Source: Schaalia sp. Marseille-Q2122 (GTDB taxonomy: Bacteria; Actinomycetota; Actinomycetes; Actinomycetales; Actinomycetaceae). From it: a DNA stretch of 64,000 nt. The stretch covers positions 186,001 through 250,000 of the forward strand of contig NZ_CAHJXR010000003.1 of the NCBI RefSeq assembly GCF_903645355.1, written 5' to 3'. Below the pieces are notes generated by a model, which worked only from the letters and a program-made list of their open reading frames with translations, did no database searches and was not told the DNA's origin. Position numbers and translations under genes: made by a program. This document shows, one piece after another, positions 1 to 64,000 of the stretch (within the stretch, counting starts at the first letter, position 1; the number at the start of each line of letters is the position of its first letter).

Positions 1-3000
1 GCGCAGTTGATCCAGACGGCGTTCGGGAGTCCGGGATCGCTAGCCAGCGTCTCGTAGAGTTGGAAACTTGAGATCGTGTAGTCCGCTCGCGCGCTGGTTA
101 CGGTGATACGGAACTTTTGCGAGGTGATCCCAGTGTCGCCAGATCCAAGCTTAATAATGCGCTGTGAGCCTATGACACCGCTGGAGGCAATCTCGGTCCA
201 TTCACCGTCGAGCTCGGCATGCACAGTGAAGCTGCGGATTACCTGACCAGAGTTGAGAATGTCCTCACTGATACCTAGGCGATGAACGGTCTTTGGAACT
301 CCGAGGTCGATCTCGAAAGGAGTCCTGTCATCACTTGGGCGCGTCACACCATCACGAACATTCCCGTTGGTGAGCTGATCCGTAGTGGTGTCGCCAATGG
401 TTACAGGTAGTCCCAAGGCGTGATCGCGGGTGTACGCCTTGCGTCGCTCGGCGGCGAAGTTCTGAATCGCACTAACGGCGCTATCAGCGAATGAACCCGT
501 GATAGTAGGAGGAACATTGAGGAGCATGACGGAGTTACGGCCGACTGTTTCCTCATAGTGACGCATGAGTTGTGCGGCACTCTTTGGGCGGTCAATGTTC
601 ACACCTTGAGCATTATGGTGGGCAAACCATCCTTGAGTGAGCTTCATATCGGCTTCTGCAGGCCACCAGTGCAGTTTATTGACGCCTCGGCCGCTGCGAG
701 CTGCAGCAATAAGCTGTTCATCAGAACCAAGGTTTTGATTGAAAGGCCCTCCCGGCTGGAACAGGTTGATCTTGCCTGTGCCGGGATCGGTAATAGGCAG
801 AGGAGACCACTCATTGTTACGTGCTTCTCCGCGTTCGTTACCAATCCAGCGGATATCACGACCGCCGACTGCGACGTTTGCTCCTGGTTGCAGTCTGTAA
901 ATCATGTCGTAGTAGGCGTCATAGTCATAGAGTTCAGGTCGTTCCGTATTGCCAGTGGCGCCGTCAAACCATACCTCGTGGATTTCGCCGTACTCTGTAA
1001 GAACTTCATAGAGTGTATTGAGGAAGAATGCCCCGTAGTCGGTGGCTTCGTATACGAAGACCTTATCCTCGGGGATCTTGCCAGCACGATCATCACCGTC
1101 TACCAAGGTGGGAATAGTGCGGGGGGATCGTGCTGAACCATTACCGTGCGTGCCGCCAATACGGGTTTCTTCATGGGAATCAGCAGGGGAGATGTACACG
1201 CCAACCTTCATGCCGTATTTGTGTGCGGCGTCAGTAAAATCGCGCAGAAGGTCCCCCTTGCCGTCCTTCCACGGAGAGGAGGCGACATCGTAATCGGAGT
1301 AGCGGGTCGGCCAGCTCATAAATCCATCGTGGTGCTTGAGGACCAGAATGGCGGTGCGATATCCGCTATCACGCAGAGTACGCACCCATGTGTCGGCATC
1401 TACCTCGCCCGTGGGATTGAACTCACTGGCAGGGACTCGCCCGTAACCCCATTCGATACCAATGTTCCCGTTGGAAGCCTTGGTGTAGGTGTTGATGCCG
1501 TAATGCATGAAGGCGGTCAAACCTTCTTCTTGCCACACGGCTTGTTTTTCTGTCGGACGGACGAGAGCCGCCTTCTTAAGGATATTGGCGCTGCAATCCT
1601 CTGCTGAGATATCGATATAGTTGCCAGGTTCGACATCACTGATATCGGCACATACCTCGGCAAGCTCTTGGAGGACAAAGTCGTTGGGGCGCAGAGGGCC
1701 ATTGAGTAGCGAGAAACGGGATTCACCTATTGAGCCAACAAACCCTCGGGTGTTTGCTCCGGGATTGACTTCGTTGCCGAAGGCAGCGCTGCCAGCAACA
1801 CTCTCGTTTTGGCGAGTGGGAAGATTGCCGCTGATGGGGGTGAGGGCGACACCATCAAGCCAAGCTGTTACGGTGACGGTACCGTTGTCTCCCGGGAAGT
1901 AGGCTAGAGAAAGTGTGTGCTCTTGATTAGCGCTGGGAATATCGGTCTCCGCAGTGAAATTAGGCCATGCGTTCTGGGATCGAGCAGCATACCCATAGCG
2001 GAGTTTGCCGCCCTGGTAGCGGGCAAAGAAATTACCGCCGACGCTGACGAGCGTCGCCATATCTGCCTGTGTACCTTGAGGGGTGAAGGTCGTCTCAACA
2101 ATGAACCCCTTGGTGAGATCCTGGGCGCTTAAGGCATCAGTGGTGGGGGTAAAGATTACGGCATCAGTGTTTCCGGAAAAGGTGAGGGAACCATCACTGG
2201 CCGCAGCATTGCCCTTACGGGTCGCCGTACCTTCGACAAGCTCTGAATCTGCTCCCGCGTACGTGTCGTCCAGGGTGCCGACCCATGAAGTACGGAGGAG
2301 GTCTTCTGTGTTGGGCTGAGGTTGGAATTCAAACATCGCCCGTGTAGTGGGCTGATCAGCAGTTTCATGAACGCGAATTCTATGAAGTTCACCATTAAAA
2401 CCGCGGTTACGAGCCTGTGGGTGGACGTCGTTACCGAATCCGAATAGCTTGGCACCTTCCGCAGCGATATTTGCGGCCGAGGGGCCTTCTACTGTAGGTA
2501 GCTCTACACCATCTAGCATGGCATTGAGGATGACAGCGCCGTCATCTTTGACTCGGTAGTGGGCGGAGAATACGTGTGGTTGGCCATTAGAAGGAGGAGT
2601 GACACCGCCGAGGTGCTTCACCCACCTTCCGGTGCCGTTGGTGTCCCAACCGTACTTCAACTGGTCGCCGTCATAGCGGACGGAGAAGTTTCCGCCGGCA
2701 GACATGAGAGTGGCAAGGGCGCCCTGTTCTCCCTTGGGGACGAAGATCGTTTCCATGACGAAACTCTTGGAAATGCGTTCCTGCCCAAGTGTGAGGTCAC
2801 TTGCTGTGAAGCGCAAGCCTTGCTGTCCTCCCCCGAGAGACACGCCCGAGGAAATCTGAGATTCATTACCGGAGGCCCCTTGGAGGGTGCCGCGCATGAT
2901 CTCACCTTCTGTCGTTGTGTACTGCTGAGTGCCGACTAACGAGCCGCCGAAGGCGACGTTAAGGGCGTCATTGTCAGCTGCGTGAGCGGCGGAGGTAGCG

Positions 3001-3077
3001 ATGAGGGAAGTGGCTGTTAAGGCTGTCGTCGCAGTGACGGCGCACAACACTCTTGCAAGAACTGTGATGGATTTCAT
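1..3077 (-). CDS. Secreted GH29 alpha-L-fucosidase with two LamG-like domains (3' end outside window)
   Basis: An open frame runs leftward from an ATG at 3077 to the window edge without a stop, giving about 1025 codons. It starts with a Sec signal peptide (Lys near the N-terminus, hydrophobic core, cleavage after SAAHA near residue 33). Two LamG/concanavalin-like domains follow, at roughly residues 50-215 and 250-410, each with the FVMETIFVP/FIVETTFTP pattern. A GH29 catalytic domain starts near 520 (FMHYGINTY, then FNPTGEVDADTWVR and LKHHDGF). The likely nucleophile is Asp705 in VWFDG. A CBM32/F5-8C-like domain begins near 920 (FEIDLGVPKTVHRLG). GH29 enzymes release L-fucose from glycans, so host mucin or blood-group sugars are plausible substrates. 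A C-terminal wall anchor cannot be judged because the end is missing. Confidence 0.9.
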   Translation of the reverse strand, partial: MKSITVLARVLCAVTATTALTATSLIATSAAHAADNDALNVAFGGSLVGTQQYTTTEGEIMRGTLQGASGNESQISSGVSLGGGQQGLRFTASDLTLGQERISKSFVMETIFVPKGEQGALATLMSAGGNFSVRYDGDQLKYGWDTNGTGRWVKHLGGVTPPSNGQPHVFSAHYRVKDDGAVILNAMLDGVELPTVEGPSAANIAAEGAKLFGFGNDVHPQARNRGFNGELHRIRVHETADQPTTRAMFEFQPQPNTEDLLRTSWVGTLDDTYAGADSELVEGTATRKGNAAASDGSLTFSGNTDAVIFTPTTDALSAQDLTKGFIVETTFTPQGTQADMATLVSVGGNFFARYQGGKLRYGYAARSQNAWPNFTAETDIPSANQEHTLSLAYFPGDNGTVTVTAWLDGVALTPISGNLPTRQNESVAGSAAFGNEVNPGANTRGFVGSIGESRFSLLNGPLRPNDFVLQELAEVCADISDVEPGNYIDISAEDCSANILKKAALVRPTEKQAVWQEEGLTAFMHYGINTYTKASNGNIGIEWGYGRVPASEFNPTGEVDADTWVRTLRDSGYRTAILVLKHHDGFMSWPTRYSDYDVASSPWKDGKGDLLRDFTDAAHKYGMKVGVYISPADSHEETRIGGTHGNGSARSPRTIPTLVDGDDRAGKIPEDKVFVYEATDYGAFFLNTLYEVLTEYGEIHEVWFDGATGNTERPELYDYDAYYDMIYRLQPGANVAVGGRDIRWIGNERGEARNNEWSPLPITDPGTGKINLFQPGGPFNQNLGSDEQLIAAARSGRGVNKLHWWPAEADMKLTQGWFAHHNAQGVNIDRPKSAAQLMRHYEETVGRNSVMLLNVPPTITGSFADSAVSAIQNFAAERRKAYTRDHALGLPVTIGDTTTDQLTNGNVRDGVTRPSDDRTPFEIDLGVPKTVHRLGISEDILNSGQVIRSFTVHAELDGEWTEIASSGVIGSQRIIKLGSGDTGITSQKFRITVTSARADYTISSFQLYETLASDPGLPNAVWINC

Positions 3078-3247
3078 TGGATTGCCAAACCTCTCTGTAT
3101 GGGATATCCACCTTGTTACGGTAGTCACTGAGAAGCGATGTGGGCAAATGTATCCCCGTGGATAAGACGCTCGTTGTTAACTGTTTGAAAATCTGCTGCG
3201 CGCGGGGGCTTGTGGCGAAGATAACCGTTGTTGTTGCGCCTTTGCCA
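3078..3247. other. Divergent intergenic region, left part
   Basis: This stretch separates the leftward fucosidase gene from the rightward str operon. It should hold the fucosidase promoter, but I see no clear consensus pair. Short open frames here have no recognisable protein features and are not called. Confidence 0.4.
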
Positions 3248-3277
3248 TTGTGAAAGGGGCGTGGTGATCGCTATCAT
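3248..3277 (+). promoter_or_regulatory. Candidate str operon promoter
   Basis: TTGTGA (3248-3253) is followed by an 18-base spacer and TATCAT (3272-3277), a fair match to an actinobacterial housekeeping promoter. It would give a leader of about 270 nt before rpsL. The choice is by eye only and no transcription start is known. Confidence 0.4.
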
Positions 3278-3474
3278 TATTGACGGTATCTGGGGTTCTG
3301 CCCGGATTCCTCTTTGAGTCGCACTGCTCGCTCCTGCGTGCTGGTGCTGACCGCGGGCTCCCTTCCGTTGGAGCTCCGGGCGTCATTCTCTGACCCAAGT
3401 GGTTCTTCCACAGCGGTTATCATGGCGCGCCGGCCCCTGACGGACACCCGTGCGTCCGTAAAGGGGAAAACGGC

Positions 3475-3507
3475 AGACCCTGGCTGACTGACACCAGGGT
3501 CTTTTTT
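3475..3507 (+). terminator. Hairpin plus T-run in the rpsL leader (possible attenuator)
   Basis: A perfect 9-bp stem (AGACCCTGG at 3475-3483 with CCAGGGTCT at 3494-3502) has a 10-nt loop and is followed by a run of T to 3507. This is a classic intrinsic terminator, but it lies only about 48 bases before rpsL and downstream of the best promoter candidate. It may attenuate the str operon or end a separate short transcript. Confidence 0.6.
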
Positions 3508-3554
3508 CATGCTCAGGCCGAAGAAGACCACCAACGGAAAAGACTGGAGTACCA

Positions 3555-3929
3555 GTGCCTACTATTCAGCAGCTCGTTCGCAAGGGACGCAGCTCCAAGC
3601 GCAGCAAGGTCAAGACCCCTGCGCTGAAGGGTTCTCCCCAGCGTCGCGGCGTGTGCACCCGCGTGTACACCACCACCCCTAAGAAGCCGAACTCGGCCCT
3701 CCGCAAGGTCGCTCGTGTTCGCCTCTCTTCCGGCATCGAAGTCACCGCTTACATCCCCGGTGAAGGCCACAACCTGCAGGAGCACTCGATCGTGCTCGTC
3801 CGCGGCGGTCGTGTGAAGGACCTCCCCGGTGTGCGTTACCGCATCATCCGCGGCTCGCTTGACACCCAGGGTGTCCGCGGCCGTCAGCAGGCTCGTTCCC
3901 GTTACGGCGCTAAGAAGGAGAAGAAGTAA
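3555..3929 (+). CDS. rpsL: 30S ribosomal protein S12
   Basis: The 124-residue product is a full-length S12, the decoding-centre protein of the small subunit. The conserved block [15 protein letters not shown] is present, which includes the lysine region altered in streptomycin resistance; it reads as wild type. Translation starts at GTG 3555 after a short GGAG. It is the first gene of the str operon and its stop overlaps the rpsG start (TAATG). Confidence 0.97.
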
Positions 3930-4399
3930 TGCCTCGTAAGGGCCCCGCTCCTAAGCGTCCCCTCGTTGACGATCCCGTATACGGCTCCAAGGTTGTCACC
4001 CAGCTCGTGAACCGCGTGCTCCTCGACGGTAAGAAGACCGTTGCTGAGCGCATCGTGTACTCGGCTCTGGAGTCCGTGCGCGAACGCACCGACCAGGATC
4101 CCGTAACCGTGCTCAAGCGCGCTCTGGACAACATCCGTCCCGCCCTTGAGGTGCGTTCCCGCCGTGTTGGCGGCGCCACCTACCAGGTGCCGGTTGAGGT
4201 CCGCGCTTCCCGCGCAACCACCCTCGCCCTTCGTTGGCTCGTCGACTTCTCGCGTCAGCGTCGCGAGAAGACCATGACCGAGCGTCTGGCGAACGAGATC
4301 CTCGACGCTTCCAACGGTCTTGGTGCCGCTGTGAAGCGCCGCGAGGACATGCACAAGATGGCCGAGTCGAACCGCGCGTTCGCTCACTACCGCTGGTGA
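3929..4399 (+). CDS. rpsG: 30S ribosomal protein S7
   Basis: The 156-residue product matches S7, the primary assembly protein of the 30S head. It begins [11 protein letters not shown] and contains the conserved segment [11 protein letters not shown]. It overlaps rpsL by one base, which implies translational coupling. In E. coli S7 represses its own operon; whether that holds here cannot be seen. Confidence 0.97.
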
Positions 4400-4405
4400 T
4401 TTCCA

Positions 4406-4439
4406 GGAACGACGAGGGCCCCCGGGCTCTCGTCGTTCC
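4406..4439 (+). promoter_or_regulatory. Strong hairpin between rpsG and fusA
   Basis: GGAACGACGAG (4406-4416) pairs perfectly with CTCGTCGTTCC (4429-4439), and the inner GC-rich bases can extend the stem. No T-run follows. It may be a processing or partial termination site that sets the ratio of S12/S7 to the elongation factors. Confidence 0.55.
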
Positions 4440-4481
4440 CTCCACCAGCCACTCACGACACTTCGAGCGAAGGACATTTCA

Positions 4482-6605
4482 GTGGCACTTGACGTGCTGA
4501 CCGACCTCAACAAGGTCCGCAACATCGGCATCATGGCACACATCGATGCTGGCAAGACCACCGTGACGGAACGCATCCTGTTCTACACGGGCATCAACTA
4601 CAAGCTGGGCGAAACCCACGACGGCGCTTCGACCACCGACTGGATGGAGCAGGAAAAGGAACGTGGTATCACCATCACGTCCGCAGCTGTGACCTCCTTC
4701 TGGAACGGTAACCAGATCAACGTTATCGACACCCCCGGCCACGTTGACTTCACCGTCGAGGTTGAGCGCTCCCTGCGCGTCCTCGACGGCGCCGTCGCTG
4801 TGTTCGACGGTAAGGAAGGCGTTGAGCCTCAGTCCGAGACCGTGTGGCGTCAGGCCGACAAGTACGAGGTCCCCCGTATCTGCTTCATCAACAAGATGGA
4901 CAAGATGGGTGCCGACTTCTACTTCTCGGTTCAGACCATCAAGGATCGCCTCCACGCAACCCCCATCGTCATGCACCTGCCTATCGGTGCTGAGAACGAG
5001 TACGAGGGCTCCATTGACCTCGTGACCATGGAGTCCGTGCGTTACCCCGCCAAGGACGAAAATGGTCAGCCCACCATGGGTTCGCTCATCGTTCGTGGCC
5101 CCATCCCGGAAGAACTCCAGGAAAAGGCCGAAGAGTACCGCGACATGCTCATGGAAGCTGCCGCTGAAGGCTCCGACGAACTCACCGAGGCTTACCTGGA
5201 GAACGGTGAACTCACCGTTGAGCAGATCAAGGCTGGCGTGCGCGCCCTGACCATCTCCGGTCGCGCATTCCCCGTCTACTGCGGTACCGCTCTGAAGAAC
5301 ATGGGTGTTCAGCCCGTGCTCGACGCCGTTGTGGACTTCCTCCCCTCGCCCCTCGATATCGCTGCCGTTGAGGGCTTCAAGCCCGGCAATGAAGAAGAGG
5401 GCAACACCGAGGTTCGTAAGGCCTCCGAGGACGAGCCCTTCTCTGCACTCGCATTCAAGGTTGCAGCTCACCCCTTCTACGGCAAGCTCACCTTCATCCG
5501 CGTGTACTCGGGCAAGGTTGAGGCTGGCGCTCAGGTTGCTAACTCCACCAAGGGCAAGAAGGAGCGCATCGGTAAGATCTTCCAGATGCACTCCAACAAG
5601 GAAAACCCGGTGGACGTCGCACACGCAGGTCACATCTACGCTGTGATCGGCCTGAAGGACACCACCACCGGTGACACCCTGTGCGCCATGGACAAGCAGA
5701 TCGTGCTTGAGTCCATGACCTTCCCCAAGCCTGTTATCCACGTCGCCATCGAGCCCAAGTCGAAGGCCGACCAGGAGAAGCTGGGTACCGCTATTCAGAA
5801 GCTTGCTGAAGAAGACCCGACCTTCTCGGTCGAGCTTGACCCCGAGACCGGCCAGACCGTTATCGGTGGTATGGGTGAGCTTCACCTCGACATTCTCGTT
5901 GACCGTATGCGTCGCGAGTTCAAGGTTGAGGCTAACGTTGGCAAGCCCCAGGTTGCTTACCGCGAAACCATCCGCAAGGCGGTTGAGAAGCACGAATACA
6001 CGCACAAGAAGCAGACCGGTGGTTCGGGTCAGTTCGCCCGCGTCATCATTGCTCTTGAGCCTATCGAGGCTGACGCGGAGAAGGATTACGAATTCGAAGA
6101 TCGCGTGACCGGTGGTCGCGTGCCTCGCGAATACATTCCTTCGGTTGACCAGGGCATCCAGGCCGCAATGGAGACCGGCGTTCTGGCTGGCTACCCGATG
6201 GTTGGCGTGAAGGCCATCCTGCTTGACGGTGCCTACCACGACGTTGACTCCTCCGAAATGGCCTTCAAGATCGCCGGCACCATGGCAATGAAGGAAGCTG
6301 CTAAGAAGGCTTCTGCCGTTCTGCTTGAGCCGATCATGGACGTCGAGGTTCGTACGCCTGAAGAGTACATGGGCGACGTTATCGGCGACCTGAACTCTCG
6401 TCGTGGTGCCATCCAGTCCATGGATGAGCAGCACGGTGTGCGCGTTGTTCGCGCACACGTCCCGCTGTCGGAAATGTTCGGCTACGTTGGCGACTTGCGT
6501 TCCAAGACGCAGGGCCGCGCCGTGTACTCGATGCAGTTCGATAGCTACGCCGAGGTCCCCCGGAATGTTGCCGAGGAGATCATCGGAAAGTCTCGGGGCG
6601 AGTGA
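4482..6605 (+). CDS. fusA: Elongation factor G
   Basis: The 707-residue GTPase drives ribosome translocation and, with RRF, ribosome recycling. The G motifs are clear: AHIDAGKTT (G1, near residue 20), DTPGHVDF (G3) and NKMD (G4). Domains II-V follow at normal length. GTG 4482 is chosen because it gives the canonical N-terminus ([21 protein letters not shown]). It is third in the str operon. Confidence 0.98.
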
Positions 6606-6621
6606 GTCCCACAGGGGAGTG

Positions 6622-6675
6622 ACGTTTTGGCCCGTTCAGCGATCTTTCGAGGTTGTCTCGGGCGGGCCAAAATGT
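6622..6675 (+). promoter_or_regulatory. Long inverted repeat in the fusA-tuf spacer
   Basis: TTTTGGCCCG (6625-6634) and CGGGCCAAAA (6663-6672) form a perfect 10-bp stem. It extends to about 13 bp with one G-U pair (6622-6634 with 6663-6675), around a 28-nt loop. A smaller stem, TAGGTG/CACCTA, lies nearer tuf at about 6721-6740. The 178-base spacer probably controls tuf expression separately from fusA, but I could not find a convincing -35/-10 pair. Confidence 0.5.
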
Positions 6676-6783
6676 GGCACCCCACACCAACTGAAAATCC
6701 CTGTAGGATCTCACGCCCTGTAGGTGTTAAAGTACACCTAGCCATAGGCTTGAAAGATCTACCCGAGTCCAGGAGGACACCAA

Positions 6784-7974
<1,191 letters not shown>

Positions 7975-8036
7975 TTCTCTCCCTCTGCAGCGTAGAGCTG
8001 TTGTGAGGGAATAGTTCGGAGGGGTTATCCCCCATG

Positions 8037-8076
8037 AGGGTCCGCCGTGGATGCTATCCACGGCGGACCCTCTTTC
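8037..8076 (+). terminator. str operon terminator
   Basis: A perfect 13-bp stem (GGGTCCGCCGTGG at 8038-8050 with 8058-8070) closes a 7-nt loop and is followed by TCTTTCT. It sits 63 bases after the tuf stop. Confidence 0.85.
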
Positions 8077-8655
8077 TATGTCCTGCCGGTGATTTACTCA
8101 AGGTGCGCAAAAGAGCCGCCCGAATGGACGTGACCCCGTGAGCTGCCTAGTTTGTCCCGTTGAACTGATAGCTCGTATTACGCAAGGGGTTAAGGAGCAG
8201 TTTTACGAGAGGGTAGTGCCTCGTTGCATTGAAGTGCGTGGATATACCTGCGATGTTGATCCTCGCGAGCGTGCGCCCGCTGTTGCTGCCGTTGACATGG
8301 CGTGCTGGGGGAAGGGTAGGGCAGGTCAATTAGGAAAACATAAATTTTTCCTATTGTGGGGCGACCGGGGGTATAAGGTGCCGTGGTGTCTACTTTGCCA
8401 CAGTGGTTGCGCGACATTACTGAAACTGTGAAAATACGGTGATACACCTGGGAAAACGCTGAGTTAGTAAAGGTGTTTAAGGAATAATTTTATGCCTGTG
8501 GCATTCATCTATACGATTTAGCTTTATATTGTGCTCAAATTGTGGCTACATAGATGCATTGATGTTTGCCTAAGCGTGATCGGCATTTGGTGTTGGTGCA
8601 TTAATCGCAGACACTCCGAACAATGTCATTTGTGGGCTGAATGAGGGATACGAAG
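8077..8655. other. Non-coding region before the pilus locus
   Basis: No credible gene is present. The stretch becomes AT-rich toward its right end and should contain the pilus promoter. A perfect 8-bp inverted repeat, TAGGAAAA (8331-8338) with TTTTCCTA (8346-8353), could be an operator or a weak hairpin. No clear promoter consensus could be fixed by eye. Confidence 0.4.
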
Positions 8656-11541
8656 ATGCGCGAAATGCTCCGCAATGCGGGACATATGAATGCTCGGAAT
8701 GGGGGGTTGCTGCCCCTCGCTGTCGTCCTGTTCAGCGTTCTTGCCTTTGTTGCGAGCATCTTGTTTGCGCTTCCCGCCCCCACCTACGCCGATTCAGTTC
8801 ATACCGCTAATTTGGGTGAGAGTGATGCGGATGATCCTCAATCGTCGTTGCTTGACAGGCCCGCAAGCGAAGGCGAGATTGGCGAGAAGCAGGGTGATTT
8901 GGTGGGTGCTAATGCACCTGAACTACCCCTAATGGAAGAGTCCTTTTCGGATGATAGCGCTCAGACAGGCAGTGAGCGTGTTGACAATTCTGCTGCAACC
9001 GATTCCAAGGGTTCGTCCCAGCCAGATAGTGCGACTGATGATGAGAGGCCGACCCCGAGGAGTGGATTCCGACGGGCTGCAGCACTTACCGCATCAAGTT
9101 GTCTTAATGGCTCTGTATTCTCCATCCGGCATGATGGTACTCTCGTTGAAATACTTTCTTCAGGTAGAACCCGTGAGTTCCGAGCAGTTCCTACCGAGGA
9201 TTGGCGCTATGGAAGTCATTACCCGTACCCTCCGCGAGAAGGTGATCTAGGAACTAGTGTGAATGCCCTCGGCATTGGAGCAAACGCCGAGGATATCTAC
9301 GCAATTCGCCATTACGAATACCGTTATGATCCCTATGCCGAACTTGGCGAGTGGGACTATGTCATCTACAAATACGACCATGGCGCTAATCGTTGGGTCC
9401 GGCAAACGGCCCGCACGCAAAGCGGTCTCAACGTTCCCTATATTGCAGGCGCAGTACAGTTGAACACTGGAATGTTCTACTTCGGTACGTACGATGCGCC
9501 GGGTAACGTCAACACCGTGCGACAACTCCGATTCCGTCTTTATCGTTTCGATCCTCGTAATGGTAGTACGCAGTACTTGGGCTCCTTCGCTACGGGTAGA
9601 CAGCTTGCGGCAGGTGAACCCTACAACAGTGCGGCCAATGGTGATATGGCCTTCGATGATCAGGGTAACCTCTTCGTTGTGCGCAGTGGTACTCGCTCCT
9701 ATGGTTCGTCCATTAAAGAAACGAGTATTCACTCGATTACGGCAGACGCTCTCGCGCGAGCTAATGGCGGGAACATACCCGCTTCATCGACCGCTCCCAT
9801 CAGGACAGATGAGAGCGTCAATGGAATTGCGTTTGACGCGCACGGTCGCCTCTACCTTGGAGATGCGACAACGGTGCGCCAGCATGATCCCATTGACTAT
9901 GAGAATCTCGGTGTTTTCAAGAGTGGTCTGACTGGGAGCCGCGACCTTGCCTCCTGTGCCTCCCCAGCAACATTCCGTCTGCGAAAAAATGTGGAGGCCA
10001 GGCACGCAGCGGACGATCAGTTCGTCTTAAACCTCACCAAGAACGGTCCAGGTGGGAAGCAAACGGTGATTCCCTCAGTGACAACGACAGGTAATCGTGA
10101 CGGTTTGCAGGCCGAGACGATTGGTGTGTTCCCGGTTCGTACTGGTACGCAGTACACCTTTAGTGAAAACATGGCGAGTAGCAGCCCCTCTGCCGCAGGT
10201 ACTTATCGTTCTACGTGGCGTTGTGTAGATAAAAGTGCGCAAATCGCTGCGGGTGAGGGGCGTAGCGGCAGTGTTGTGATTCCTAACGCCCCGAGCGCTG
10301 AGGTGATCTGCACCTTCACGAATACCCCACTCAGCGGTAGCCTTGTGTGGGAAAAGGTTGATAGTGAGGAGCGGAACACGCGCCTGGCAGGCTCAGTCTG
10401 GACCATTAGTGGCCCCCTTGCCCGAGGGCGTTCGGGAACCGTGAAAGATTGCGTGGTGGCAAATGCCAGCCAGTGTCGCGCGGAGGATAACGACACTGAC
10501 CCGCGTGCGGGGTACTTCAAGGTGGATAACCTTTACCTTGGTCGATACACCCTGAGGGAAACGACCCCGCCAAGTGGCTATGAGGGGACAACGCAGACTT
10601 TCACCCAGACACTTGACGCAGATAAGCAGCAGCGTTCCTTCGGGAAGATTGACAATAAGAGACTTGTTGCGCAGATTCAAGTGACGAAAGAAGTTCGCGA
10701 TCCCTCCGGGGGAAAGGTGGCGAACGCTTCAGGGTGGACCATGTCCGTTGACCTGGCAACTCGACTCAATGGCACCTTGTCTCCGCTGAAGGACAGAAAC
10801 AATCCGTGGTTTGGAAAGCACCAGGTGTCGGACGCATCTGGCGCAGTACCTGAGCAATGGACGGTGGCTTTCCCGAACTCCACGTCAACCCAGGATATTC
10901 GTATCACCGAGGCTCCTAAGCCCTCCAGCTATCAGGCTTCAATACGATGCACGAGCAATAAGCGCCAGCCCGTTGAGGCAGCAGGTAATGGGCTGAATAT
11001 TGCTGCGGTGACTCCAGGCGAAAAGTTTTTATGTGTAGTGACCAATAAGCAGTTGCCAGGCAGCGTCGTATGGGAGAAAACTGATGCCTCGGGAACATAC
11101 CTTTCTGGTTCGGAGTGGTCGGTAACGACAACTCAGCAAGGTGTCATTACTGTGAAAGACTGTGTGAGAGCAGGTGCATGCCAAAACGGCGGTGATCGTG
11201 ACCCTCGGCCAGGCCGATTCCGCCTGGAGGGTCTGAAATGGCAAGAGGTCACCTTAGAAGAGACAGCCGCACCGCCGGGTTATCGGCGTAACACTGAAGT
11301 GCTGAGGCGAACAATTGGTGAGAACGCCCTACAAGCAAACTTTGGTCGAATCACGAATGAGACCGTCACTCTGCCCCTGCTTCCACTCACCGGTGGCATG
11401 GGAGCTGACAGCTTTCTCATGGCTGGTGCGGGCATTCTGATTCTTGCGGTCGGAGCAGCCTTGATGCGTCGTCTGCAACTCGCAGGAGTGAGCAGTCTTG
11501 CTACACAATCCCTGTATGGGGATAAGACAGAGAGGGGTTAA
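8656..11541 (+). CDS. LPXTG-anchored pilus tip-type adhesin with CnaB/prealbumin-like domains
   Basis: A surface protein of about 961 residues. ATG 8656 is preferred because GAGGG lies 8 bases upstream; ATG 8641 in the same frame is the alternative. A signal peptide ends near PTYA, then comes an acidic linker. A region with propeller-like repeats follows (DMAFDDQGNLFVV, GIAFDAHGRLYLG). CnaB/SpaA-like domains come next, beginning GSLVWEKVD and GSVVWEKTD and carrying E-box motifs such as YTLRETTPPSGY and VTLEETAAPPGY. LPLTG at about residues 909-913 is followed by a membrane segment and a basic tail. As first gene before two pilins and a class C sortase, with no obvious WxxxVxxYPK pilin motif, it is best read as the tip subunit (FimQ/FimB-like). 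Ligand unknown. Confidence 0.82.
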   Translation: MREMLRNAGHMNARNGGLLPLAVVLFSVLAFVASILFALPAPTYADSVHTANLGESDADDPQSSLLDRPASEGEIGEKQGDLVGANAPELPLMEESFSDDSAQTGSERVDNSAATDSKGSSQPDSATDDERPTPRSGFRRAAALTASSCLNGSVFSIRHDGTLVEILSSGRTREFRAVPTEDWRYGSHYPYPPREGDLGTSVNALGIGANAEDIYAIRHYEYRYDPYAELGEWDYVIYKYDHGANRWVRQTARTQSGLNVPYIAGAVQLNTGMFYFGTYDAPGNVNTVRQLRFRLYRFDPRNGSTQYLGSFATGRQLAAGEPYNSAANGDMAFDDQGNLFVVRSGTRSYGSSIKETSIHSITADALARANGGNIPASSTAPIRTDESVNGIAFDAHGRLYLGDATTVRQHDPIDYENLGVFKSGLTGSRDLASCASPATFRLRKNVEARHAADDQFVLNLTKNGPGGKQTVIPSVTTTGNRDGLQAETIGVFPVRTGTQYTFSENMASSSPSAAGTYRSTWRCVDKSAQIAAGEGRSGSVVIPNAPSAEVICTFTNTPLSGSLVWEKVDSEERNTRLAGSVWTISGPLARGRSGTVKDCVVANASQCRAEDNDTDPRAGYFKVDNLYLGRYTLRETTPPSGYEGTTQTFTQTLDADKQQRSFGKIDNKRLVAQIQVTKEVRDPSGGKVANASGWTMSVDLATRLNGTLSPLKDRNNPWFGKHQVSDASGAVPEQWTVAFPNSTSTQDIRITEAPKPSSYQASIRCTSNKRQPVEAAGNGLNIAAVTPGEKFLCVVTNKQLPGSVVWEKTDASGTYLSGSEWSVTTTQQGVITVKDCVRAGACQNGGDRDPRPGRFRLEGLKWQEVTLEETAAPPGYRRNTEVLRRTIGENALQANFGRITNETVTLPLLPLTGGMGADSFLMAGAGILILAVGAALMRRLQLAGVSSLATQSLYGDKTERG

Positions 11542-11628
11542 AATCAGATTTAATTTCTTTCCTGTCTTTGGAGGAGTGTTTTCTCAATCTTGAGTAAGTG
11601 GAGAACGCCTCTACACCCCCACATTCTT

Positions 11629-11694
11629 CCCGCTCTATAGCGGGCGGGCAACATCCCACAACACATGACTGTCACCCCGAAAACCTGAGGTGAC
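11629..11694 (+). promoter_or_regulatory. Structured leader between tip adhesin and first shaft pilin
   Basis: The 170-base gap (11542-11711) holds two small stems: CCCGCT/AGCGGG (11629-11634 with 11639-11644) and GTCACC/GGTGAC (11671-11676 with 11689-11694). The second ends 17 bases before the shaft pilin start. The gap may contain a separate pilin promoter or a site that uncouples shaft from tip expression. Confidence 0.4.
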
Positions 11695-11711
11695 GTTGCG
11701 AAAGGAAAATC

Positions 11712-13418
11712 ATGAGCGCACATCCCCAATCTCTGGGGCGCCGCATCATGGCTATCGGTACTGCTGCGGCGCTGGCACTGACCGGCATCATTACCGCAGC
11801 AGGCATAGCCAACGCTCAAGAACACCGTCCCGAGTACGGAAATATCAATACCGCCCAGACGGGTTCTATCACCCTTCACAAGCGTGAGTCTGGCTCTCAA
11901 GGTGGAACCGTCGGTTCTGTCTTCGAGAAGACTGATGCGGGTCGCCCTGTCAAGGACGTTGAGTTCACCTACTACAAGATCAGCGGTCTGGATCTTACTA
12001 AGCCTCTCGACTGGGAGAAGTTGAGCAAACTTAAGGTCGCTGCTAATAGCTGCGATACGGCAAAGACCTCAAAGACGATCGGCGGGCACGCTCTTGAAGA
12101 TGGCGTGAAATTCCCCTTGAAGACGGATGCAGCCGGTGATACCAAGGTTGATTCTCTGCGTATCGGCGCGTACCTGATCTGTGAAACTGACCGTCCTTCG
12201 ACGGTTGTGAAGCCTGCTGCACCCTTCGTTGTCTCGGTTCCGACCTTTGACAACATCAAGGGCTGGGTCTACAACGTTCATGCCTATCCGAAGAATACTG
12301 TGCTTCATCCTGCCGTCAAGGATGTCCTTCCCGTAGAAAAGTATGGTATCCAAACCGACGATCAGGTGACCTTCACCATTACTGCCAAGGTTCCCCAGCT
12401 CTCCAAGGGTGATGATGGTCCCTCGGCTAAGGATGAGTACTTCAAGTACTTCGTCATCGGTGACTCCCTTGGCTCTGGCTACAGTGACGGGAAGATTACG
12501 AATGTCCAGCTCGCCAACGATGCCCAGGGCGGAAGCCCCAGTGTCATTGAGACCAGCAAGTACGACAAGGCTGATTCCACAACGCCTACGAATAATACGA
12601 AGCATTGGCTTTCTGTGACCTTCAATAAGGAAGGCCTTGCTTTCCTGCGTGATAACCCGAATAAGTACGTCATCGTCACCATGACTGCTAAGGTTGATAA
12701 CCTTGCAGGAACTGGCGTGCTGCCCAACACGGGTTATGTCATCATGGACACCGTTATCACGGGCAAGCCGACTCCTCCGGATCAGCCGGAGACCCCTCCC
12801 TACACGCCTCCCACCGATCCGGGCAACCCTCCCACGAACACTCCTGATCGCGAAATTCCGATCCCTCCGTCCAATAAGGTGGTCACCACCTGGGGCGAAG
12901 CCAAGCTGAAGAAGCATTCGCAGGATGGTCAGGAAACCGGCCTTGAAGGCGCAATCTTCGAGGTCTACCACGCCCAGACTCAGGACGATAGTTGCAGCTC
13001 GAACGCGATTTCCACGACGAAGAGCGAGAAGATCACCGTCAATGGCGAGTCTCAGTTCACCTCAAATAATCAGGGCATCGTCACGGTTGCTGGCCTTTAT
13101 GTCTCATCTGGTAAGGCCACAGGAAATGAAGACCCTGTTCCCACAGAGAGCCACCGCTGCTACATTCTCAAGGAAATCCAGGCGCCCCTTGGCTACGTCC
13201 TTCCCAAGGACACCGCCTCCCAGGTCGCCGTCAAGGTTGAGCCGGGCCTGATGGATCAGGTTACCGTGAACTTCCCCAACACCCCGGTCTCTGTTCCCGA
13301 ACTGCCCATCACCGGTGCTTCTGGCACCGTGATCGCAACGGTCGTTGGCACCTCCTTGCTGCTCCTGGCTGTAGGCGCAGTGCTGGTGCGCCGCCGCCGC
13401 GAGGCCATTGAGGCCTGA
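11712..13418 (+). CDS. Major (shaft) pilin, first paralog, LPITG-anchored
   Basis: A 568-residue pilin with a start after AAAGGA. Signal peptide to about residue 36, then GSITLHKRESG, the N-terminal prealbumin-like domain. The pilin motif WVYNVHAYPK places the sortase cross-linking lysine at K194. A middle domain that should form an isopeptide bond follows, then a Pro/Thr-rich linker and a CnaB domain with the E-box CYILKEIQAPLGY. LPITG (531-535), a membrane helix and RRRR tail end the protein. All parts of a FimP/FimA/SpaA-type shaft pilin are present. It is clearly paralogous to the next gene. Confidence 0.92.
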   Translation: MSAHPQSLGRRIMAIGTAAALALTGIITAAGIANAQEHRPEYGNINTAQTGSITLHKRESGSQGGTVGSVFEKTDAGRPVKDVEFTYYKISGLDLTKPLDWEKLSKLKVAANSCDTAKTSKTIGGHALEDGVKFPLKTDAAGDTKVDSLRIGAYLICETDRPSTVVKPAAPFVVSVPTFDNIKGWVYNVHAYPKNTVLHPAVKDVLPVEKYGIQTDDQVTFTITAKVPQLSKGDDGPSAKDEYFKYFVIGDSLGSGYSDGKITNVQLANDAQGGSPSVIETSKYDKADSTTPTNNTKHWLSVTFNKEGLAFLRDNPNKYVIVTMTAKVDNLAGTGVLPNTGYVIMDTVITGKPTPPDQPETPPYTPPTDPGNPPTNTPDREIPIPPSNKVVTTWGEAKLKKHSQDGQETGLEGAIFEVYHAQTQDDSCSSNAISTTKSEKITVNGESQFTSNNQGIVTVAGLYVSSGKATGNEDPVPTESHRCYILKEIQAPLGYVLPKDTASQVAVKVEPGLMDQVTVNFPNTPVSVPELPITGASGTVIATVVGTSLLLLAVGAVLVRRRREAIEA

Positions 13419-13468
13419 ACGAATACGTCGTGTCATCACACACCTGTGATGACCCGCTGAATCGGCAA

Positions 13469-13505
13469 GGGTGCTCTGGGACTCCGTGCGATTCCCAGAG
13501 CACCC
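13469..13505 (+). terminator. Hairpin between the two shaft pilins
   Basis: GGGTGCTCTGGGA (13469-13481) pairs perfectly with TCCCAGAGCACCC (13493-13505) over an 11-nt loop. No T-run follows, so it may be a partial terminator or mRNA stabiliser rather than a full stop. It lies about 50 bases after the first pilin gene. Confidence 0.55.
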
Positions 13506-13680
13506 TGCTCATTCACTCAAGAAACTTTGGAGTGCCAGCAGGCATCCTGCGGTATCTCTCGACTCCCTCCTCCTTTTCCCATCACACTGAGCCCGCAGCG
13601 CAACACCGTGATGTTAGCGCCACACTGTGCCCATAACATCACAGCGTGCCTACAGCGGGCAGCTCAAGAAGGCAAAGTCA

Positions 13681-15375
13681 ATGAACAAATGGCTGCACAT
13701 GAGGCGGCGTATGGTTGCGCTAGGCGCATCCATCGTTCTCATTGGTACCTCGGTAGTATCGGGCGTCAGCGCGCACGCCGCCGAAGGCGACCTCGGTAAT
13801 ATCAAAACTGACCGGACCGGCTCCATCACCCTGCACAAGCACGAATCCGGCACCCAAAATGCTGCCGGTCAGATCAACGGCGCAAACGCCAACTCAGTCG
13901 GTGGAGCAGGCGTTGCGGGCGTCACCTTCACCGCCTACCCCATCAGCAATGTCAACCTCACAACCAGTGCAGGCTGGCAAAAGCTCCACAACTTCCAAGT
14001 GCCAGCAAACGCCTGTGACGGCAATAGGCCCTCTATTGCTACGTTGACCTTCGGTGCAGCCAAGACCTTCCCCGAAACGCAGGCTGATGGTGCAACCGTG
14101 CTCAATCGTATGACTGTTGGCGCCTATCTGATCTGTGAGACTAATGCTCCAGATACTGTGAAAAAGAAGGCTGCCCCCTTCATTGTGACCCTGCCTCAGC
14201 CAGGTGCCACCCCAGGATCCTGGGTTTACGACATTCACGCCTTCCCGAAGAACACCGTTATTAACACTCCTGTCAAGTCCGTCAAGGTCACCGGTGTGGG
14301 TATCGGCGAACACGAGGACCAACGTCAAGTCTCCTTCGACATCCGCGTGAAAATCCCCAACCTGGCAAAGAACACCAGGGCCAACCCCCAAAGCGATGAG
14401 TTCTTCCGCTACTTCATCATTGGCGACTCCCTCGTTGCTGGCCACACGCGAGGCCAGGTGACGGCCGTCCGCCTCGCAAACTCCGATACTGAGGCAGGCA
14501 GCGATATTCCCGCCACTTATTACGAAGCTGACAACAATAGTGCCACCCGCCACTGGCTGAGTGTTTCCTTCCTGGAAGGACGGACCTCCAACACCAAAGG
14601 GCTGAGCTACCTGCGCGACAACGCTGGTAAATACGTTGTCGTCACCATCGCCGCCAACACCACCACCCTGCCCAGCGACGGTAAGCTGCCCAACACCGGT
14701 TACCTCATCGTGGATACCACCAAGGGCACTCAACCTCCCTACACGCAGCAGACCGGGCGTCCCTACAACCCGCCCACACAGGCAGGCGAGACTCCTACCA
14801 AGAAGAGTAACGAGCCCGACATTATTCCCACCAACAAGGTGGTCACCGCATGGGGGCGTGTGCAATTCACTAAGATCAGCGACGATACCCCCGGCACCCC
14901 GCTTCAGGGCGCTGAGTTCGAAATCTATGTGGCAGCTAACAATGGAGAAGCCTGCCTTCCCAACCCCACAGGCAATGCCATCAAGGTCAACGGCAAGACC
15001 CGCTTCACCTCGAATGAGCAGGGAATCGTTGAGATTCCTGGCCTGTTCGTTGCCTCCGCTGCAAGCAGCGGGCAAACCGACCCTCAGATCGGGGACGCTC
15101 ACAAGTGTTATGTCCTCAAGGAAGTTGTCGCCCCGCTGGGCTACATCCTTCCCCCGGGTCAGGGTGCCTACACGCCGGTGAAAGTCGTGCCAGGCGCTAC
15201 CTCCACTGGCAACGTCCAAAAGATTTCCAACCAGCGCGTCACCGTCCCTGAACTGCCCCTCACCGGTACCTCGGGCACCTTGATCGCCAGCACTGTCGGA
15301 ACCGGACTCATACTTGCTTCCGTCGGAGCAGTGCTTGTGCGCCGCCGCCAACAAATGGCCGAGGGTGAAATCTAA
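13681..15375 (+). CDS. Major (shaft) pilin, second paralog, LPLTG-anchored
   Basis: A 564-residue pilin. ATG 13681 is preferred over the upstream in-frame ATG 13627 because AAGAAGG lies 8 bases before it and it gives a normal signal peptide ending SAHA. GSITLHKHESG opens the first domain. The pilin motif WVYDIHAFPK gives cross-linking lysine K190. A CnaB domain carries the E-box CYVLKEVVAPLGY, and LPLTG is at 525-529 before a membrane segment and Arg tail. Domain order and many short blocks match the preceding pilin (DEFFRYFIIGDS against DEYFKYFVIGDS). It could form its own shaft, a mixed pilus, or act as a base subunit. Confidence 0.92.
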   Translation: MNKWLHMRRRMVALGASIVLIGTSVVSGVSAHAAEGDLGNIKTDRTGSITLHKHESGTQNAAGQINGANANSVGGAGVAGVTFTAYPISNVNLTTSAGWQKLHNFQVPANACDGNRPSIATLTFGAAKTFPETQADGATVLNRMTVGAYLICETNAPDTVKKKAAPFIVTLPQPGATPGSWVYDIHAFPKNTVINTPVKSVKVTGVGIGEHEDQRQVSFDIRVKIPNLAKNTRANPQSDEFFRYFIIGDSLVAGHTRGQVTAVRLANSDTEAGSDIPATYYEADNNSATRHWLSVSFLEGRTSNTKGLSYLRDNAGKYVVVTIAANTTTLPSDGKLPNTGYLIVDTTKGTQPPYTQQTGRPYNPPTQAGETPTKKSNEPDIIPTNKVVTAWGRVQFTKISDDTPGTPLQGAEFEIYVAANNGEACLPNPTGNAIKVNGKTRFTSNEQGIVEIPGLFVASAASSGQTDPQIGDAHKCYVLKEVVAPLGYILPPGQGAYTPVKVVPGATSTGNVQKISNQRVTVPELPLTGTSGTLIASTVGTGLILASVGAVLVRRRQQMAEGEI

Positions 15376-15398
15376 CGAGCACCCAAAGGTGTCTGCAT

Positions 15399-15443
15399 GG
15401 GGTGGCGGACGCGAGTGAGAGTATCTCCTACGTCCGCCACTCC
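15399..15443 (+). terminator. Hairpin between second pilin and sortase
   Basis: GTGGCGGACG (15402-15411) pairs perfectly with CGTCCGCCAC (15431-15440); outer bases extend it to about 13 bp with one G-U pair. The loop is 19 nt and there is no T-run. It would plausibly lower sortase expression relative to pilin. Confidence 0.5.
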
Positions 15444-15466
15444 CTGATCATAAAAGGGGTTTAATT

Positions 15467-16423
15467 GTGGTTCACGCAGTCAAAGGCCGCCACATTGCGC
15501 GTCATCAACGCCAGCAGGAAGAATCGCCCGCATGGCGTTTTGACCCCTTCTCGCTTTTTCCTGCCACCTTGGCGTTGGTGGGCCTACTGGTTGTCTCTTA
15601 CCCAACGGTTGCAAACTGGCTGTCGCAGTACAACCAATCTCAGATCATCTCCTCCTACGTCACTCAGGTCGAAACGGTGCGCCCAGCCGCACATGAGCAG
15701 CTCCTCAAGGCAGCCGAATACAATCGTGCGCTCTCCTCCGGTGCGATTCTGGAGGCGAATACGAACGTGCCAACAGGTGACGGTGACCTTGAGGATGACT
15801 CCCTTGACTACGCGCACATGCTCCGCGCCAACGACAGCGGACTCATGGGACGCATCCGTATCCCCAAAATCTACGTGGACCTGCCCGTCTACCACGGCAC
15901 CTCGGATGAGACTCTCTTAGCAGGTGCCGGACACCTGCAGGGAACCTCCCTTCCCGTAGGCGGGGACTCAACGCGATCCGTCATCACCGCCCACCGTGGC
16001 CTCGCAAACGCCAAAATGTTCACCGACCTTGACGAGGTTGACGTCGGGGACACCTTCAGCGTTGAGGTGTTCAACGAGGTCTACACCTACAAGATTTTCG
16101 ATAAAAAGGTTGTTGAACCCACGGAAACCGAAGCATTGCGCGTCGAGGCTGGACGTGACCTTGCCACCCTCGTCACCTGTACGCCCCTGGGGATTAACAC
16201 CCACCGCATCCTTGTGACTGGTGAGCGGGTCCTGCCTACTCCGGCCAAGGATGTTGAGCAGGTGGGAAAGCGGCCTGAACTCCCATTCTTCCCCTGGTGG
16301 GCCATCTGGATTCCGGCGGGAATTGCCCTCATCGGCGTGTACATCTGGTGGGCGGGTCTACCCCGTTGCACAAAAAAGCGCGCATCAAAGGAGCGGTCAC
16401 GAAAGTGCAGACCTGCACATTAA
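15467..16423 (+). CDS. srtC: Class C (pilus-polymerising) sortase
   Basis: A 318-residue sortase with an N-terminal membrane helix (near residues 25-45), an extracellular catalytic domain and a second C-terminal membrane helix (FFPWWAIWIPAG...), as in class C enzymes. The catalytic His lies in VITAHRGL and the Cys in LVTCTPLG, with the Arg in HRILVTGER. It joins pilin threonines from LPXTG to the pilin-motif lysine of the next subunit. GTG 15467 follows an AGGGG site. It ends the pilus locus and presumably serves both upstream pilins. Confidence 0.95.
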   Translation: MVHAVKGRHIARHQRQQEESPAWRFDPFSLFPATLALVGLLVVSYPTVANWLSQYNQSQIISSYVTQVETVRPAAHEQLLKAAEYNRALSSGAILEANTNVPTGDGDLEDDSLDYAHMLRANDSGLMGRIRIPKIYVDLPVYHGTSDETLLAGAGHLQGTSLPVGGDSTRSVITAHRGLANAKMFTDLDEVDVGDTFSVEVFNEVYTYKIFDKKVVEPTETEALRVEAGRDLATLVTCTPLGINTHRILVTGERVLPTPAKDVEQVGKRPELPFFPWWAIWIPAGIALIGVYIWWAGLPRCTKKRASKERSRKCRPAH

Positions 16424-16742
16424 GAGCAAGTGCGCCGCACTCTGCACACTGCTACTTTAGGCGCCTCACATTCTGTGCGTGCGGCATCTTGCTTACGTGG
16501 CATTTCACCTAGGCGCCCCTTTGAGTCCTCTGAGTGTGCGACGAACCTCGTTGAGGCCACTACGTAGGTGGAGCTCAACATTCCGCGCCACGCGACGAGC
16601 CTCGACGCTGGGGGAGAAGCGCTGTGGCGAAGCTAATGTTGTCGCCGCGCGATGCTGGCCGCTACCGTTGACATGTCTAGTTATCAGACCCGCATCGTTA
16701 ATGTCGGTGGACTCACACGATGAAAAGTCAAAGCGACTTGCG
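16424..16742. other. Intergenic region after the pilus locus
   Basis: No credible gene is present. A short direct repeat of TAGGCGCC (near 16458 and 16510) is seen. TTGACA at 16668-16673 resembles a -35 box but has no matching -10 at normal spacing. Confidence 0.35.
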
Positions 16743-16772
16743 TTGGCAAGTGCCTATCTGACAGACTAGGAC
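16743..16772 (+). promoter_or_regulatory. Candidate S10 operon promoter
   Basis: TTGGCA (16743-16748), an 18-base spacer and TAGGAC (16767-16772) resemble an actinobacterial promoter. It would give a leader of about 190 nt before rpsJ. Confidence 0.4.
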
Positions 16773-16776
16773 AGTT

Positions 16777-16826
16777 GCCCCGGAAGGGGCTTATCCAGAA
16801 TCTTTCTGGGCCGGGCAAATTTGCCC
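16777..16826 (+). promoter_or_regulatory. Tandem hairpins in the S10 leader
   Basis: Three stems follow one another: GCCCC/GGGGC (16777-16790), CCAGAA/TTCTGG (16795-16809) and the perfect palindrome GGGCAAATTTGCCC (16813-16826), the last followed by TGGTTCTTT. The leader probably carries an r-protein autoregulatory or attenuation element; the ligand is unknown. Confidence 0.45.
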
Positions 16827-16968
16827 TGGTTCTTTGGACAAGACAACGGTCCACCTCTCTCAGGATGGGAGGACCGCACAAGAGTGTGATTGCAGAGTGT
16901 TGTTAGCGCGTTGCGACACGCCCGAATGCGGGGACCGGTCGAAGCTGTACGAGAAGAGGTATGACGGC

Positions 16969-17277
16969 ATGGCGGGACAGAAGATCCGCATCCGGCTTAA
17001 GTCCTATGACCACGAGGTCATCGACAGCTCCGCGCGCAAGATTGTGGACACCGTGCAGCGTGCCGGTGCCACCGTCGTGGGCCCGGTGCCGCTGCCGACC
17101 GAAAAGAATGTGTTTGTCGTCATTCGGTCGCCCCACAAGTACAAGGACAGCCGCGAACACTTCGAGATGCGCACACACAAGCGTCTCATCGACATCATCG
17201 ACCCGACGCCCAAGGCTGTCGATTCGCTCATGCGTCTCGACCTACCTGCGGACGTCAACATCGAGATCAAGCTCTGA
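16969..17277 (+). CDS. rpsJ: 30S ribosomal protein S10
   Basis: ATG 16969 gives a standard 102-residue S10 starting [19 protein letters not shown], with AGAGG upstream. A longer in-frame opening to 16834 is untranslated leader with no S10-like sequence. S10 binds in the 30S head and also pairs with NusB in antitermination. First gene of the S10 operon. Confidence 0.97.
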
Positions 17278-17288
17278 GGACATCTGCA

Positions 17289-17957
17289 ATGACAACTAAG
17301 ACCAAGCAGCTGGCTGGCACGCCCGTTAAGGCGCTGCTCGGCCGTAAGCTCGGCATGACCCAGGTATGGGATGCCGAAGGGCGCCTCGTGCCCCTGACCG
17401 TTGTGCAGGTGGACACCAATGTTGTGACCCAGCTCCGCACCGAAGAGGTCGACGGCTACACCGCCGTTCAGATCGGTTTCGGCGACATCCATGAGCGCAA
17501 GGTCACCAAGCCCCTCGCCGCCCACTTTGAAAAGGCAGGCGTAGCCCCCCGTCGTCACCTCACCGAGGTTCGCACCTCCGCCGCCGACTCCTACGAGCTC
17601 GGCCAGGAACTCGCAGCCGACCTCTTCGAAGCTGGCGAGCACGTTGACGTCTCCGGCAACACCAAGGGCAAGGGTTTCGCAGGTGTGATGAAGCGCCACG
17701 GCTTCGCCGGCGTTTCCGCCTCCCACGGTGCACACCGCAACCACCGCAAGCCCGGTTCCATCGGCGCCTGCGCCACCCCCGGACGCATCTTCAAGGGCCA
17801 GCGCATGGCCGGCCGCATGGGCGGCGTGCGTCGTACCGTCCAGAACCTGACCATTCAGGCTGTTGACGTCGAGAAGGGCCTGCTGCTCATCAGCGGCGCC
17901 ATTCCCGGCCCCAAGAACGGCGTGGTCCTGGTTCGTACCGCTGTGAAGGGTGCGTGA
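17289..17957 (+). CDS. rplC: 50S ribosomal protein L3
   Basis: The 222-residue product is a full L3, one of the earliest-assembling 50S proteins near the peptidyl transferase centre. [12 protein letters not shown] and the core loop [14 protein letters not shown] are intact. It lies 11 bases after rpsJ. Confidence 0.97.
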
Positions 17958-17959
17958 TC

Positions 17960-18604
17960 ATGTCTGACGTCCGTACCGTTGACGTCCTTGACCTCAAGGG
18001 CAAGAAGGTCGACTCCGTCGAACTTCCCGCCGAGATCTTCGACGTCCCCACCAACATCCCCCTGATGCACCAGGTCGTCGTGGCCCAGCTGGCCGCTGCC
18101 CGTCAGGGCACCCACGCCACCAAGACCCGCGGCATGGTCGCCGGCGGCGGCAAGAAGCCTTACCGCCAGAAGGGCACGGGCAACGCCCGTCAGGGCTCCA
18201 TCCGCGCACCCCAGTTCACTGGCGGTGGCACCGTGCATGGCCCTCAGCCTCGCGACTACTCGCAGCGCACCCCCAAGAAGATGATTCGTGGCGCACTGCT
18301 CTCCGCTCTGTCCGACCGCGCACGCGCTGGCCGCATCCACGTCGTTACCGCCCTCGTTGAAGGTGAAAAGCCCTCCACCAAGGCTGCACTTGCCTCCCTG
18401 CGTGCCCTCGTGGCTGACCGCAGCGCCCTCGTGGTCCTGGAGCGCAACGACGAACTGACCCTGCTCAGCCTGCGCAACGTCCCCGAGGCGCATGTCCTCT
18501 GGGTCGACCAGCTCAACACCTACGACGTCCTCGACGCCGACGATCTGGTCTTCACTCAGGATGCCCTCGCTACCTTCCTCGGAACCAAGGAGGAGACCAA
18601 GTGA
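17960..18604 (+). CDS. rplD: 50S ribosomal protein L4
   Basis: A 214-residue L4 with the extended internal loop rich in Gly, Arg and Lys ([18 protein letters not shown]) that lines the exit tunnel. ATG 17960 gives a normal N-terminus ([14 protein letters not shown]); GTG 17954 is possible. In E. coli L4 represses the S10 operon through its leader. The stop overlaps the rplW start. Confidence 0.96.
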
Positions 18605-18906
18605 GCACGATTGAAGCGGGCAAGAACCCCCGCGACATCATCCTGAAGCCGGTCGTCACCGAAAAGTCCTCCGTCCTCATGGACCAGGGCAAGTTCACCT
18701 TCGAGGTCGACCCCCGCGCGAACAAGACCGAAATCAAGATCGCCATCGAGGCCATCTTCGGTGTCAAGGTCGGTTCCATCGCTACCCAGAACCGCAAGGG
18801 CAAGACCTACCGCACCCGCACCGGCACCGGTAAGCGTAAGGACGTTAAGCGCGCCATCGTCACCCTGCGTGAAGGCACCATTGACGTCTTCGGCGAGCTG
18901 GCCTGA
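18601..18906 (+). CDS. rplW: 50S ribosomal protein L23
   Basis: The 101-residue protein matches L23, which sits at the tunnel exit and docks trigger factor and the translocon. The motif [11 protein letters not shown] near the start and [10 protein letters not shown] in the loop are typical. It starts at GTG 18601, overlapping rplD by four bases. Confidence 0.96.
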
Positions 18907-18933
18907 ATCGGCGCTGGAGAGTAGAGGAACATT

Positions 18934-19770
18934 ATGGGAATCCGCAAGTACAAGCCGACGACCCCGGGTCGTCGCGGCGCTAGCGTCTCCGACTTCGCCG
19001 AGATCACTCGTTCGGAGCCCGAGAAATCGCTAGTGCGCCCCCTGCACAAGACCGGTGGTCGTAACTCCAACGGTCGCGTCACCAGCCGTCACCGCGGTGG
19101 TGGCCACAAGCGCGCCTACCGCATGATCGACTTCCGTCGTCATGACAAGGACGGCGTGCCGGCAAAGGTCGCTCACATCGAGTACGACCCCAACCGCACC
19201 GCTCGCATCGCCCTCCTGCACTACGCAGATGGCGACAAGCGCTACATTCTGGCTCCCGCCAAGCTCGCTCAGGGCGACCGCGTCGAGGCTGGTCCCAACG
19301 CCGACATCAAGCCCGGCAACAACCTGCCCCTGCGCAACATCCCCCTCGGTACTGTGATTCACGCCGTTGAACTGCAGCCCGGCGGCGGTGCCAAGATCGC
19401 CCGCTCCGCAGGCTCCTCGGTGCAGCTCGTCGCAAAGGAAGGCCGCTTCGCTCAGCTGCGTATGCCCTCCGGCGAAATCCGCAACGTGGAAATCACCTGC
19501 CGCGCCACCGTTGGTGAGGTCGGTAACTCCGAGCACGCCAACATTAACTGGGGTAAGGCTGGCCGCTCCCGCTGGAAGGGCAAGCGTCCTCACGTTCGTG
19601 GTGTTGTCATGAACCCCGTGGATCACCCCCACGGTGGTGGTGAGGGCCGTACCTCCGGTGGCCGTCACCCCGTCAGCCCCTGGGGCAAGCCCGAGGGTCG
19701 TACCCGCCGTCCGAACAAGCCCAGCGATCGTATGATCGTGCGCCGTCGCCGCACCGGCAAGAAGCGCTGA
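18934..19770 (+). CDS. rplB: 50S ribosomal protein L2
   Basis: A 278-residue L2, needed for subunit association and peptidyl transfer. The C-terminal stretch [15 protein letters not shown] holds the conserved histidine in the catalytic-centre loop. Length and termini are standard. Confidence 0.97.
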
Positions 19771-19786
19771 TTAGGGAGCTGAACAA

Positions 19787-20068
19787 ATGCCACGTAGTTT
19801 GAAGAAGGGTCCCTTCGTCGACGCTCACCTGCTCAAGAAGGTTGACGCCGCGAACGAGACCGGCTCGAAGAACGTTATTAAGACCTGGTCGCGTCGCTCG
19901 GTCATCACCCCGGACTTCCTGGGTCTGACCTTCGCCGTTCACGACGGCCGCAAGCATGTGCCCGTTTTCGTCACCGAGTCGATGGTGGGCCACAAGCTCG
20001 GCGAGTTCGCACCTACGCGTACTTTCCGCAGCCACGACAAGGACGATCGTAAGGGACGTCGGCGCTGA
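19787..20068 (+). CDS. rpsS: 30S ribosomal protein S19
   Basis: A 93-residue S19 beginning [18 protein letters not shown], with the conserved segments [17 protein letters not shown] and [11 protein letters not shown]. It partners S13 in the 30S head. Confidence 0.97.
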
Positions 20069-20100
20069 GCCGGCCCTCAGAGAAGTAGAGGCAGGATTTC

Positions 20101-20472
20101 ATGGAAGCCAAGGCGCAGGCGCGTTATGTCCGCGTCACGCCCCAGAAGGCTCGCCGCGTTGTGAACGAGATTCGCAACAAGGCCGCTCTGGAGGCCGCCG
20201 ACATTCTGCGGTTCGCACCGCAGGCAGTTGCAACCGACGTCCGCAAGGTGCTGCTCAGCGCCGTGGCCAACGCAAAGGTCAAGGCAGAGCTCGCCGGCGA
20301 GACCTTCAACGAAGCAGACCTTCTGGTTCTGGAAACCTTCGTTGACGAAGGCCCCACGATGAAGCGTTTCCGTCCGCGTGCCCAGGGCCGCGCCGGACGC
20401 ATCCTCAAGCGCACCAGCCACATCACCGTTGTGGTCGGCACCAAGGACGATAAGAAGAAGGGAGACCGGTAA
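20101..20472 (+). CDS. rplV: 50S ribosomal protein L22
   Basis: A 123-residue L22 whose beta-hairpin ([21 protein letters not shown]) lines the exit tunnel and is a known site of macrolide resistance changes; no obvious lesion is seen. The stop overlaps the rpsC start by one base. Confidence 0.97.
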
Positions 20473-21272
20473 TGGGCCAGAAGGTAAACCCCACCGGGTT
20501 CCGCCTGGGAATCACCACCGATCACCGGTCTCGCTGGTTCTCCGACTCCAGCGCGAAGGGTCAGCGCTACGCTGACTACGTCGCCGAGGACGTCGCCATC
20601 CGCAAGACGCTCACCGAAACCCTCGAGCGCGCCGGTATCGCCAAGGTCGATATCGAGCGCACCCGTGACCGTGTGCGCGTTGATCTCCACACCGCTCGCC
20701 CCGGCATCGTCATCGGTCGCCGTGGCGCAGAGGCTGACCGCCTCCGCCAGAGCCTGGAGAAGCTCACCGGCAAGCAGGTGCAGCTGAACATCCTCGAGGT
20801 CAAGAACCCCGATCTGGAAGCTCAGCTCGTTGCTCAGGGCATCGCCGAGCAGCTCGCTGCACGCGTTTCCTTCCGCCGCGCAATGCGTAAGGGCATTCAG
20901 TCCGCGCAGCGTGCAGGCGCTAAGGGTATCCGTGTGCAGGTCTCCGGCCGCCTCGGTGGTGCTGAAATGAGCCGTTCCGAGTTCTACCGCGAGGGTCGCG
21001 TGCCGTTGCACACCCTGCGTGCGAACATCGACTACGGCTTCCACGAGGCACGTACCACCTTTGGTCGCATCGGCGTCAAGGTGTGGATCTACAAGGGTGA
21101 TATCACCGAGCGTGAGTTCGCCCGTCAGCAGGCTGAGCAGAACAACCGCGGCGGTCGCCGTGGTGAGCGTCGCAACCCCCGTCGTGGTGGCGGCCGCCCC
21201 GCTCAGCAGGACAACGCCCAGTCGCAGGCCGCACAGGCTCCCGCGGCTGCTGAAACCGGAACGGAGGCCTGA
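20472..21272 (+). CDS. rpsC: 30S ribosomal protein S3
   Basis: A 266-residue S3 with the KH-domain signature [15 protein letters not shown] and a basic then Ala-rich C-terminal tail after about residue 215, as in other actinobacteria. It forms part of the mRNA entry channel. Confidence 0.97.
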
Positions 21273-21277
21273 GCCCA

Positions 21278-21697
21278 ATGCTCATTCCTCGTCGTACTAA
21301 GTGGCGCCGCCAGCACCGTCCGCACCGCACTGGTGTGGCCTCCGGCGGAACCGAACTGGCATTCGGCCAGTACGGCATCCAGGCTCTCGAGCCCGCTTAC
21401 ATCACCAACCGTCAGATTGAAGCAGCTCGTATTGCCATGACCCGTCACGTCAAGCGTGGCGGCAAGGTGTGGATCAACATCTTCCCGGACCGCCCCCTGA
21501 CCAAGAAGCCGGCTGAAACCCGTATGGGTTCCGGTAAGGGTGCTGTGGAATGGTGGGTTGCTCCCGTCAAGCCTGGTCGTATCATGTTCGAGCTGGCCGG
21601 CGTGCCTGAACCCCTCGCTCGCGAGGCCATGCGCCGTGCTATGCACAAGCTTCCTATGAAGACCCGTTTCGTGGTCCGCGAGGGTGGTGACATCTGA
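21278..21697 (+). CDS. rplP: 50S ribosomal protein L16
   Basis: A 139-residue L16 beginning [15 protein letters not shown], with [21 protein letters not shown] near residue 80. It binds near the A-site and the central protuberance. Its stop overlaps the rpmC start. Confidence 0.97.
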
Positions 21698-21930
21698 TGG
21701 CTAAGAAGGGTCTGACCACCGCCGATCTCGATGCCATGGATAACGCGCAGTTGTCCAAGGAACTCGAGAAGGCTAAGGCCGAGCTGTTCAACCTGCGTTT
21801 CTCGCAGGCCGTTGGCTCGCTTGAAGATCACGGCCGCATGAAGACCGTGCGCCGCGACATTGCCCGTATCTACACCGTTGCGCGCGAGAGGGAGCTTGGC
21901 TTCCGTACCGCCCCTAGCACCAAGGAGTGA
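21697..21930 (+). CDS. rpmC: 50S ribosomal protein L29
   Basis: A 77-residue L29 containing [21 protein letters not shown], the family signature. Slightly long at the C-terminus. Coupled to rplP by TGATG and overlapping rpsQ by four bases. Confidence 0.96.
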
Positions 21931-22205
21931 GTCGAGTGTCTGAGACCACCAATGCACGCAACGACCGCAAGGTCCGTCGTGGCTACGTTGTGAGCGACAA
22001 GATGGACAAGACCGTCGTCGTCGAGATCGAGGACCGTGTCAAGCACGCCCTCTACGGCAAGGTCATGCGTAAGTCCAAGAAGTTCAAGGTTCACGACGAG
22101 GCAAATGAATGCCACGTTGGCGACCTCGTCCTCATCATGGAAACCCGCCCGCTCTCCGCTACCAAGCGCTGGCGCGTGGTGGAGATCCTCGAACGCGCGA
22201 AGTGA
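21927..22205 (+). CDS. rpsQ: 30S ribosomal protein S17
   Basis: A 92-residue S17 with the core [20 protein letters not shown] and [23 protein letters not shown]. It begins at a GTG. This is the last S10-operon gene: instead of rplN following directly, a terminator and 2.3 kb of foreign-looking DNA come next. Confidence 0.96.
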
Positions 22206-22232
22206 TCGAGAGTCTCTGACTTCCAGGTTTAT

Positions 22233-22274
22233 GGCTATGGCCCCTCTCCTCGGAGAGGGGCCATAGCCTTTTCT
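22233..22274 (+). terminator. Strong terminator ending the S10 operon
   Basis: GGCTATGGCCCCTCT (22233-22247) pairs perfectly with AGAGGGGCCATAGCC (22254-22268) over a 6-nt loop and is followed by TTTTCT. Because it sits between rpsQ and rplN, the spc genes must have their own promoter. Confidence 0.9.
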
Positions 22275-22326
22275 GTTAGTTTCTGGGGCCGCAGCCTTTT
22301 CTGCCTCTCTTCCCCGTCGGCCGCGC

Positions 22327-22440
22327 CCTCCCCAACTTTTCACACTGCGTTGCAGTTTCCACACCGCATAGGCCCCTGAAACTACAACATCCCTCCCATA
22401 GTCGACTGCCTGTGCCTGTACCCCTGGCCCTCGGTCCCAG
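22327..22440. repeat. Hairpin repeat family A, copy 1
   Basis: First of three direct copies of a unit that contains CCCCAACTTTTCACACTGC followed by a hairpin: GTTGCAGTTTC (22349-22359) with GAAACTACAAC (22378-22388), one mismatch. After the hairpin comes a shared tail including CATAGTCGACTGCCTG and a C/T-rich tract. Next copy starts 174 bases downstream. Confidence 0.85.
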
Positions 22441-22499
22441 CCCTGGCCCTGGCCCTCGGCCTCGCCTCAACCTCAGCCCCGGCCCAGCGCCAGCCTCGC

Positions 22500-22612
22500 C
22501 CTTCCCCAACTTTTCACACTGCGTTGCAGTTTCCACACCGCATAGCCCCCTGAAACTACAACATCCCTCCCATAGTCGACTGCCTGTGCCTGTACCCCTG
22601 GCCCTCGGTCCC
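22500..22612. repeat. Hairpin repeat family A, copy 2
   Basis: Nearly identical to copy 1 over the whole unit including the GTCGACTGCC tail. The spacer between copies is a low-complexity tract made of CCTGGCCCTCGGCCT-like words. Confidence 0.85.
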
Positions 22613-22679
22613 AGCCTGCCTCTGGCCATCGGCCTCGCCCCTCGGCCTCGCCTCAACCTCAGCCCCGGCCCAGCGCCAG

Positions 22680-22748
22680 CCTCGCCCTTCCCCAACTTTT
22701 CACACTGCGTTGCAGTTTCCACACCGCATAGCCCCCTGAAACTACAAC
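22680..22748. repeat. Hairpin repeat family A, copy 3
   Basis: Matches copies 1 and 2 through the hairpin, 186 bases after copy 2. The GTCGAC tail is absent and is replaced by a separate GC hairpin. Confidence 0.85.
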
Positions 22749-22770
22749 GCCCCTCCCATAAGGAGGGGCG
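22748..22770 (-). terminator. GC-rich hairpin downstream of the DUF559 gene
   Basis: CGCCCCTCC (22748-22756) pairs with GGAGGGGCG (22762-22770). It lies about 105 bases past the stop of the leftward nuclease-like gene and may end its transcript, although no T-run follows on that strand. Confidence 0.4.
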
Positions 22771-22874
22771 TGCAGTGAAGGTGCGCTCTGGAGAAGGCCA
22801 GAAAGGGGGCAATCTGCCAATAGGACGATCAGGGCGTGCCTGAGCGTTTGGATGAGCCGCTTCGCGGGAGGCGC

Positions 22875-23993
22875 TCAGCGATAGTCGGTGAGGAGCCAAT
22901 GTTGAGGCGCCCGCGAGTGGAATACCTCAGGAGCAACACTTCTCAGATGGGCAAAGAGTTCGGGAGGAGGGCCGAATACTTGCGACGCGGTAAGGTGAAG
23001 GACTTTCCAGCCCTGAGCACTCAGTTGATTATCCCGCATCAGGAGGTCATTGAGATTGTCCTTAATCTGACGATGTTGTTGGCCAAGTTTGGCAACGCCT
23101 TCGATCTCGATGAGCACGCGGATATCAGGAAAGAAAAAATCTGCGAAGTACAGGTGCTCGCCGAAGGAGAATTCAACCTGCGTCTGCCATGGCACGGCAT
23201 TAAAGGTGTATAGGAACCACAGGAATGTGGATTCGGCGATCGATTCGCATGCTGGATCACACATTTGTAGGAGTGTGAGCGCCCTGCGCTTCTTGAATGA
23301 AGATGGCACAGCACTAATCGCGTCAGCCCAATCCTCGCGAAGCTGCTCCGCACGCCGCATGCTTTCGTCCTTATTCCAACGGTCGTAAGTGCTGGCGTGC
23401 CTCATGAGCAGACTCACTTCGGCGACCGCCTCGACCGGCGGAGCGGAACACAGGATATCCCGCGCGGTCTGACGAATGCTGCTTACCGGCATTCCCGCGA
23501 TGTAGTCGGGTGGATCATCCACCGTGTGATCCTCGTGAGTAATGACCTTTGCCCACGGAATGTCGACCCCACTCTCCAGCGAGATTGCGGGATAGCGTGG
23601 CCGTTTACCTGGGCGTCGGTGTGTCCGACGCTCATGAATATGGAGGGGCGAGCGCTTGAGGGGGAGGCCCCGCAGAAGCAACGAAGACTGGTGGCTGAAT
23701 ACTAGGAGGCGTTCGGTGCGGACGGCATGCACGTAGTGTCTGAAAAGTGCAAGATCGCGCCTTTGCTTCCAGTGTGGTGCGGAACTATCGAGATGCTCCT
23801 TGGGAAGATAGAACCCGCGCGTGAGGGCGTAGAAGTTACCAGATTCGATGTCGCGGCGGAAGACCGGGTGGTTGTCGCGGTTTGTTATGACGACCTGACT
23901 GAGGATGGATTCTAGGTTGGGACCCTCAGGAGTAGGAAGCAGCATGGCATCCTGCCGAGTGCTCTCGTAGGTGGATGGGGGTGTGGGATTCAT
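22875..23993 (-). CDS. AbiEi/DUF559-type nuclease-like protein
   Basis: A 372-residue protein. ATG 23993 is preferred because AAAGGAG lies about 10 bases upstream; the frame opens further to 24251, but that part only translates the inverted repeat. Residues about 27-120 resemble the AbiEi-like region (RRDIESGNFYALTRGFYLP, VFSHQSSLLLRGLPL). The C-terminal part, about 237-345, resembles DUF559/Vsr-like PD-(D/E)XK nucleases: E250 and E254 in CESIAES, D285 in FADFFF, and E296/E298 in IEIEG, then LLMRDNQLSAQGWKVLHL. It runs against the ribosomal genes, has its own family of repeats on both sides, and has a paralog at the right edge of the window. No partner toxin is visible. Function unknown. Confidence 0.8.
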   Translation of the reverse strand: MNPTPPSTYESTRQDAMLLPTPEGPNLESILSQVVITNRDNHPVFRRDIESGNFYALTRGFYLPKEHLDSSAPHWKQRRDLALFRHYVHAVRTERLLVFSHQSSLLLRGLPLKRSPLHIHERRTHRRPGKRPRYPAISLESGVDIPWAKVITHEDHTVDDPPDYIAGMPVSSIRQTARDILCSAPPVEAVAEVSLLMRHASTYDRWNKDESMRRAEQLREDWADAISAVPSSFKKRRALTLLQMCDPACESIAESTFLWFLYTFNAVPWQTQVEFSFGEHLYFADFFFPDIRVLIEIEGVAKLGQQHRQIKDNLNDLLMRDNQLSAQGWKVLHLTASQVFGPPPELFAHLRSVAPEVFHSRAPQHWLLTDYR

Positions 23994-24130
23994 ATTCGGC
24001 GCGCTCCTTTGACGTTGTGTAGTCCCCACTGTTGCGCTCGCGAGCCCGGAAAGCACATCAGGATCGATGCCCTGTGGATAAGCGAGGTCGAGCGGGGGGA
24101 CCTGTGGATAACCTTCCAGGGGCACAAGAA

Positions 24131-24206
24131 CAGGGGAGGGGTGTTGCAGTTTGTGGGGGTTATGCGGTGTGGAAACTGCAACGCGGTGTGGAAAGTGTGG
24201 CGAGGG
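24131..24206. repeat. Hairpin repeat family A, inverted copy
   Basis: The reverse complement of this stretch matches the left-hand copies (CCACACCGCGTTGCAGTTTCC, then a hairpin and CCCTCCCC). Here the stem is perfect: GTTGCAGTTT (24143-24152) with AAACTGCAAC (24173-24182). The left and right copies therefore bracket the DUF559 gene as inverted repeats. A partial word GTTGCAGTCTC recurs near 24309. Confidence 0.8.
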
Positions 24207-24538
24207 CGGGGGCGAGGGAAGCTGCTGAGCTAAGCCGGTGAGGAAGCGCACAGCGCCTGCGATTACCGGCTACTTTCGCGAAACTCAGCCGATAGCGTAG
24301 GATAAGGAAGTTGCAGTCTCACGCGTACGCTTGGCATTGGAGTAACTCACCAGCCCAAGTAGCTGAGGCTCGGCTTTCTTCATGCAGAGACCTAGCACCC
24401 TGACGGTGTGCTCGAGTCTGCTTGATGAGAGAACAAGATGCGCAACAAGCGTTGCGTGTTGTCCGTACATGTTCGGCTAGGCTCGCGGGCGGTGTCCCGC
24501 CCGCAGAGAACCGGCTCGACGACAGGAGTCACTGAAAA
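24207..24538 (+). promoter_or_regulatory. Leader region of the spc operon
   Basis: No gene is seen. It must contain the spc promoter since the upstream terminator is strong; TAGGCT near 24477 is a possible -10 but no -35 at ideal spacing was found. A perfect 8-bp hairpin, GCGGGCGG (24485-24492) with CCGCCCGC (24497-24504), lies 34 bases before rplN, followed by an AGGAG ribosome-binding site. Confidence 0.45.
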
Positions 24539-24907
24539 ATGATCCAGCAGGAGTCGCGACTGAAGGTCGCCGACAACACCGGTGCCAAGGAGATCTTGAC
24601 CATCCGTGTTCTCGGCGGCTCGGGTCGGCGCTACGCGGGTATTGGCGACACGATTGTCGCCACCGTGAAGGACGCCATCCCCGGCGGCAACGTCAAGAAG
24701 GGAGACGTCGTTAAGGCGGTTGTTGTGCGTACGCGCAAGGAAACCCGCCGTCCCGACGGTTCCTACATCCGTTTCGACGAAAACGCAGCTGTCATCCTCA
24801 AGAATGACGGCGAACCTCGCGGAACCCGCATCTTCGGCCCCGTTGGCCGCGAGCTGCGCGACAAGAAGTTCATGCGTATCGTCTCTCTCGCTCCGGAGGT
24901 GATCTGA
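24539..24907 (+). CDS. rplN: 50S ribosomal protein L14
   Basis: A 122-residue L14 starting [18 protein letters not shown], with the standard C-terminus [13 protein letters not shown]. It forms an intersubunit bridge with 16S rRNA. First gene of the spc block. Confidence 0.97.
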
Positions 24908-25335
24908 TGGCAGCGAAGATCCGTAAGGGTGACCTCGTAGAGGTTGTGCGCGGCCGCACCGCTGACGAGCAGAAGCTCGCCGAGCGCAACGCTCGCCGCG
25001 AAGCTGAAGGCCTCGAGCCCCTCAAGCCCGGTGATAAGGGCAAGCAGGGTCGCGTCATCAAGGTCTTCCCCGCAGAGGAAAAGGTCCTCGTTGAGGGCGT
25101 GAACCTCAAGACCCGCCACGTCCGTCAGGGCCCCAACCAGGCCGGCGGCATCGAGACTGTGGAAGCCCCCATCTCGCTGTCCAAGGTTGCACTGGTTGAC
25201 CCCGACACCAAGCAGCGCGTCCGCGTTGGCTTCCGTGAGGACACCGTTGAGCGCGACGGCCGCACCCGCACCGTCCGCGTTCGCGTGACCCGCGGTGGCG
25301 CCAAGCGTGGCATCGAGCAGGGCAAGGAGATCTGA
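24907..25335 (+). CDS. rplX: 50S ribosomal protein L24
   Basis: L24 initiates 50S assembly. The KOW motif is recognisable: [12 protein letters not shown] at the start and [22 protein letters not shown] later. At 142 residues it is longer than the E. coli form because of an inserted charged segment (about residues 18-37), which I believe is common in Actinomycetaceae. One-base overlap with rplN. Confidence 0.95.
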
Positions 25336-25336
25336 G

Positions 25337-25882
25337 ATGGCCCCGCGTTTGAAGGAAAAGTACAACTCCGAGATCCGCGATGCCCTTCGCAAGGAGTTCG
25401 AGCACGCAAACATCATGGAAGTTGGCGGTCTGACCAAGATCGTCGTCAACATGGGCGTTGGCGAGGCTGCTCGCGATTCGAAGGCACTCGAGGGTGCAAT
25501 CCGCGACCTTACCGCTATCACCGGCCAGAAGCCCTACGTCACCAAGGCTCGCAAGTCCATCGCTCAGTTCAAGCTGCGTGAAGGCCAGGCCATTGGCGCG
25601 CACGTCACCCTGCGTGGCGACCGCATGTGGGAATTCCTCGACCGTCTTCTCTCCACCGCACTGCCTCGTATCCGCGACTTCCGTGGCCTCTCGGCCAAGC
25701 AGTTCGACGGTCATGGCAACTACACCTTCGGTCTGACGGAACAGTCCATGTTCCACGAGATCGACCAGGACTCGATTGACCGAGTGCGCGGCATGGATAT
25801 CACGGTCGTCACCTCGGCCTCCACCGACGAAGAGGGCCGGGCCCTCCTGCGTCACCTCGGCTTCCCCTTCAAGGAGGACTGA
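25337..25882 (+). CDS. rplE: 50S ribosomal protein L5
   Basis: ATG 25337 gives a 181-residue L5 ([21 protein letters not shown]), with VVNMGVGEA and the conserved [21 protein letters not shown]. It binds 5S rRNA in the central protuberance. Starts one base after the rplX stop. Confidence 0.97.
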
Positions 25883-25885
25883 TCC

Positions 25886-26071
25886 ATGGCCAAGACGTCC
25901 CTCAAGATCAAGGCCGCCCGTACCCCCAAGTTCGGTGTGCGTGCCTACACTCGATGCAACCGTTGCGGTCGTCCGCGTTCGGTGTACCGTAAGTTCGGAC
26001 TGTGCCGCGTCTGCCTGCGCGAACTCGCCCTCCGTGGTGAGCTCCCGGGCGTGACCAAGAGCAGCTGGTAA
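25886..26071 (+). CDS. rpsZ: 30S ribosomal protein S14, zinc-binding type Z
   Basis: The 61-residue protein is the short S14 with two CxxC pairs (CNRC and CRVC) that bind zinc. Actinobacteria often also carry a zinc-free S14 elsewhere for use under zinc starvation; none is in this window. Confidence 0.96.
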
Positions 26072-26119
26072 ACACTGACGTCGTAGGTCCCGGTACGCCG
26101 GAGAAACCGCGACGAGGAA

Positions 26120-26133
26120 GGGGAAATTTCCCC
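26120..26133 (+). promoter_or_regulatory. Palindrome at the rpsH ribosome-binding site
   Basis: GGGGAAATTTCCCC (26120-26133) is a perfect palindrome directly before the rpsH start and overlaps the purine-rich AGGAAGGGG site. Folding would hide the ribosome-binding site. Confidence 0.5.
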
Positions 26134-26134
26134 C

Positions 26135-26533
26135 ATGACTATGACTGATCCCATTGCAGACATGCTGACGCGTCTGCGCAATGCGAACCAGGCGTACCAC
26201 GAGTCGGTCTCAATGCCCTACTCGAAGCTCAAGGCCGCCATCGCGAACATCCTCGTCGAAGAGGGCTACATTGCCTCGATCGACGTTGAGGACGCCCGCG
26301 TGGGCCAGACCCTCACGCTCAACCTCAAGTACGGCTCCCGTCGTGAGCGCGCCATTGAGGGTGTCCAGCGAGTGTCGAAGCCCGGTCTTCGCGTATACGC
26401 CAAGTCCACCAACCTGCCCAAGGTCCGCGGCGGCCTCGGCGTGGCTATCCTGTCCACGTCCTCTGGCCTGCTTACCGACCGTCAGGCAGCCGACAAGGGT
26501 GTGGGTGGGGAAGTCCTCGCCTACATCTGGTGA
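26135..26533 (+). CDS. rpsH: 30S ribosomal protein S8
   Basis: A 132-residue S8 ([18 protein letters not shown] at the N-terminus, [13 protein letters not shown] near the end). ATG 26135 or the in-frame ATG 26141 could start it. S8 is a central 30S assembly protein and the spc-operon repressor in E. coli. Confidence 0.96.
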
Positions 26534-26548
26534 TAAGGAGGCTGGACA

Positions 26549-27085
26549 ATGTCGCGTATTGGTAAGAACCCCATTGCCATCCCCGGTGGCGTCGATGTCA
26601 ACATCGACGGCGCAGATGTGACCGTGAAGGGCCCCAAGGGTACCCTCACCCACACTGTCGTTGACCCCATCACCGTGGCAATTGAAGACGGACAGATCGT
26701 TGTGGCTCGCCCCGACGATGAGCGCCGTTCCCGTGCAATGCATGGCCTGACCCGCACCCTGATCGCCAACATGGTGATTGGTGTGACCGAGGGCTACAAG
26801 AAGCAGCTTGAAATCACCGGTACCGGTTACCGCGTGGTTGCAAAGGGCAAGGACCTTGAGTTCTCCCTCGGCTTCTCGCACACCATTCTCGTCCCCGCTC
26901 CCGAGGGTATTGAGTTCACCGTCGATTCCCAGACCAAGTTCACTGTGGCTGGCATCGACAAGCAGCTCGTGGGTGAAACCGCAGCTCGTATCCGTAAGCT
27001 CAAGAAGCCCGAACCCTACAAGGGCAAGGGTATCCACTACGTGGGCGAGACCATCCGTCGCAAGGTCGGAAAGGCTGGTAAGTGA
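26549..27085 (+). CDS. rplF: 50S ribosomal protein L6
   Basis: A 178-residue L6 ([19 protein letters not shown]) with the C-terminal signature [16 protein letters not shown]. It sits at the base of the L7/L12 stalk near the factor-binding site. Stop overlaps the rplR start. Confidence 0.97.
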
Positions 27086-27456
27086 TGGCTTTCAAGATCA
27101 CCGGCAAGGGCAAGGTTGTTGCACGCAAGCGTCGCCACCTGCGCCTTCGCAAGAAGATCTCCGGCACCGCCGAGCGTCCGCGCCTGGTCGTTACCCGTTC
27201 CAACCGTCACATGGTTGCTCAGGTCATCGACGACACTGTCGGCCACACCCTCGTGTCCGCCTCCACCCTCGAGGCCGATCTGCTCGCAGCAGAAGGCACC
27301 AAGGTTGAGAAGGCACACAAGGTTGGCGCCCTCGTTGCAGAGCGCGCTAAGGCTGCCGGCATCACCTCCGTGGTCTTCGACCGCGGTGGCAATAAGTACC
27401 ACGGCCGCGTGGCGGCTGTCGCAGAGGCCGCCCGTGAGGGCGGACTCGAGCTGTGA
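27085..27456 (+). CDS. rplR: 50S ribosomal protein L18
   Basis: ATG 27085 gives a 123-residue L18 with the basic N-terminus typical of the family, [17 protein letters not shown] and [27 protein letters not shown] at the end. It binds 5S rRNA with L5. Confidence 0.96.
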
Positions 27457-27484
27457 TGGCGTCTGAGGAAAGAGAGATCAACTG

Positions 27485-28177
27485 ATGGCTGCACAGCAGC
27501 GAGGCAGGAACGGTCAGGAAGGCACTGAGCGCGCTGACGGCGAACGCCGTGGCCGCCGCGAGGGCCGGCAGGACCGTCGCGACAATCGTCGCGCCGAGGA
27601 CAAGAACCAGTACATCGAACGCGTTGTCACCATCAACCGCGTCTCCAAGGTTGTGAAGGGTGGACGTCGTTTCTCCTTCACCGCCCTGGTCGTCGTTGGT
27701 GACGGTGAAGGCACCGTGGGTGTAGGCTACGGAAAGGCCAAGGAAGTTCCCCAGGCTATTTCCAAGGGTGTTGAGGAAGCGAAGAAGAACTTCTTCCGCG
27801 TTCCCATGATCCGCCGCACTATCACCCACTTCGTGCAGGGGCGCGACGCCGCCGGCGAGGTGCTCCTCCGCCCGGCAGCTCCCGGTACCGGCGTTATCGC
27901 CGGTGGTCCGGTTCGCGCCGTGCTCGAGGCCGCCGGTGTGCACGACGTGCTCACCAAGTCCATTGGTTCAGACAACGCAATCAACATCGTTCACGCAACC
28001 GTGGCTGCTCTCAAGCAGCTCGAACAGCCTGAGGCCGTTGCAGCCCGACGTGGCCTGCCCCTCGAGCGTGTTGCTCCCGCAGCAATGTTGCGTGCACGCG
28101 CCGAAGGTGAGGCCGAGGCTCGCGCCAAGGCTGAAGAAGCCGAGGCTGAGAAGGCCGCTGCAGGGGTGAGCGAGTGA
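27485..28177 (+). CDS. rpsE: 30S ribosomal protein S5
   Basis: A 230-residue S5. A charged N-terminal extension of about 45 residues and an Ala/Glu-rich C-terminal tail flank the conserved core ([32 protein letters not shown]). S5 shapes the mRNA entry site and decoding fidelity. Confidence 0.97.
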
Positions 28178-28359
28178 TGGCAAATCTGAAGATTACCCAG
28201 GTCAAGTCCACCATCGGCACCAAGCAGAACATGAGGGATACCCTGCGTACCCTCGGTCTGCGTAAGATCGGCCAGAGTGTCGTGCGTGAGGATACTGACG
28301 CTGTTCGCGGCGCAGTTCGCACCGTTCGTCACCTGGTGACCGTTGAGGAGGTCGACTGA
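28177..28359 (+). CDS. rpmD: 50S ribosomal protein L30
   Basis: A 60-residue L30 ([29 protein letters not shown]). ATG 28177 overlaps the rpsE stop by one base. Confidence 0.96.
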
Positions 28360-28361
28360 TT

Positions 28362-28844
28362 ATGGCCAACTCCAAGGCTACTGAGGGCGCAACCGAGAAG
28401 GTTCGCGTCATCAAGCTCCACCACCTGCGTCCCGCTCCGGGCGCCAAGACCGCTAAGACTCGCGTCGGCCGCGGTGAAGGCTCCAAGGGTAAGACCGCTG
28501 GTCGTGGTACCAAGGGTACGAAGGCCCGCTACCAGGTGAAGGCAGGTTTCGAGGGTGGTCAGATGCCCATCCACATGCGCCTGCCCAAGCTGCGCGGCTT
28601 CAAGAACCCCTTCCGCGTTGAATTCCAGGTCGTCAACCTCGATCGCCTGCAGGAACTGTTCCCTGAGGGTGGCAAGGTGACCGTGGAAGATCTCGTTGCA
28701 CGCAACGCAGTGCGTGACGGCCACGCCGTCAAGGTGCTGGGCACGGGCGATGTGACCGTCAAGTTCGACCTCGTGGTCGATGCTTGGTCGGCCTCCGCCG
28801 AAGCCAAGATCACTGCGGCTGGCGGTAGCCTCACGGCCCGCTGA
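28362..28844 (+). CDS. rplO: 50S ribosomal protein L15
   Basis: A 160-residue L15 with [32 protein letters not shown]-type Gly/Lys-rich N-terminus and the core [19 protein letters not shown]. Slightly extended at the N-terminus. Last ribosomal gene of the spc block. Confidence 0.96.
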
Positions 28845-28856
28845 AACGTGTGAGGA

Positions 28857-28892
28857 GGGGTGGTCCGGTGGTAAACCGGGCCACCCCTTTCC
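28857..28892 (+). terminator. Hairpin between rplO and secY
   Basis: GGGGTGGTCCGG (28857-28868) pairs with CCGGGCCACCCC (28876-28887) with one G-U pair, followed by TTTCCCC. It probably ends most spc transcripts, so secY likely has its own promoter in the following 150 bases. Confidence 0.7.
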
Positions 28893-29043
28893 CCACGAAT
28901 AGGACCAACGTCCTAAATGACTTTTTTGGAGTGACATCGTCTTGTCACCGAAACTCGCATATTTCCCCGTCCCTCGGGTACGCTTTCCACAGTCCTAATC
29001 CCGAGACCACGGGTTTTCCCCACAACACCGGAGGAGGAACGCC

Positions 29044-30336
29044 TTGCTCAGTGCGTTCGCGCAGGCATTCCGCACACCCGACCTTCGTCGGAAGCTGCTC
29101 TTTTCCCTGCTGATCATGGCCCTGTTCCGCCTGGGAACCTTTATTCCCGCACCAGGCGTGGACACCAAGGCCGTCCAAGCATGTTTGGCCCAACAGGAAC
29201 AGGCGTCCCTGCTGGACCTCGTCAACCTCTTCTCCGGTGGCGCACTCCTCCAGCTGTCGATCTTCGCTCTGGGCATCATGCCCTATATCACTGCGTCGAT
29301 CATCATTCAGCTGCTGCGCGTGGTCGTCCCCCGCTTCGATGACCTCCACAAGGAAGGCCAGATCGGGCAGGCGAAACTCACCCAGTACACCCGCTACCTG
29401 ACGATCTTCCTTGGCGTGCTCCAGTCGACCACGACCATCACCCTGGCTCGATCGGGCGCACTGTTCCCGACCTGTCAGCAGAGCATCATTGCTGATGACT
29501 CTGTGACCAGCTTCCTTGTCATGGTGATCGTGATGACGGCAGGTACCTCGGTCATCATGTGGCTCGGTGAGCTCATCACTGAACGTGGTATCGGCAATGG
29601 CATGTCTTTGCTGATCTTCACCTCGATCACCGCCCAGCTTCCTTCGCAGCTGCTCTCCATCGGCCAGGGCGGTAACTGGAGCGCCGTCGCTGCCATCGTC
29701 GCAATGATCCTGGGCGTGACCATCGCTGTGGTCTTCATTGAGCAGGCGCAGCGTCGCATTCCCGTCCAGTACGCCAAGCGCATGGTTGGACGCCGCACCT
29801 ACGGAGGCTCCTCGACCTACATCCCCCTGAAGATCAACATGTCGGGCGTTATCCCCGTCATCTTCGCTTCCTCGCTTCTGGCAATGCCTTCACTGGTGGC
29901 ACAGTTTGGCGCTCAGGACGCTGACTGGGTGCTTTGGATCCGCACGAACTTCTCGTCTACCGCATGGCTGTACCTGACTGTCTACGCGCTGCTGATCCTG
30001 TTCTTTGCCTTCTTCTACACGTCGATCACCTTCAACCCTGAAGAGGTCGCAGACAATATGAAGCGCTACGGTGGCTTCATTCCTGGCTACCGCGCTGGTC
30101 GCCCCACCGCTGAGTACCTGCGCTACGTCGTCAACCGCATTACGAGCGCCGGCGCTGTTTACCTCGTGGTGATTGCGCTCCTGCCCTCTCTCCTGATCAT
30201 TCCGCTGGGCCTTGGGGCTGGACAGATGCCCTTCGGCGGCACGACCCTGCTGATTATCGTGGGCGTTGGCCTGCAGACCGTGAAGGAAATCAACACGCAG
30301 CTGCAGCAGCATCACTACGAAGGCTTCCTCCGATGA
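29044..30336 (+). CDS. secY: Protein translocase subunit SecY
   Basis: A 430-residue channel protein of the Sec translocon with ten expected membrane helices. The N-terminus LSAFAQAFRTPDLRRKLLFSL and the conserved GIMPYITASIIIQLL mark the family. It starts at a rare TTG (29044), supported by an excellent GGAGGAGG site 5-12 bases upstream. It overlaps adk by four bases. Confidence 0.97.
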   Translation: MLSAFAQAFRTPDLRRKLLFSLLIMALFRLGTFIPAPGVDTKAVQACLAQQEQASLLDLVNLFSGGALLQLSIFALGIMPYITASIIIQLLRVVVPRFDDLHKEGQIGQAKLTQYTRYLTIFLGVLQSTTTITLARSGALFPTCQQSIIADDSVTSFLVMVIVMTAGTSVIMWLGELITERGIGNGMSLLIFTSITAQLPSQLLSIGQGGNWSAVAAIVAMILGVTIAVVFIEQAQRRIPVQYAKRMVGRRTYGGSSTYIPLKINMSGVIPVIFASSLLAMPSLVAQFGAQDADWVLWIRTNFSSTAWLYLTVYALLILFFAFFYTSITFNPEEVADNMKRYGGFIPGYRAGRPTAEYLRYVVNRITSAGAVYLVVIALLPSLLIIPLGLGAGQMPFGGTTLLIIVGVGLQTVKEINTQLQQHHYEGFLR

Positions 30337-30926
30337 CAACCCTCATCTTGCTGGGCCCTCCTGGGGCTGGCAAAGGAACTCAAGCCAAGCGGATTGCCGA
30401 ACGCCTCGGCATCCCGGCCATTTCGACTGGCGCCATCTTCCGGACCAACATGTCGGAAGGCACCGAGCTGGGTAAGCAAGCCGCCCTCTACATTGATCGC
30501 GGCGAGTTTGTTCCCGACTCCGTGACCAACCCGATGGTGAAGGCGCGCCTCGCAGCTCCCGACGCTCAGAACGGCTTCCTGCTTGACGGCTACCCTCGCA
30601 CCCTCGATCAGGCGCACGTCCTGCGTGACATGCTTGCTGACCTGGGGATCACGCTCAACCTCGTCCTTGAGATTGAGGTTGACGAGGACGAGGTCGTCAC
30701 CCGCATGCTCAAGCGCGCCGAGGAGCAGCACCGCACGGACGATACCGAGCCGGTCATGCGCCACCGCCTGGAGGTCTACCGCGAGCAGACCATGCCGATG
30801 GCGACCTACTACGCAGACCAGGATCTGCTAGAGGTTGTGGATGGCTCAGGCAGTATTGATGAGGTATCCGAACGGATCTTCGCCGTTTTGGATGCCTTGC
30901 CAACCTGCGAACGCACACAGGGCTGA
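30333..30926 (+). CDS. adk: Adenylate kinase
   Basis: A 197-residue short-lid adenylate kinase (ATP + AMP to 2 ADP). GPPGAGKGTQ is the P-loop, LLDGYPRTLDQ the NMP-binding/core segment. No zinc lid is present. The usually acidic residue after ISTG in the AMP-binding helix is Ala here (ISTGAIFR). The secY-adk-map order is standard. Confidence 0.96.
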   Translation: MTTLILLGPPGAGKGTQAKRIAERLGIPAISTGAIFRTNMSEGTELGKQAALYIDRGEFVPDSVTNPMVKARLAAPDAQNGFLLDGYPRTLDQAHVLRDMLADLGITLNLVLEIEVDEDEVVTRMLKRAEEQHRTDDTEPVMRHRLEVYREQTMPMATYYADQDLLEVVDGSGSIDEVSERIFAVLDALPTCERTQG

Positions 30927-30932
30927 CCGGCA

Positions 30933-31799
30933 GTGGGCCGCATTGAACTCAAGACACGAGACCAGATTCGCTACATGCGTGAAGCTGGTCTCGTTGTCGC
31001 TCGGATTCATTCTGCGTTGCGTGCAGCTGCCGTCCCCGGCGTACCGACGGGCGAACTTGACGCGATCTGTCACGAGGTCATCCGCAATGCCGGTGCGAAG
31101 TCGAACTTCCATCGCTACTACGGCTACCCTGCCTCGGTGTGTATTTCCCCCAATGATGTGGTCGTTCACGGTATTCCCGGCGACTACGTCCTGCAGGCGG
31201 GTGACATTGTGTCCTTTGACTGCGGTGCCTTCGTGGAGCGCAGGGGGAAGCAGTGGCACGGCGATGCCGCCTTCACCATGATTATTGGCGAGGACGAGGC
31301 TGCCGGTCAGGTTGATGGGGTCGTCTTGCAGCGTCGCCGCGAGTTGGAGGCAGTGACCCGCGAGGCTATGTGGGCCGCGCTGGCAAGCCTTGCCAAGGGC
31401 AAGCGCGTGGGTGCTGTTGGAAACGCCGTTGAAGATGTTGTGGCTGCGAAGGCCGATGAGCTCGGCTGGGAAGCGGGCATCGTCGAGGAATTCACGGGGC
31501 ACGGCATTGGCACTGCCATGCATCAGGCGCCCGATGTGCTCAATTATCGTGTGCGTGGGGTGACGGCCCGCCTCAGGCCCGGCATGGTGCTGGCTGTTGA
31601 GCCCATGCTGACCACCGGCGGGATTGACACCTTCACTGAGGATGATCAGTGGACGGTGCGGACCATGGACGGGTCGGATGCCGCCCAGTGGGAGCACTCG
31701 GTGGCAATCCTCGACGATGGTATTTCGATCCTCACAGCACCTGACGGGGGAGTGGCGGGTCTGGCTCCCTATGGTGTGACGCCGGTGCTCCTTGACTAA
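30933..31799 (+). CDS. map: Methionine aminopeptidase, type I
   Basis: A 288-residue metalloprotease that removes the initiator methionine. Metal ligands are recognisable in SFDCGAF (Asp), HGDAAFT (Asp), TGHGIGTAMH (His), AVEPML (Glu) and QWEHSVAI (Glu). It starts at GTG 30933, 6 bases after adk. Confidence 0.96.
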   Translation: MGRIELKTRDQIRYMREAGLVVARIHSALRAAAVPGVPTGELDAICHEVIRNAGAKSNFHRYYGYPASVCISPNDVVVHGIPGDYVLQAGDIVSFDCGAFVERRGKQWHGDAAFTMIIGEDEAAGQVDGVVLQRRRELEAVTREAMWAALASLAKGKRVGAVGNAVEDVVAAKADELGWEAGIVEEFTGHGIGTAMHQAPDVLNYRVRGVTARLRPGMVLAVEPMLTTGGIDTFTEDDQWTVRTMDGSDAAQWEHSVAILDDGISILTAPDGGVAGLAPYGVTPVLLD

Positions 31800-31878
31800 A
31801 GGCCCGGCGCGGGGCGGTACCGTGTGAGCAACGGAATGCCTCTGGGGCGTCAAGACGACGCCGACAGGCAGCCTGCGA

Positions 31879-31909
31879 AGAAGGGAGTGGGGGACCCCCA
31901 CTCCCTTCT
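31879..31909 (+). terminator. Hairpin ending the secY-adk-map unit
   Basis: AGAAGGGAGTGGGGG (31879-31893) is complementary to CCCCCACTCCCTTCT (31895-31909), allowing about a 13-bp stem with a small loop. There is no T-run. The rest of the 285-base gap to infA should hold the alpha-block promoter; none could be fixed with confidence. Confidence 0.6.
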
Positions 31910-32084
31910 GCGCTAAAAGGTGAGGGAGTGAACAGTGTTGTTGACTACCACAAAACCCTGCGCATGGCCTATTGTGGATAGTCGGGCGTGTCCACGCATA
32001 CCCGCATTCGGATGAGTGTCGGGCCGGGCGCGCTCTGCGGTAACACCGCGGTACTACTGGACATACTAAGGACAGACGGAGTTC

Positions 32085-32306
32085 ATGGCGAAGAAGGACG
32101 GCGTCATCGAGATTGAAGGCACGGTTATTGAAGCCCTGCCTAACGCAATGTTCCGCGTGGAGCTGAGCAATGGTCACATTGTTCTTGGCTACATTTCGGG
32201 CAAGATGCGTCAGCACTACATTCGTATCCTCCCTGAGGACCGCGTTGTGGTGGAGCTGAGCCCCTACGACCTGTCCAAGGGCCGTATCGTTTACCGCTAC
32301 AAGTAA
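32085..32306 (+). CDS. infA: Translation initiation factor IF-1
   Basis: A 73-residue IF-1 (OB fold), beginning [20 protein letters not shown] and ending [12 protein letters not shown]. It occludes the A-site during initiation. First gene of the infA-rpmJ-rpsM block. Confidence 0.97.
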
Positions 32307-32354
32307 ACCAACCGACACGACAGCGCCATGCTGACATGGCGTGGAGGTATACCC

Positions 32355-32468
32355 ATGAAGGTCAAGCCGAGTGTCAAGACGATCTGTGACAAGTGCAAGG
32401 TGATTCGTCGCCACGCTAAGGTCATGGTCATCTGCGACAACCCCCGGCACAAGCAGCGTCAGGGCTGA
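32355..32468 (+). CDS. rpmJ: 50S ribosomal protein L36, zinc-binding form
   Basis: A 37-residue protein starting [19 protein letters not shown]. Zinc ligands C11, C14, C27 and H32 mark the C+ form. It lies 48 bases after infA. Confidence 0.96.
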
Positions 32469-32524
32469 ATCCTGATCCTGTAGCTGGAATTGGGGCCGAG
32501 AAGGCCCGTCAGCATCACACCAAA

Positions 32525-32576
32525 CGTTGCCTAGCAACGACCCCCGGTTCGGAGGCCGGGGCCGGAGATCATCCGG
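32525..32576 (+). promoter_or_regulatory. Three tandem hairpins before rpsM
   Basis: CGTTGC/GCAACG (32525-32539), CCCCGG/CCGGGG (32542-32561) and CCGGA/TCCGG (32562-32576) stack with almost no spacing. In E. coli the leader at this position binds S4; whether this structure does so is unknown. Confidence 0.45.
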
Positions 32577-32618
32577 ATGGAGTGGTGACGACCTCCGAAA
32601 ACCCACTGGAGAAACAAA

Positions 32619-32990
32619 ATGGCACGTATTGCCGGCGTAGACCTCCCTCGCGAAAAGCGTATGGAGATCGCGCTTACCTACATCTACGGTGTTGGACGCA
32701 CCCGCGCCAAGGAAACCCTCGAGGCCACCGGTGTGAGCCCCGACCTGCGCGTGAAGGACGCCACCGAGGACGACCTCGTCAAGCTGCGTACCTACATCGA
32801 ATCCAACTACAAGGTCGAGGGTGACCTGCGCCGCGAGGTTCAGGCCGACATCCGCCGCAAGATTGAGATCGGTTCCTACCAGGGTCTTCGCCACCGCCGC
32901 GGCCTGCCCGTTCACGGCCAGCGCACGAAGACGAACGCTCGTACCCGCAAGGGCCCCAAGCGTACCGTCGCAGGTAAGAAGAAGAAGTAA
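32619..32990 (+). CDS. rpsM: 30S ribosomal protein S13
   Basis: A 123-residue S13 ([50 protein letters not shown]). It contacts the P-site tRNA and bridges to the 50S. A GGAG site precedes the ATG. Confidence 0.97.
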
Positions 32991-33046
32991 TAGACCCGGC
33001 TTGAGCTGCAGGCCCCTGTAGCTCTTCGACATCGAAGGAACTTTCA

Positions 33047-33454
33047 ATGGCTACTAAGTCCACCCGCTCCTCCGCGTCGCGCAAGCCGCGTCGCAAGGTG
33101 AGCAAGAACGTCACCCACGGCAACGCCTACATTAAGTCGACGTTCAACAACACCATCGTCTCCATTACCGATCCCACCGGCGCCGTTATCGCCTGGGCTT
33201 CCTCCGGCCAGGTCGGCTTCAAGGGTTCGCGTAAGTCCACCCCCTTCGCCGCTCAGCTCGCTGCTGAGGCTGCTGCACGTCGCGCACAAGAGCACGGCAT
33301 GAAGAAGGTTGACGTCTTCGTGAAGGGTCCCGGCTCCGGCCGTGAGACCGCGATCCGTTCCCTCCAGGCTGCTGGCCTTGAGGTCGGTTCGATCCAGGAT
33401 GTCACTCCCCAGGCACACAACGGCGCTCGTCCTCCGAAGCGTCGCCGCGTCTGA
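33047..33454 (+). CDS. rpsK: 30S ribosomal protein S11
   Basis: A 135-residue S11 with [22 protein letters not shown] and the C-terminal [18 protein letters not shown]. Part of the 30S platform. The next gene is rpoA; rpsD, which follows in many bacteria, is absent here. Confidence 0.97.
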
Positions 33455-33616
33455 CCCGAGCCTGAGCGGGCTGTCCCCGTGCGCACGTACAGGGACAACC
33501 CCACGTCTGAGTGGCACTGCGCCCTCGGCTAAGTGGCCACTCCACACTCCCTTCCCCGTTCATCGGGACCCGCATCCGGCGTCATATGGCGGTCGCCGGG
33601 AAGAAAGGAACAAGAC

Positions 33617-34618
33617 GTGCTCATTGCAGAGCGACCCATCCTGACCGAAGAAAAAGTCAGCGACTTCCGCTCCCGTTTCACCCTCGAACCCCTCGAGCCT
33701 GGCTTCGGCTACACGCTGGGTAACTCCCTGCGTCGTACCCTGCTGTCCTCGATCCCCGGCGCAGCCGTGACCTCCATCCGCATTGATGGAGTGCCTCACG
33801 AGTTCCGCACCGTTGAGGGCGTGAAGGAAGACGTTGCCGAAATCATCCTCAACATCAAGCAGATCGTCCTCTCTTCGGAGAACGACGAACCTGTCGTGAT
33901 GTACCTGCGCAAGGCTGGCCCTGGCACAGTTGTGGCTGGAGATATCACTCCTCCTGCCGGCGTGGAGATCCACAACCCTGATCTGCACCTCGCCACCCTC
34001 AATGAGAAGGGCAAGCTGGAGATCGAACTGACCGTCGAGCGTGGCCGCGGCTACGTCTCTGCCGCTCAGAACAAGGATCCCCAGGCGGAGATCTCTCGTA
34101 TTCCGATTGACTCGATCTACTCGCCGGTCCTCAAGGTGACCTACAAGGTCGAGGCCACCCGTGTTGAGCAGCGCACCGACTTTGATCGCCTCGTCATTGA
34201 CGTGGAGACCAAGCCGGCCATTAGCCCCCGCGATGCTCTTGCCTCCGCTGGCAAGACCCTCGTGGAGCTCTTCGGCCTGATGCGCGAACTCAACGAGGAA
34301 GCTGAAGGTATTGAGGTTGGCCCGTCCACCACGGACGCCACCCTCGCTGCCGACCTGGCCCTGCCGATTGAGAGCCTGAACCTGCAGTCGCGTTCGTACA
34401 ACGCCCTGCGCCGTCGTGGCATCCTCAACATCGGCGAACTCGTTGCTCACTCCGAGGCTGACCTGCTGGATATCCGCAACTTCGGCACCAAGTCCATTGA
34501 GGAAATCAAGGAAGCCCTGGGCGCCCTTGGTATGACCCTCAAGGATTCCCTGATGCCGTCCATGCCCGGCGAGGGCGACTCCGGTTCGATCCAGTTCAGC
34601 GACGACCAGTCCTTCTGA
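33617..34618 (+). CDS. rpoA: RNA polymerase alpha subunit
   Basis: GTG 33617 gives a 333-residue alpha subunit starting [13 protein letters not shown], with AAGGA 7 bases upstream; a longer in-frame opening to 33533 has no alpha-like sequence. The N-terminal domain (to about 225, with [15 protein letters not shown]) dimerises and assembles polymerase. The C-terminal domain ([31 protein letters not shown]) binds UP elements and activators. An acidic tail ends the protein. Confidence 0.97.
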
Positions 34619-34667
34619 CCCTGGGCGTCGCCAGACGCTCGACTTCATACTTTTGTAGGAGACACCA

Positions 34668-35219
34668 ATGCCCACCCCCAAGAAGGGTGCTCGCCTGGGC
34701 GGCAGCCCGGCACACCAGAAGCTGATCCTGGCTAACCTGGCCACGCAGCTCATTGAACACCGCGCCATCACCACCACCGAAGCTAAGGCCAAGATGCTGC
34801 AGCCTTACGTGGAGAAGATGGTGACCAAGGCTAAGCGTGGCGATCTGCACGCTCGTCGTACCGTTGCTAAGCGCATCACCAACAAGGATGCTCTCTACGA
34901 GCTCTTCGACGTGATCGTTCCCGCCATGGATGCTGAGCGTAAGGGCGGTTACACCCGCCTGACTCGCGTTGGCTACCGTAAGGGCGACAACGCTCCTCTG
35001 ATGCGCATCGAGTTCGTCATGGAGCGCCTTGAGAAGAAGGCTGTTGTGGCCGCTGCTGAAGCTACCGTTGCTGCTGCAGAGAAGAAGGCTGAAGAGGCTA
35101 AGGCTGAGGAAGCCAAGGCTGAAGAGCCCGCAGTTGAGGAAGCTGCTGCCGAAGAGGCTGCAGTGGAAGAGGCTGCTGTTGAGGCTGAGGCAACCGAAGA
35201 GGCTGCTGAAGAGAAGTGA
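34668..35219 (+). CDS. rplQ: 50S ribosomal protein L17 with acidic tail
   Basis: The first 120 residues are a normal L17 ([31 protein letters not shown]). They are followed by a tail of about 60 residues made almost only of Ala, Glu, Lys and Val. Such tails occur on L17 of several actinobacteria; the role is unclear. It closes the alpha block. Confidence 0.96.
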
Positions 35220-35258
35220 GTGTTCCGGTACTGAGGTACCGTGCATGACCTGATGTGA

Positions 35259-35300
35259 GGCTGGGGCCCAGGATCGTAGGATCCTGGGCCCCAGCCTTTT
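35259..35300 (+). terminator. Terminator after rplQ
   Basis: A perfect 16-bp stem (GGCTGGGGCCCAGGAT at 35259-35274 with 35281-35296), a 6-nt loop and TTTT at 35297-35300. It isolates the ribosomal genes from the accessory block to the right. Confidence 0.92.
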
Positions 35301-35429
35301 GGTGTGTTTTGCCTGGTCCTGGAGCTGACCATGGTGGGTTTCTGGCGTGACAAGCGGAAAGTGTGCGACCTTGGGCCCTCTTGTCAGACAAGAGGGGGTG
35401 TGTCCTGTGACATAGTTTTGGAGGCTCTG

Positions 35430-35548
35430 TTTCACTGCTGTGAAAAGTAATTTATGTGGCGCCCTCGTGAATAATGCATCCTTCGAGGTCGGAGGATATT
35501 TGATGGGCGGACTTTGATCATTATTCACGCCCCCGGTGAAAAATGGCT
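35430..35548. promoter_or_regulatory. Cluster of GTGAA(T)AAT half-sites upstream of the DUF5979 gene
   Basis: The gap 35220-35652 has no gene besides the terminator. It contains TTTCAC/GTGAAA (35430-35435 with 35440-35445), a perfect 11-bp inverted repeat CGTGAATAATG (35466-35476) with CATTATTCACG (35519-35529), and a further GTGAAAAAT near 35536. The repeated half-site suggests binding of a dimeric regulator. Confidence 0.45.
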
Positions 35549-35652
35549 CAATTCTTGCAGCATGCTAGCAAAGGCAAAACCACCCGACTAGGGTCAGGGC
35601 AATCCTGGCGAGGATGCTCGGAGGTCGAGCATTCATCTCAATGAAGGAGAGA

Positions 35653-37008
35653 ATGATGATGACCAACACGACCGTGCCCCCACCGCAGAGCACACTTTCA
35701 CGCATACGACAGCTCGGAGGAATCCTCGGCCTTTCCGTAGCCGCCCTGAGCCTCGTGCTATCCGGAGGGGGAACCCCACCAGCTTTCGGCGCCGACGAGA
35801 CATCTCAAACAGACACACCAACAAACGCCTCCACCCCCGCCACTGAAGACGACGCGGGAACCTCGTCAATGACAACCCGTACGCCCACCGTCCGTCAGGT
35901 TGACGAGGAACGCTTCGAAGTCGCTACAACGGCGCGCGTCGACTTCATGATGAACGACAAGCCTGATCTTGAGAACAAGACCTTCACCTACTCCTACATC
36001 TGCGGGGCCGACACGGGCACTGTCGTCACAAAGGGAGACCGGGTGCCTGTGCAGACCACTCAGACCTTCCCCATGGGAACAAAATGTACGGTCACGTTAG
36101 ATACTACGAACATCGAGATTCCCCACTACCGCAACAGTATCCCCAAGCCGATCACCCTCACCATTGGACCCGAACTACTGACCGTTGAGATGGAAATCGA
36201 CTACTCACTCAAGGGAGCAGGTATAGCGCTGGAGGTCACCGCCACGGGCGTGCCCATGCTCGACGGCAGGGGATACCAATTCGCCTACGAATGCACCTTC
36301 AACGGGGAAACAATCGTGCCAAACGGATGGCCCCCAATCCTTGAAGCATCGGCCAACGAGGGCCCAGCCGTGAGTAACCTGGCGCTGCCGGTTGGCACCG
36401 TGTGCACACTGACCGAGGACGTCGACAAGGGGCACGTCCGAAGCCATACCTTGGAAGTCAACAGTCCTATCACCCTGACACTTGACACGGAAGGGGACCA
36501 CACGCTGTTCCTCTTCAAAAACGTCTACACCCGGGACACTGGAACTTTCCGGATTATTAAGTCCTCGATGGGGGCGGACACGAAGAAGAAGTTGTACACC
36601 TTCAACTACACCTGTGGGAATGAAACGGGGCAGATCATCACTCCTGGTGATGGTGGTCCGACCGGGTCGAAGGTGTATTTTCCGACGGGTACGGAGTGCG
36701 CGGTCAGTGAAGAGCTGAGTACGGCTGAGATTCCGGGCTACACACTCACGCCTGCTCCGCCGCAGACCTTCACCATTAATGACAATGGAGAAACGCCTGA
36801 TCTGACATTCGTCAACACCTACGTGAAGAAGTCAGCGACGCCGACCCCCAATACACCTGATAAACCAGGCGCGACTAGGCCCGGTAGCACCAAGCCAGGA
36901 GGCACCATCGCTTCGACCGGCACTGACGCTGGCGTCTTCGGAGCCCTAGCCGTGCTCATGCTCATTGTGGGCGGGGCGCTCGTCCTCACCCGACGCAACC
37001 GACACTAG
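35653..37008 (+). CDS. Surface protein with DUF5979-like repeats and IASTG anchor-like end
   Basis: About 451 residues. Three consecutive ATGs (35653, 35656, 35659) follow AAGGAGAG, so any may start; upstream ATGs at 35614 and 35641 lie before that site. A signal peptide ends near AFGA. Three repeats of a DUF5979-like domain follow, each with a YxYxC core (TYSYICGADTG, QFAYECTFNGE, TFNYTCGNETG) and a P(M/V/T)GT(K/V/E)C motif that suggests paired cysteines. A Pro/Thr/Gly linker, IASTG, a membrane helix and a basic tail end the protein. IASTG differs from LPXTG and is closer to the LAXTG signal of class E sortases. Binding partner unknown. Confidence 0.8.
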   Translation: MMMTNTTVPPPQSTLSRIRQLGGILGLSVAALSLVLSGGGTPPAFGADETSQTDTPTNASTPATEDDAGTSSMTTRTPTVRQVDEERFEVATTARVDFMMNDKPDLENKTFTYSYICGADTGTVVTKGDRVPVQTTQTFPMGTKCTVTLDTTNIEIPHYRNSIPKPITLTIGPELLTVEMEIDYSLKGAGIALEVTATGVPMLDGRGYQFAYECTFNGETIVPNGWPPILEASANEGPAVSNLALPVGTVCTLTEDVDKGHVRSHTLEVNSPITLTLDTEGDHTLFLFKNVYTRDTGTFRIIKSSMGADTKKKLYTFNYTCGNETGQIITPGDGGPTGSKVYFPTGTECAVSEELSTAEIPGYTLTPAPPQTFTINDNGETPDLTFVNTYVKKSATPTPNTPDKPGATRPGSTKPGGTIASTGTDAGVFGALAVLMLIVGGALVLTRRNRH

Positions 37009-37036
37009 CCTCGGCAAATCCCGCAGCGCCCGGTAG

Positions 37037-37942
37037 CTAGCGGCCGTACGGTCCGTGGGCGGCAACCTCGTCCCACCGGGCGCGCGGGATGACACGAGCA
37101 ACCACCAGCCCAGCAACAAGGAAAACCAACCCGCTGACGATGACGAAAAGCATCGTATTCGTATCCAATGCAAAGCAAAGGCTGAGCAGCATACCGCCCA
37201 TGTGCATGCCGCCGTGCACCCCCACAGCAGCCCAGGTACTGCGCAACAGTACCGCCAGATAACCGGCAAGCGCCGCAAAACCTAAGGGAAGGATCAGGTA
37301 GAGCACCCGATCAAGGACGCCTTGTTGAGGGCCGTGGGACAGCAGGTGAAGGACCGTGAATGCTGTGACCGACATCCACAGCGCACGCTGCGGGCGCTCC
37401 GACAAGGACTGCATGAGGTAACCGCGGAAGAGTACCTCCTCCCCGAAACCTTGAAGGAGGAACGCCTGCCCGATAAACATCATCACGATCAGCGCGACGG
37501 GGGCGTCAGCAGGCCCAGCGTGCGCGCCAGATACCGCAGACACTGCGCCCAGCGCGTAGAGCACGAAGGCTGTCCCCCACACAATGGCGATGGCGAGCAG
37601 CGTCCCGCACAGGAGGGAAACAATGCCTCGGGTATTCACACGAAGGCCCAGGGCAGAAAAGGTCCGGCGATCCAGCACGCGGATAAACATCGCAGCGAAG
37701 GCAAGCATCATGAGTCCCACGCTGAACTGCGCGCTGAGATTCGCCACGGTGTTCACCAGGTAATTGCTCGACTTCAACCATTCCCTGAAGGCGGGAATCG
37801 ACGAGATCACCATGATCGGCACGTAAGCGGCCAACATGGCGATCATGGTCATGAGGATCCGTGCCCAGGCGGGCAGACGTGGACTGCGAGAAAAAGAGGA
37901 CGCGGCGGGCGCGGAGGCAGAAGAAAGAGTGTGAGTATCCAT
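37037..37942 (-). CDS. CPBP-family intramembrane protease
   Basis: A 301-residue multi-pass membrane protein with the Abi/CPBP (type II CAAX protease-like) motifs: E168-E169 and R173 in GEEVLFRGY, a second conserved block at FTVLHLLSHG (H199), and a histidine in GVHGGMHMGG near the end. Members cleave membrane proteins or peptides and some give bacteriocin self-immunity. It is divergent from the two-component genes next door and convergent with the DUF5979 gene; a functional link to either is only a guess. Confidence 0.88.
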   Translation of the reverse strand: MDTHTLSSASAPAASSFSRSPRLPAWARILMTMIAMLAAYVPIMVISSIPAFREWLKSSNYLVNTVANLSAQFSVGLMMLAFAAMFIRVLDRRTFSALGLRVNTRGIVSLLCGTLLAIAIVWGTAFVLYALGAVSAVSGAHAGPADAPVALIVMMFIGQAFLLQGFGEEVLFRGYLMQSLSERPQRALWMSVTAFTVLHLLSHGPQQGVLDRVLYLILPLGFAALAGYLAVLLRSTWAAVGVHGGMHMGGMLLSLCFALDTNTMLFVIVSGLVFLVAGLVVARVIPRARWDEVAAHGPYGR

Positions 37943-38009
37943 AGCTCCACGGTATGGAGATGCCCCAGCGCCAACGAGTGCCCGCCGTCGGGACTTCTCT
38001 GGAAAGAAT

Positions 38010-38025
38010 CATGACCACGGTCATG
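38010..38025. promoter_or_regulatory. Dyad between CPBP protease and sensor kinase genes
   Basis: CATGACC (38010-38016), two bases, GGTCATG (38019-38025) is a perfect inverted repeat in the divergent spacer. A half-site-like GTGACCGTC follows at 38033. It is a good operator candidate, for instance for the response regulator encoded downstream. Confidence 0.4.
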
Positions 38026-38061
38026 GGACGGCGTGACCGTCGCTCATCTAGGGTGTCACCT

Positions 38062-39363
38062 ATGGGCATCCTAAACGGCACTCCTTTGGGTGGGCGTACA
38101 GACGTCCAGCACGTCGGTCACACCATGATGGCAATACTCCAGGTGCTGGCATTCCTGAGCTATATCGCCTTCTCGGCAACAATTCTTGCCATCGTCGATG
38201 ACGATGAACTGCTTCCTGCTCTCCTCCTGCCTGCGGCAGGGGTGATCGTGGGCGTGCTGTGGATCGTGCGCCATCGCCTGCCTCAAGGGCGAGGGCGAGC
38301 CGCCTGCTCGATTCTCGTCCTTCTCCTCCTCCTAATCCCCAGTGTCATTGGGCAGCTCGGCTTTAACGTCCCCTTCCTCCTGGTGGCGCAGGCGCTGCTC
38401 GTGATCGATGTGGGATTGTGGGCCGGGCTGCTGGGTAATGCGATCGTGGCCGCTACAGGAATGATTGTTCTGGCCAGCCATGGGGAGCTGAGCACCGCCC
38501 TCGTCAATGGGCTGCTGGTGTTCATCCTCACGACGGTGGGGACCGCCCTGGGCCTGCTCCTGGTTCGCTACGAGGCGCTCGTTGCCGACCAGCAATCCAT
38601 GATCAGCGAACGTGACGCCGCCTTAGTGCGAGCCGAACGCCAGGCCGTCCTTGAAAAAGAACTTGTCCTCGCTGAGGAGCGAGCCCGCGCCGCACACGAG
38701 CTTCATGACGGGCTGGGGCACCGACTGACGCACATCGGCATGAGCCTCGAGTTCGCCTCCCGCGTGAGGGATTCTGATCCGTCAGCAGCGTGGGCAGAGA
38801 TCGCCGTCGCTCAACGGACCACTCGCGAGGCCGTGGGCGAGATGCGCACCTGGGTGCGGGCGTTGAGCCCGGCCATTGGCGAGGGCGAGCGGGGAGTGGC
38901 GGGCCTGGATGCGGTGGCGGCTTCCTTCCGTGGGACCGGGGTACATGTGGATGTTGAGGACCGCCTAGGAGAAAGAGCGCTGGAGCAGATTGAGGATGTT
39001 GTGATCCATCGCGCCGTCCAGGAAGGCCTGACGAATGCCCTGCGCCACTCTCACGCGCGTCATGTCACCATCACAGTTGCTTGCGTCGAGGGCGGCATTG
39101 AAATGCGCATGGTGAATCGAATCGCCCCCGAGCTGCTGGCGGCCATCCCCGCCTCGGCAGTAGGGGAAAGGGGCGGCCCCGCAGCAGGTTTTGGGATTGG
39201 CGGACTCGCCGATCGTGCGCGTGAACTTGGAGGATGGGTCCGGGCGGGCCGTGACAACGCGGAGTTTGTCCTCCACCTCTTCCTTCCCAATCAGCCGCCT
39301 GCGACCGATGGCGCGGCTAACGGAGCGTCCGGCGCGAAAAAGAGGGGAGCGGAAGATGCGTGA
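38062..39363 (+). CDS. NarL-family sensor histidine kinase
   Basis: About 433 residues from ATG 38062, which has TAGGGT 7 bases upstream and could be translated from a leaderless mRNA; in-frame starts at 38011 and 37954 are alternatives. Five or six membrane helices occupy the first 160 residues with little outside the membrane. A HisKA_3 domain (HELHDGLGHRLTHIG, phosphoacceptor His215) and a HATPase domain (VQEGLTNALRHSHA; GFGIGGLADRARELGG) follow. It forms a two-component system with the overlapping response regulator gene. The signal is unknown; membrane-embedded sensors of this type often report envelope stress. Confidence 0.9.
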   Translation: MGILNGTPLGGRTDVQHVGHTMMAILQVLAFLSYIAFSATILAIVDDDELLPALLLPAAGVIVGVLWIVRHRLPQGRGRAACSILVLLLLLIPSVIGQLGFNVPFLLVAQALLVIDVGLWAGLLGNAIVAATGMIVLASHGELSTALVNGLLVFILTTVGTALGLLLVRYEALVADQQSMISERDAALVRAERQAVLEKELVLAEERARAAHELHDGLGHRLTHIGMSLEFASRVRDSDPSAAWAEIAVAQRTTREAVGEMRTWVRALSPAIGEGERGVAGLDAVAASFRGTGVHVDVEDRLGERALEQIEDVVIHRAVQEGLTNALRHSHARHVTITVACVEGGIEMRMVNRIAPELLAAIPASAVGERGGPAAGFGIGGLADRARELGGWVRAGRDNAEFVLHLFLPNQPPATDGAANGASGAKKRGAEDA

Positions 39364-40009
39364 AGAGCAGATGATTCGTGTGCTCGTCGTGGATGACCAT
39401 CAGTTGCTGCGCCGCGGCCTGGTCATGCTCTTTGGGACAGTGCAGGGAATCGAAGTCGTTGCTCAAGCAGCTCACGGTGCAGAAGCCCTGGCCGTCTTAG
39501 GATTGCTGCCTGTTGACGTAGTGGTGACCGACGCCAAGATGCCAACAATGGACGGTATTGAGCTGACGCGCCGCTGTCAGGAACTGTATCCGGATCTTCC
39601 TGTCTTGGTTCTGACCACCTTCGATGAACCGCACCTCGTGCAGGGGGCGATTGGTGCGGGAGCTGCTGGGTTCTTGCTCAAGGATGCTTCGATTGAGGCG
39701 CTAGCTCAGGCGGTGCGGGCGGTCGCTGATGGCGGGATGGTGATTGACCCGCGGATTGCGAGGCTCGCCCTCGCCTCTTCTGCTGACGAGGGGGCCACCG
39801 AGGCCCCTATTCTTGCGGTGTTGACCCCAACGGAGCGTGAGGTCGCTGTTTTAGTGTCGGAAGGCTTGTCCAATCGGGCGATTGCGGAGCGAATGGTCCT
39901 GGCTGAGGGGACGGTGAAAAACCATGTGTCGTCGTTGCTGCGTAAGTGTGATGCGCCTGATCGGACTGCTCTGGCGTTGACACTATATAAGGCGTTTCAT
40001 TCCATCTAG
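39356..40009 (+). CDS. NarL/FixJ-family response regulator
   Basis: A 217-residue regulator. ATG 39356 overlaps the kinase stop and has GGGGAG 6 bases upstream. The receiver domain holds the acidic pair in VVDDHQLLRRG and the phosphoacceptor Asp59 in VVTDAKMP. The C-terminal LuxR-type HTH (LTPTEREVAVLVSEGLSNRAIAERM...VKNHVSSLLRK) is complete. Likely targets are the neighbouring divergent and downstream genes, by inference only. Confidence 0.93.
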   Translation: MREEQMIRVLVVDDHQLLRRGLVMLFGTVQGIEVVAQAAHGAEALAVLGLLPVDVVVTDAKMPTMDGIELTRRCQELYPDLPVLVLTTFDEPHLVQGAIGAGAAGFLLKDASIEALAQAVRAVADGGMVIDPRIARLALASSADEGATEAPILAVLTPTEREVAVLVSEGLSNRAIAERMVLAEGTVKNHVSSLLRKCDAPDRTALALTLYKAFHSI

Positions 40010-40238
40010 TGACATATAAGCTCCAGCTTATTTAGGAATTTGGAATACCTGGGAAAATGTGCACGATGGCTATATCAAGATAAGTGCAATGATAGATGTT
40101 GTGTGTTTTCGCACGTCGAGTTTAGTTTTGAGTGGGGTGTGAATTCCGGGGTATAGCTTTACTATGTATTCAGCGAGTTCTACTATGGGGACTTGCCTCA
40201 CAGGGTTCTGTGATTGTTTATTGATGAGGATGGTTTCT
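40010..40238. other. AT-rich intergenic region
   Basis: This stretch is distinctly richer in A and T than its surroundings. It should contain the promoter of the next surface-protein gene. No terminator for the two-component genes is obvious. Confidence 0.35.
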
Positions 40239-41576
40239 ATGACTCTGGTCCCGACTACGACTGCGCAGATAGTGTCTCAAGTTGGAAAGTTAACTGCTGC
40301 TACTGCGGCTGTGGTAGCGATGTCCCTGGGCATGACGGTTTCTTTTCCTTCTGCCGCCCATGCTTCTGATGACATCACAAGTCGACTGCAAGTGTCGGTG
40401 ACTGCGTCGGCTGACTCCGCTACGTCTGATATCTCGCTTAGTGAGAGTGATAGTTTTCGGGGGCTGATTTGCCTTCATGACAAGGAAATGTATTCCTTGG
40501 CCTACAAGGGATCAGTGAGCCTGCCGCCCATTGGGAGGAGTCTTGACTCGGTTGTGAAGCAAGCATTCGTCGCTTCTCCTATTCCTGACAACAAACGCAC
40601 TGAGACCGTGGATAACGCAAAGATTGCGGGAACAATTGTTGCCACAACGGTGCTGGATGTGGACATTGATATCAATAAGGAAGCACTGACTGCTGAGGCC
40701 ATGCTTGCGGCGCACCGGGCGGCGAATCCCGGTCATCCTGTTGCCGCAGTTCTGCTCCCTACGGCCGTAAATATTGAAGGCCGCTCTGTTCGGGTGACCT
40801 ATAGCATTGCGGAAAACACTGCTCTGCGTACAGTTATGGATGGTGCTCTTGGGCGCGCTGAGATGTTTCTGGCGTTCCCTTCTGGAGCTTTTTCTATGAC
40901 CCGTGACAATGTTGGAAAGGGCACAGACTTCGCTTCTAGCTTTTTTAACATTGAGGGGTCTTTCCGTTCTGAGCTAAGCCATGAGGGGACTAGCCACGTC
41001 CTGACTCTCAATATGGAAACGGCTGATGCATCCATTCCTACAGTAAGTCTTTCGCGTAAAATCACCCCTGCACTTTCTGTCGCCTATGTTTCTGGCACAG
41101 CCAATAAGGACCTCCCTGCTGAGCTTGTTAACAAGGCTCCCGGCCGCGTCGACTATCCCACCGTGGATGCCAAGCCTCAGGCTCCTGCTGCCCCCGTAGA
41201 AAAGACCTTCAAGGCCGCAGATGGCACCTGGACCTTCAGCTCCTACCGTCCCGCTGCTACTGCCTCGGTATGTGGTATCTCCTTCTACGAAGGCGTGTGG
41301 ACCTTCGCCTCCGATACAAAGGATGACCAGGGCACCCAACCCGCTCCCAAGGACACCCCTAAGGCCAAGGATGACGACTCATCCAAGAAGCCGAACACTA
41401 ACAATGCGGACAAGCCTGACTCGGGCCAAGTCACGCCGAAGAATGTTGGTCAAGCCAAGGCCGACTCCGCCCACAAGGGCCTCGCCCGCACTGGTTTCGG
41501 CGTTGGTATCGCCGCCACGGGTCTTGTCCTCCTCATCACCGGCGCCGGCGCTCTCCTCATGCGCCGTCGCGCCTGA
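40239..41576 (+). CDS. Secreted protein with LARTG anchor-like C-terminus, unknown function
   Basis: A 445-residue protein. ATG 40239 has GAGGA 8 bases upstream and opens directly into a signal peptide cleaved near SAAHA; in-frame starts to 40164 add a poor leader. The body has no domain I can name. Only a few Cys are present, one in GLICLHDKEMYSL and one in TASVCGISFYEG, which may pair. The repeated phrase GTWTFSSYRP/EGVWTFASD stands near residues 325-350. A Lys/Asp/Pro-rich linker, LARTG, a membrane helix and RRR tail end it. LARTG fits the LAXTG signal of class E sortases, none of which is encoded here. Confidence 0.75.
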   Translation: MTLVPTTTAQIVSQVGKLTAATAAVVAMSLGMTVSFPSAAHASDDITSRLQVSVTASADSATSDISLSESDSFRGLICLHDKEMYSLAYKGSVSLPPIGRSLDSVVKQAFVASPIPDNKRTETVDNAKIAGTIVATTVLDVDIDINKEALTAEAMLAAHRAANPGHPVAAVLLPTAVNIEGRSVRVTYSIAENTALRTVMDGALGRAEMFLAFPSGAFSMTRDNVGKGTDFASSFFNIEGSFRSELSHEGTSHVLTLNMETADASIPTVSLSRKITPALSVAYVSGTANKDLPAELVNKAPGRVDYPTVDAKPQAPAAPVEKTFKAADGTWTFSSYRPAATASVCGISFYEGVWTFASDTKDDQGTQPAPKDTPKAKDDDSSKKPNTNNADKPDSGQVTPKNVGQAKADSAHKGLARTGFGVGIAATGLVLLITGAGALLMRRRA

Positions 41577-41628
41577 CCAGCTCACAACGCTTGAGCAACT
41601 CACTCACGAGATGAGATGACCACAAGCG

Positions 41629-41675
41629 ACTGATGGGTGGAGGCCTCTTGAGGCCTCCACCCATCAGTGTCTTAA
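41629..41675 (+). terminator. Terminator after the LARTG-protein gene
   Basis: An 18-bp perfect stem (ACTGATGGGTGGAGGCCT at 41629-41646 with 41651-41668) closes a 4-nt loop and is followed by GTCTTAA. Confidence 0.8.
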
Positions 41676-41777
41676 GCGGGGAATCTCTCAAAGAAGTATG
41701 ATCGCCGCCTGTGATGCTGCCGGACATACTGGTACCTGATAGCGTTCATTACACCCGTGAAGCTGAAGAAAACGAGC

Positions 41778-42626
41778 ATGACAATGATCGAATTCAGATC
41801 TGTCTCCAAAACCTATCCCGGCGGAGTGGTTGCCGTACGCGACTTCTCCTTGACCATCCACTCCGGACGTTCCGTTGCCTTCCTCGGCTCCTCAGGTTCA
41901 GGAAAGACCACGCTTCTACGCATGGTCAACCGCATGGTCGACCCCACCAGCGGCACCGTCCTCATTGAAGGTGACGACGTATTGACACGAAACGCCGTCG
42001 AACTACGCCGCTCCATCGGCTACGTCCTCCAGGCTGGAGGCCTCATGCCACACCGCACGGTTGCTGACAATATTGCCACCGTACCGATCCTCAACGGCAT
42101 TCCCAGACGCCAAGCGCGAGCGACGGCCTGCGAACTCCTTGAACGCGTCGGCCTCGACCCGGCGCTCGCCCAACGCTACCCCTTCGAACTCTCCGGCGGG
42201 CAGCAGCAGCGCGTCGGCGTGGCCCGCGCCCTCGCTGGCGACCCGAAGATCCTCCTCATGGATGAACCCTTCGGAGCCGTCGACCCGATTGTCCGCCGCG
42301 AACTCCAAGACGAACTCATTCGCCTTCAAGACGAGATCGGCAAGACCATGATCTTCGTGACCCACGACGTTGACGAGGCCTTCCGTGTCGCCGACGAGGT
42401 CGTGGTCCTCCAAGAAGGCGGCCAGATCGCCCAATACGGCACTCCTGAAGAAATCGTGGCCTCACCCGCCAACGAGTTCGTCGAAAAATTCATTGGCGCC
42501 TGCCAAAGCGAACGCCAACTGGAGATCAAACTCCTCAACGGACGCAATGTCGTCCTCGACGCTGCTGGGACACCACTCGGCGTCGTCAAGGGCGCCCCTA
42601 CCCTCGATCGTCAGGGCGCGCTGTGA
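41778..42626 (+). CDS. Osmoprotectant (OpuB/ProU-type) ABC transporter ATP-binding protein
   Basis: About 282 residues from ATG 41778; in-frame GTG 41757 and ATG 41784 are alternatives and none has a strong ribosome-binding site. Walker A (GSSGSGKTT), Q-loop (YVLQAGGLMPH), signature (LSGGQQQR), Walker B (ILLMDEPF) and H-loop (VTHD) are intact. The QAGGLMPH Q-loop is typical of quaternary-amine importers. There is no CBS pair at the C-terminus, so osmotic gating through CBS is unlikely. TATGAT at 41697-41702 may be the operon's -10. First of four genes. Confidence 0.92.
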   Translation: MTMIEFRSVSKTYPGGVVAVRDFSLTIHSGRSVAFLGSSGSGKTTLLRMVNRMVDPTSGTVLIEGDDVLTRNAVELRRSIGYVLQAGGLMPHRTVADNIATVPILNGIPRRQARATACELLERVGLDPALAQRYPFELSGGQQQRVGVARALAGDPKILLMDEPFGAVDPIVRRELQDELIRLQDEIGKTMIFVTHDVDEAFRVADEVVVLQEGGQIAQYGTPEEIVASPANEFVEKFIGACQSERQLEIKLLNGRNVVLDAAGTPLGVVKGAPTLDRQGAL

Positions 42627-43270
42627 GCTGGCTACAGCAGAACTGGATGATGGTGGTGGATTACCTCATCGCACACCTGTGGTTGAGTATCCCACCGATT
42701 ATCGCCGCCTCCCTCCTTGCCATCCCCATCGGGAGGCTAGCCTTCCGCTACCCCAGGGTGGGCGGCTCAATCCTCAGTGGCGCCACCCTGCTGTACGCTA
42801 TCCCCGCACTGCCACTGCTGGTCATCATCCCAGCCGTGTTCGGGGTGCCACTGCGTTCCCCAATCACCATGATGATCGCGCTGACACTGTACGGGCTCTC
42901 CCTCATGGTGCGTACCGCCCTCGACGCTTTTAACTCCGTGGATCACCGCGTCCGCCAAGCTGCGGTTGCCCTGGGCAACTCTCCGCGCTCAATCTTTTGG
43001 AAGGTTGATCTGCCGCTCGCTGGACCGGTGCTCGTTGCCGGCATCCGCGTGGTCGCGGTCTCCACCATTGGGCTGGTGCCGATCGGTGCGCTCATCGGCA
43101 TTCCCAGCCTGGGGTCCCTACTCACCGACGGTTTCCAACGAGGTATTAGCCAGGAAATCTGGGTTGGCGTCATCGCCACCATGCTCCTGGCAATGCTCAT
43201 CGACGTGCTCTTGCGGGCGGGAGCCTCGATTCTGATGCCGTGGACGCGGCGAAGGAGGGCCCGCGCATGA
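42623..43270 (+). CDS. Osmoprotectant ABC transporter permease (first)
   Basis: A 215-residue inner-membrane permease with about five helices and the EAA-like loop AAVALGNSPRSIFWKVDLPLAGP. It overlaps the ATPase gene by four bases and the next permease likewise. Resembles OpuBB/ProW-type subunits that pair as a heterodimer. Confidence 0.92.
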   Translation: MSWLQQNWMMVVDYLIAHLWLSIPPIIAASLLAIPIGRLAFRYPRVGGSILSGATLLYAIPALPLLVIIPAVFGVPLRSPITMMIALTLYGLSLMVRTALDAFNSVDHRVRQAAVALGNSPRSIFWKVDLPLAGPVLVAGIRVVAVSTIGLVPIGALIGIPSLGSLLTDGFQRGISQEIWVGVIATMLLAMLIDVLLRAGASILMPWTRRRRARA

Positions 43271-43938
43271 GCCTCATTATCGCCGCCATCGTATGGCTGA
43301 CAACGCCAGGCCACTGGATGGGGAATGCTGGCATCCTCGCACGCATCCTCCAACACCTCATGATCTACGGCATGGCACTCGCGATTGCCGCCGCAATCGC
43401 TCTGCCCGCGGGCCTCATCATTGGCCACACGCGTAAAGGCACAGGTTTCATCGCGGCAATGACGGGCGCCGCCCGTTCCATTCCCACCCTGGGCCTGCTC
43501 ACTCTATTCGGCTTGTGGCTGGGGATCGGCGTGGGTGCGCCCCTGCTCGCCCTCGTCATTTTGGCGATCCCCTCCCTGCTGGCAGGCGCCTATTCCGGAG
43601 TGCAGGCGATTGATCCAGCGATCCCGCTGGCTGCCCGCGCTATTGGCATGAACCGCGCGCAGGTGCTGTGGGGCGTGGAGCTCCCCCTAGCCCTGCCCAC
43701 CATCATTGGAGGCATTCGCGCCGCCTCGATCCAGATTATTGCGACCGCGACCCTGGCCGCCTACACCTCCGACTTGGGGCTCGGACGCTACCTCTTTATC
43801 GGCTTGAAAACGCGTGACTACCCGCAGATGCTGGGTGCGGCGCTCCTCGTGACGCTGTTGGCATTGATTGTCGAGGTCGGACTCGGCCGCCTCCAGAAAG
43901 TTTCAAGCCGCCGCGCTCAGCCGACCACCGCACGTTAA
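43267..43938 (+). CDS. Osmoprotectant ABC transporter permease (second)
   Basis: ATG 43267 gives a 223-residue permease with the EAA-like loop AARAIGMNRAQVLWGVELPLALP. It forms the second half of the membrane channel. The four-base overlap with the upstream gene implies coupled translation. Confidence 0.92.
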   Translation: MSLIIAAIVWLTTPGHWMGNAGILARILQHLMIYGMALAIAAAIALPAGLIIGHTRKGTGFIAAMTGAARSIPTLGLLTLFGLWLGIGVGAPLLALVILAIPSLLAGAYSGVQAIDPAIPLAARAIGMNRAQVLWGVELPLALPTIIGGIRAASIQIIATATLAAYTSDLGLGRYLFIGLKTRDYPQMLGAALLVTLLALIVEVGLGRLQKVSSRRAQPTTAR

Positions 43939-43948
43939 AGGACACGCC

Positions 43949-44980
43949 ATGGGTCTCTTTTCACGCCAGCATGATTCCGATGCCGCGCACCTTCACGACC
44001 CCCAGGCGGGGACGGAGCACATGCGCGCTAGTGGTAGCGGCGCTTCCCGCGCTCGCACTCGCTTTGCCGTCCCTCGCGCGAGCCGCAAGGGTATGGGCAT
44101 CCTCGCCACCGCAGCCGCCCTCGTCCTTGGTGCCTGCGCGGCATCCGACCCTTTCGGCGAGGCTGGCGCCGACACCGCAGCCCCAATGGGTGCGATCGTT
44201 GTGGGCTCGCAGGACTACTACTCCAACGAGATCATTGCTGAGATCTACGCTCAAGCCCTTGAAGCGGAAGGATTCACCGTCGATCGACAACTGCGCATCG
44301 GCCCACGCGACGTCTACCTGCCCGAGATTGAGGCCGGACACATCGACGTCTTCCCTGAATACAGCGGGAACCTGCTGCAGTATTGGAAGCCTGAGACTCA
44401 AGCCCGCCAGGCTGACGAGGTCATCACCGAGCTGCAGGCCGCCGCGCCCGCTGGGCTGCGTGTCCTTCCCGCCGCGCAAGCCAGCGATCAGGACTCCTAC
44501 ACCGTCACCCGCGCTTTCGCTGACAAGTGGGGGCTGAAGTCGATCTCTGACCTGTCGAAGGTCACTGATCCGCTGCTGCTTGGCGCGAACTCTGAAGCCC
44601 AGGAACGCCCCTACGGCCCAGCGGGCTTGGCGGCCACCTACGAGGTCGACATCTCCTTCACGCCCATCGAAGATAGCGGCGGCGCACTCACGGTGAAGGC
44701 ACTGCTTGATGGCGATATCCAGCTGGCAAATATCTACACAGCTGACCCCGCGATCGCCACCCATAACCTTGTCACGCTTGAGGACCCCAAGGGCCTGTTC
44801 CTTGCCTCAAATGTGGTGCCTCTGGTCTCCGAACGTCTCAGTGAGGAGGCCGTGACCACCCTGAATGCGGTGAACGCCCAGCTGACAACCGATGATCTTG
44901 TCACCCTTAACTCCCGCAGCGTGAATGAGGGCCTGCCCGCCGGGGTGCTCGCCGCCCAATGGCTTGAGCAACACCGCTAA
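43949..44980 (+). CDS. Osmoprotectant ABC transporter substrate-binding lipoprotein
   Basis: A 343-residue OpuBC/ProX-like binding protein. ATG 43949 has AAAGGA upstream. The lipobox LVLGAC puts the lipidated Cys at residue 63, after an unusually long 60-residue hydrophilic lead; ATG 44093 would give a normal signal but has no spaced ribosome-binding site. The binding domain contains GSQDYYSNEIIAEIYAQ and EIEAGHIDVFPEYSGN. Likely ligands are glycine betaine, choline or carnitine; the aromatic cage cannot be assigned by eye. Confidence 0.92.
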   Translation: MGLFSRQHDSDAAHLHDPQAGTEHMRASGSGASRARTRFAVPRASRKGMGILATAAALVLGACAASDPFGEAGADTAAPMGAIVVGSQDYYSNEIIAEIYAQALEAEGFTVDRQLRIGPRDVYLPEIEAGHIDVFPEYSGNLLQYWKPETQARQADEVITELQAAAPAGLRVLPAAQASDQDSYTVTRAFADKWGLKSISDLSKVTDPLLLGANSEAQERPYGPAGLAATYEVDISFTPIEDSGGALTVKALLDGDIQLANIYTADPAIATHNLVTLEDPKGLFLASNVVPLVSERLSEEAVTTLNAVNAQLTTDDLVTLNSRSVNEGLPAGVLAAQWLEQHR

Positions 44981-45126
44981 CATTAAAGAGACTGGCCAAG
45001 TGCGGACACGGAAATGACCTGCCTGAGCTTGCGGCCGTGGCCAGCCAATGGCCCGGGAGATGTAGGTCAGACTCGGGTAGCTGGAGCCAGGCTTAGACGG
45101 CGGACACGAACAGGGGGAGGGCCAGG

Positions 45127-46212
45127 ATGGGGACCGCAGAGGTAGACGCGTCGGCGCAGAGCCCACTCACCCAGCGCCTGCGCCTTGACCTGGCCTATGA
45201 CGGCACCCTCTTCCACGGGTGGGCAGCTCAGCCGGGCCTGCGCAGCGTCGAAGGAGAGATCACCGAGGTCCTCAGCATGATCGCTCGCAGGCCCGTGACC
45301 CTCACCGTTGCCGGTCGCACCGACGCCGGAGTGCACGCCAGCGCTCAGACCGCCCACGTTGACCTGCCTGCCGCCGTGTGGGACAGCGCTGTGCGAGGCC
45401 GCAGTGCCCCGAGCGGGGGCAATGCTGCGCGTGGCGCTACCAACGAACCCATTAACAATGCCGCCCCTGAAACCGCCAATGATCTGGTCACCGATGCCGC
45501 CAGTGAGGTGGGCAGCCCGCAGGCACAAGACGCGGCCAGCAACCGTCTGGCCCACCGTATCAATGGCATGCTCGCCCGCCGCTACGCCCAGTTTTACCAG
45601 GAGCGAGGCATGCGGGTGCCTCGTGGAACAAGCGACATTCTTATCCACGCTGCACGCCCCGTATCCACCGACTTTGACGCCCGATTCAGCGCCACCGGCC
45701 GCACCTACATCTACCGCATGAGCGACGGGCAAGCCGCTCGCAGCCCCCTGCGTCGCCACGACGTCCTCTGGCTGGGCGGGGCAAGCGTGAACGTCGACGC
45801 AATGAACGAAGCCGCCGCCGCCCTCCTCGGCGAACACGACTTCCTGTCCTACTGCCGCCCTCGTGAAGGGGCCACCACCATCCGCACCCTGCGCACCCTG
45901 TGTTTCCGACGTGACGACGAGGGAGTGGTGGAGGCGCAGGTGGAGGCCGACGCCTTCTGCCACTCCATGGTGCGCTCGCTCGTAGGAGCCGCCATTGAGG
46001 TGGGCAGCGGGAGGCGCGAGGTGGGGTGGATGGCGGAGCTGCTTGCCGCGCGCTCGCGGGAGCAGGCTGCCCCCATCGCTCCCGCTCATGGCCTGACCCT
46101 GTGTCGTGTGGACTATCCGCCGGCGGAGGAGTGGGCGGCGAGGGCGACTGCGGCGCGGCGTCGGCGTGACGAGGTCGGCGTCGACGCGGGCGCTGGGGAG
46201 TGCTGCGACTAG
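45127..46212 (+). CDS. truA: tRNA pseudouridine synthase A with an internal low-complexity insert
   Basis: A 361-residue enzyme that makes pseudouridine at tRNA positions 38-40. The catalytic Asp66 is in GRTDAGVHA. Residues about 87-140 form a Gly/Ala/Asn-rich insert between conserved parts, after which normal sequence resumes (RRYAQFYQERGMRVPRGTSDILI, FDARFSATGRTYIYR). The family is usually near 250-290 residues. In many actinobacteria truA follows rplQ directly; here 10 kb of accessory genes lie between. Confidence 0.94.
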   Translation: MGTAEVDASAQSPLTQRLRLDLAYDGTLFHGWAAQPGLRSVEGEITEVLSMIARRPVTLTVAGRTDAGVHASAQTAHVDLPAAVWDSAVRGRSAPSGGNAARGATNEPINNAAPETANDLVTDAASEVGSPQAQDAASNRLAHRINGMLARRYAQFYQERGMRVPRGTSDILIHAARPVSTDFDARFSATGRTYIYRMSDGQAARSPLRRHDVLWLGGASVNVDAMNEAAAALLGEHDFLSYCRPREGATTIRTLRTLCFRRDDEGVVEAQVEADAFCHSMVRSLVGAAIEVGSGRREVGWMAELLAARSREQAAPIAPAHGLTLCRVDYPPAEEWAARATAARRRRDEVGVDAGAGECCD

Positions 46213-46246
46213 GTCGGGTGGAGTCTGCCACAGTCCCGGCAAGGCT

Positions 46247-46276
46247 TTGACCGAAGATGTTCTGCGCGGCTAGACT
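46247..46276 (+). promoter_or_regulatory. rplM-rpsI promoter
   Basis: TTGACC (46247-46252), an 18-base spacer and TAGACT (46271-46276) make the best promoter match in the window. It predicts a leader of about 150 nt. Confidence 0.65.
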
Positions 46277-46288
46277 AATGGACGCTGT

Positions 46289-46343
46289 GCGTCAGCAGCA
46301 TTATCGGTGCCTTCCCACTCGCCGAATGCATGAACGCTGACGC
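46289..46343 (+). promoter_or_regulatory. Long-range stem in the rplM leader
   Basis: GCGTCAGC (46289-46296) pairs perfectly with GCTGACGC (46336-46343), beginning about 6 bases after the predicted transcription start. Such a structured leader fits r-protein autoregulation; L13 represses this operon in E. coli, but the match here is untested. Confidence 0.45.
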
Positions 46344-46436
46344 TTCGCGCTAACCGATCTCATCGTGAGCGTGCTCGGCCCCGTATTGCAGTGGCTCCGG
46401 CGCGTTCCATGACAGAAAGAATTGAAGGTTACGCCC

Positions 46437-46880
46437 GTGCGCACCTATTCACCCAAGCCTGGGGACGCTAACAAGCAGTGGTACGTCATCGACGCCACTG
46501 ATGTTGTCCTGGGTCGTCTGGCGTCTCATGTCGCCACCCTCCTTCGTGGGAAGCACAAGCCGACGTTCGCCCCTCACCTGGATATGGGCGACTACGTCAT
46601 CGTCATCAATGCTGACAAGATTGCTCTGTCGGGCAAGAAGGCCGAACAGAAGATGGCTTACCGCCACTCCGGCCGTCCCGGCGGTCTTCGCGCCGTCAGC
46701 TACCGCGACCTCCTCGCAGAGCGCCCTGAGCGCGCAATCGAGAAGGCCGTTCGCGGCATGCTTCCCCACAACAGCCTCGGCCGTAAGCAGCTCAAGAAGC
46801 TGCACGTCTACGCAGGTGCTGAGCACCCGCACGCAGCCCAGGCTCCCGTCCCCTTCGAAATCACCCAGGTCGCCCAGTGA
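46437..46880 (+). CDS. rplM: 50S ribosomal protein L13
   Basis: GTG 46437 gives the standard 147-residue L13 ([32 protein letters not shown]) with GAAGG 8 bases upstream. Early 50S assembly protein, paired with rpsI as usual. Confidence 0.96.
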
Positions 46881-46924
46881 GCGCGTCGCGCTTCTGAGCA
46901 CTACGAACTGCACTGAGGAGAACT

Positions 46925-47416
46925 GTGGCTGACACCACCGAGCTCGTCGAGCTGGATGAGGAAACCACCCCTAGCTCGTACACCACTGAAACCGAGTCAG
47001 CTCCCGCTGGCGCCGGTCAGTCCATCACCGCCCCCGGCGCCGGCCTCGGCCGCCGCAAGGAGGCTGTTGCCCGCGTCCGCCTGGTTCCTGGCACCGGCCA
47101 GTGGACCATTAACGGCCGCACCCTGGAGGACTACTTCCCCAACAAGCTGCACCAGCAGCTGGTGAAGTCCCCCTTCGTTCTGCTTGATCTCGACGGCCGT
47201 TTCGACGTCATCGCCCGTATCAACGGCGGCGGCATCTCCGGCCAGGCTGGCGCCCTCCGTCTGGGTATCGCCCGCGCTCTCAACGAGATCGACCGTGAGG
47301 CTAACCGTCCTGCTCTGAAGAAGGCAGGCTTCCTCACCCGCGACGCCCGCGCCATTGAGCGTAAGAAGGCAGGCCTCAAGAAGGCCCGCAAGGCGCCGCA
47401 ATACTCCAAGCGCTGA
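46925..47416 (+). CDS. rpsI: 30S ribosomal protein S9
   Basis: A 163-residue S9 with an acidic N-terminal extension of about 37 residues ahead of the core ([26 protein letters not shown]). The C-terminal [11 protein letters not shown] tail contacts the P-site tRNA. Starts at GTG 46925. Confidence 0.96.
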
Positions 47417-47446
47417 TCTGTCATCCGCCTTGTGGTGGAGCACAGA

Positions 47447-47488
47447 ACAACACCCCGCTGGGCGACCCCAGCGGGGTGTTGTGCATCT
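47447..47488 (+). terminator. Terminator after rpsI
   Basis: ACAACACCCCGCTGGG (47447-47462) pairs perfectly with CCCAGCGGGGTGTTGT (47467-47482); 16 bp, 4-nt loop, followed by GCATCTTC. Confidence 0.85.
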
Positions 47489-47634
47489 TCAGAGCAGCAG
47501 CGGAATGTGCCTCGTCATGCGGGGTTAATGCGCGCCCCCATCCCTACCCCGTAAAATCACTGTGGATATACCGCTGCAGACACACTCATCCACCCGCGCC
47601 ACCCCACCGTGGCGCGCAGAAAGGGGAAACGCCC

Positions 47635-48987
47635 ATGTCACGCATCTTCGGCACCGACGGTGTGCGCGGCCTGGCCAATAAGGACATCACCGCTGGCCTT
47701 GCTCTCCAACTCGGCGAAGCCGCAGCCCGACTCATTGGCGGCGGACCGGGCCCCGACGGGCAAAAGCCTAAGGCCGTCATCGGCCGTGACACGCGCATCT
47801 CGGGTGAGTTCCTTGACCACGCCCTCGCCGCTGGCCTTGCCTCGGCGGGCATGGATGTGGTGCGTATCGGCGTCGTCTCCACCCCCACGGTCGCCCACAT
47901 CACCGCCACCGCCCCCGATGTGGATCTGGGCGTGATGATCTCCGCCTCCCACAATCCCATGCCTGACAATGGCATTAAGTTCTTTGCCCACGGCGGCTAT
48001 AAGCTGGCCGACTCCGTCGAGGACCAGATTCAAGCCCTCATTGGTACCGAGTGGGATCGCCCGATTGGCGCCAACGTTGGCGAAGTCGGCTACGACGACG
48101 ATTGGGCAGAAAAGTCGTACATCGATCACCTGGTGAAGGCCACGAATTGCGACCTGCGGGGTCTGCGTATCGCCGTGGATTGCGCTAATGGTGGCGCCTC
48201 TATGCTTGGTCCCGAAGCTCTGCGTGAAGCCGGTGCAGACGTTGTTGTCATCAACGCCTCTCCCGATGGTCGCAATATCAATGCGAAGGCAGGCTCCACC
48301 CATCCTGAACAACTCCAGGCTGTCACTGCGGCTTCTGAGGCTGACTTCGGTGTTGCCTACGACGGTGATGCTGACCGTTGTTTGGCTGTCGATCGTAATG
48401 GCAACCTTATTGACGGTGACAAGATTATGGGCGCATTGGCTGTTCATATGCGTGATGCGGGCACCCTTGCCGACAACACTCTGGTTGTCACCGTCATGTC
48501 GAACCTGGGGTTGCTCCTCGCGATGCAGGAGGCCGGTATTGAGACCGTTCAGACTGGCGTGGGCGATCGCTACGTTCTCGAAGCCATGCTCGCTGGTGGC
48601 TATAACCTTGGTGGTGAGCAGTCCGGCCACATCATTGCCTCCGATCATGCGACAACCGGTGACGGCGTCCTGACCTCGCTCATGCTTGCCCGCATGGTTA
48701 AGCAAACGGGTCGTGACCTGGCTGACCTGACCTCTTTCGTCAAGCGTCTGCCGCAGACCTTGGTGAATGTCTCGGGTGTGGATCGTGCGCGCTGTGCGAC
48801 GGATGAGGGCTTGGCTGAGGCCGTGCGCGCCGCTGAAGCCCGCTTGGGTGATTCGGGTCGCGTGCTCCTGCGCCCTTCGGGTACAGAGCCCTTGGTGCGC
48901 GTCATGGTGGAGGCTGCGACGCAGGAGACGGCTGATGAGGTTGCTGCTCACCTGTCCTACGTGGTTCGGGAGCGTTTGGCGCTCTGA
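47635..48987 (+). CDS. glmM: Phosphoglucosamine mutase
   Basis: ATG 47635 (AAAGGGG upstream) gives 450 residues. The enzyme converts glucosamine-6-phosphate to glucosamine-1-phosphate for UDP-GlcNAc and peptidoglycan. The phosphoserine Ser105 lies in MISASHNPMPDNG, the metal loop is DGDADRC, and the phosphate-binding RPSGTEPLVRVM is near the end. TAAAAT near 47550 may be its -10 element. It works one step after GlmS, also in this window. Confidence 0.96.
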   Translation: MSRIFGTDGVRGLANKDITAGLALQLGEAAARLIGGGPGPDGQKPKAVIGRDTRISGEFLDHALAAGLASAGMDVVRIGVVSTPTVAHITATAPDVDLGVMISASHNPMPDNGIKFFAHGGYKLADSVEDQIQALIGTEWDRPIGANVGEVGYDDDWAEKSYIDHLVKATNCDLRGLRIAVDCANGGASMLGPEALREAGADVVVINASPDGRNINAKAGSTHPEQLQAVTAASEADFGVAYDGDADRCLAVDRNGNLIDGDKIMGALAVHMRDAGTLADNTLVVTVMSNLGLLLAMQEAGIETVQTGVGDRYVLEAMLAGGYNLGGEQSGHIIASDHATTGDGVLTSLMLARMVKQTGRDLADLTSFVKRLPQTLVNVSGVDRARCATDEGLAEAVRAAEARLGDSGRVLLRPSGTEPLVRVMVEAATQETADEVAAHLSYVVRERLAL

Positions 48988-49015
48988 AGGAACGCCCTGT
49001 TGCGTGTATGAGTGT

Positions 49016-49041
49016 GCCCTTAACCCCTCGTGGTTAAGGGC
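49016..49041 (+). terminator. Hairpin after glmM
   Basis: GCCCTTAACC (49016-49025) pairs perfectly with GGTTAAGGGC (49032-49041) over a 6-nt loop. No T-run follows, but position and symmetry fit a terminator. Confidence 0.65.
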
Positions 49042-49119
49042 CCACCAACATGTGCTCGGGTTGCGATGGGGTGATATGCCGATAGGGTGGAGGTAAAGAA
49101 ATGTCAATGAAAGGCAGTC

Positions 49120-51144
49120 GTGACTTTACCCCGCGAAGAGAACAGCACGCCCTGCGAACACCGCGAGCCCACCACTGAGGCTCCCCCAAGCGGCTCCCTG
49201 CCCCGCATCGAAGTCGTCTCCGCCGACACCACACCCACCCCCGAAGAACTCGCCGCCCAACACAGCGCAGAAGCGCCCAACGCCCTCGACGCCATCAGCG
49301 CCACGACCCCTGACGCTGGCCTCGTCGAACAGAACGTGCCCGAGCACAACCTCCATTTCGGCCCCGAAATCACCCTGCCTGAAGACCCCGCCAGCGTTGC
49401 CAGGGTCGTCGCAGAACTCGAAGCCGCCCACTCCGACGCGGCCCTCGTCACCGAACACGAGGCAGCCATGGCCACCATCGCCGCCGCCGACGATGAGGTT
49501 GGAACCGTATCCTGGCGGGTCATGCTTCCAGCGCTCCTCATCGCCGTGGCCCTCATTGCCCCCGCGATCCTCGTCCCCGACGCCATGAAGGACGTTGTCA
49601 ACGCCATTAGCCTGGGTCTCATTCACTCCCTGGGCTGGTACTACTCGCTCATTGTCGTCGGCTTCGTCATCTACGTCATCGTCATTGCCACCTCCCGCTA
49701 CGGGGACATCACCCTGGGCGCCGACGATGACGAGCCAGCCTACTCGCGCGCCTCCTGGTTCGCCATGCTCTTCGCCGCAGGCATGGGTATCGGTCTGGTC
49801 TTCTTCGGCGTATCCGAACCCCTCAGCCACTACGTCTCGCCGCCGCCGGGCACTAGCGCAGGCACGCAAGCCCAACTCGCCCAGAACGCGATGGACACCA
49901 CCTTCTTGCACTGGGGGCTGTCCGCCTGGGCGATCTACACGGTTGTGGGCCTGTCTGTGGCCTACATGTCCCACCGCAAGGGCCGCTCCGTGTCGATCCG
50001 CTGGGTCCTTGAACCCCTTCTGGGGGATCGCGTGCGCGGCTGGGTGGGGGACCTCATCGATATTGCCGCCGTTCTTGGCACCCTTTTTGGTGTGGCTGCA
50101 TCCCTGGGGTTTGGTGCCGTCCAATTCACCGCAGGCATGGAATACCTTGGTGTGCTCACCTCCACGCCCGTCGTTCTCCTCCTGGTCGTCATTGGCGTGA
50201 CCTCCCTGGCGGCCCTGTCGGTCGCATCAGGCTTGGACAAGGGCATTAAGATTCTCTCGAACTCGAACCTCATCTTGGGCATCATCCTGCTCCTAGCCGT
50301 GCTCCTCTTGGGGCAGCCGCTTTTCGTTCTCCGAGAGTTCGTTCAATCCCTCGGTCAGTACATCCAACAGTTCATCCCCCTGTCCTTCCGCACGATGCCT
50401 TTCCTGGGCGAGGAGGGTCAAGCGTGGCTGAGCTCGTGGACCGTGTACTACTGGGGCTGGTGGATGAGCTGGTCGCCCTTCGTTGGCATCTTCATCGCCC
50501 GCATTTCCCGTGGCCGCACCATCCGTGAATTCATTGTGGGTGTCCTGGCCGTGCCCACCCTGGTGACCTTCCTGTGGTTCTCCGTCATGGGCGGCACCGC
50601 CCTGTGGCAGCAGATGAACGGCGTGGATCTAACGGCCAATGAAGGGTGGAGCACCACCGCCCTTTTCACCATGCTTGAGCAGCTCCCCGGCGGGCCGGTC
50701 CTATCGGGCCTGTTCATCCTCCTATTGGTGGTTTTCTTTGTCACAAGCGCCGACTCGGCGTCCTTCGTGCTGGGCATGCTCTCGTCCGGAGGCTCCTCCC
50801 AGCCGCCACTGGGCGTGCGCCTCGTGTGGGCCGCAATGGAGGGAACGATCGCCGCGACCCTACTGTGGGTGGGTGCCTCCACCGGTCACGCCACCGACGG
50901 TCTGACTGCCCTGCAGGTGCTTGCCGTCATGACCGCCCTGCCCTTCTCCGTGGTAATGGTTCTGTCCTGCGTGTCCATGTTCAAGGCCTTCCACGAGGAG
51001 CAGCGCCTGCGTGATGCGGCTGAACGCCAACTCGTCCGCGAGCGCGTCAACGCCATGATTGATCATGCGGTGGCCACGCCGCGTCGGCCTCGTGAATGGA
51101 TGCCCAGCGTGCCGCTGTACACCGCGCCCCGTCGCCGCAAGTAG
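49120..51144 (+). CDS. BCCT-family betaine/carnitine/choline transporter
   Basis: A 674-residue carrier starting at GTG 49120. About 130 hydrophilic, acidic residues precede twelve expected membrane helices. Family motifs are clear: GMGIGLVFFGVSEPLSHY and WWMSWSPFVGIFIARISRGRTIREF. A basic C-terminal tail (TPRRPREWMPSVPLYTAPRRRK) follows. Both termini are places where osmotic regulation occurs in BetP. It complements the ABC osmoprotectant importer at 41.8-45.0 kb. Substrate is not certain. Confidence 0.93.
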   Translation: MTLPREENSTPCEHREPTTEAPPSGSLPRIEVVSADTTPTPEELAAQHSAEAPNALDAISATTPDAGLVEQNVPEHNLHFGPEITLPEDPASVARVVAELEAAHSDAALVTEHEAAMATIAAADDEVGTVSWRVMLPALLIAVALIAPAILVPDAMKDVVNAISLGLIHSLGWYYSLIVVGFVIYVIVIATSRYGDITLGADDDEPAYSRASWFAMLFAAGMGIGLVFFGVSEPLSHYVSPPPGTSAGTQAQLAQNAMDTTFLHWGLSAWAIYTVVGLSVAYMSHRKGRSVSIRWVLEPLLGDRVRGWVGDLIDIAAVLGTLFGVAASLGFGAVQFTAGMEYLGVLTSTPVVLLLVVIGVTSLAALSVASGLDKGIKILSNSNLILGIILLLAVLLLGQPLFVLREFVQSLGQYIQQFIPLSFRTMPFLGEEGQAWLSSWTVYYWGWWMSWSPFVGIFIARISRGRTIREFIVGVLAVPTLVTFLWFSVMGGTALWQQMNGVDLTANEGWSTTALFTMLEQLPGGPVLSGLFILLLVVFFVTSADSASFVLGMLSSGGSSQPPLGVRLVWAAMEGTIAATLLWVGASTGHATDGLTALQVLAVMTALPFSVVMVLSCVSMFKAFHEEQRLRDAAERQLVRERVNAMIDHAVATPRRPREWMPSVPLYTAPRRRK

Positions 51145-51160
51145 GCGGGAAGGACACGCG

Positions 51161-51200
51161 GCGGTGGCCTCGTCCCTGAACGGTGGGACGAGGCCACCGC
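51161..51200. terminator. Bidirectional terminator between BCCT gene and coaA
   Basis: GCGGTGGCCTCGTCCC (51161-51176) pairs perfectly with GGGACGAGGCCACCGC (51185-51200) over 8 nt. It lies between two converging genes and can serve both. Confidence 0.8.
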
Positions 51201-51245
51201 CCGTGCTGTGGTGCGTGCGCGGGCCGCACCTGGGAGCGTGGGAAC

Positions 51246-52217
51246 TTAGATCTTGCGCAGGAGGAGGGATTCGACGCGGTGGTCGGCACCCTTGGTGAAG
51301 ATCATCGAGGCGCGCGGCCGGGTGGGCAGGATATTCTCGTGCAGGTTGGGCAGGTTAATGGCGTGCCAGATCATGCGGGCGGTGGCCTCAGCCTCCTCGT
51401 CGCTGAGGGAGGCGTAGGTGCGGAAGAAGGAATCCTCACGGCTGAAGGCCGTGTCGCGCAGGGCGAGGAAACGATTGACGTACCACTGTTCAATGTGGCA
51501 CTCATGAGCGTCAACGTAGATGGAGAAGTCAAAGAAGTCCGACACGGCCACACCCGGTGCGCCCGGGTGAACGCGCGGAGGCTGCAAGACGTTGAGGCCC
51601 TCGACAATGAGAATGTCGGGGCGGGAGACGCGGATGCTTTCACCGGGAACAATGTCGTAGAAGAGGTGAGAGTAGACCGGCGCCTCCACGCAGTCTTGCC
51701 CGGCTTTGACGGCGGCCAGGAAGTCGATGAGTCCCTGGCGGTCGTAGGACTCGGGGAACCCCTTGCGGGCCATAATGCCGCGCTCTTCGAGCACAGCGTT
51801 GGGGAGGAGGAAACCGTCCGTGGTTACCAGGTCCACGCGCGGCGTCGTCTCCCAGCGGGACAGGAGCAGTTGAAGGAGGCGTGCCACCGTTGACTTGCCC
51901 ACGGCAACGGACCCGGCAATACCAATAATGAATGGGGTGTCGGGCTCGGTGGGGGCGCCAGGGAGGGAGAGGAAGGCTTGGCGCTCGCGGATGGTGCGAC
52001 GCCGACCATCGACGTAGAGCTGCAGCAGGGCCGATAGAGGCCGGTAGATGGCTTCCACTTCGCGCATGTCAATGGGGTCGCCGAAGGCTGCGATCCTGTC
52101 GACATCATCTTGGGTGAGGGGCAGGGGGGTTCTCTTGACGAGGTGGGCCCACTGGCTGCGTTCAAAGCGCGTGTAGGGGCTTGAGGGGCCTTGGAGGGTG
52201 TGCGTCGTGCTGTCCAC
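51246..52217 (-). CDS. coaA: Pantothenate kinase, type I
   Basis: A 323-residue CoaA, the first enzyme of coenzyme A synthesis (pantothenate to 4'-phosphopantothenate). The P-loop [15 protein letters not shown], the substrate segment [13 protein letters not shown] and the [12 protein letters not shown] strand are typical. The N-terminal [12 protein letters not shown] is conserved too. Transcribed divergently from the next gene. Confidence 0.95.
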
Positions 52218-52327
52218 CCGATCATTTTGTCCTATTTTGAGGGCGTTCGCGTGCAGATACGCTCACTTTTGAGCCGATGGCAGGTGGCTAGTGGCGCAAA
52301 TGGAGTCTGGGCGCGTACTGTTGCCCA

Positions 52328-53221
52328 GTGCTTGATCTGCTCATTGCCTGCATCCCATCCCTCATGTTTGGCGTTATTTCGCCTCTCGTCATGAAAATCG
52401 GCGGGGATAACCGCCAGCAAACGACTGGCCAACTCACCGGCGGCTTCCTTTTTGCCTCCGCTGTGACGCCTTTCCTGGGCGTCACGTGGACGATGCCGGT
52501 GTTCCTTATTTCCCTTTTTTCTGGCGTGCTGTTGGGTGTGGGTATTCAGTGGCAGCTTAAGAGTTTGCGCAGTGTGGGCGTGTCGCGTGCCATGCCGATT
52601 TCGACGGGCGCGCAGCTCATTGGTATCGCCCTGGGTGGGGTCGTGCTGATGGGGGAGTGGCGTGGCCCTGGCGCCCTCCCCGTTGGTGCTTTGGCGCTGG
52701 CCCTCATCGTTGGTGGAATCTACCTGTGTTCGCGTAGCGAGGGCGCTGCCCATGCTGACGTGGATTGGAGCAGGGGAGCTCCCCAGCTTGTGGTGTCCTC
52801 TATTGGCTTGGTCACCTACGTGCTGCTGCTGCGCTGGTTCGATATTGATGGGGTGACGGCCCTATTTCCGCAGGCCCTGGGCTACTTTTTGAGTACCTTG
52901 GTGCTGACCTCTCCTCGTTTTGATCCTCAGGGCGGACCGGTGGATACCCGGTGGAGCCTGATTACTCTGCGTCAATTCCTGCCCGGCCTCATCTTCGGGG
53001 CGGCGCTGCTTATTATGCTCACCTCAAGCGCTCGAGTGGGGGTGGCGACTGGTTTTACCCTGTCGCAAATGGGTGTTGTTCTCACCACTTTTTTGGGAAT
53101 CGTCTGGTTGGGCGAGACCCGTACACGCAAGGAAATGCTGTGGACGGTTTTCGGCGTCGTCGGTGTGGTTGGGGGCGCCATCTTGATCGGTGTAGCGAAA
53201 ACCCTCGACACCGTTGTCTGA
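52328..53221 (+). CDS. GRP-family (GlcU-like) sugar uptake permease
   Basis: A 297-residue protein with ten hydrophobic segments in the pattern of the drug/metabolite superfamily. SVGVSRAMPISTGAQLIG and GFTLSQMGVVLTTFLGIVWLGETRTRKE fit the glucose/ribose porter family (GlcU, RbsU). It likely imports a hexose or related sugar by proton symport. It starts at GTG 52328. Specific substrate unknown; a general EamA-type exporter is less likely. Confidence 0.8.
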   Translation: MLDLLIACIPSLMFGVISPLVMKIGGDNRQQTTGQLTGGFLFASAVTPFLGVTWTMPVFLISLFSGVLLGVGIQWQLKSLRSVGVSRAMPISTGAQLIGIALGGVVLMGEWRGPGALPVGALALALIVGGIYLCSRSEGAAHADVDWSRGAPQLVVSSIGLVTYVLLLRWFDIDGVTALFPQALGYFLSTLVLTSPRFDPQGGPVDTRWSLITLRQFLPGLIFGAALLIMLTSSARVGVATGFTLSQMGVVLTTFLGIVWLGETRTRKEMLWTVFGVVGVVGGAILIGVAKTLDTVV

Positions 53222-53290
53222 CAAATCCGCAGGATTTTGCGCATTTCTTCAGGTGGAAGCCCTCCGCCCGCCTGTGCTGAGATAGACCGC

Positions 53291-55204
53291 ATGTGTGGAA
53301 TTGCCGGTCATATTGGACACGAAGAATCCGGGCGCTCCCAAGAGGTCGTCCTCAACGGGCTCGCACGCCTCGAATACCGCGGCTACGACTCCGCAGGCGT
53401 CGCCCTCGCCTCCCCCGGGAAGCTCGACATCATCCGTGAGGTCGGGAAACTCGCCAACCTCCGCGACGCCATCAACGAGGCCACCCCCGGCCCCGCCCTC
53501 GCTGCCATCGGACACACCCGCTGGGCCACCCATGGACGCCCATCCGTCGCCAACGCCCACCCTCACGCCACCGAGGACGGGCGCCTCGCCCTCGTCCACA
53601 ACGGCATTATCGAAAACGCTGGCGCCCTGCGCGCCCGCCTGCGTCAGGAAGGCCACCACTTCTCCTCCGACACCGACACCGAGGTCGTCGTCCACCTGCT
53701 CGGACGCGCCGCAGCCGACCCGGCCATCACCCCCTGGGATGGCCCCATCGGCGCCCTCGAAGGAGAGGCCCTGGCCAACGCCCAAAAGCTCTTCGCCGCC
53801 ATGCGCCACGTCGCCGCCACCCTGCACGGCACCTTCACCCTCCTGGCCGTGAGCGCCGACGCCCCCGGCGTCATCATTGCCGCCCGCCGCTCCTCTCCCC
53901 TGGTCATTGGCCTGGGAGAGGGTGAGAACTTCCTCGGCTCTGACGCCCTGGCCTTCGTGGAACACACCAGCGACGCCCTCGAAATCGGGCAGGACCACTT
54001 CGTTGCCGTCACCGCCGACTCCGTCACCGTCGTTGACGAGGACGGAGCGGAGGTCACCCCCAAGCGCTTCACCGTCGAATACTCCTCCGAACGCGCCACC
54101 AAAGACGGGTGGAGCACCTTCATGGAGAAGGAAATCCACGAACAACCCCGGGGCGTGGCTGACACCATCGCCCAACGCCTCGACGCTCACGGCATGCTCA
54201 GCCTCGACGAGGTGCGCATCCCCGAACATGTCCTGCGCAGCATCGACAAGGTCATCATTATTGGCTGCGGCACCGCCTCCTACGCCGGACAGGTCGCCCG
54301 CTATGCCATCGAACACTGGTGCCGTATCCCCGTCGAGGTCGAACTCGCCCACGAGTTCCGCTACCGCGACCCCGTCGTCACTGAAAAAACCCTCGTCGTC
54401 GCCATCTCTCAATCGGGTGAAACCATGGACACCATCATGGCGATCCGTCACGCCCGCGAACAGGGCGCGAAGGTCGTCGCCATCGTCAACACTCCCGGCT
54501 CAACGATCTCCCGTGAATCCGACGCCGTCCTCCTCACCCACGCTGGCCCGGAGATCGCCGTGGCCTCCACCAAGGCCTTCACATCGCAGGTTGCCGCCAC
54601 CTTCATCCTCGGCCTGTACCTGGCCCAGGTGCGCGGCAATAAGTACGCCGATGAAATCGCTGACTACCTCGACAAGCTCGGCGAAATCCCCGGCAAGATT
54701 GCTCAGGTTCTTGAACGCGGCGACGCTGTGCGTGAGGCCGCCCGCACCATGGCTGACACCACCTCCGTCATCTACCTGGGCCGCCACGTCGGCTACCCCG
54801 TCGCCATGGAAGGCGCCCTCAAGCTCAAGGAGATCTGCTACATCCACGCAGAAGGCTTCGCCGCCGGTGAACTCAAGCACGGCCCCATCGCCCTCGTCGA
54901 TGAAGGCCAGCCCGTCATCATCGTCGTCCCCACCCCACGCAGGCCCGAATTGCACGCCAAGGTGATCTCCAATATCCAAGAGGTACGCGCTCGCGGTGCC
55001 CACACCATCGTGGTCGCAGAAGATGGTGATACCGCCGTTGACCAGCATGCCGAGGTGGTTTTCCGCGTGCCAGCAGCGCCCACGCTCTACGCGCCGCTGC
55101 TGGCTGTGGTGCCCCTGCAACTCTTTGCCTGTGAGCTTGCCTCAGCCAAGGGCCTGGACGTGGACCAGCCAAGGAACCTCGCCAAATCAGTCACTGTTGA
55201 GTAA
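53291..55204 (+). CDS. glmS: Glutamine-fructose-6-phosphate aminotransferase
   Basis: ATG 53291 gives 637 residues starting MCGIAGHIG, so the catalytic Cys is exposed after Met removal; an in-frame opening to 53237 would bury it. The glutaminase domain (to about 240) is followed by two SIS domains (IIGCGTASYAGQ; ISQSGETMDT; YLGRHVGYPVAMEGALKLKE) and the C-terminal DQPRNLAKSVTVE. It commits fructose-6-phosphate to amino-sugar synthesis. No ribozyme-like leader is visible. Confidence 0.96.
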   Translation: MCGIAGHIGHEESGRSQEVVLNGLARLEYRGYDSAGVALASPGKLDIIREVGKLANLRDAINEATPGPALAAIGHTRWATHGRPSVANAHPHATEDGRLALVHNGIIENAGALRARLRQEGHHFSSDTDTEVVVHLLGRAAADPAITPWDGPIGALEGEALANAQKLFAAMRHVAATLHGTFTLLAVSADAPGVIIAARRSSPLVIGLGEGENFLGSDALAFVEHTSDALEIGQDHFVAVTADSVTVVDEDGAEVTPKRFTVEYSSERATKDGWSTFMEKEIHEQPRGVADTIAQRLDAHGMLSLDEVRIPEHVLRSIDKVIIIGCGTASYAGQVARYAIEHWCRIPVEVELAHEFRYRDPVVTEKTLVVAISQSGETMDTIMAIRHAREQGAKVVAIVNTPGSTISRESDAVLLTHAGPEIAVASTKAFTSQVAATFILGLYLAQVRGNKYADEIADYLDKLGEIPGKIAQVLERGDAVREAARTMADTTSVIYLGRHVGYPVAMEGALKLKEICYIHAEGFAAGELKHGPIALVDEGQPVIIVVPTPRRPELHAKVISNIQEVRARGAHTIVVAEDGDTAVDQHAEVVFRVPAAPTLYAPLLAVVPLQLFACELASAKGLDVDQPRNLAKSVTVE

Positions 55205-55246
55205 TACTCGTACACGAATCAGCCGCAAGGTGGGATACTGGACAGC

Positions 55247-56770
55247 GTGACTGGAGAGACCAAGCTGAACGCGCAGCGCATGACAACGCCCTGCCCAGCT
55301 CAAACCTACCCTGGACGGGCAGTCATCAACCACGCCGCGATCACCCAAAACCTGCGTGTCTTGCGTCGCCTCGCACCCGCCTGCCTGCAAATGGCGATCG
55401 TCAAGGGCGACGCCTACGGGCATGGCCTCCTGCCAGTCTCCCTCACCGCTCTCGACGCAGGAGCCGACTACCTGGGGGTCGCCCAGGTGCAAGAAGCCAT
55501 CTCCCTGCGTGAGGGCCTCGATTCGGCGGGGATTCCTCGCAGCCAAGCCAAGATCTTCACCTGGATTAACCACCCCGAGGACGACTGGCGCCGCGCGATC
55601 GACGCCGATCTGGAACTCTCCGTATCCTCCACGGCGGCGCTCGCCCAGATTTGCGCGACCATTCGTGCCATCCGTGAGGAGGCTGAGGCTGAGTGCGCGC
55701 GCTGGGAGGATCAACACTCCAACAGAGTGACGAACGGCAGCGCGAATGGCGCCTCTGAAGCCTACGAGGACGTCGACGCAGCCTTCACCCACGAGGGTGA
55801 CGACCTCACCTACCCCGGTGAAGAAACCATTGCCGCACCTCCGCGCCACCCCCACGCCGACACCAGCACCGAAGAACTCCCTCTAGGGCTGGCCCTCAAG
55901 CGTGAAATCAAGGCCCGTATCCACATTAAGATCGACACTGGCATGTCCCGCGCCGGGGCGACCCTTGATGAGCTTCCCGCCCTTGCCTCCGCTGCGCGCA
56001 TGGCCAAAGATGCCGGACTGATTACCGTCGTCGGCGCCTGGAGCCACCTTTCCCGCGCCGACGACCTCAGCCATGAGGGGCGCGAATCCACAGCCTCTCA
56101 CCTGCGGTACTTTGAGGCGGGCCTGACCGTCCTGGAGGCAGTGGGCATCACCCCGCAGATCCGCCACATTGCCGCGACCTCGGGCCTACTGTGGCACCCT
56201 GACACCCACTACGACATGGTGCGCCCCGGCATTGGCCTGTACGGTCTGAGTCCCGACCCTGAGGAGGCCACCAGCGCTGACCTGGGCCTCCAGCCCGTCA
56301 TGACGCTCATGGCGCCCCTGACCTCCGTGAAGATTATCGAGGCTGACGCGCCCGTCTCTTACGGGGGAACCTGGCGTGCGCCCTCACGCCGATGGGTGGG
56401 TATCGTGCCCCTGGGCTACGCCGATGGCATTATTCGCGCCGTGTCGAACAAGGCCCCCGTCTGCGTCAATGCTGCCACCCCCCTGCGCACCCAGATCGTG
56501 GGGAGGGTCTGCATGGACCAGTTCATGATTGACCTGGGGCCAGCTCCCGAATCAGCCATGACCAGCGCCCAAGCCGCAGACCAGGCGCCCGCCCTCGTCG
56601 GAGATACGGTGATCCTCTTTGGGAAACCCGACGAGAATGTGCCCTCCGCTGACGAGTGGGCGCTCGCTGCTGACACCATTAACTACGAGATCGTGTGTCG
56701 GGTGGGCGAGCGCGTGCCACGCAGCCACATCGTGCCCTCTATGAGCTGGAATAACGTCCCGGCGATCTAG
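55247..56770 (+). CDS. alr: Alanine racemase with an internal insert
   Basis: A 507-residue PLP enzyme making D-alanine for peptidoglycan. PLP lysine K53 is in IVKGDAYGHG, and SYGGTW...PLGYADG and VGRVCMDQFMIDLG mark the second half. Residues about 145-220 are an acidic, low-complexity insert in the barrel domain; the family is usually near 370-390 residues, and the insert accounts for most of the excess. GTG 55247 follows a GATACT-like -10 closely; ATG 55280 is an alternative. Confidence 0.93.
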   Translation: MTGETKLNAQRMTTPCPAQTYPGRAVINHAAITQNLRVLRRLAPACLQMAIVKGDAYGHGLLPVSLTALDAGADYLGVAQVQEAISLREGLDSAGIPRSQAKIFTWINHPEDDWRRAIDADLELSVSSTAALAQICATIRAIREEAEAECARWEDQHSNRVTNGSANGASEAYEDVDAAFTHEGDDLTYPGEETIAAPPRHPHADTSTEELPLGLALKREIKARIHIKIDTGMSRAGATLDELPALASAARMAKDAGLITVVGAWSHLSRADDLSHEGRESTASHLRYFEAGLTVLEAVGITPQIRHIAATSGLLWHPDTHYDMVRPGIGLYGLSPDPEEATSADLGLQPVMTLMAPLTSVKIIEADAPVSYGGTWRAPSRRWVGIVPLGYADGIIRAVSNKAPVCVNAATPLRTQIVGRVCMDQFMIDLGPAPESAMTSAQAADQAPALVGDTVILFGKPDENVPSADEWALAADTINYEIVCRVGERVPRSHIVPSMSWNNVPAI

Positions 56771-56835
56771 TTGGCGCCCTGCCCCCTGCCGCAGTATCAC
56801 AACCACCACACCCTGAATGACCAAGGGGAGTCCTT

Positions 56836-57366
56836 ATGTTCGTGCAGATCACCTCCGTTGACCAGACCCAAGCCCTGGGCCAGGCCCTTGGGCGACTCCT
56901 TCGCGCCGGCGACCTGCTGATGCTGCGCGGAGAACTCGGCGCAGGTAAGACCACCTTCGCCCAAGGCATCGGACGAGGTATGCAGGTGCGCGGGCAGGTC
57001 TCCTCGCCGACCTTCATCGTCGCCCGCGTCCACCCCTCCCTGGTAGGTGGCCCCGACCTCATCCACGCGGACGCCTACCGCATCACCGATCTTGAGGACC
57101 TCGAAACCCTCGACCTAGATTCGACAATCGACGAGTGCGTCACCATTGTCGAGTGGGGCGAAGGCAAGACCGAAGCCATGTCCGATGCGCGCCTGGAAGT
57201 GGACGTCACCCGCGCAACCGGCGGCATGGCAGCCACCGACGGGGAGGTCATCGACCTGGAACACATGGATGACGGCAGCCGCGTCATCACCTTCCACCCC
57301 CACGGCACACGCTGGGAGGGCGTTATTGAAGCCGCCGTGGCCGAGGCAGGCTTGACTCTGGAGTGA
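56836..57366 (+). CDS. tsaE: tRNA t6A synthesis ATPase TsaE
   Basis: A 176-residue P-loop protein (GELGAGKTT at 32-40) with the VSSPTFIVAR switch and HADAYRI segment of the family. It supports TsaB/TsaD in adding threonylcarbamoyl to adenosine 37 of tRNA. A good GGGGAG site precedes ATG 56836. It follows alr, a common order in actinobacteria. Confidence 0.94.
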   Translation: MFVQITSVDQTQALGQALGRLLRAGDLLMLRGELGAGKTTFAQGIGRGMQVRGQVSSPTFIVARVHPSLVGGPDLIHADAYRITDLEDLETLDLDSTIDECVTIVEWGEGKTEAMSDARLEVDVTRATGGMAATDGEVIDLEHMDDGSRVITFHPHGTRWEGVIEAAVAEAGLTLE

Positions 57367-57401
57367 CCTGCCCCGGTGAGGAGGACCTCGCCTGCCCACG
57401 T

Positions 57402-57427
57402 GTTTCACGCCCACACCAGCGTGAAAC
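57402..57427 (+). promoter_or_regulatory. Hairpin between tsaE and tsaB
   Basis: GTTTCACGC (57402-57410) pairs perfectly with GCGTGAAAC (57419-57427) over 8 nt. The 118-base gap breaks the otherwise tight gene cluster. No T-run follows. Confidence 0.45.
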
Positions 57428-57484
57428 GCCACAGTGCTTTGACTGCCTGAGCACGCAACCTCCACGAGGAAGTAAAATCCCCCT

Positions 57485-58180
57485 GTGACCATACTGTGCA
57501 TTGACACCTCGCAGGCAACCGCAATCGCCCTCGTCCGCGACGGGAAAGTCCTCGCGCGCGCCCGCAATGAATCCGGCCGCCACCACGCCGAATCCATCAC
57601 CCCCCTCGTGCGTGAAGCCCTCGCAGAGGCAGGCATGCCCACAACCGTCACCGAAGCTGGCCTCGATGCCGTCGCCGTCGGTACAGGCCCCGCCCCCTTC
57701 ACAGGCCTACGCGCTGGCCTCGTCTCCGCCCGCGTCCTCGCCTCCGCCGCTGGCGTACCCGTCTACGGCGTCTCCAGCCTCGACGTCGTCGCACGCCAAG
57801 CCCTTGACCTCTTGTCGCAGGACAGCGAGGTCATCGCATTGACTGACGCGCGCCGCAAGGAACTCTACTGGGCGCGCTACCGCACCGAGGGTCCCGACGA
57901 CGTCATCCGCCTTGAAGGCCACGAAGTCGAAAGCGCAGCCGACCTCGCCCGTGCGGTGAAAAGCAACGCCGTGCGCCTCGTCTCCTGCGCGCCCATCCCG
58001 GGCCACGCCGCAGACGCCCTCGCCGGACTTGAGCAGGGCCCCATCGCACCCCTGGATGCGGCCGTCCTCGCCCGCATTGTCACCGCCCGCCTCGCACGGG
58101 GCCTCCACGACGCCCTCGACACCGAACCCCTGTACCTGCGCCGCCCCGAAATTCACGGCCAGCCCATGGAGCGCATGTGA
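57485..58180 (+). CDS. tsaB: tRNA t6A synthesis protein TsaB
   Basis: A 231-residue member of the ASKHA fold (ILCIDTSQATAIALV, SGRHHAESITPLV, GTGPAPFTGLRAGLVSAR). It is the scaffold partner of TsaD. It starts at GTG 57485 and its stop overlaps rimI. tsaD itself is not in this window although it often follows rimI. Confidence 0.94.
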   Translation: MTILCIDTSQATAIALVRDGKVLARARNESGRHHAESITPLVREALAEAGMPTTVTEAGLDAVAVGTGPAPFTGLRAGLVSARVLASAAGVPVYGVSSLDVVARQALDLLSQDSEVIALTDARRKELYWARYRTEGPDDVIRLEGHEVESAADLARAVKSNAVRLVSCAPIPGHAADALAGLEQGPIAPLDAAVLARIVTARLARGLHDALDTEPLYLRRPEIHGQPMERM

Positions 58181-58746
58181 TGACCCGCGTGCGTGGCACG
58201 CTGATTCGCCAGGCCACCTCCGACGACTTCTCTCTCATTCGCCGCCTTGAGGACCAGATCTTCCCCGAGGACCCCTGGACTGACGGCATGATTGCAGAAG
58301 AACTTGCCTCACCAGCGCGCGCCTACTTCATTGCCCAAATTCCATGTCCCATTGGCGAAGTCACCTGCGAGCGTGACAGCGACAGTGACAGCGGCAGTGA
58401 CAGTGACGGCCACGACAACGACGGCCACGACAATGACGAAAGCGTCCTCGGATACGGGGGAGTGAGCCTCGGCCTCGACGCCGACATTATGACCATCGGC
58501 GTCCTCCCCAGCGCGCGCGGCGTAGGAATGGGCAGCGCCCTCGTCAACGCCCTCATTGACGCGGCCACCCAGACGGGCGCTGAACGAATCTTCCTGGAAG
58601 TACGCGAATCGAATACGGCTGCACAAAAACTGTATGAGAAGCACGGCTTCGACACTGTAGGGCGGATCCGACGCTACTTCCGCAATCCCCTCGAAGACGC
58701 CGTCACCATGGTCCGACAACGCCCCAGTGACCCAAGCGTTCACTAA
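58180..58746 (+). CDS. rimI: Ribosomal protein S18-alanine N-acetyltransferase with an Asp/Ser-rich repeat insert
   Basis: A 188-residue GNAT enzyme; ATG 58180 overlaps the tsaB stop, GTG 58177 is possible. The acetyl-CoA loop VLPSARGVGMGSALV, LEVRESNTAAQKLYEKHGF and VGRIRRYF are all RimI-like. Between the first helices and the core strand a stretch of about 35 residues contains a run of Asp/Ser and then GHDND repeats (residues 66-87). The DNA there is a tandem array of GACAGTGAC- and GGCCACGACAAC-like units. Confidence 0.9.
   Translation: MTRVRGTLIRQATSDDFSLIRRLEDQIFPEDPWTDGMIAEELASPARAYFIAQIPCPIGEVTCERDSDSDSGSDSDGHDNDGHDNDESVLGYGGVSLGLDADIMTIGVLPSARGVGMGSALVNALIDAATQTGAERIFLEVRESNTAAQKLYEKHGFDTVGRIRRYFRNPLEDAVTMVRQRPSDPSVH
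58375..58440. repeat. Tandem hexamer/dodecamer tract inside rimI
   Basis: GACAGC/GACAGT units are repeated, then two copies of GGCCACGACAA(C/T)GAC, all in frame. Changes in copy number by multiples of three would keep the reading frame. Confidence 0.75.
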
Positions 58747-58971
58747 GAAAACACAGTGCCAGGTAATTTGAGAAAGCCCTGTTGTTTAAATACCCCCCAG
58801 GCGAGGCAAGGACACGGGTTTTTCTGACACTCAAAGGCCCTCTGTGTGCGGCAGAAGAGGCGCGCAAAAACGGCGAGAATCCGCCAAAAAACTCGGGGTG
58901 GGAACGAAGGTCCTAGTCGGGCGGGCCGCCGGTCCCACTTTCACGGTGATATTGCCAGTTACTGTTCCCTC
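58747..58971 (+). promoter_or_regulatory. Upstream region of the sdh operon
   Basis: The 225 bases between rimI and sdhC contain no gene. TTTAAATA near 58788 is an AT-rich island in a GC-rich setting and may mark the promoter; no -35 box at normal spacing was found. Confidence 0.35.
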
Positions 58972-59676
58972 ATGGCCACTACAAATGTCGCAACGAAGAA
59001 GCGCCGCGCGTGGACTACCAGTGTGTTCGTCAAGCAACTCATGGCAGTCTCCGGCATCGTCTTCGTCCTCTTCCTCCTGTTCCATTCCTACGGAAACCTC
59101 AAGATGTTCCTGGGTCAGGAAGCGTACGACAGCTACGCTCACTGGCTCCACCACGAAGCTCTGTACCCCATCTTCCCCCACGGTGCCTTCATCTGGGTCT
59201 TCCGCGCAGCAATGCTGCTGATGCTCGTGATCCACGTCGCCGCAGCCGCCATCACCTGGCATCGCTCCGCTCGCGCACGCCGATCCCGCTATGTGGTGAA
59301 GAAGAACGCAGCTGACGCCTACGCAGCACGCACCATGCGCGTCACCGCCGTCGTCCTGCTCGGCCTCATCCTCTTCCACATCCTCCACTTCACCACCGGC
59401 ACCGTCCAGACCGGCTTCGTCCACGACAACACCCCCTACGAGCGCATGGTTCTGTCCTTCCAGAACCCCATCTGGGTCCTCGTCTACCTCGTGTTCGTCG
59501 CCGCAGCCTGCCTGCACGTTGCACACGGCTTCTGGTCCGCCTTCCAATCCCTGGGCTGGGTCCGCGCTGGCACCCGCAAGCCGCTTGAGATTCTTTCGGG
59601 CCTCATCGGCGGCCTCATCTTCGTGATGTTCATGCTCCCGCCGGTTGCCATCGTGCTCGGATTCATCACCATCTGA
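58972..59676 (+). CDS. sdhC: Succinate dehydrogenase membrane cytochrome b subunit
   Basis: A 234-residue protein with five membrane helices, the single-subunit (type B, di-haem) anchor. Candidate haem ligands are H38, H88, H136/H139 and H182/H185. ATG 58972 gives a normal N-terminus (MATTNVATKKRRAW); no clear ribosome-binding site is seen and an in-frame opening extends to 58846. It anchors SdhA and SdhB and passes electrons to menaquinone. Confidence 0.93.
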   Translation: MATTNVATKKRRAWTTSVFVKQLMAVSGIVFVLFLLFHSYGNLKMFLGQEAYDSYAHWLHHEALYPIFPHGAFIWVFRAAMLLMLVIHVAAAAITWHRSARARRSRYVVKKNAADAYAARTMRVTAVVLLGLILFHILHFTTGTVQTGFVHDNTPYERMVLSFQNPIWVLVYLVFVAAACLHVAHGFWSAFQSLGWVRAGTRKPLEILSGLIGGLIFVMFMLPPVAIVLGFITI

Positions 59677-59691
59677 GGAAGGCACTGAATA

Positions 59692-61664
<1,973 letters not shown>

Positions 61665-61668
<4 letters not shown>

Positions 61669-62408
61669 ACCTGACACTGAAGATCTGGCGTCAGTCCGGC
61701 CCTGAGGCCGAAGGCGCCATGCACGAATACCAGATCCGCGGCATTTCCGAGGAATCCTCCTTCCTTGAGATGCTCGACGTACTGAACGAAGAGCTGTTCG
61801 CCCGCGGTGAAGAACCCATCGCATTCGACTCAGACTGCCGCGAAGGCATCTGTGGTCAATGTGGCATCGTCATCGACGGTATCGCCCACGGCCCGGAGGT
61901 CACCACGACCTGCCAGCTGCACATGCGTACCTTCAACGACGGTGACACCATCACCATCGAGCCCTGGCGAGCAACCGCCTTCCCGGTCATCAAGGACCTG
62001 GTTGTCAACCGCTCCGCCCTCGACCGCATCATCCAGGCAGGCGGCTACATCTCGGTCAACACCGGTGCAGCCCCCGACGCCCACGCAACCCCCGTCCCCA
62101 AGCAGGACGCGGATCGAGCCTTCGAAGCAGCCGCCTGCATCGGCTGTGGCGCTTGCGTGGCAGCCTGCCCGAATGCTTCGGCCATGCTCTTCACCTCTGC
62201 GAAGGTCACTCACCTTCAACTGCTGCCCCAGGGCAAGCCGGAGAACTACCGCCGCGTCGTCAACATGCTCAACCAGCATGATGAAGAAGGCTTCGGTACC
62301 TGCACCAACATTGGTGAATGTGCAGCCGTGTGCCCCAAGGAGATCCCCCTCGACGTGATCTCCACCCTCAACCGCCAGCTCGGCATGGCCGCCCTCAAGG
62401 GCGTCTGA
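61665..62408 (+). CDS. sdhB: Succinate dehydrogenase/fumarate reductase iron-sulfur subunit
   Basis: GTG 61665 gives 247 residues. C58, C63, C66 and C83 bind the [2Fe-2S] cluster; [12 protein letters not shown] and [12 protein letters not shown] bind the other two clusters. It links flavin to the haem subunit. The four-base overlap with sdhA implies coupled translation. Confidence 0.96.
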
Positions 62409-62451
62409 TCCAGCTGATCGCCGTCTGAGTCACCTGCCCGCTTGAGGCAGA

Positions 62452-62490
62452 GGCCCCGAGGAACGCGCGCGTTCCTCGGGGCCATCGTTC
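62452..62490 (+). terminator. sdh operon terminator
   Basis: The 32-base stretch 62452-62483 is a perfect palindrome (GGCCCCGAGGAAC...GTTCCTCGGGGCC), forming about a 14-bp stem. A short ATCGTTC follows. Confidence 0.8.
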
Positions 62491-62574
62491 TGCCCGCGCA
62501 TAGAGGCCGTGATCTTTCCTGAATGCCGCGCGGTGTCAGTGTCATGAGTTCTGCCCGGGCATAGAGGCCGTGAT
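62488..62574. repeat. 26-base direct repeat pair
   Basis: TTCTGCCCGCGCATAGAGGC... at 62488-62513 recurs at 62549-62574 with one base changed. It lies at the left end of the non-coding stretch 62409-63229, directly after the sdh terminator. Confidence 0.75.
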
Positions 62575-62589
62575 TGTGGGGCTCTCCAG

Positions 62590-62796
62590 GGTGTCGGAGA
62601 ACATGCGTGATTCTCGCAGTTGGGGTTTGAAGTGTCCCTGAGCTGTCTTTGCTCCGGTCCGACCTGGCCTGGGTCCGTCTTGAAATGTCCTTGGTCTGTC
62701 CTTGATATGGCATGACCTGGCCACGATCTGTCCTGACCTATCGTGATCTATCTGCGGGGCGTCCCGAACTGTCCTCGACCCGTCCTGAATCTCTCC
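62590..62796. other. Low-complexity non-coding tract
   Basis: Degenerate repeats of words like CTGTCCTGACC and GTCCTTGATATGG fill this stretch. Open frames across it give repetitive, protein-unlike sequence, so none is called. Confidence 0.5.
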
Positions 62797-62928
62797 ACGG
62801 CGGCTCTGAACCTTGACTTTTGTGACGGTTGTTGCGTTGTGGAGCATTTGTTGCCTTGTGGAGCAGGTGTAGTGGTCACGCAAGACAACAACTGTCACCT
62901 AACTTCCTTCAGGTCTTTGGCAGGCGCC
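62797..62928. repeat. Hairpin repeat family B, copy 1
   Basis: A 132-base unit repeated 218 bases downstream. It can fold: GTGACGGTTGTTG (62822-62834) with CAACAACTGTCAC (62886-62898), 13 bp with one G-U pair, plus inner TTGCGT/ACGCAA. Inside it the word GTTGCGTTGTGGAGCA recurs as GTTGCCTTGTGGAGCA. Weaker similarity extends to about 62980. Confidence 0.88.
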
Positions 62929-63014
62929 GCTGGTAAGCGCCTCTGGCTGGGCTGGCTGCTTTCTCCGTTTGAAGTGTCCTGGGTTGTGGTTCGGGGGAGG
63001 GGATGAGTGTCTTT

Positions 63015-63146
63015 ACGGCGGCTCTGAACCTTGACTTTTGTGACGGTTGTTGCGTTGTGGAGCATTTGTTGCCTTGTGGGGCAGGTGTAGTGGTCACGCA
63101 AGACAACAACTGTCACCTAACTTCCTTCAGGTCTTTGGCAGGCGCC
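63015..63146. repeat. Hairpin repeat family B, copy 2
   Basis: Almost identical to copy 1 over 132 bases (one difference noted by eye). The stem is at 63040-63052 with 63104-63116. It ends about 84 bases from the stop codon of the adjoining DUF559-type gene. Confidence 0.88.
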
Positions 63147-63229
63147 TCTGGCAGGCGCCTCTGCCTGGGCTGGCTGTTCTCGTAGCATGGTCTGGAGTGT
63201 CTGTCAGTGCCAGCGCGCAGCGTAGGCGG

Positions 63230-64000
63230 CTAGCTCAGTGACATCCATGAATCTTGTAGAGCAATAGGGATGAGCCGGTTCCGCGGGAAGAGATGAGGCG
63301 CCTGCTCACTGAGGAATCTCCGTAAGAGTCGAGGATCGCCCAGGGCAAGCGCAGCGGGTACGTAAATGATCCGCCAGCCCTGACCAGACACATCCGTGCC
63401 TCGCATGAGGAGCTCACGGGCCCTCACTCTTTGCTCAGTTTCTGTTGGGCCTAGCTTGCTCTCGCCTTCGATTTCAATGGCGACGTGTGCAGCAAGCTGA
63501 GCAAAGTCAAGGTAGTAAAAACGTTGCTGTGTTCGCCCCTGAAGGCTGTCGCCCGAAACGCTGCCAACCTGATACTGGAGATCCCAAGCATCAGCGCTAA
63601 AGGCATGGAGGGCCCACAGGAAACTTCCCTCAGCAGGGGATTCACATGCGGGATTCATCAACTCGAGGAGGCGGCGGCCTCGTGCGCGACGATAGCTCAC
63701 GGGCGAATCCTCCATGAAGGTGAGCAGTTCCTGTCCGACTTTCTGCGCCCGTTCGAGGGAGGCAACATCCCCTCGTCGGAACTGGGTTTCTTGACGCAGC
63801 AAAGCGGAACCCACGGCGATTGCCTCGCGTGAGGGCATGAAACGCGCAGAATCGACCAAGGTTGCACGCCTTGAGGTCAGTGGCAACCCTGCAAATTCCC
63901 ACATCTCGGTACTCACGGGTGTTCCACAGTGGCGCTGAATGCTCACAGCGGGAGCCAAGCGCTGTGGACTGAGGCGCACTGCAGGCATGCGAACACGACG
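63230..64000 (-). CDS. AbiEi/DUF559-type nuclease-like protein, second paralog (5' end outside window)
   Basis: The frame is open from 63230 to the right edge; the first Met in the window (63988) is probably internal, since residues upstream remain open and the paralog has about 120 more N-terminal residues. Counting from that Met, it shares with the protein at 22875-23993 the blocks NPACESPAEGSFLWALHAF (E116, E120), LDF (D161), VAIEIEGESKLG (E172, E174) and LLMRGTDVSGQGWRIIYV. These are the expected acidic residues of a DUF559/Vsr-like nuclease fold. Two hairpin repeats lie just 3' of it, as at the first locus. Function unknown. Confidence 0.78.
   Translation of the reverse strand, partial: RRVRMPAVRLSPQRLAPAVSIQRHCGTPVSTEMWEFAGLPLTSRRATLVDSARFMPSREAIAVGSALLRQETQFRRGDVASLERAQKVGQELLTFMEDSPVSYRRARGRRLLELMNPACESPAEGSFLWALHAFSADAWDLQYQVGSVSGDSLQGRTQQRFYYLDFAQLAAHVAIEIEGESKLGPTETEQRVRARELLMRGTDVSGQGWRIIYVPAALALGDPRLLRRFLSEQAPHLFPRNRLIPIALQDSWMSLS

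Follow-up and report, generated by a model that had tools for sequence, protein, structure and literature searches.

AbiEi/DUF559-like nuclease genes of Schaalia and their private palindromic repeats: a candidate gene-plus-repeat element

The stretch of 64,000 nucleotides from Schaalia sp. Marseille-Q2122 that was analysed here (hereafter the window) carries two paralogous nuclease-like genes, and beside each of them lie copies of a palindromic repeat that belongs to that gene and is also dispersed through the genome. Comparison across the genus and the order Actinomycetales reveals the same layout at many related loci, and a cognate pairing between gene and repeat in Schaalia is well supported, and we regard it as very likely. 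The best explanation, to which we assign a probability of roughly 0.55, is a gene-plus-repeat element in which the nuclease would bind and cut its own repeat and so spread it. That the protein itself drives the spread or exchange of repeats has, judged from the sequence comparisons, about an even chance of being correct. The original prediction, an element in which each protein is tied to its own repeat, is supported by these results, and we infer from them the binding, cutting and spreading of the repeat by the protein.

Gene B, the second of the two genes, lies between sdhB and a gene that we take to be tsaD-like; the identities of sdhA and sdhB are backed by Pfam, and the names of the remaining neighbours were assigned by eye. 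The gene is interrupted by the end of the window and extends to the window-equivalent position 64327 (L015:1331-2428), encoding 365 residues and ending in a stop codon at 63230. Downstream of it are two direct copies of a 178-nt repeat, here called family B (Table 1), whose 13-nt arms (GTGACGGTTGTTG and CAACAACTGTCAC) include one G-T pair and enclose a 51-nt loop; the z scores of the two copies, folded as single-stranded DNA, are -2.3 and -3.0, and the predicted repeated hairpin units beside gene B are thereby confirmed. The predicted spacing of 85-105 bases between the stop codon and the nearest hairpin was slightly too short, as the nearest palindromes lie about 107 nt (gene B) and about 115 nt (gene A) away. 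The original note had suggested looking for an inverted family-B copy past position 64000; a third copy does lie there, on the far side of gene B and outside the window (L015:2557-2643), and its orientation is direct. The terminator-like perfect inverted repeat of 16 bp that is present 3' of sdhB (62452-62483) is a landmark outside the element. Just past it is a pair of 27-nt direct repeats (96% identity; 62487-62513 and 62548-62574) that is separate from the family-B copies, and two degenerate 53-nt tandem units (72%; 62627-62732) are situated between the terminator and the family-B copies.

Table 1. Positions in the window of the two nuclease-like genes, their repeats and one landmark.
Feature	Position	Strand	Basis
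Gene B, AbiEi/DUF559-like nuclease homolog	63230..64000, cut by window end	(-)	ORF; homologous to A and C
Copy 1 of family B, 178 nt long, with its palindromic core at about 62817-62904 and the arms at 62822-62834 and 62886-62898	62786..62963	(+)	
Family-B repeat copy 2, 94% identical to copy 1; palindromic core about 63035-63122	63004..63181	(+)	
Terminator-like perfect inverted repeat, sdh operon; landmark outside the element	62452..62483	(.)	
Gene A (372 aa), paralogous to gene B and located within the ribosomal-protein gene cluster	22875..23993	(-)	ORF, homology
Family-A repeat copy 1	22271..22400	(+)	
Family-A repeat copy 2	22445..22574	(+)	
Family-A repeat copy 3, closest to the gene A stop codon	22631..22760	(+)	
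Inverted family-A copy upstream of gene A, closing the bracket	24121..24211	(-)	

Gene A is accompanied by three direct family-A copies downstream (within 22271-22760) and one inverted copy upstream, and three of these family-A copies, when folded, give z scores of -1.6, -5.4 and -4.0. Pfam gave no match for the one additional ORF next to gene A. Protein searches of the 2.71-Mb source genome found five family members including A and B. The third paralog, gene C, is bracketed by a third repeat family of its own, and no flanking repeat family was found for the two that remain (one on contig 9 and a short one on contig 7). All three repeat families are dispersed, with 29 (family A), 14 (family B) and 23 (family C) matches in the source genome, counts in which, as in those given below for the L152 family, one palindromic copy can score twice; by coordinates, the repeat matches adjoining genes A, B and C are those of the gene's own family. 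Families A and B had been described as different in sequence, and no similarity between them was detected. As for the arrangement proposed to be common to genes A and B, the possession of own repeats holds for both, and the minus-strand position and the spacing of 85-105 nt are not general.

The proteins appear to be built as nucleases. In an alignment of 48 proteins chosen from 85, eight residues are invariant (Arg85, Glu254, Gln272, Asp285, Glu296, Lys302, Arg320 and Gly328 in gene A numbering), among them conserved acidic and lysine positions (Glu254, Asp285, Glu296 and Lys302) as in PD-(D/E)XK nucleases. By analogy with that superfamily, we presume that these four residues form the active site. 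At an E value of 0.01, the 48 members match the Pfam families DUF559 (28 members), MTES_1575 (24) and RAP (4) and no others, and hence no transposase family. The score against DUF559 (PF04480) is 23.4 for the homolog at locus L165, above the curated cut-off of 20.6, and 18.0 for gene A, below it (E value of 0.0027); gene B has no DUF559 match in Pfam, and its placement in the family derives from homology to gene A together with weak AbiEi matches, which were obtained for three of the seven proteins scanned and fall mostly in the front part. The AbiEi/DUF559 label first given to these genes thus holds through that homology and those weak matches, and not through DUF559 scores, which are sub-threshold for gene A and absent for gene B. 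A weak sequence match to an endonuclease-like protein of known structure (PDB 3hrl) has an E value of 0.025. Taken from its sequence, the protein is likely DNA-cutting, with an AbiEi-like front and a DUF559/Vsr-like PD-(D/E)XK end.

In order to establish how general the layout is, we searched the genus and found homologs in 33 of 35 genomes at an E value of 1e-15 (130 matches, 125 of them outside the source genome). The sample comprised 80 of those 125, mostly higher scoring, and the five genes of the source genome; one locus with a short flank (L127) was left out, giving 84 homologs. A bracket was defined as a repeat of at least 45 bits common to the two 700-base flanks of the gene. Direct-repeat brackets were present at 50 of the 84 homologs and in 6 of 308 control windows, which were shifted by 3.0 or 4.4 kb and are mostly coding; at a threshold of at least 80 bits, the corresponding values are 34/84 and 0/308. 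The fairer control pairs upstream and downstream flanks taken from different genes of one genome, and none of 202 such comparisons reached 45 bits, indicating that each bracketed gene has a private repeat family. A laxer threshold of 35 bits gave brackets at 53/84 homologs, 23/308 control windows and 2/202 cross-gene comparisons. When either orientation was allowed at 45 bits, 51 of the 84 homologs were bracketed (30 of 55 protein clusters at 60% identity), so that adjacent repeats accompany most homologs, as the original prediction implied. The 33 homologs lacking a bracket in either orientation at this threshold include every member of 25 clusters and the conserved ortholog pair L066/L112.

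No two fetched genes of one genome were found to have a common repeat family, and joint multiplication of gene and repeat is therefore not seen. Two homologs of equal score that lie about 2.1 kb apart (G010:C2:813853-814770 and 815985-816902) may be a recent tandem duplication and would be an exception to the single-gene families. Across the order, 41 of 119 genomes (the source genome included) contain homologs at an E value of 1e-20, and 14 of 29 loci outside the source genome are bracketed (either orientation, 45 bits), a proportion that has no control windows beside it and includes some doubtful reading frames. Carriage on plasmids or phages was considered and rejected for the queries used: tblastn searches with gene A returned nothing from either kind of element, and neither did those with L174 in plasmids or with L165 in phages.

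Repeat family goes with protein. Co-divergence was assessed by matching upstream flanks against the downstream flanks of other genes, such that orthologous position alone does not explain the matches. Repeats match at 45 bits or more in 30 of 44 pairs whose proteins are similar at more than 450 bits, in 16 of 68 at 300-450 bits, in 6 of 188 at 220-300 bits and in 17 of 3186 below that. We then excluded 101 same-genome pairs and 16 pairs with a repeat similarity of at least 200 bits, the latter probably stemming partly from matches between adjacent coding genes and partly from genuine repeats; repeats match in 41 of the 102 remaining protein-similar pairs versus 12 of 3267 others, and none of 2000 permutations reached that difference. 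The test that had been proposed for the element, namely whether repeat family co-varies with protein clade, is thus positive.

For one family, co-inheritance of gene and repeat can be followed across genomes. The repeat of locus L152 has 13-54 matches in all nine genomes that carry an ortholog of at least 61% identity; these look like close relatives and so do not represent nine independent events. Among the 26 other genomes, 23 have no match, two have one and one (G020) has 40. G020 yielded no ortholog at or above 61% identity, and its 40 L152-type matches are thus orphan repeats. Scattering with no tie to the genes, which would have counted against the prediction, is not what is seen: the L152 family tracks its gene, though with orphans in G020, and with decayed repeat copies in S. 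canis. Family B has, by BLAST, one weak 41-nt match beyond the source genome (in G002), and its confinement to that genome was considered and rejected, since a profile search over 172 kb of S. canis (selected stretches, of which one was picked for the weak 41-nt match) detected three decayed B-like sites, compared to none over 156 kb from other species. Family C has no BLAST match in the other 34 genomes, and the flank of its S. canis relative, L113, nonetheless contains a repeat related to family C (98 bits), so that absence at that sensitivity is not true absence.

These data bear on a reading in which an unrelated transposase moves the repeats as ordinary MITE or REP elements and the nuclease genes merely reside in repeat-rich spacers. 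Such an origin would be in keeping with the clustering of several families in the same spacers and with the presence of repeats without the gene in G020; it is at odds with the lack of common repeats between flanks of different genes in one genome and with families that track protein clade and, in one instance, gene presence. We consider it quite improbable, and favor the gene-plus-repeat element.

The repeats themselves have a recognizable anatomy. Palindrome scores of at least 18 were obtained for 29 of 168 flanks versus 3 of 614 control flanks, and the best period is exactly 19 nt in 33 of 168 flanks versus 4 of 614 controls; together with the controls on bracketing, these make chance unlikely. 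The 19-nt period occurs at 20 of the 84 genes, 18 of which are bracketed. A 19-nt unit step is therefore common, and since other steps occur, it is not universal. The L152-type family provides the clearest example, consisting of about three GGATAGGTTA-like units spaced by 9 nt, then a centre resembling AATAA, then about three units in inverted orientation. The number of units differs between copies, and the scattered copies have one whole-array core in common. Stop codons in all six frames are found in 36 of 45 L152-family copies from the fetched loci, compared to 1.7% of random windows, in 3 of 15 family-B copies and, in family A, at a level where the 29 copies resemble random windows; by this measure, a non-coding position is demonstrated for the L152 family only. 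At six loci (L227, L240, L253, L263, L264 and L265), differing repeat families are found side by side in the same spacers, and unit numbers vary among close species.

Alignment of the copies argues against strict selection for a hairpin in families A and B, which was considered and rejected, since changes in the arms are mostly uncompensated. By the same token, the palindromes of these families resemble inverted binding sites for a protein more than hairpins in RNA, and their sequences point to them as candidate sites of that kind. An RNA role for the repeats, whether in termination, in stabilising mRNA or as an antitoxin RNA against the nuclease, would suit the folding (as DNA) of the copies near the stop codon into hairpins. 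Given that stem changes go mostly uncompensated, that copies occur also upstream and far from the genes, and that the window contains no Rfam match at the gathering score, we regard this role as highly improbable.

Binding sites could also serve regulation. The protein might be a self-regulating DNA-binding nuclease whose repeats are operators, with the scattered copies acting as extra sites or as decoys that tame it, and with drift and duplication of the repeats through ordinary recombination rather than through the protein. The variable arms of families A and B are those expected of binding sites, cognate specificity is predicted by this reading as well, and a passage of PMC3985639 describes the binding of AbiEi to inverted repeats in its own promoter. 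Operators would be expected less readily downstream of the gene, where copies lie as well as upstream, or at the many other places in the genome, and the single whole-array core of the scattered L152 copies fits a moving unit. We therefore view regulation as a rather unlikely account of the whole, and return to the element that spreads its own repeat.

Comparison of equivalent sites in close species reveals turnover of both gene and repeat. At the site of gene A, the flanks in S. canis and the window are 97% identical over 5.3 and 4.5 kb, and yet the proteins encoded between them are only about 52% identical; the gene itself (58.6%) provides the sole long match between the cassettes, and the next is 45 nt. 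A profile of family A finds one A-like site in the 172 kb of S. canis, and it is located in L113 rather than beside the gene A relative. With the flanks aligned, the S. canis gene at the gene C site runs in the opposite direction, and at the sdhB-tsaD site of that species gene B is absent and one decayed B-like repeat remains as a solo repeat. Likewise, in the G005 group the gene has about 64-65% DNA identity between species, compared to 78-94% for the matched flanks. Identity in the nuclease part is 93% for the repeat-less pair L066/L112, and 55% and 63% for the bracketed pairs A/L114 and C/L113. Between the source species and S. canis, this unflanked paralog (L066:1985-3115 and L112:5480-6610) is far more conserved than the bracketed ones. 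Another bracketed S. canis homolog (L115:5463-6482) is situated where similarity to the window ends (L115:1-5197 against window 3284-8479, 94.8%).

Scattered copies change too. Between G006 and G005/G013, one scattered array changes subfamily at a unit edge, as repair of a break from another copy would produce. Close genomes yielded no clean empty site for a scattered copy, and differ instead in units, subfamily and larger gaps. The L152 family has no convincing target-site duplication, and clean insertion with target duplication in the manner of a MITE or insertion sequence was not found at any compared site.

The structure of these loci suggests a model for how such an element may operate. 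It would comprise a gene for a protein with an AbiEi-like DNA-binding front and a nuclease end, bracketed by an imperfect palindrome of about 60-115 nt that often consists of inward-pointing 19-nt units, with the same repeat scattered through the genome. Most likely, the protein would bind the inward-pointing units of its own family and cut there, and the break would be repaired from another copy, either by template switching or by gene conversion. Such repair would spread and homogenise the repeat and alter the number of its units. Occasionally, the gene cassette might be inverted, exchanged or lost, with a solo repeat left behind in the last case. Tentatively, and at slightly less than even odds, we propose that at least one actinobacterial order contains a class of such elements, each with a winged-helix PD-(D/E)XK nuclease that recognises a palindromic array of its own, made of units of approximately 19 bp, and spreads it by cutting it, with protein and repeat co-diverging so fast that different protein-repeat pairs occupy the same site in close species. 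If this is true, a common uncharacterised nuclease family would gain a role; and because a candidate target lies next to each protein gene, the loci offer dozens of natural protein-target pairs from which a recognition code might be read.

Homing endonuclease genes likewise encode a nuclease and can spread by breakage and repair of their own target. Unlike in that case, the Schaalia repeats flank the gene and are multicopy, and genes A, B and C were not seen to interrupt any host gene. Among the literature matches listed, judged by title and the start of the abstract, no paper concerns DUF559 genes with private repeats; the texts searched rarely mention DUF559, and none joins DUF559, repeats and transposition. 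The main text of a study of an S. odontolytica transposon library (PMC12369343) contains neither 'AbiEi' nor 'DUF559'.

AbiEi has a winged-helix front domain and binds inverted repeats (PMC3985639), and the Schaalia proteins have a front part that is weakly AbiEi-like. They differ from the AbiE type IV toxin-antitoxin system in that a nuclease-like end follows instead and the ORFs listed around genes A, B and C, most of them named by eye, include no apparent AbiEii-like partner; lacking an apparent toxin partner, they are unlikely to be members of AbiE. VsrA of Caulobacter, a Vsr-like DUF559 protein, is held responsible for an SOS response in a passage of PMC12907096; the likeness is in the DUF559-type protein, and, unlike here, that passage describes no repeats and 'palindrom' does not occur in the main text. 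The best mechanistic precedent is Rpn (YhgA-like, PF04754), a family of PD-(D/E)XK nucleases, whose members are annotated as transposase-like, and for which the abstract of PMC5350276 gives RecA-independent recombination and a template-switch model, with little sequence specificity in RpnA. Rpn belongs to a separate Pfam family, which none of our 48 members matches at an E value of 0.01, and the same abstract mentions no private repeat family (PMC5350276).

The closest likeness in layout is to RAYT (TnpA-REP) genes, which, in the portion of PMC3116915 that describes them, have palindromic repeats in flanking non-coding DNA and further copies scattered extragenically, with a repeat type related to the enzyme; in the searchable text of PMC3733652, on tagged palindromes, the word 'DUF' is absent. 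The Schaalia genes are similarly flanked by cognate repeats that are also scattered in the genome, and the analogy drawn in the original prediction holds at this level. Unlike RAYT, the Schaalia proteins have no match to a Y1 HUH transposase and match DUF559 and MTES_1575 instead, and since the defining transposase was not found, we do not class the element as RAYT/REPIN. The repeats differ as well, often being arrays of units of about 19 nt, and no GTAG or CGTC tag was seen by eye in alignments of families A, B and L152. To our knowledge, RAYT/REPIN is the only pairing described in detail in which a bacterial gene maintains dispersed palindromes of its own. Neither the enzyme nor the repeat of Schaalia belongs to that pairing, and the way in which the element would work has a known counterpart; if this is true, the same layout around another enzyme, unrelated to the first, would imply that such pairings arise repeatedly.
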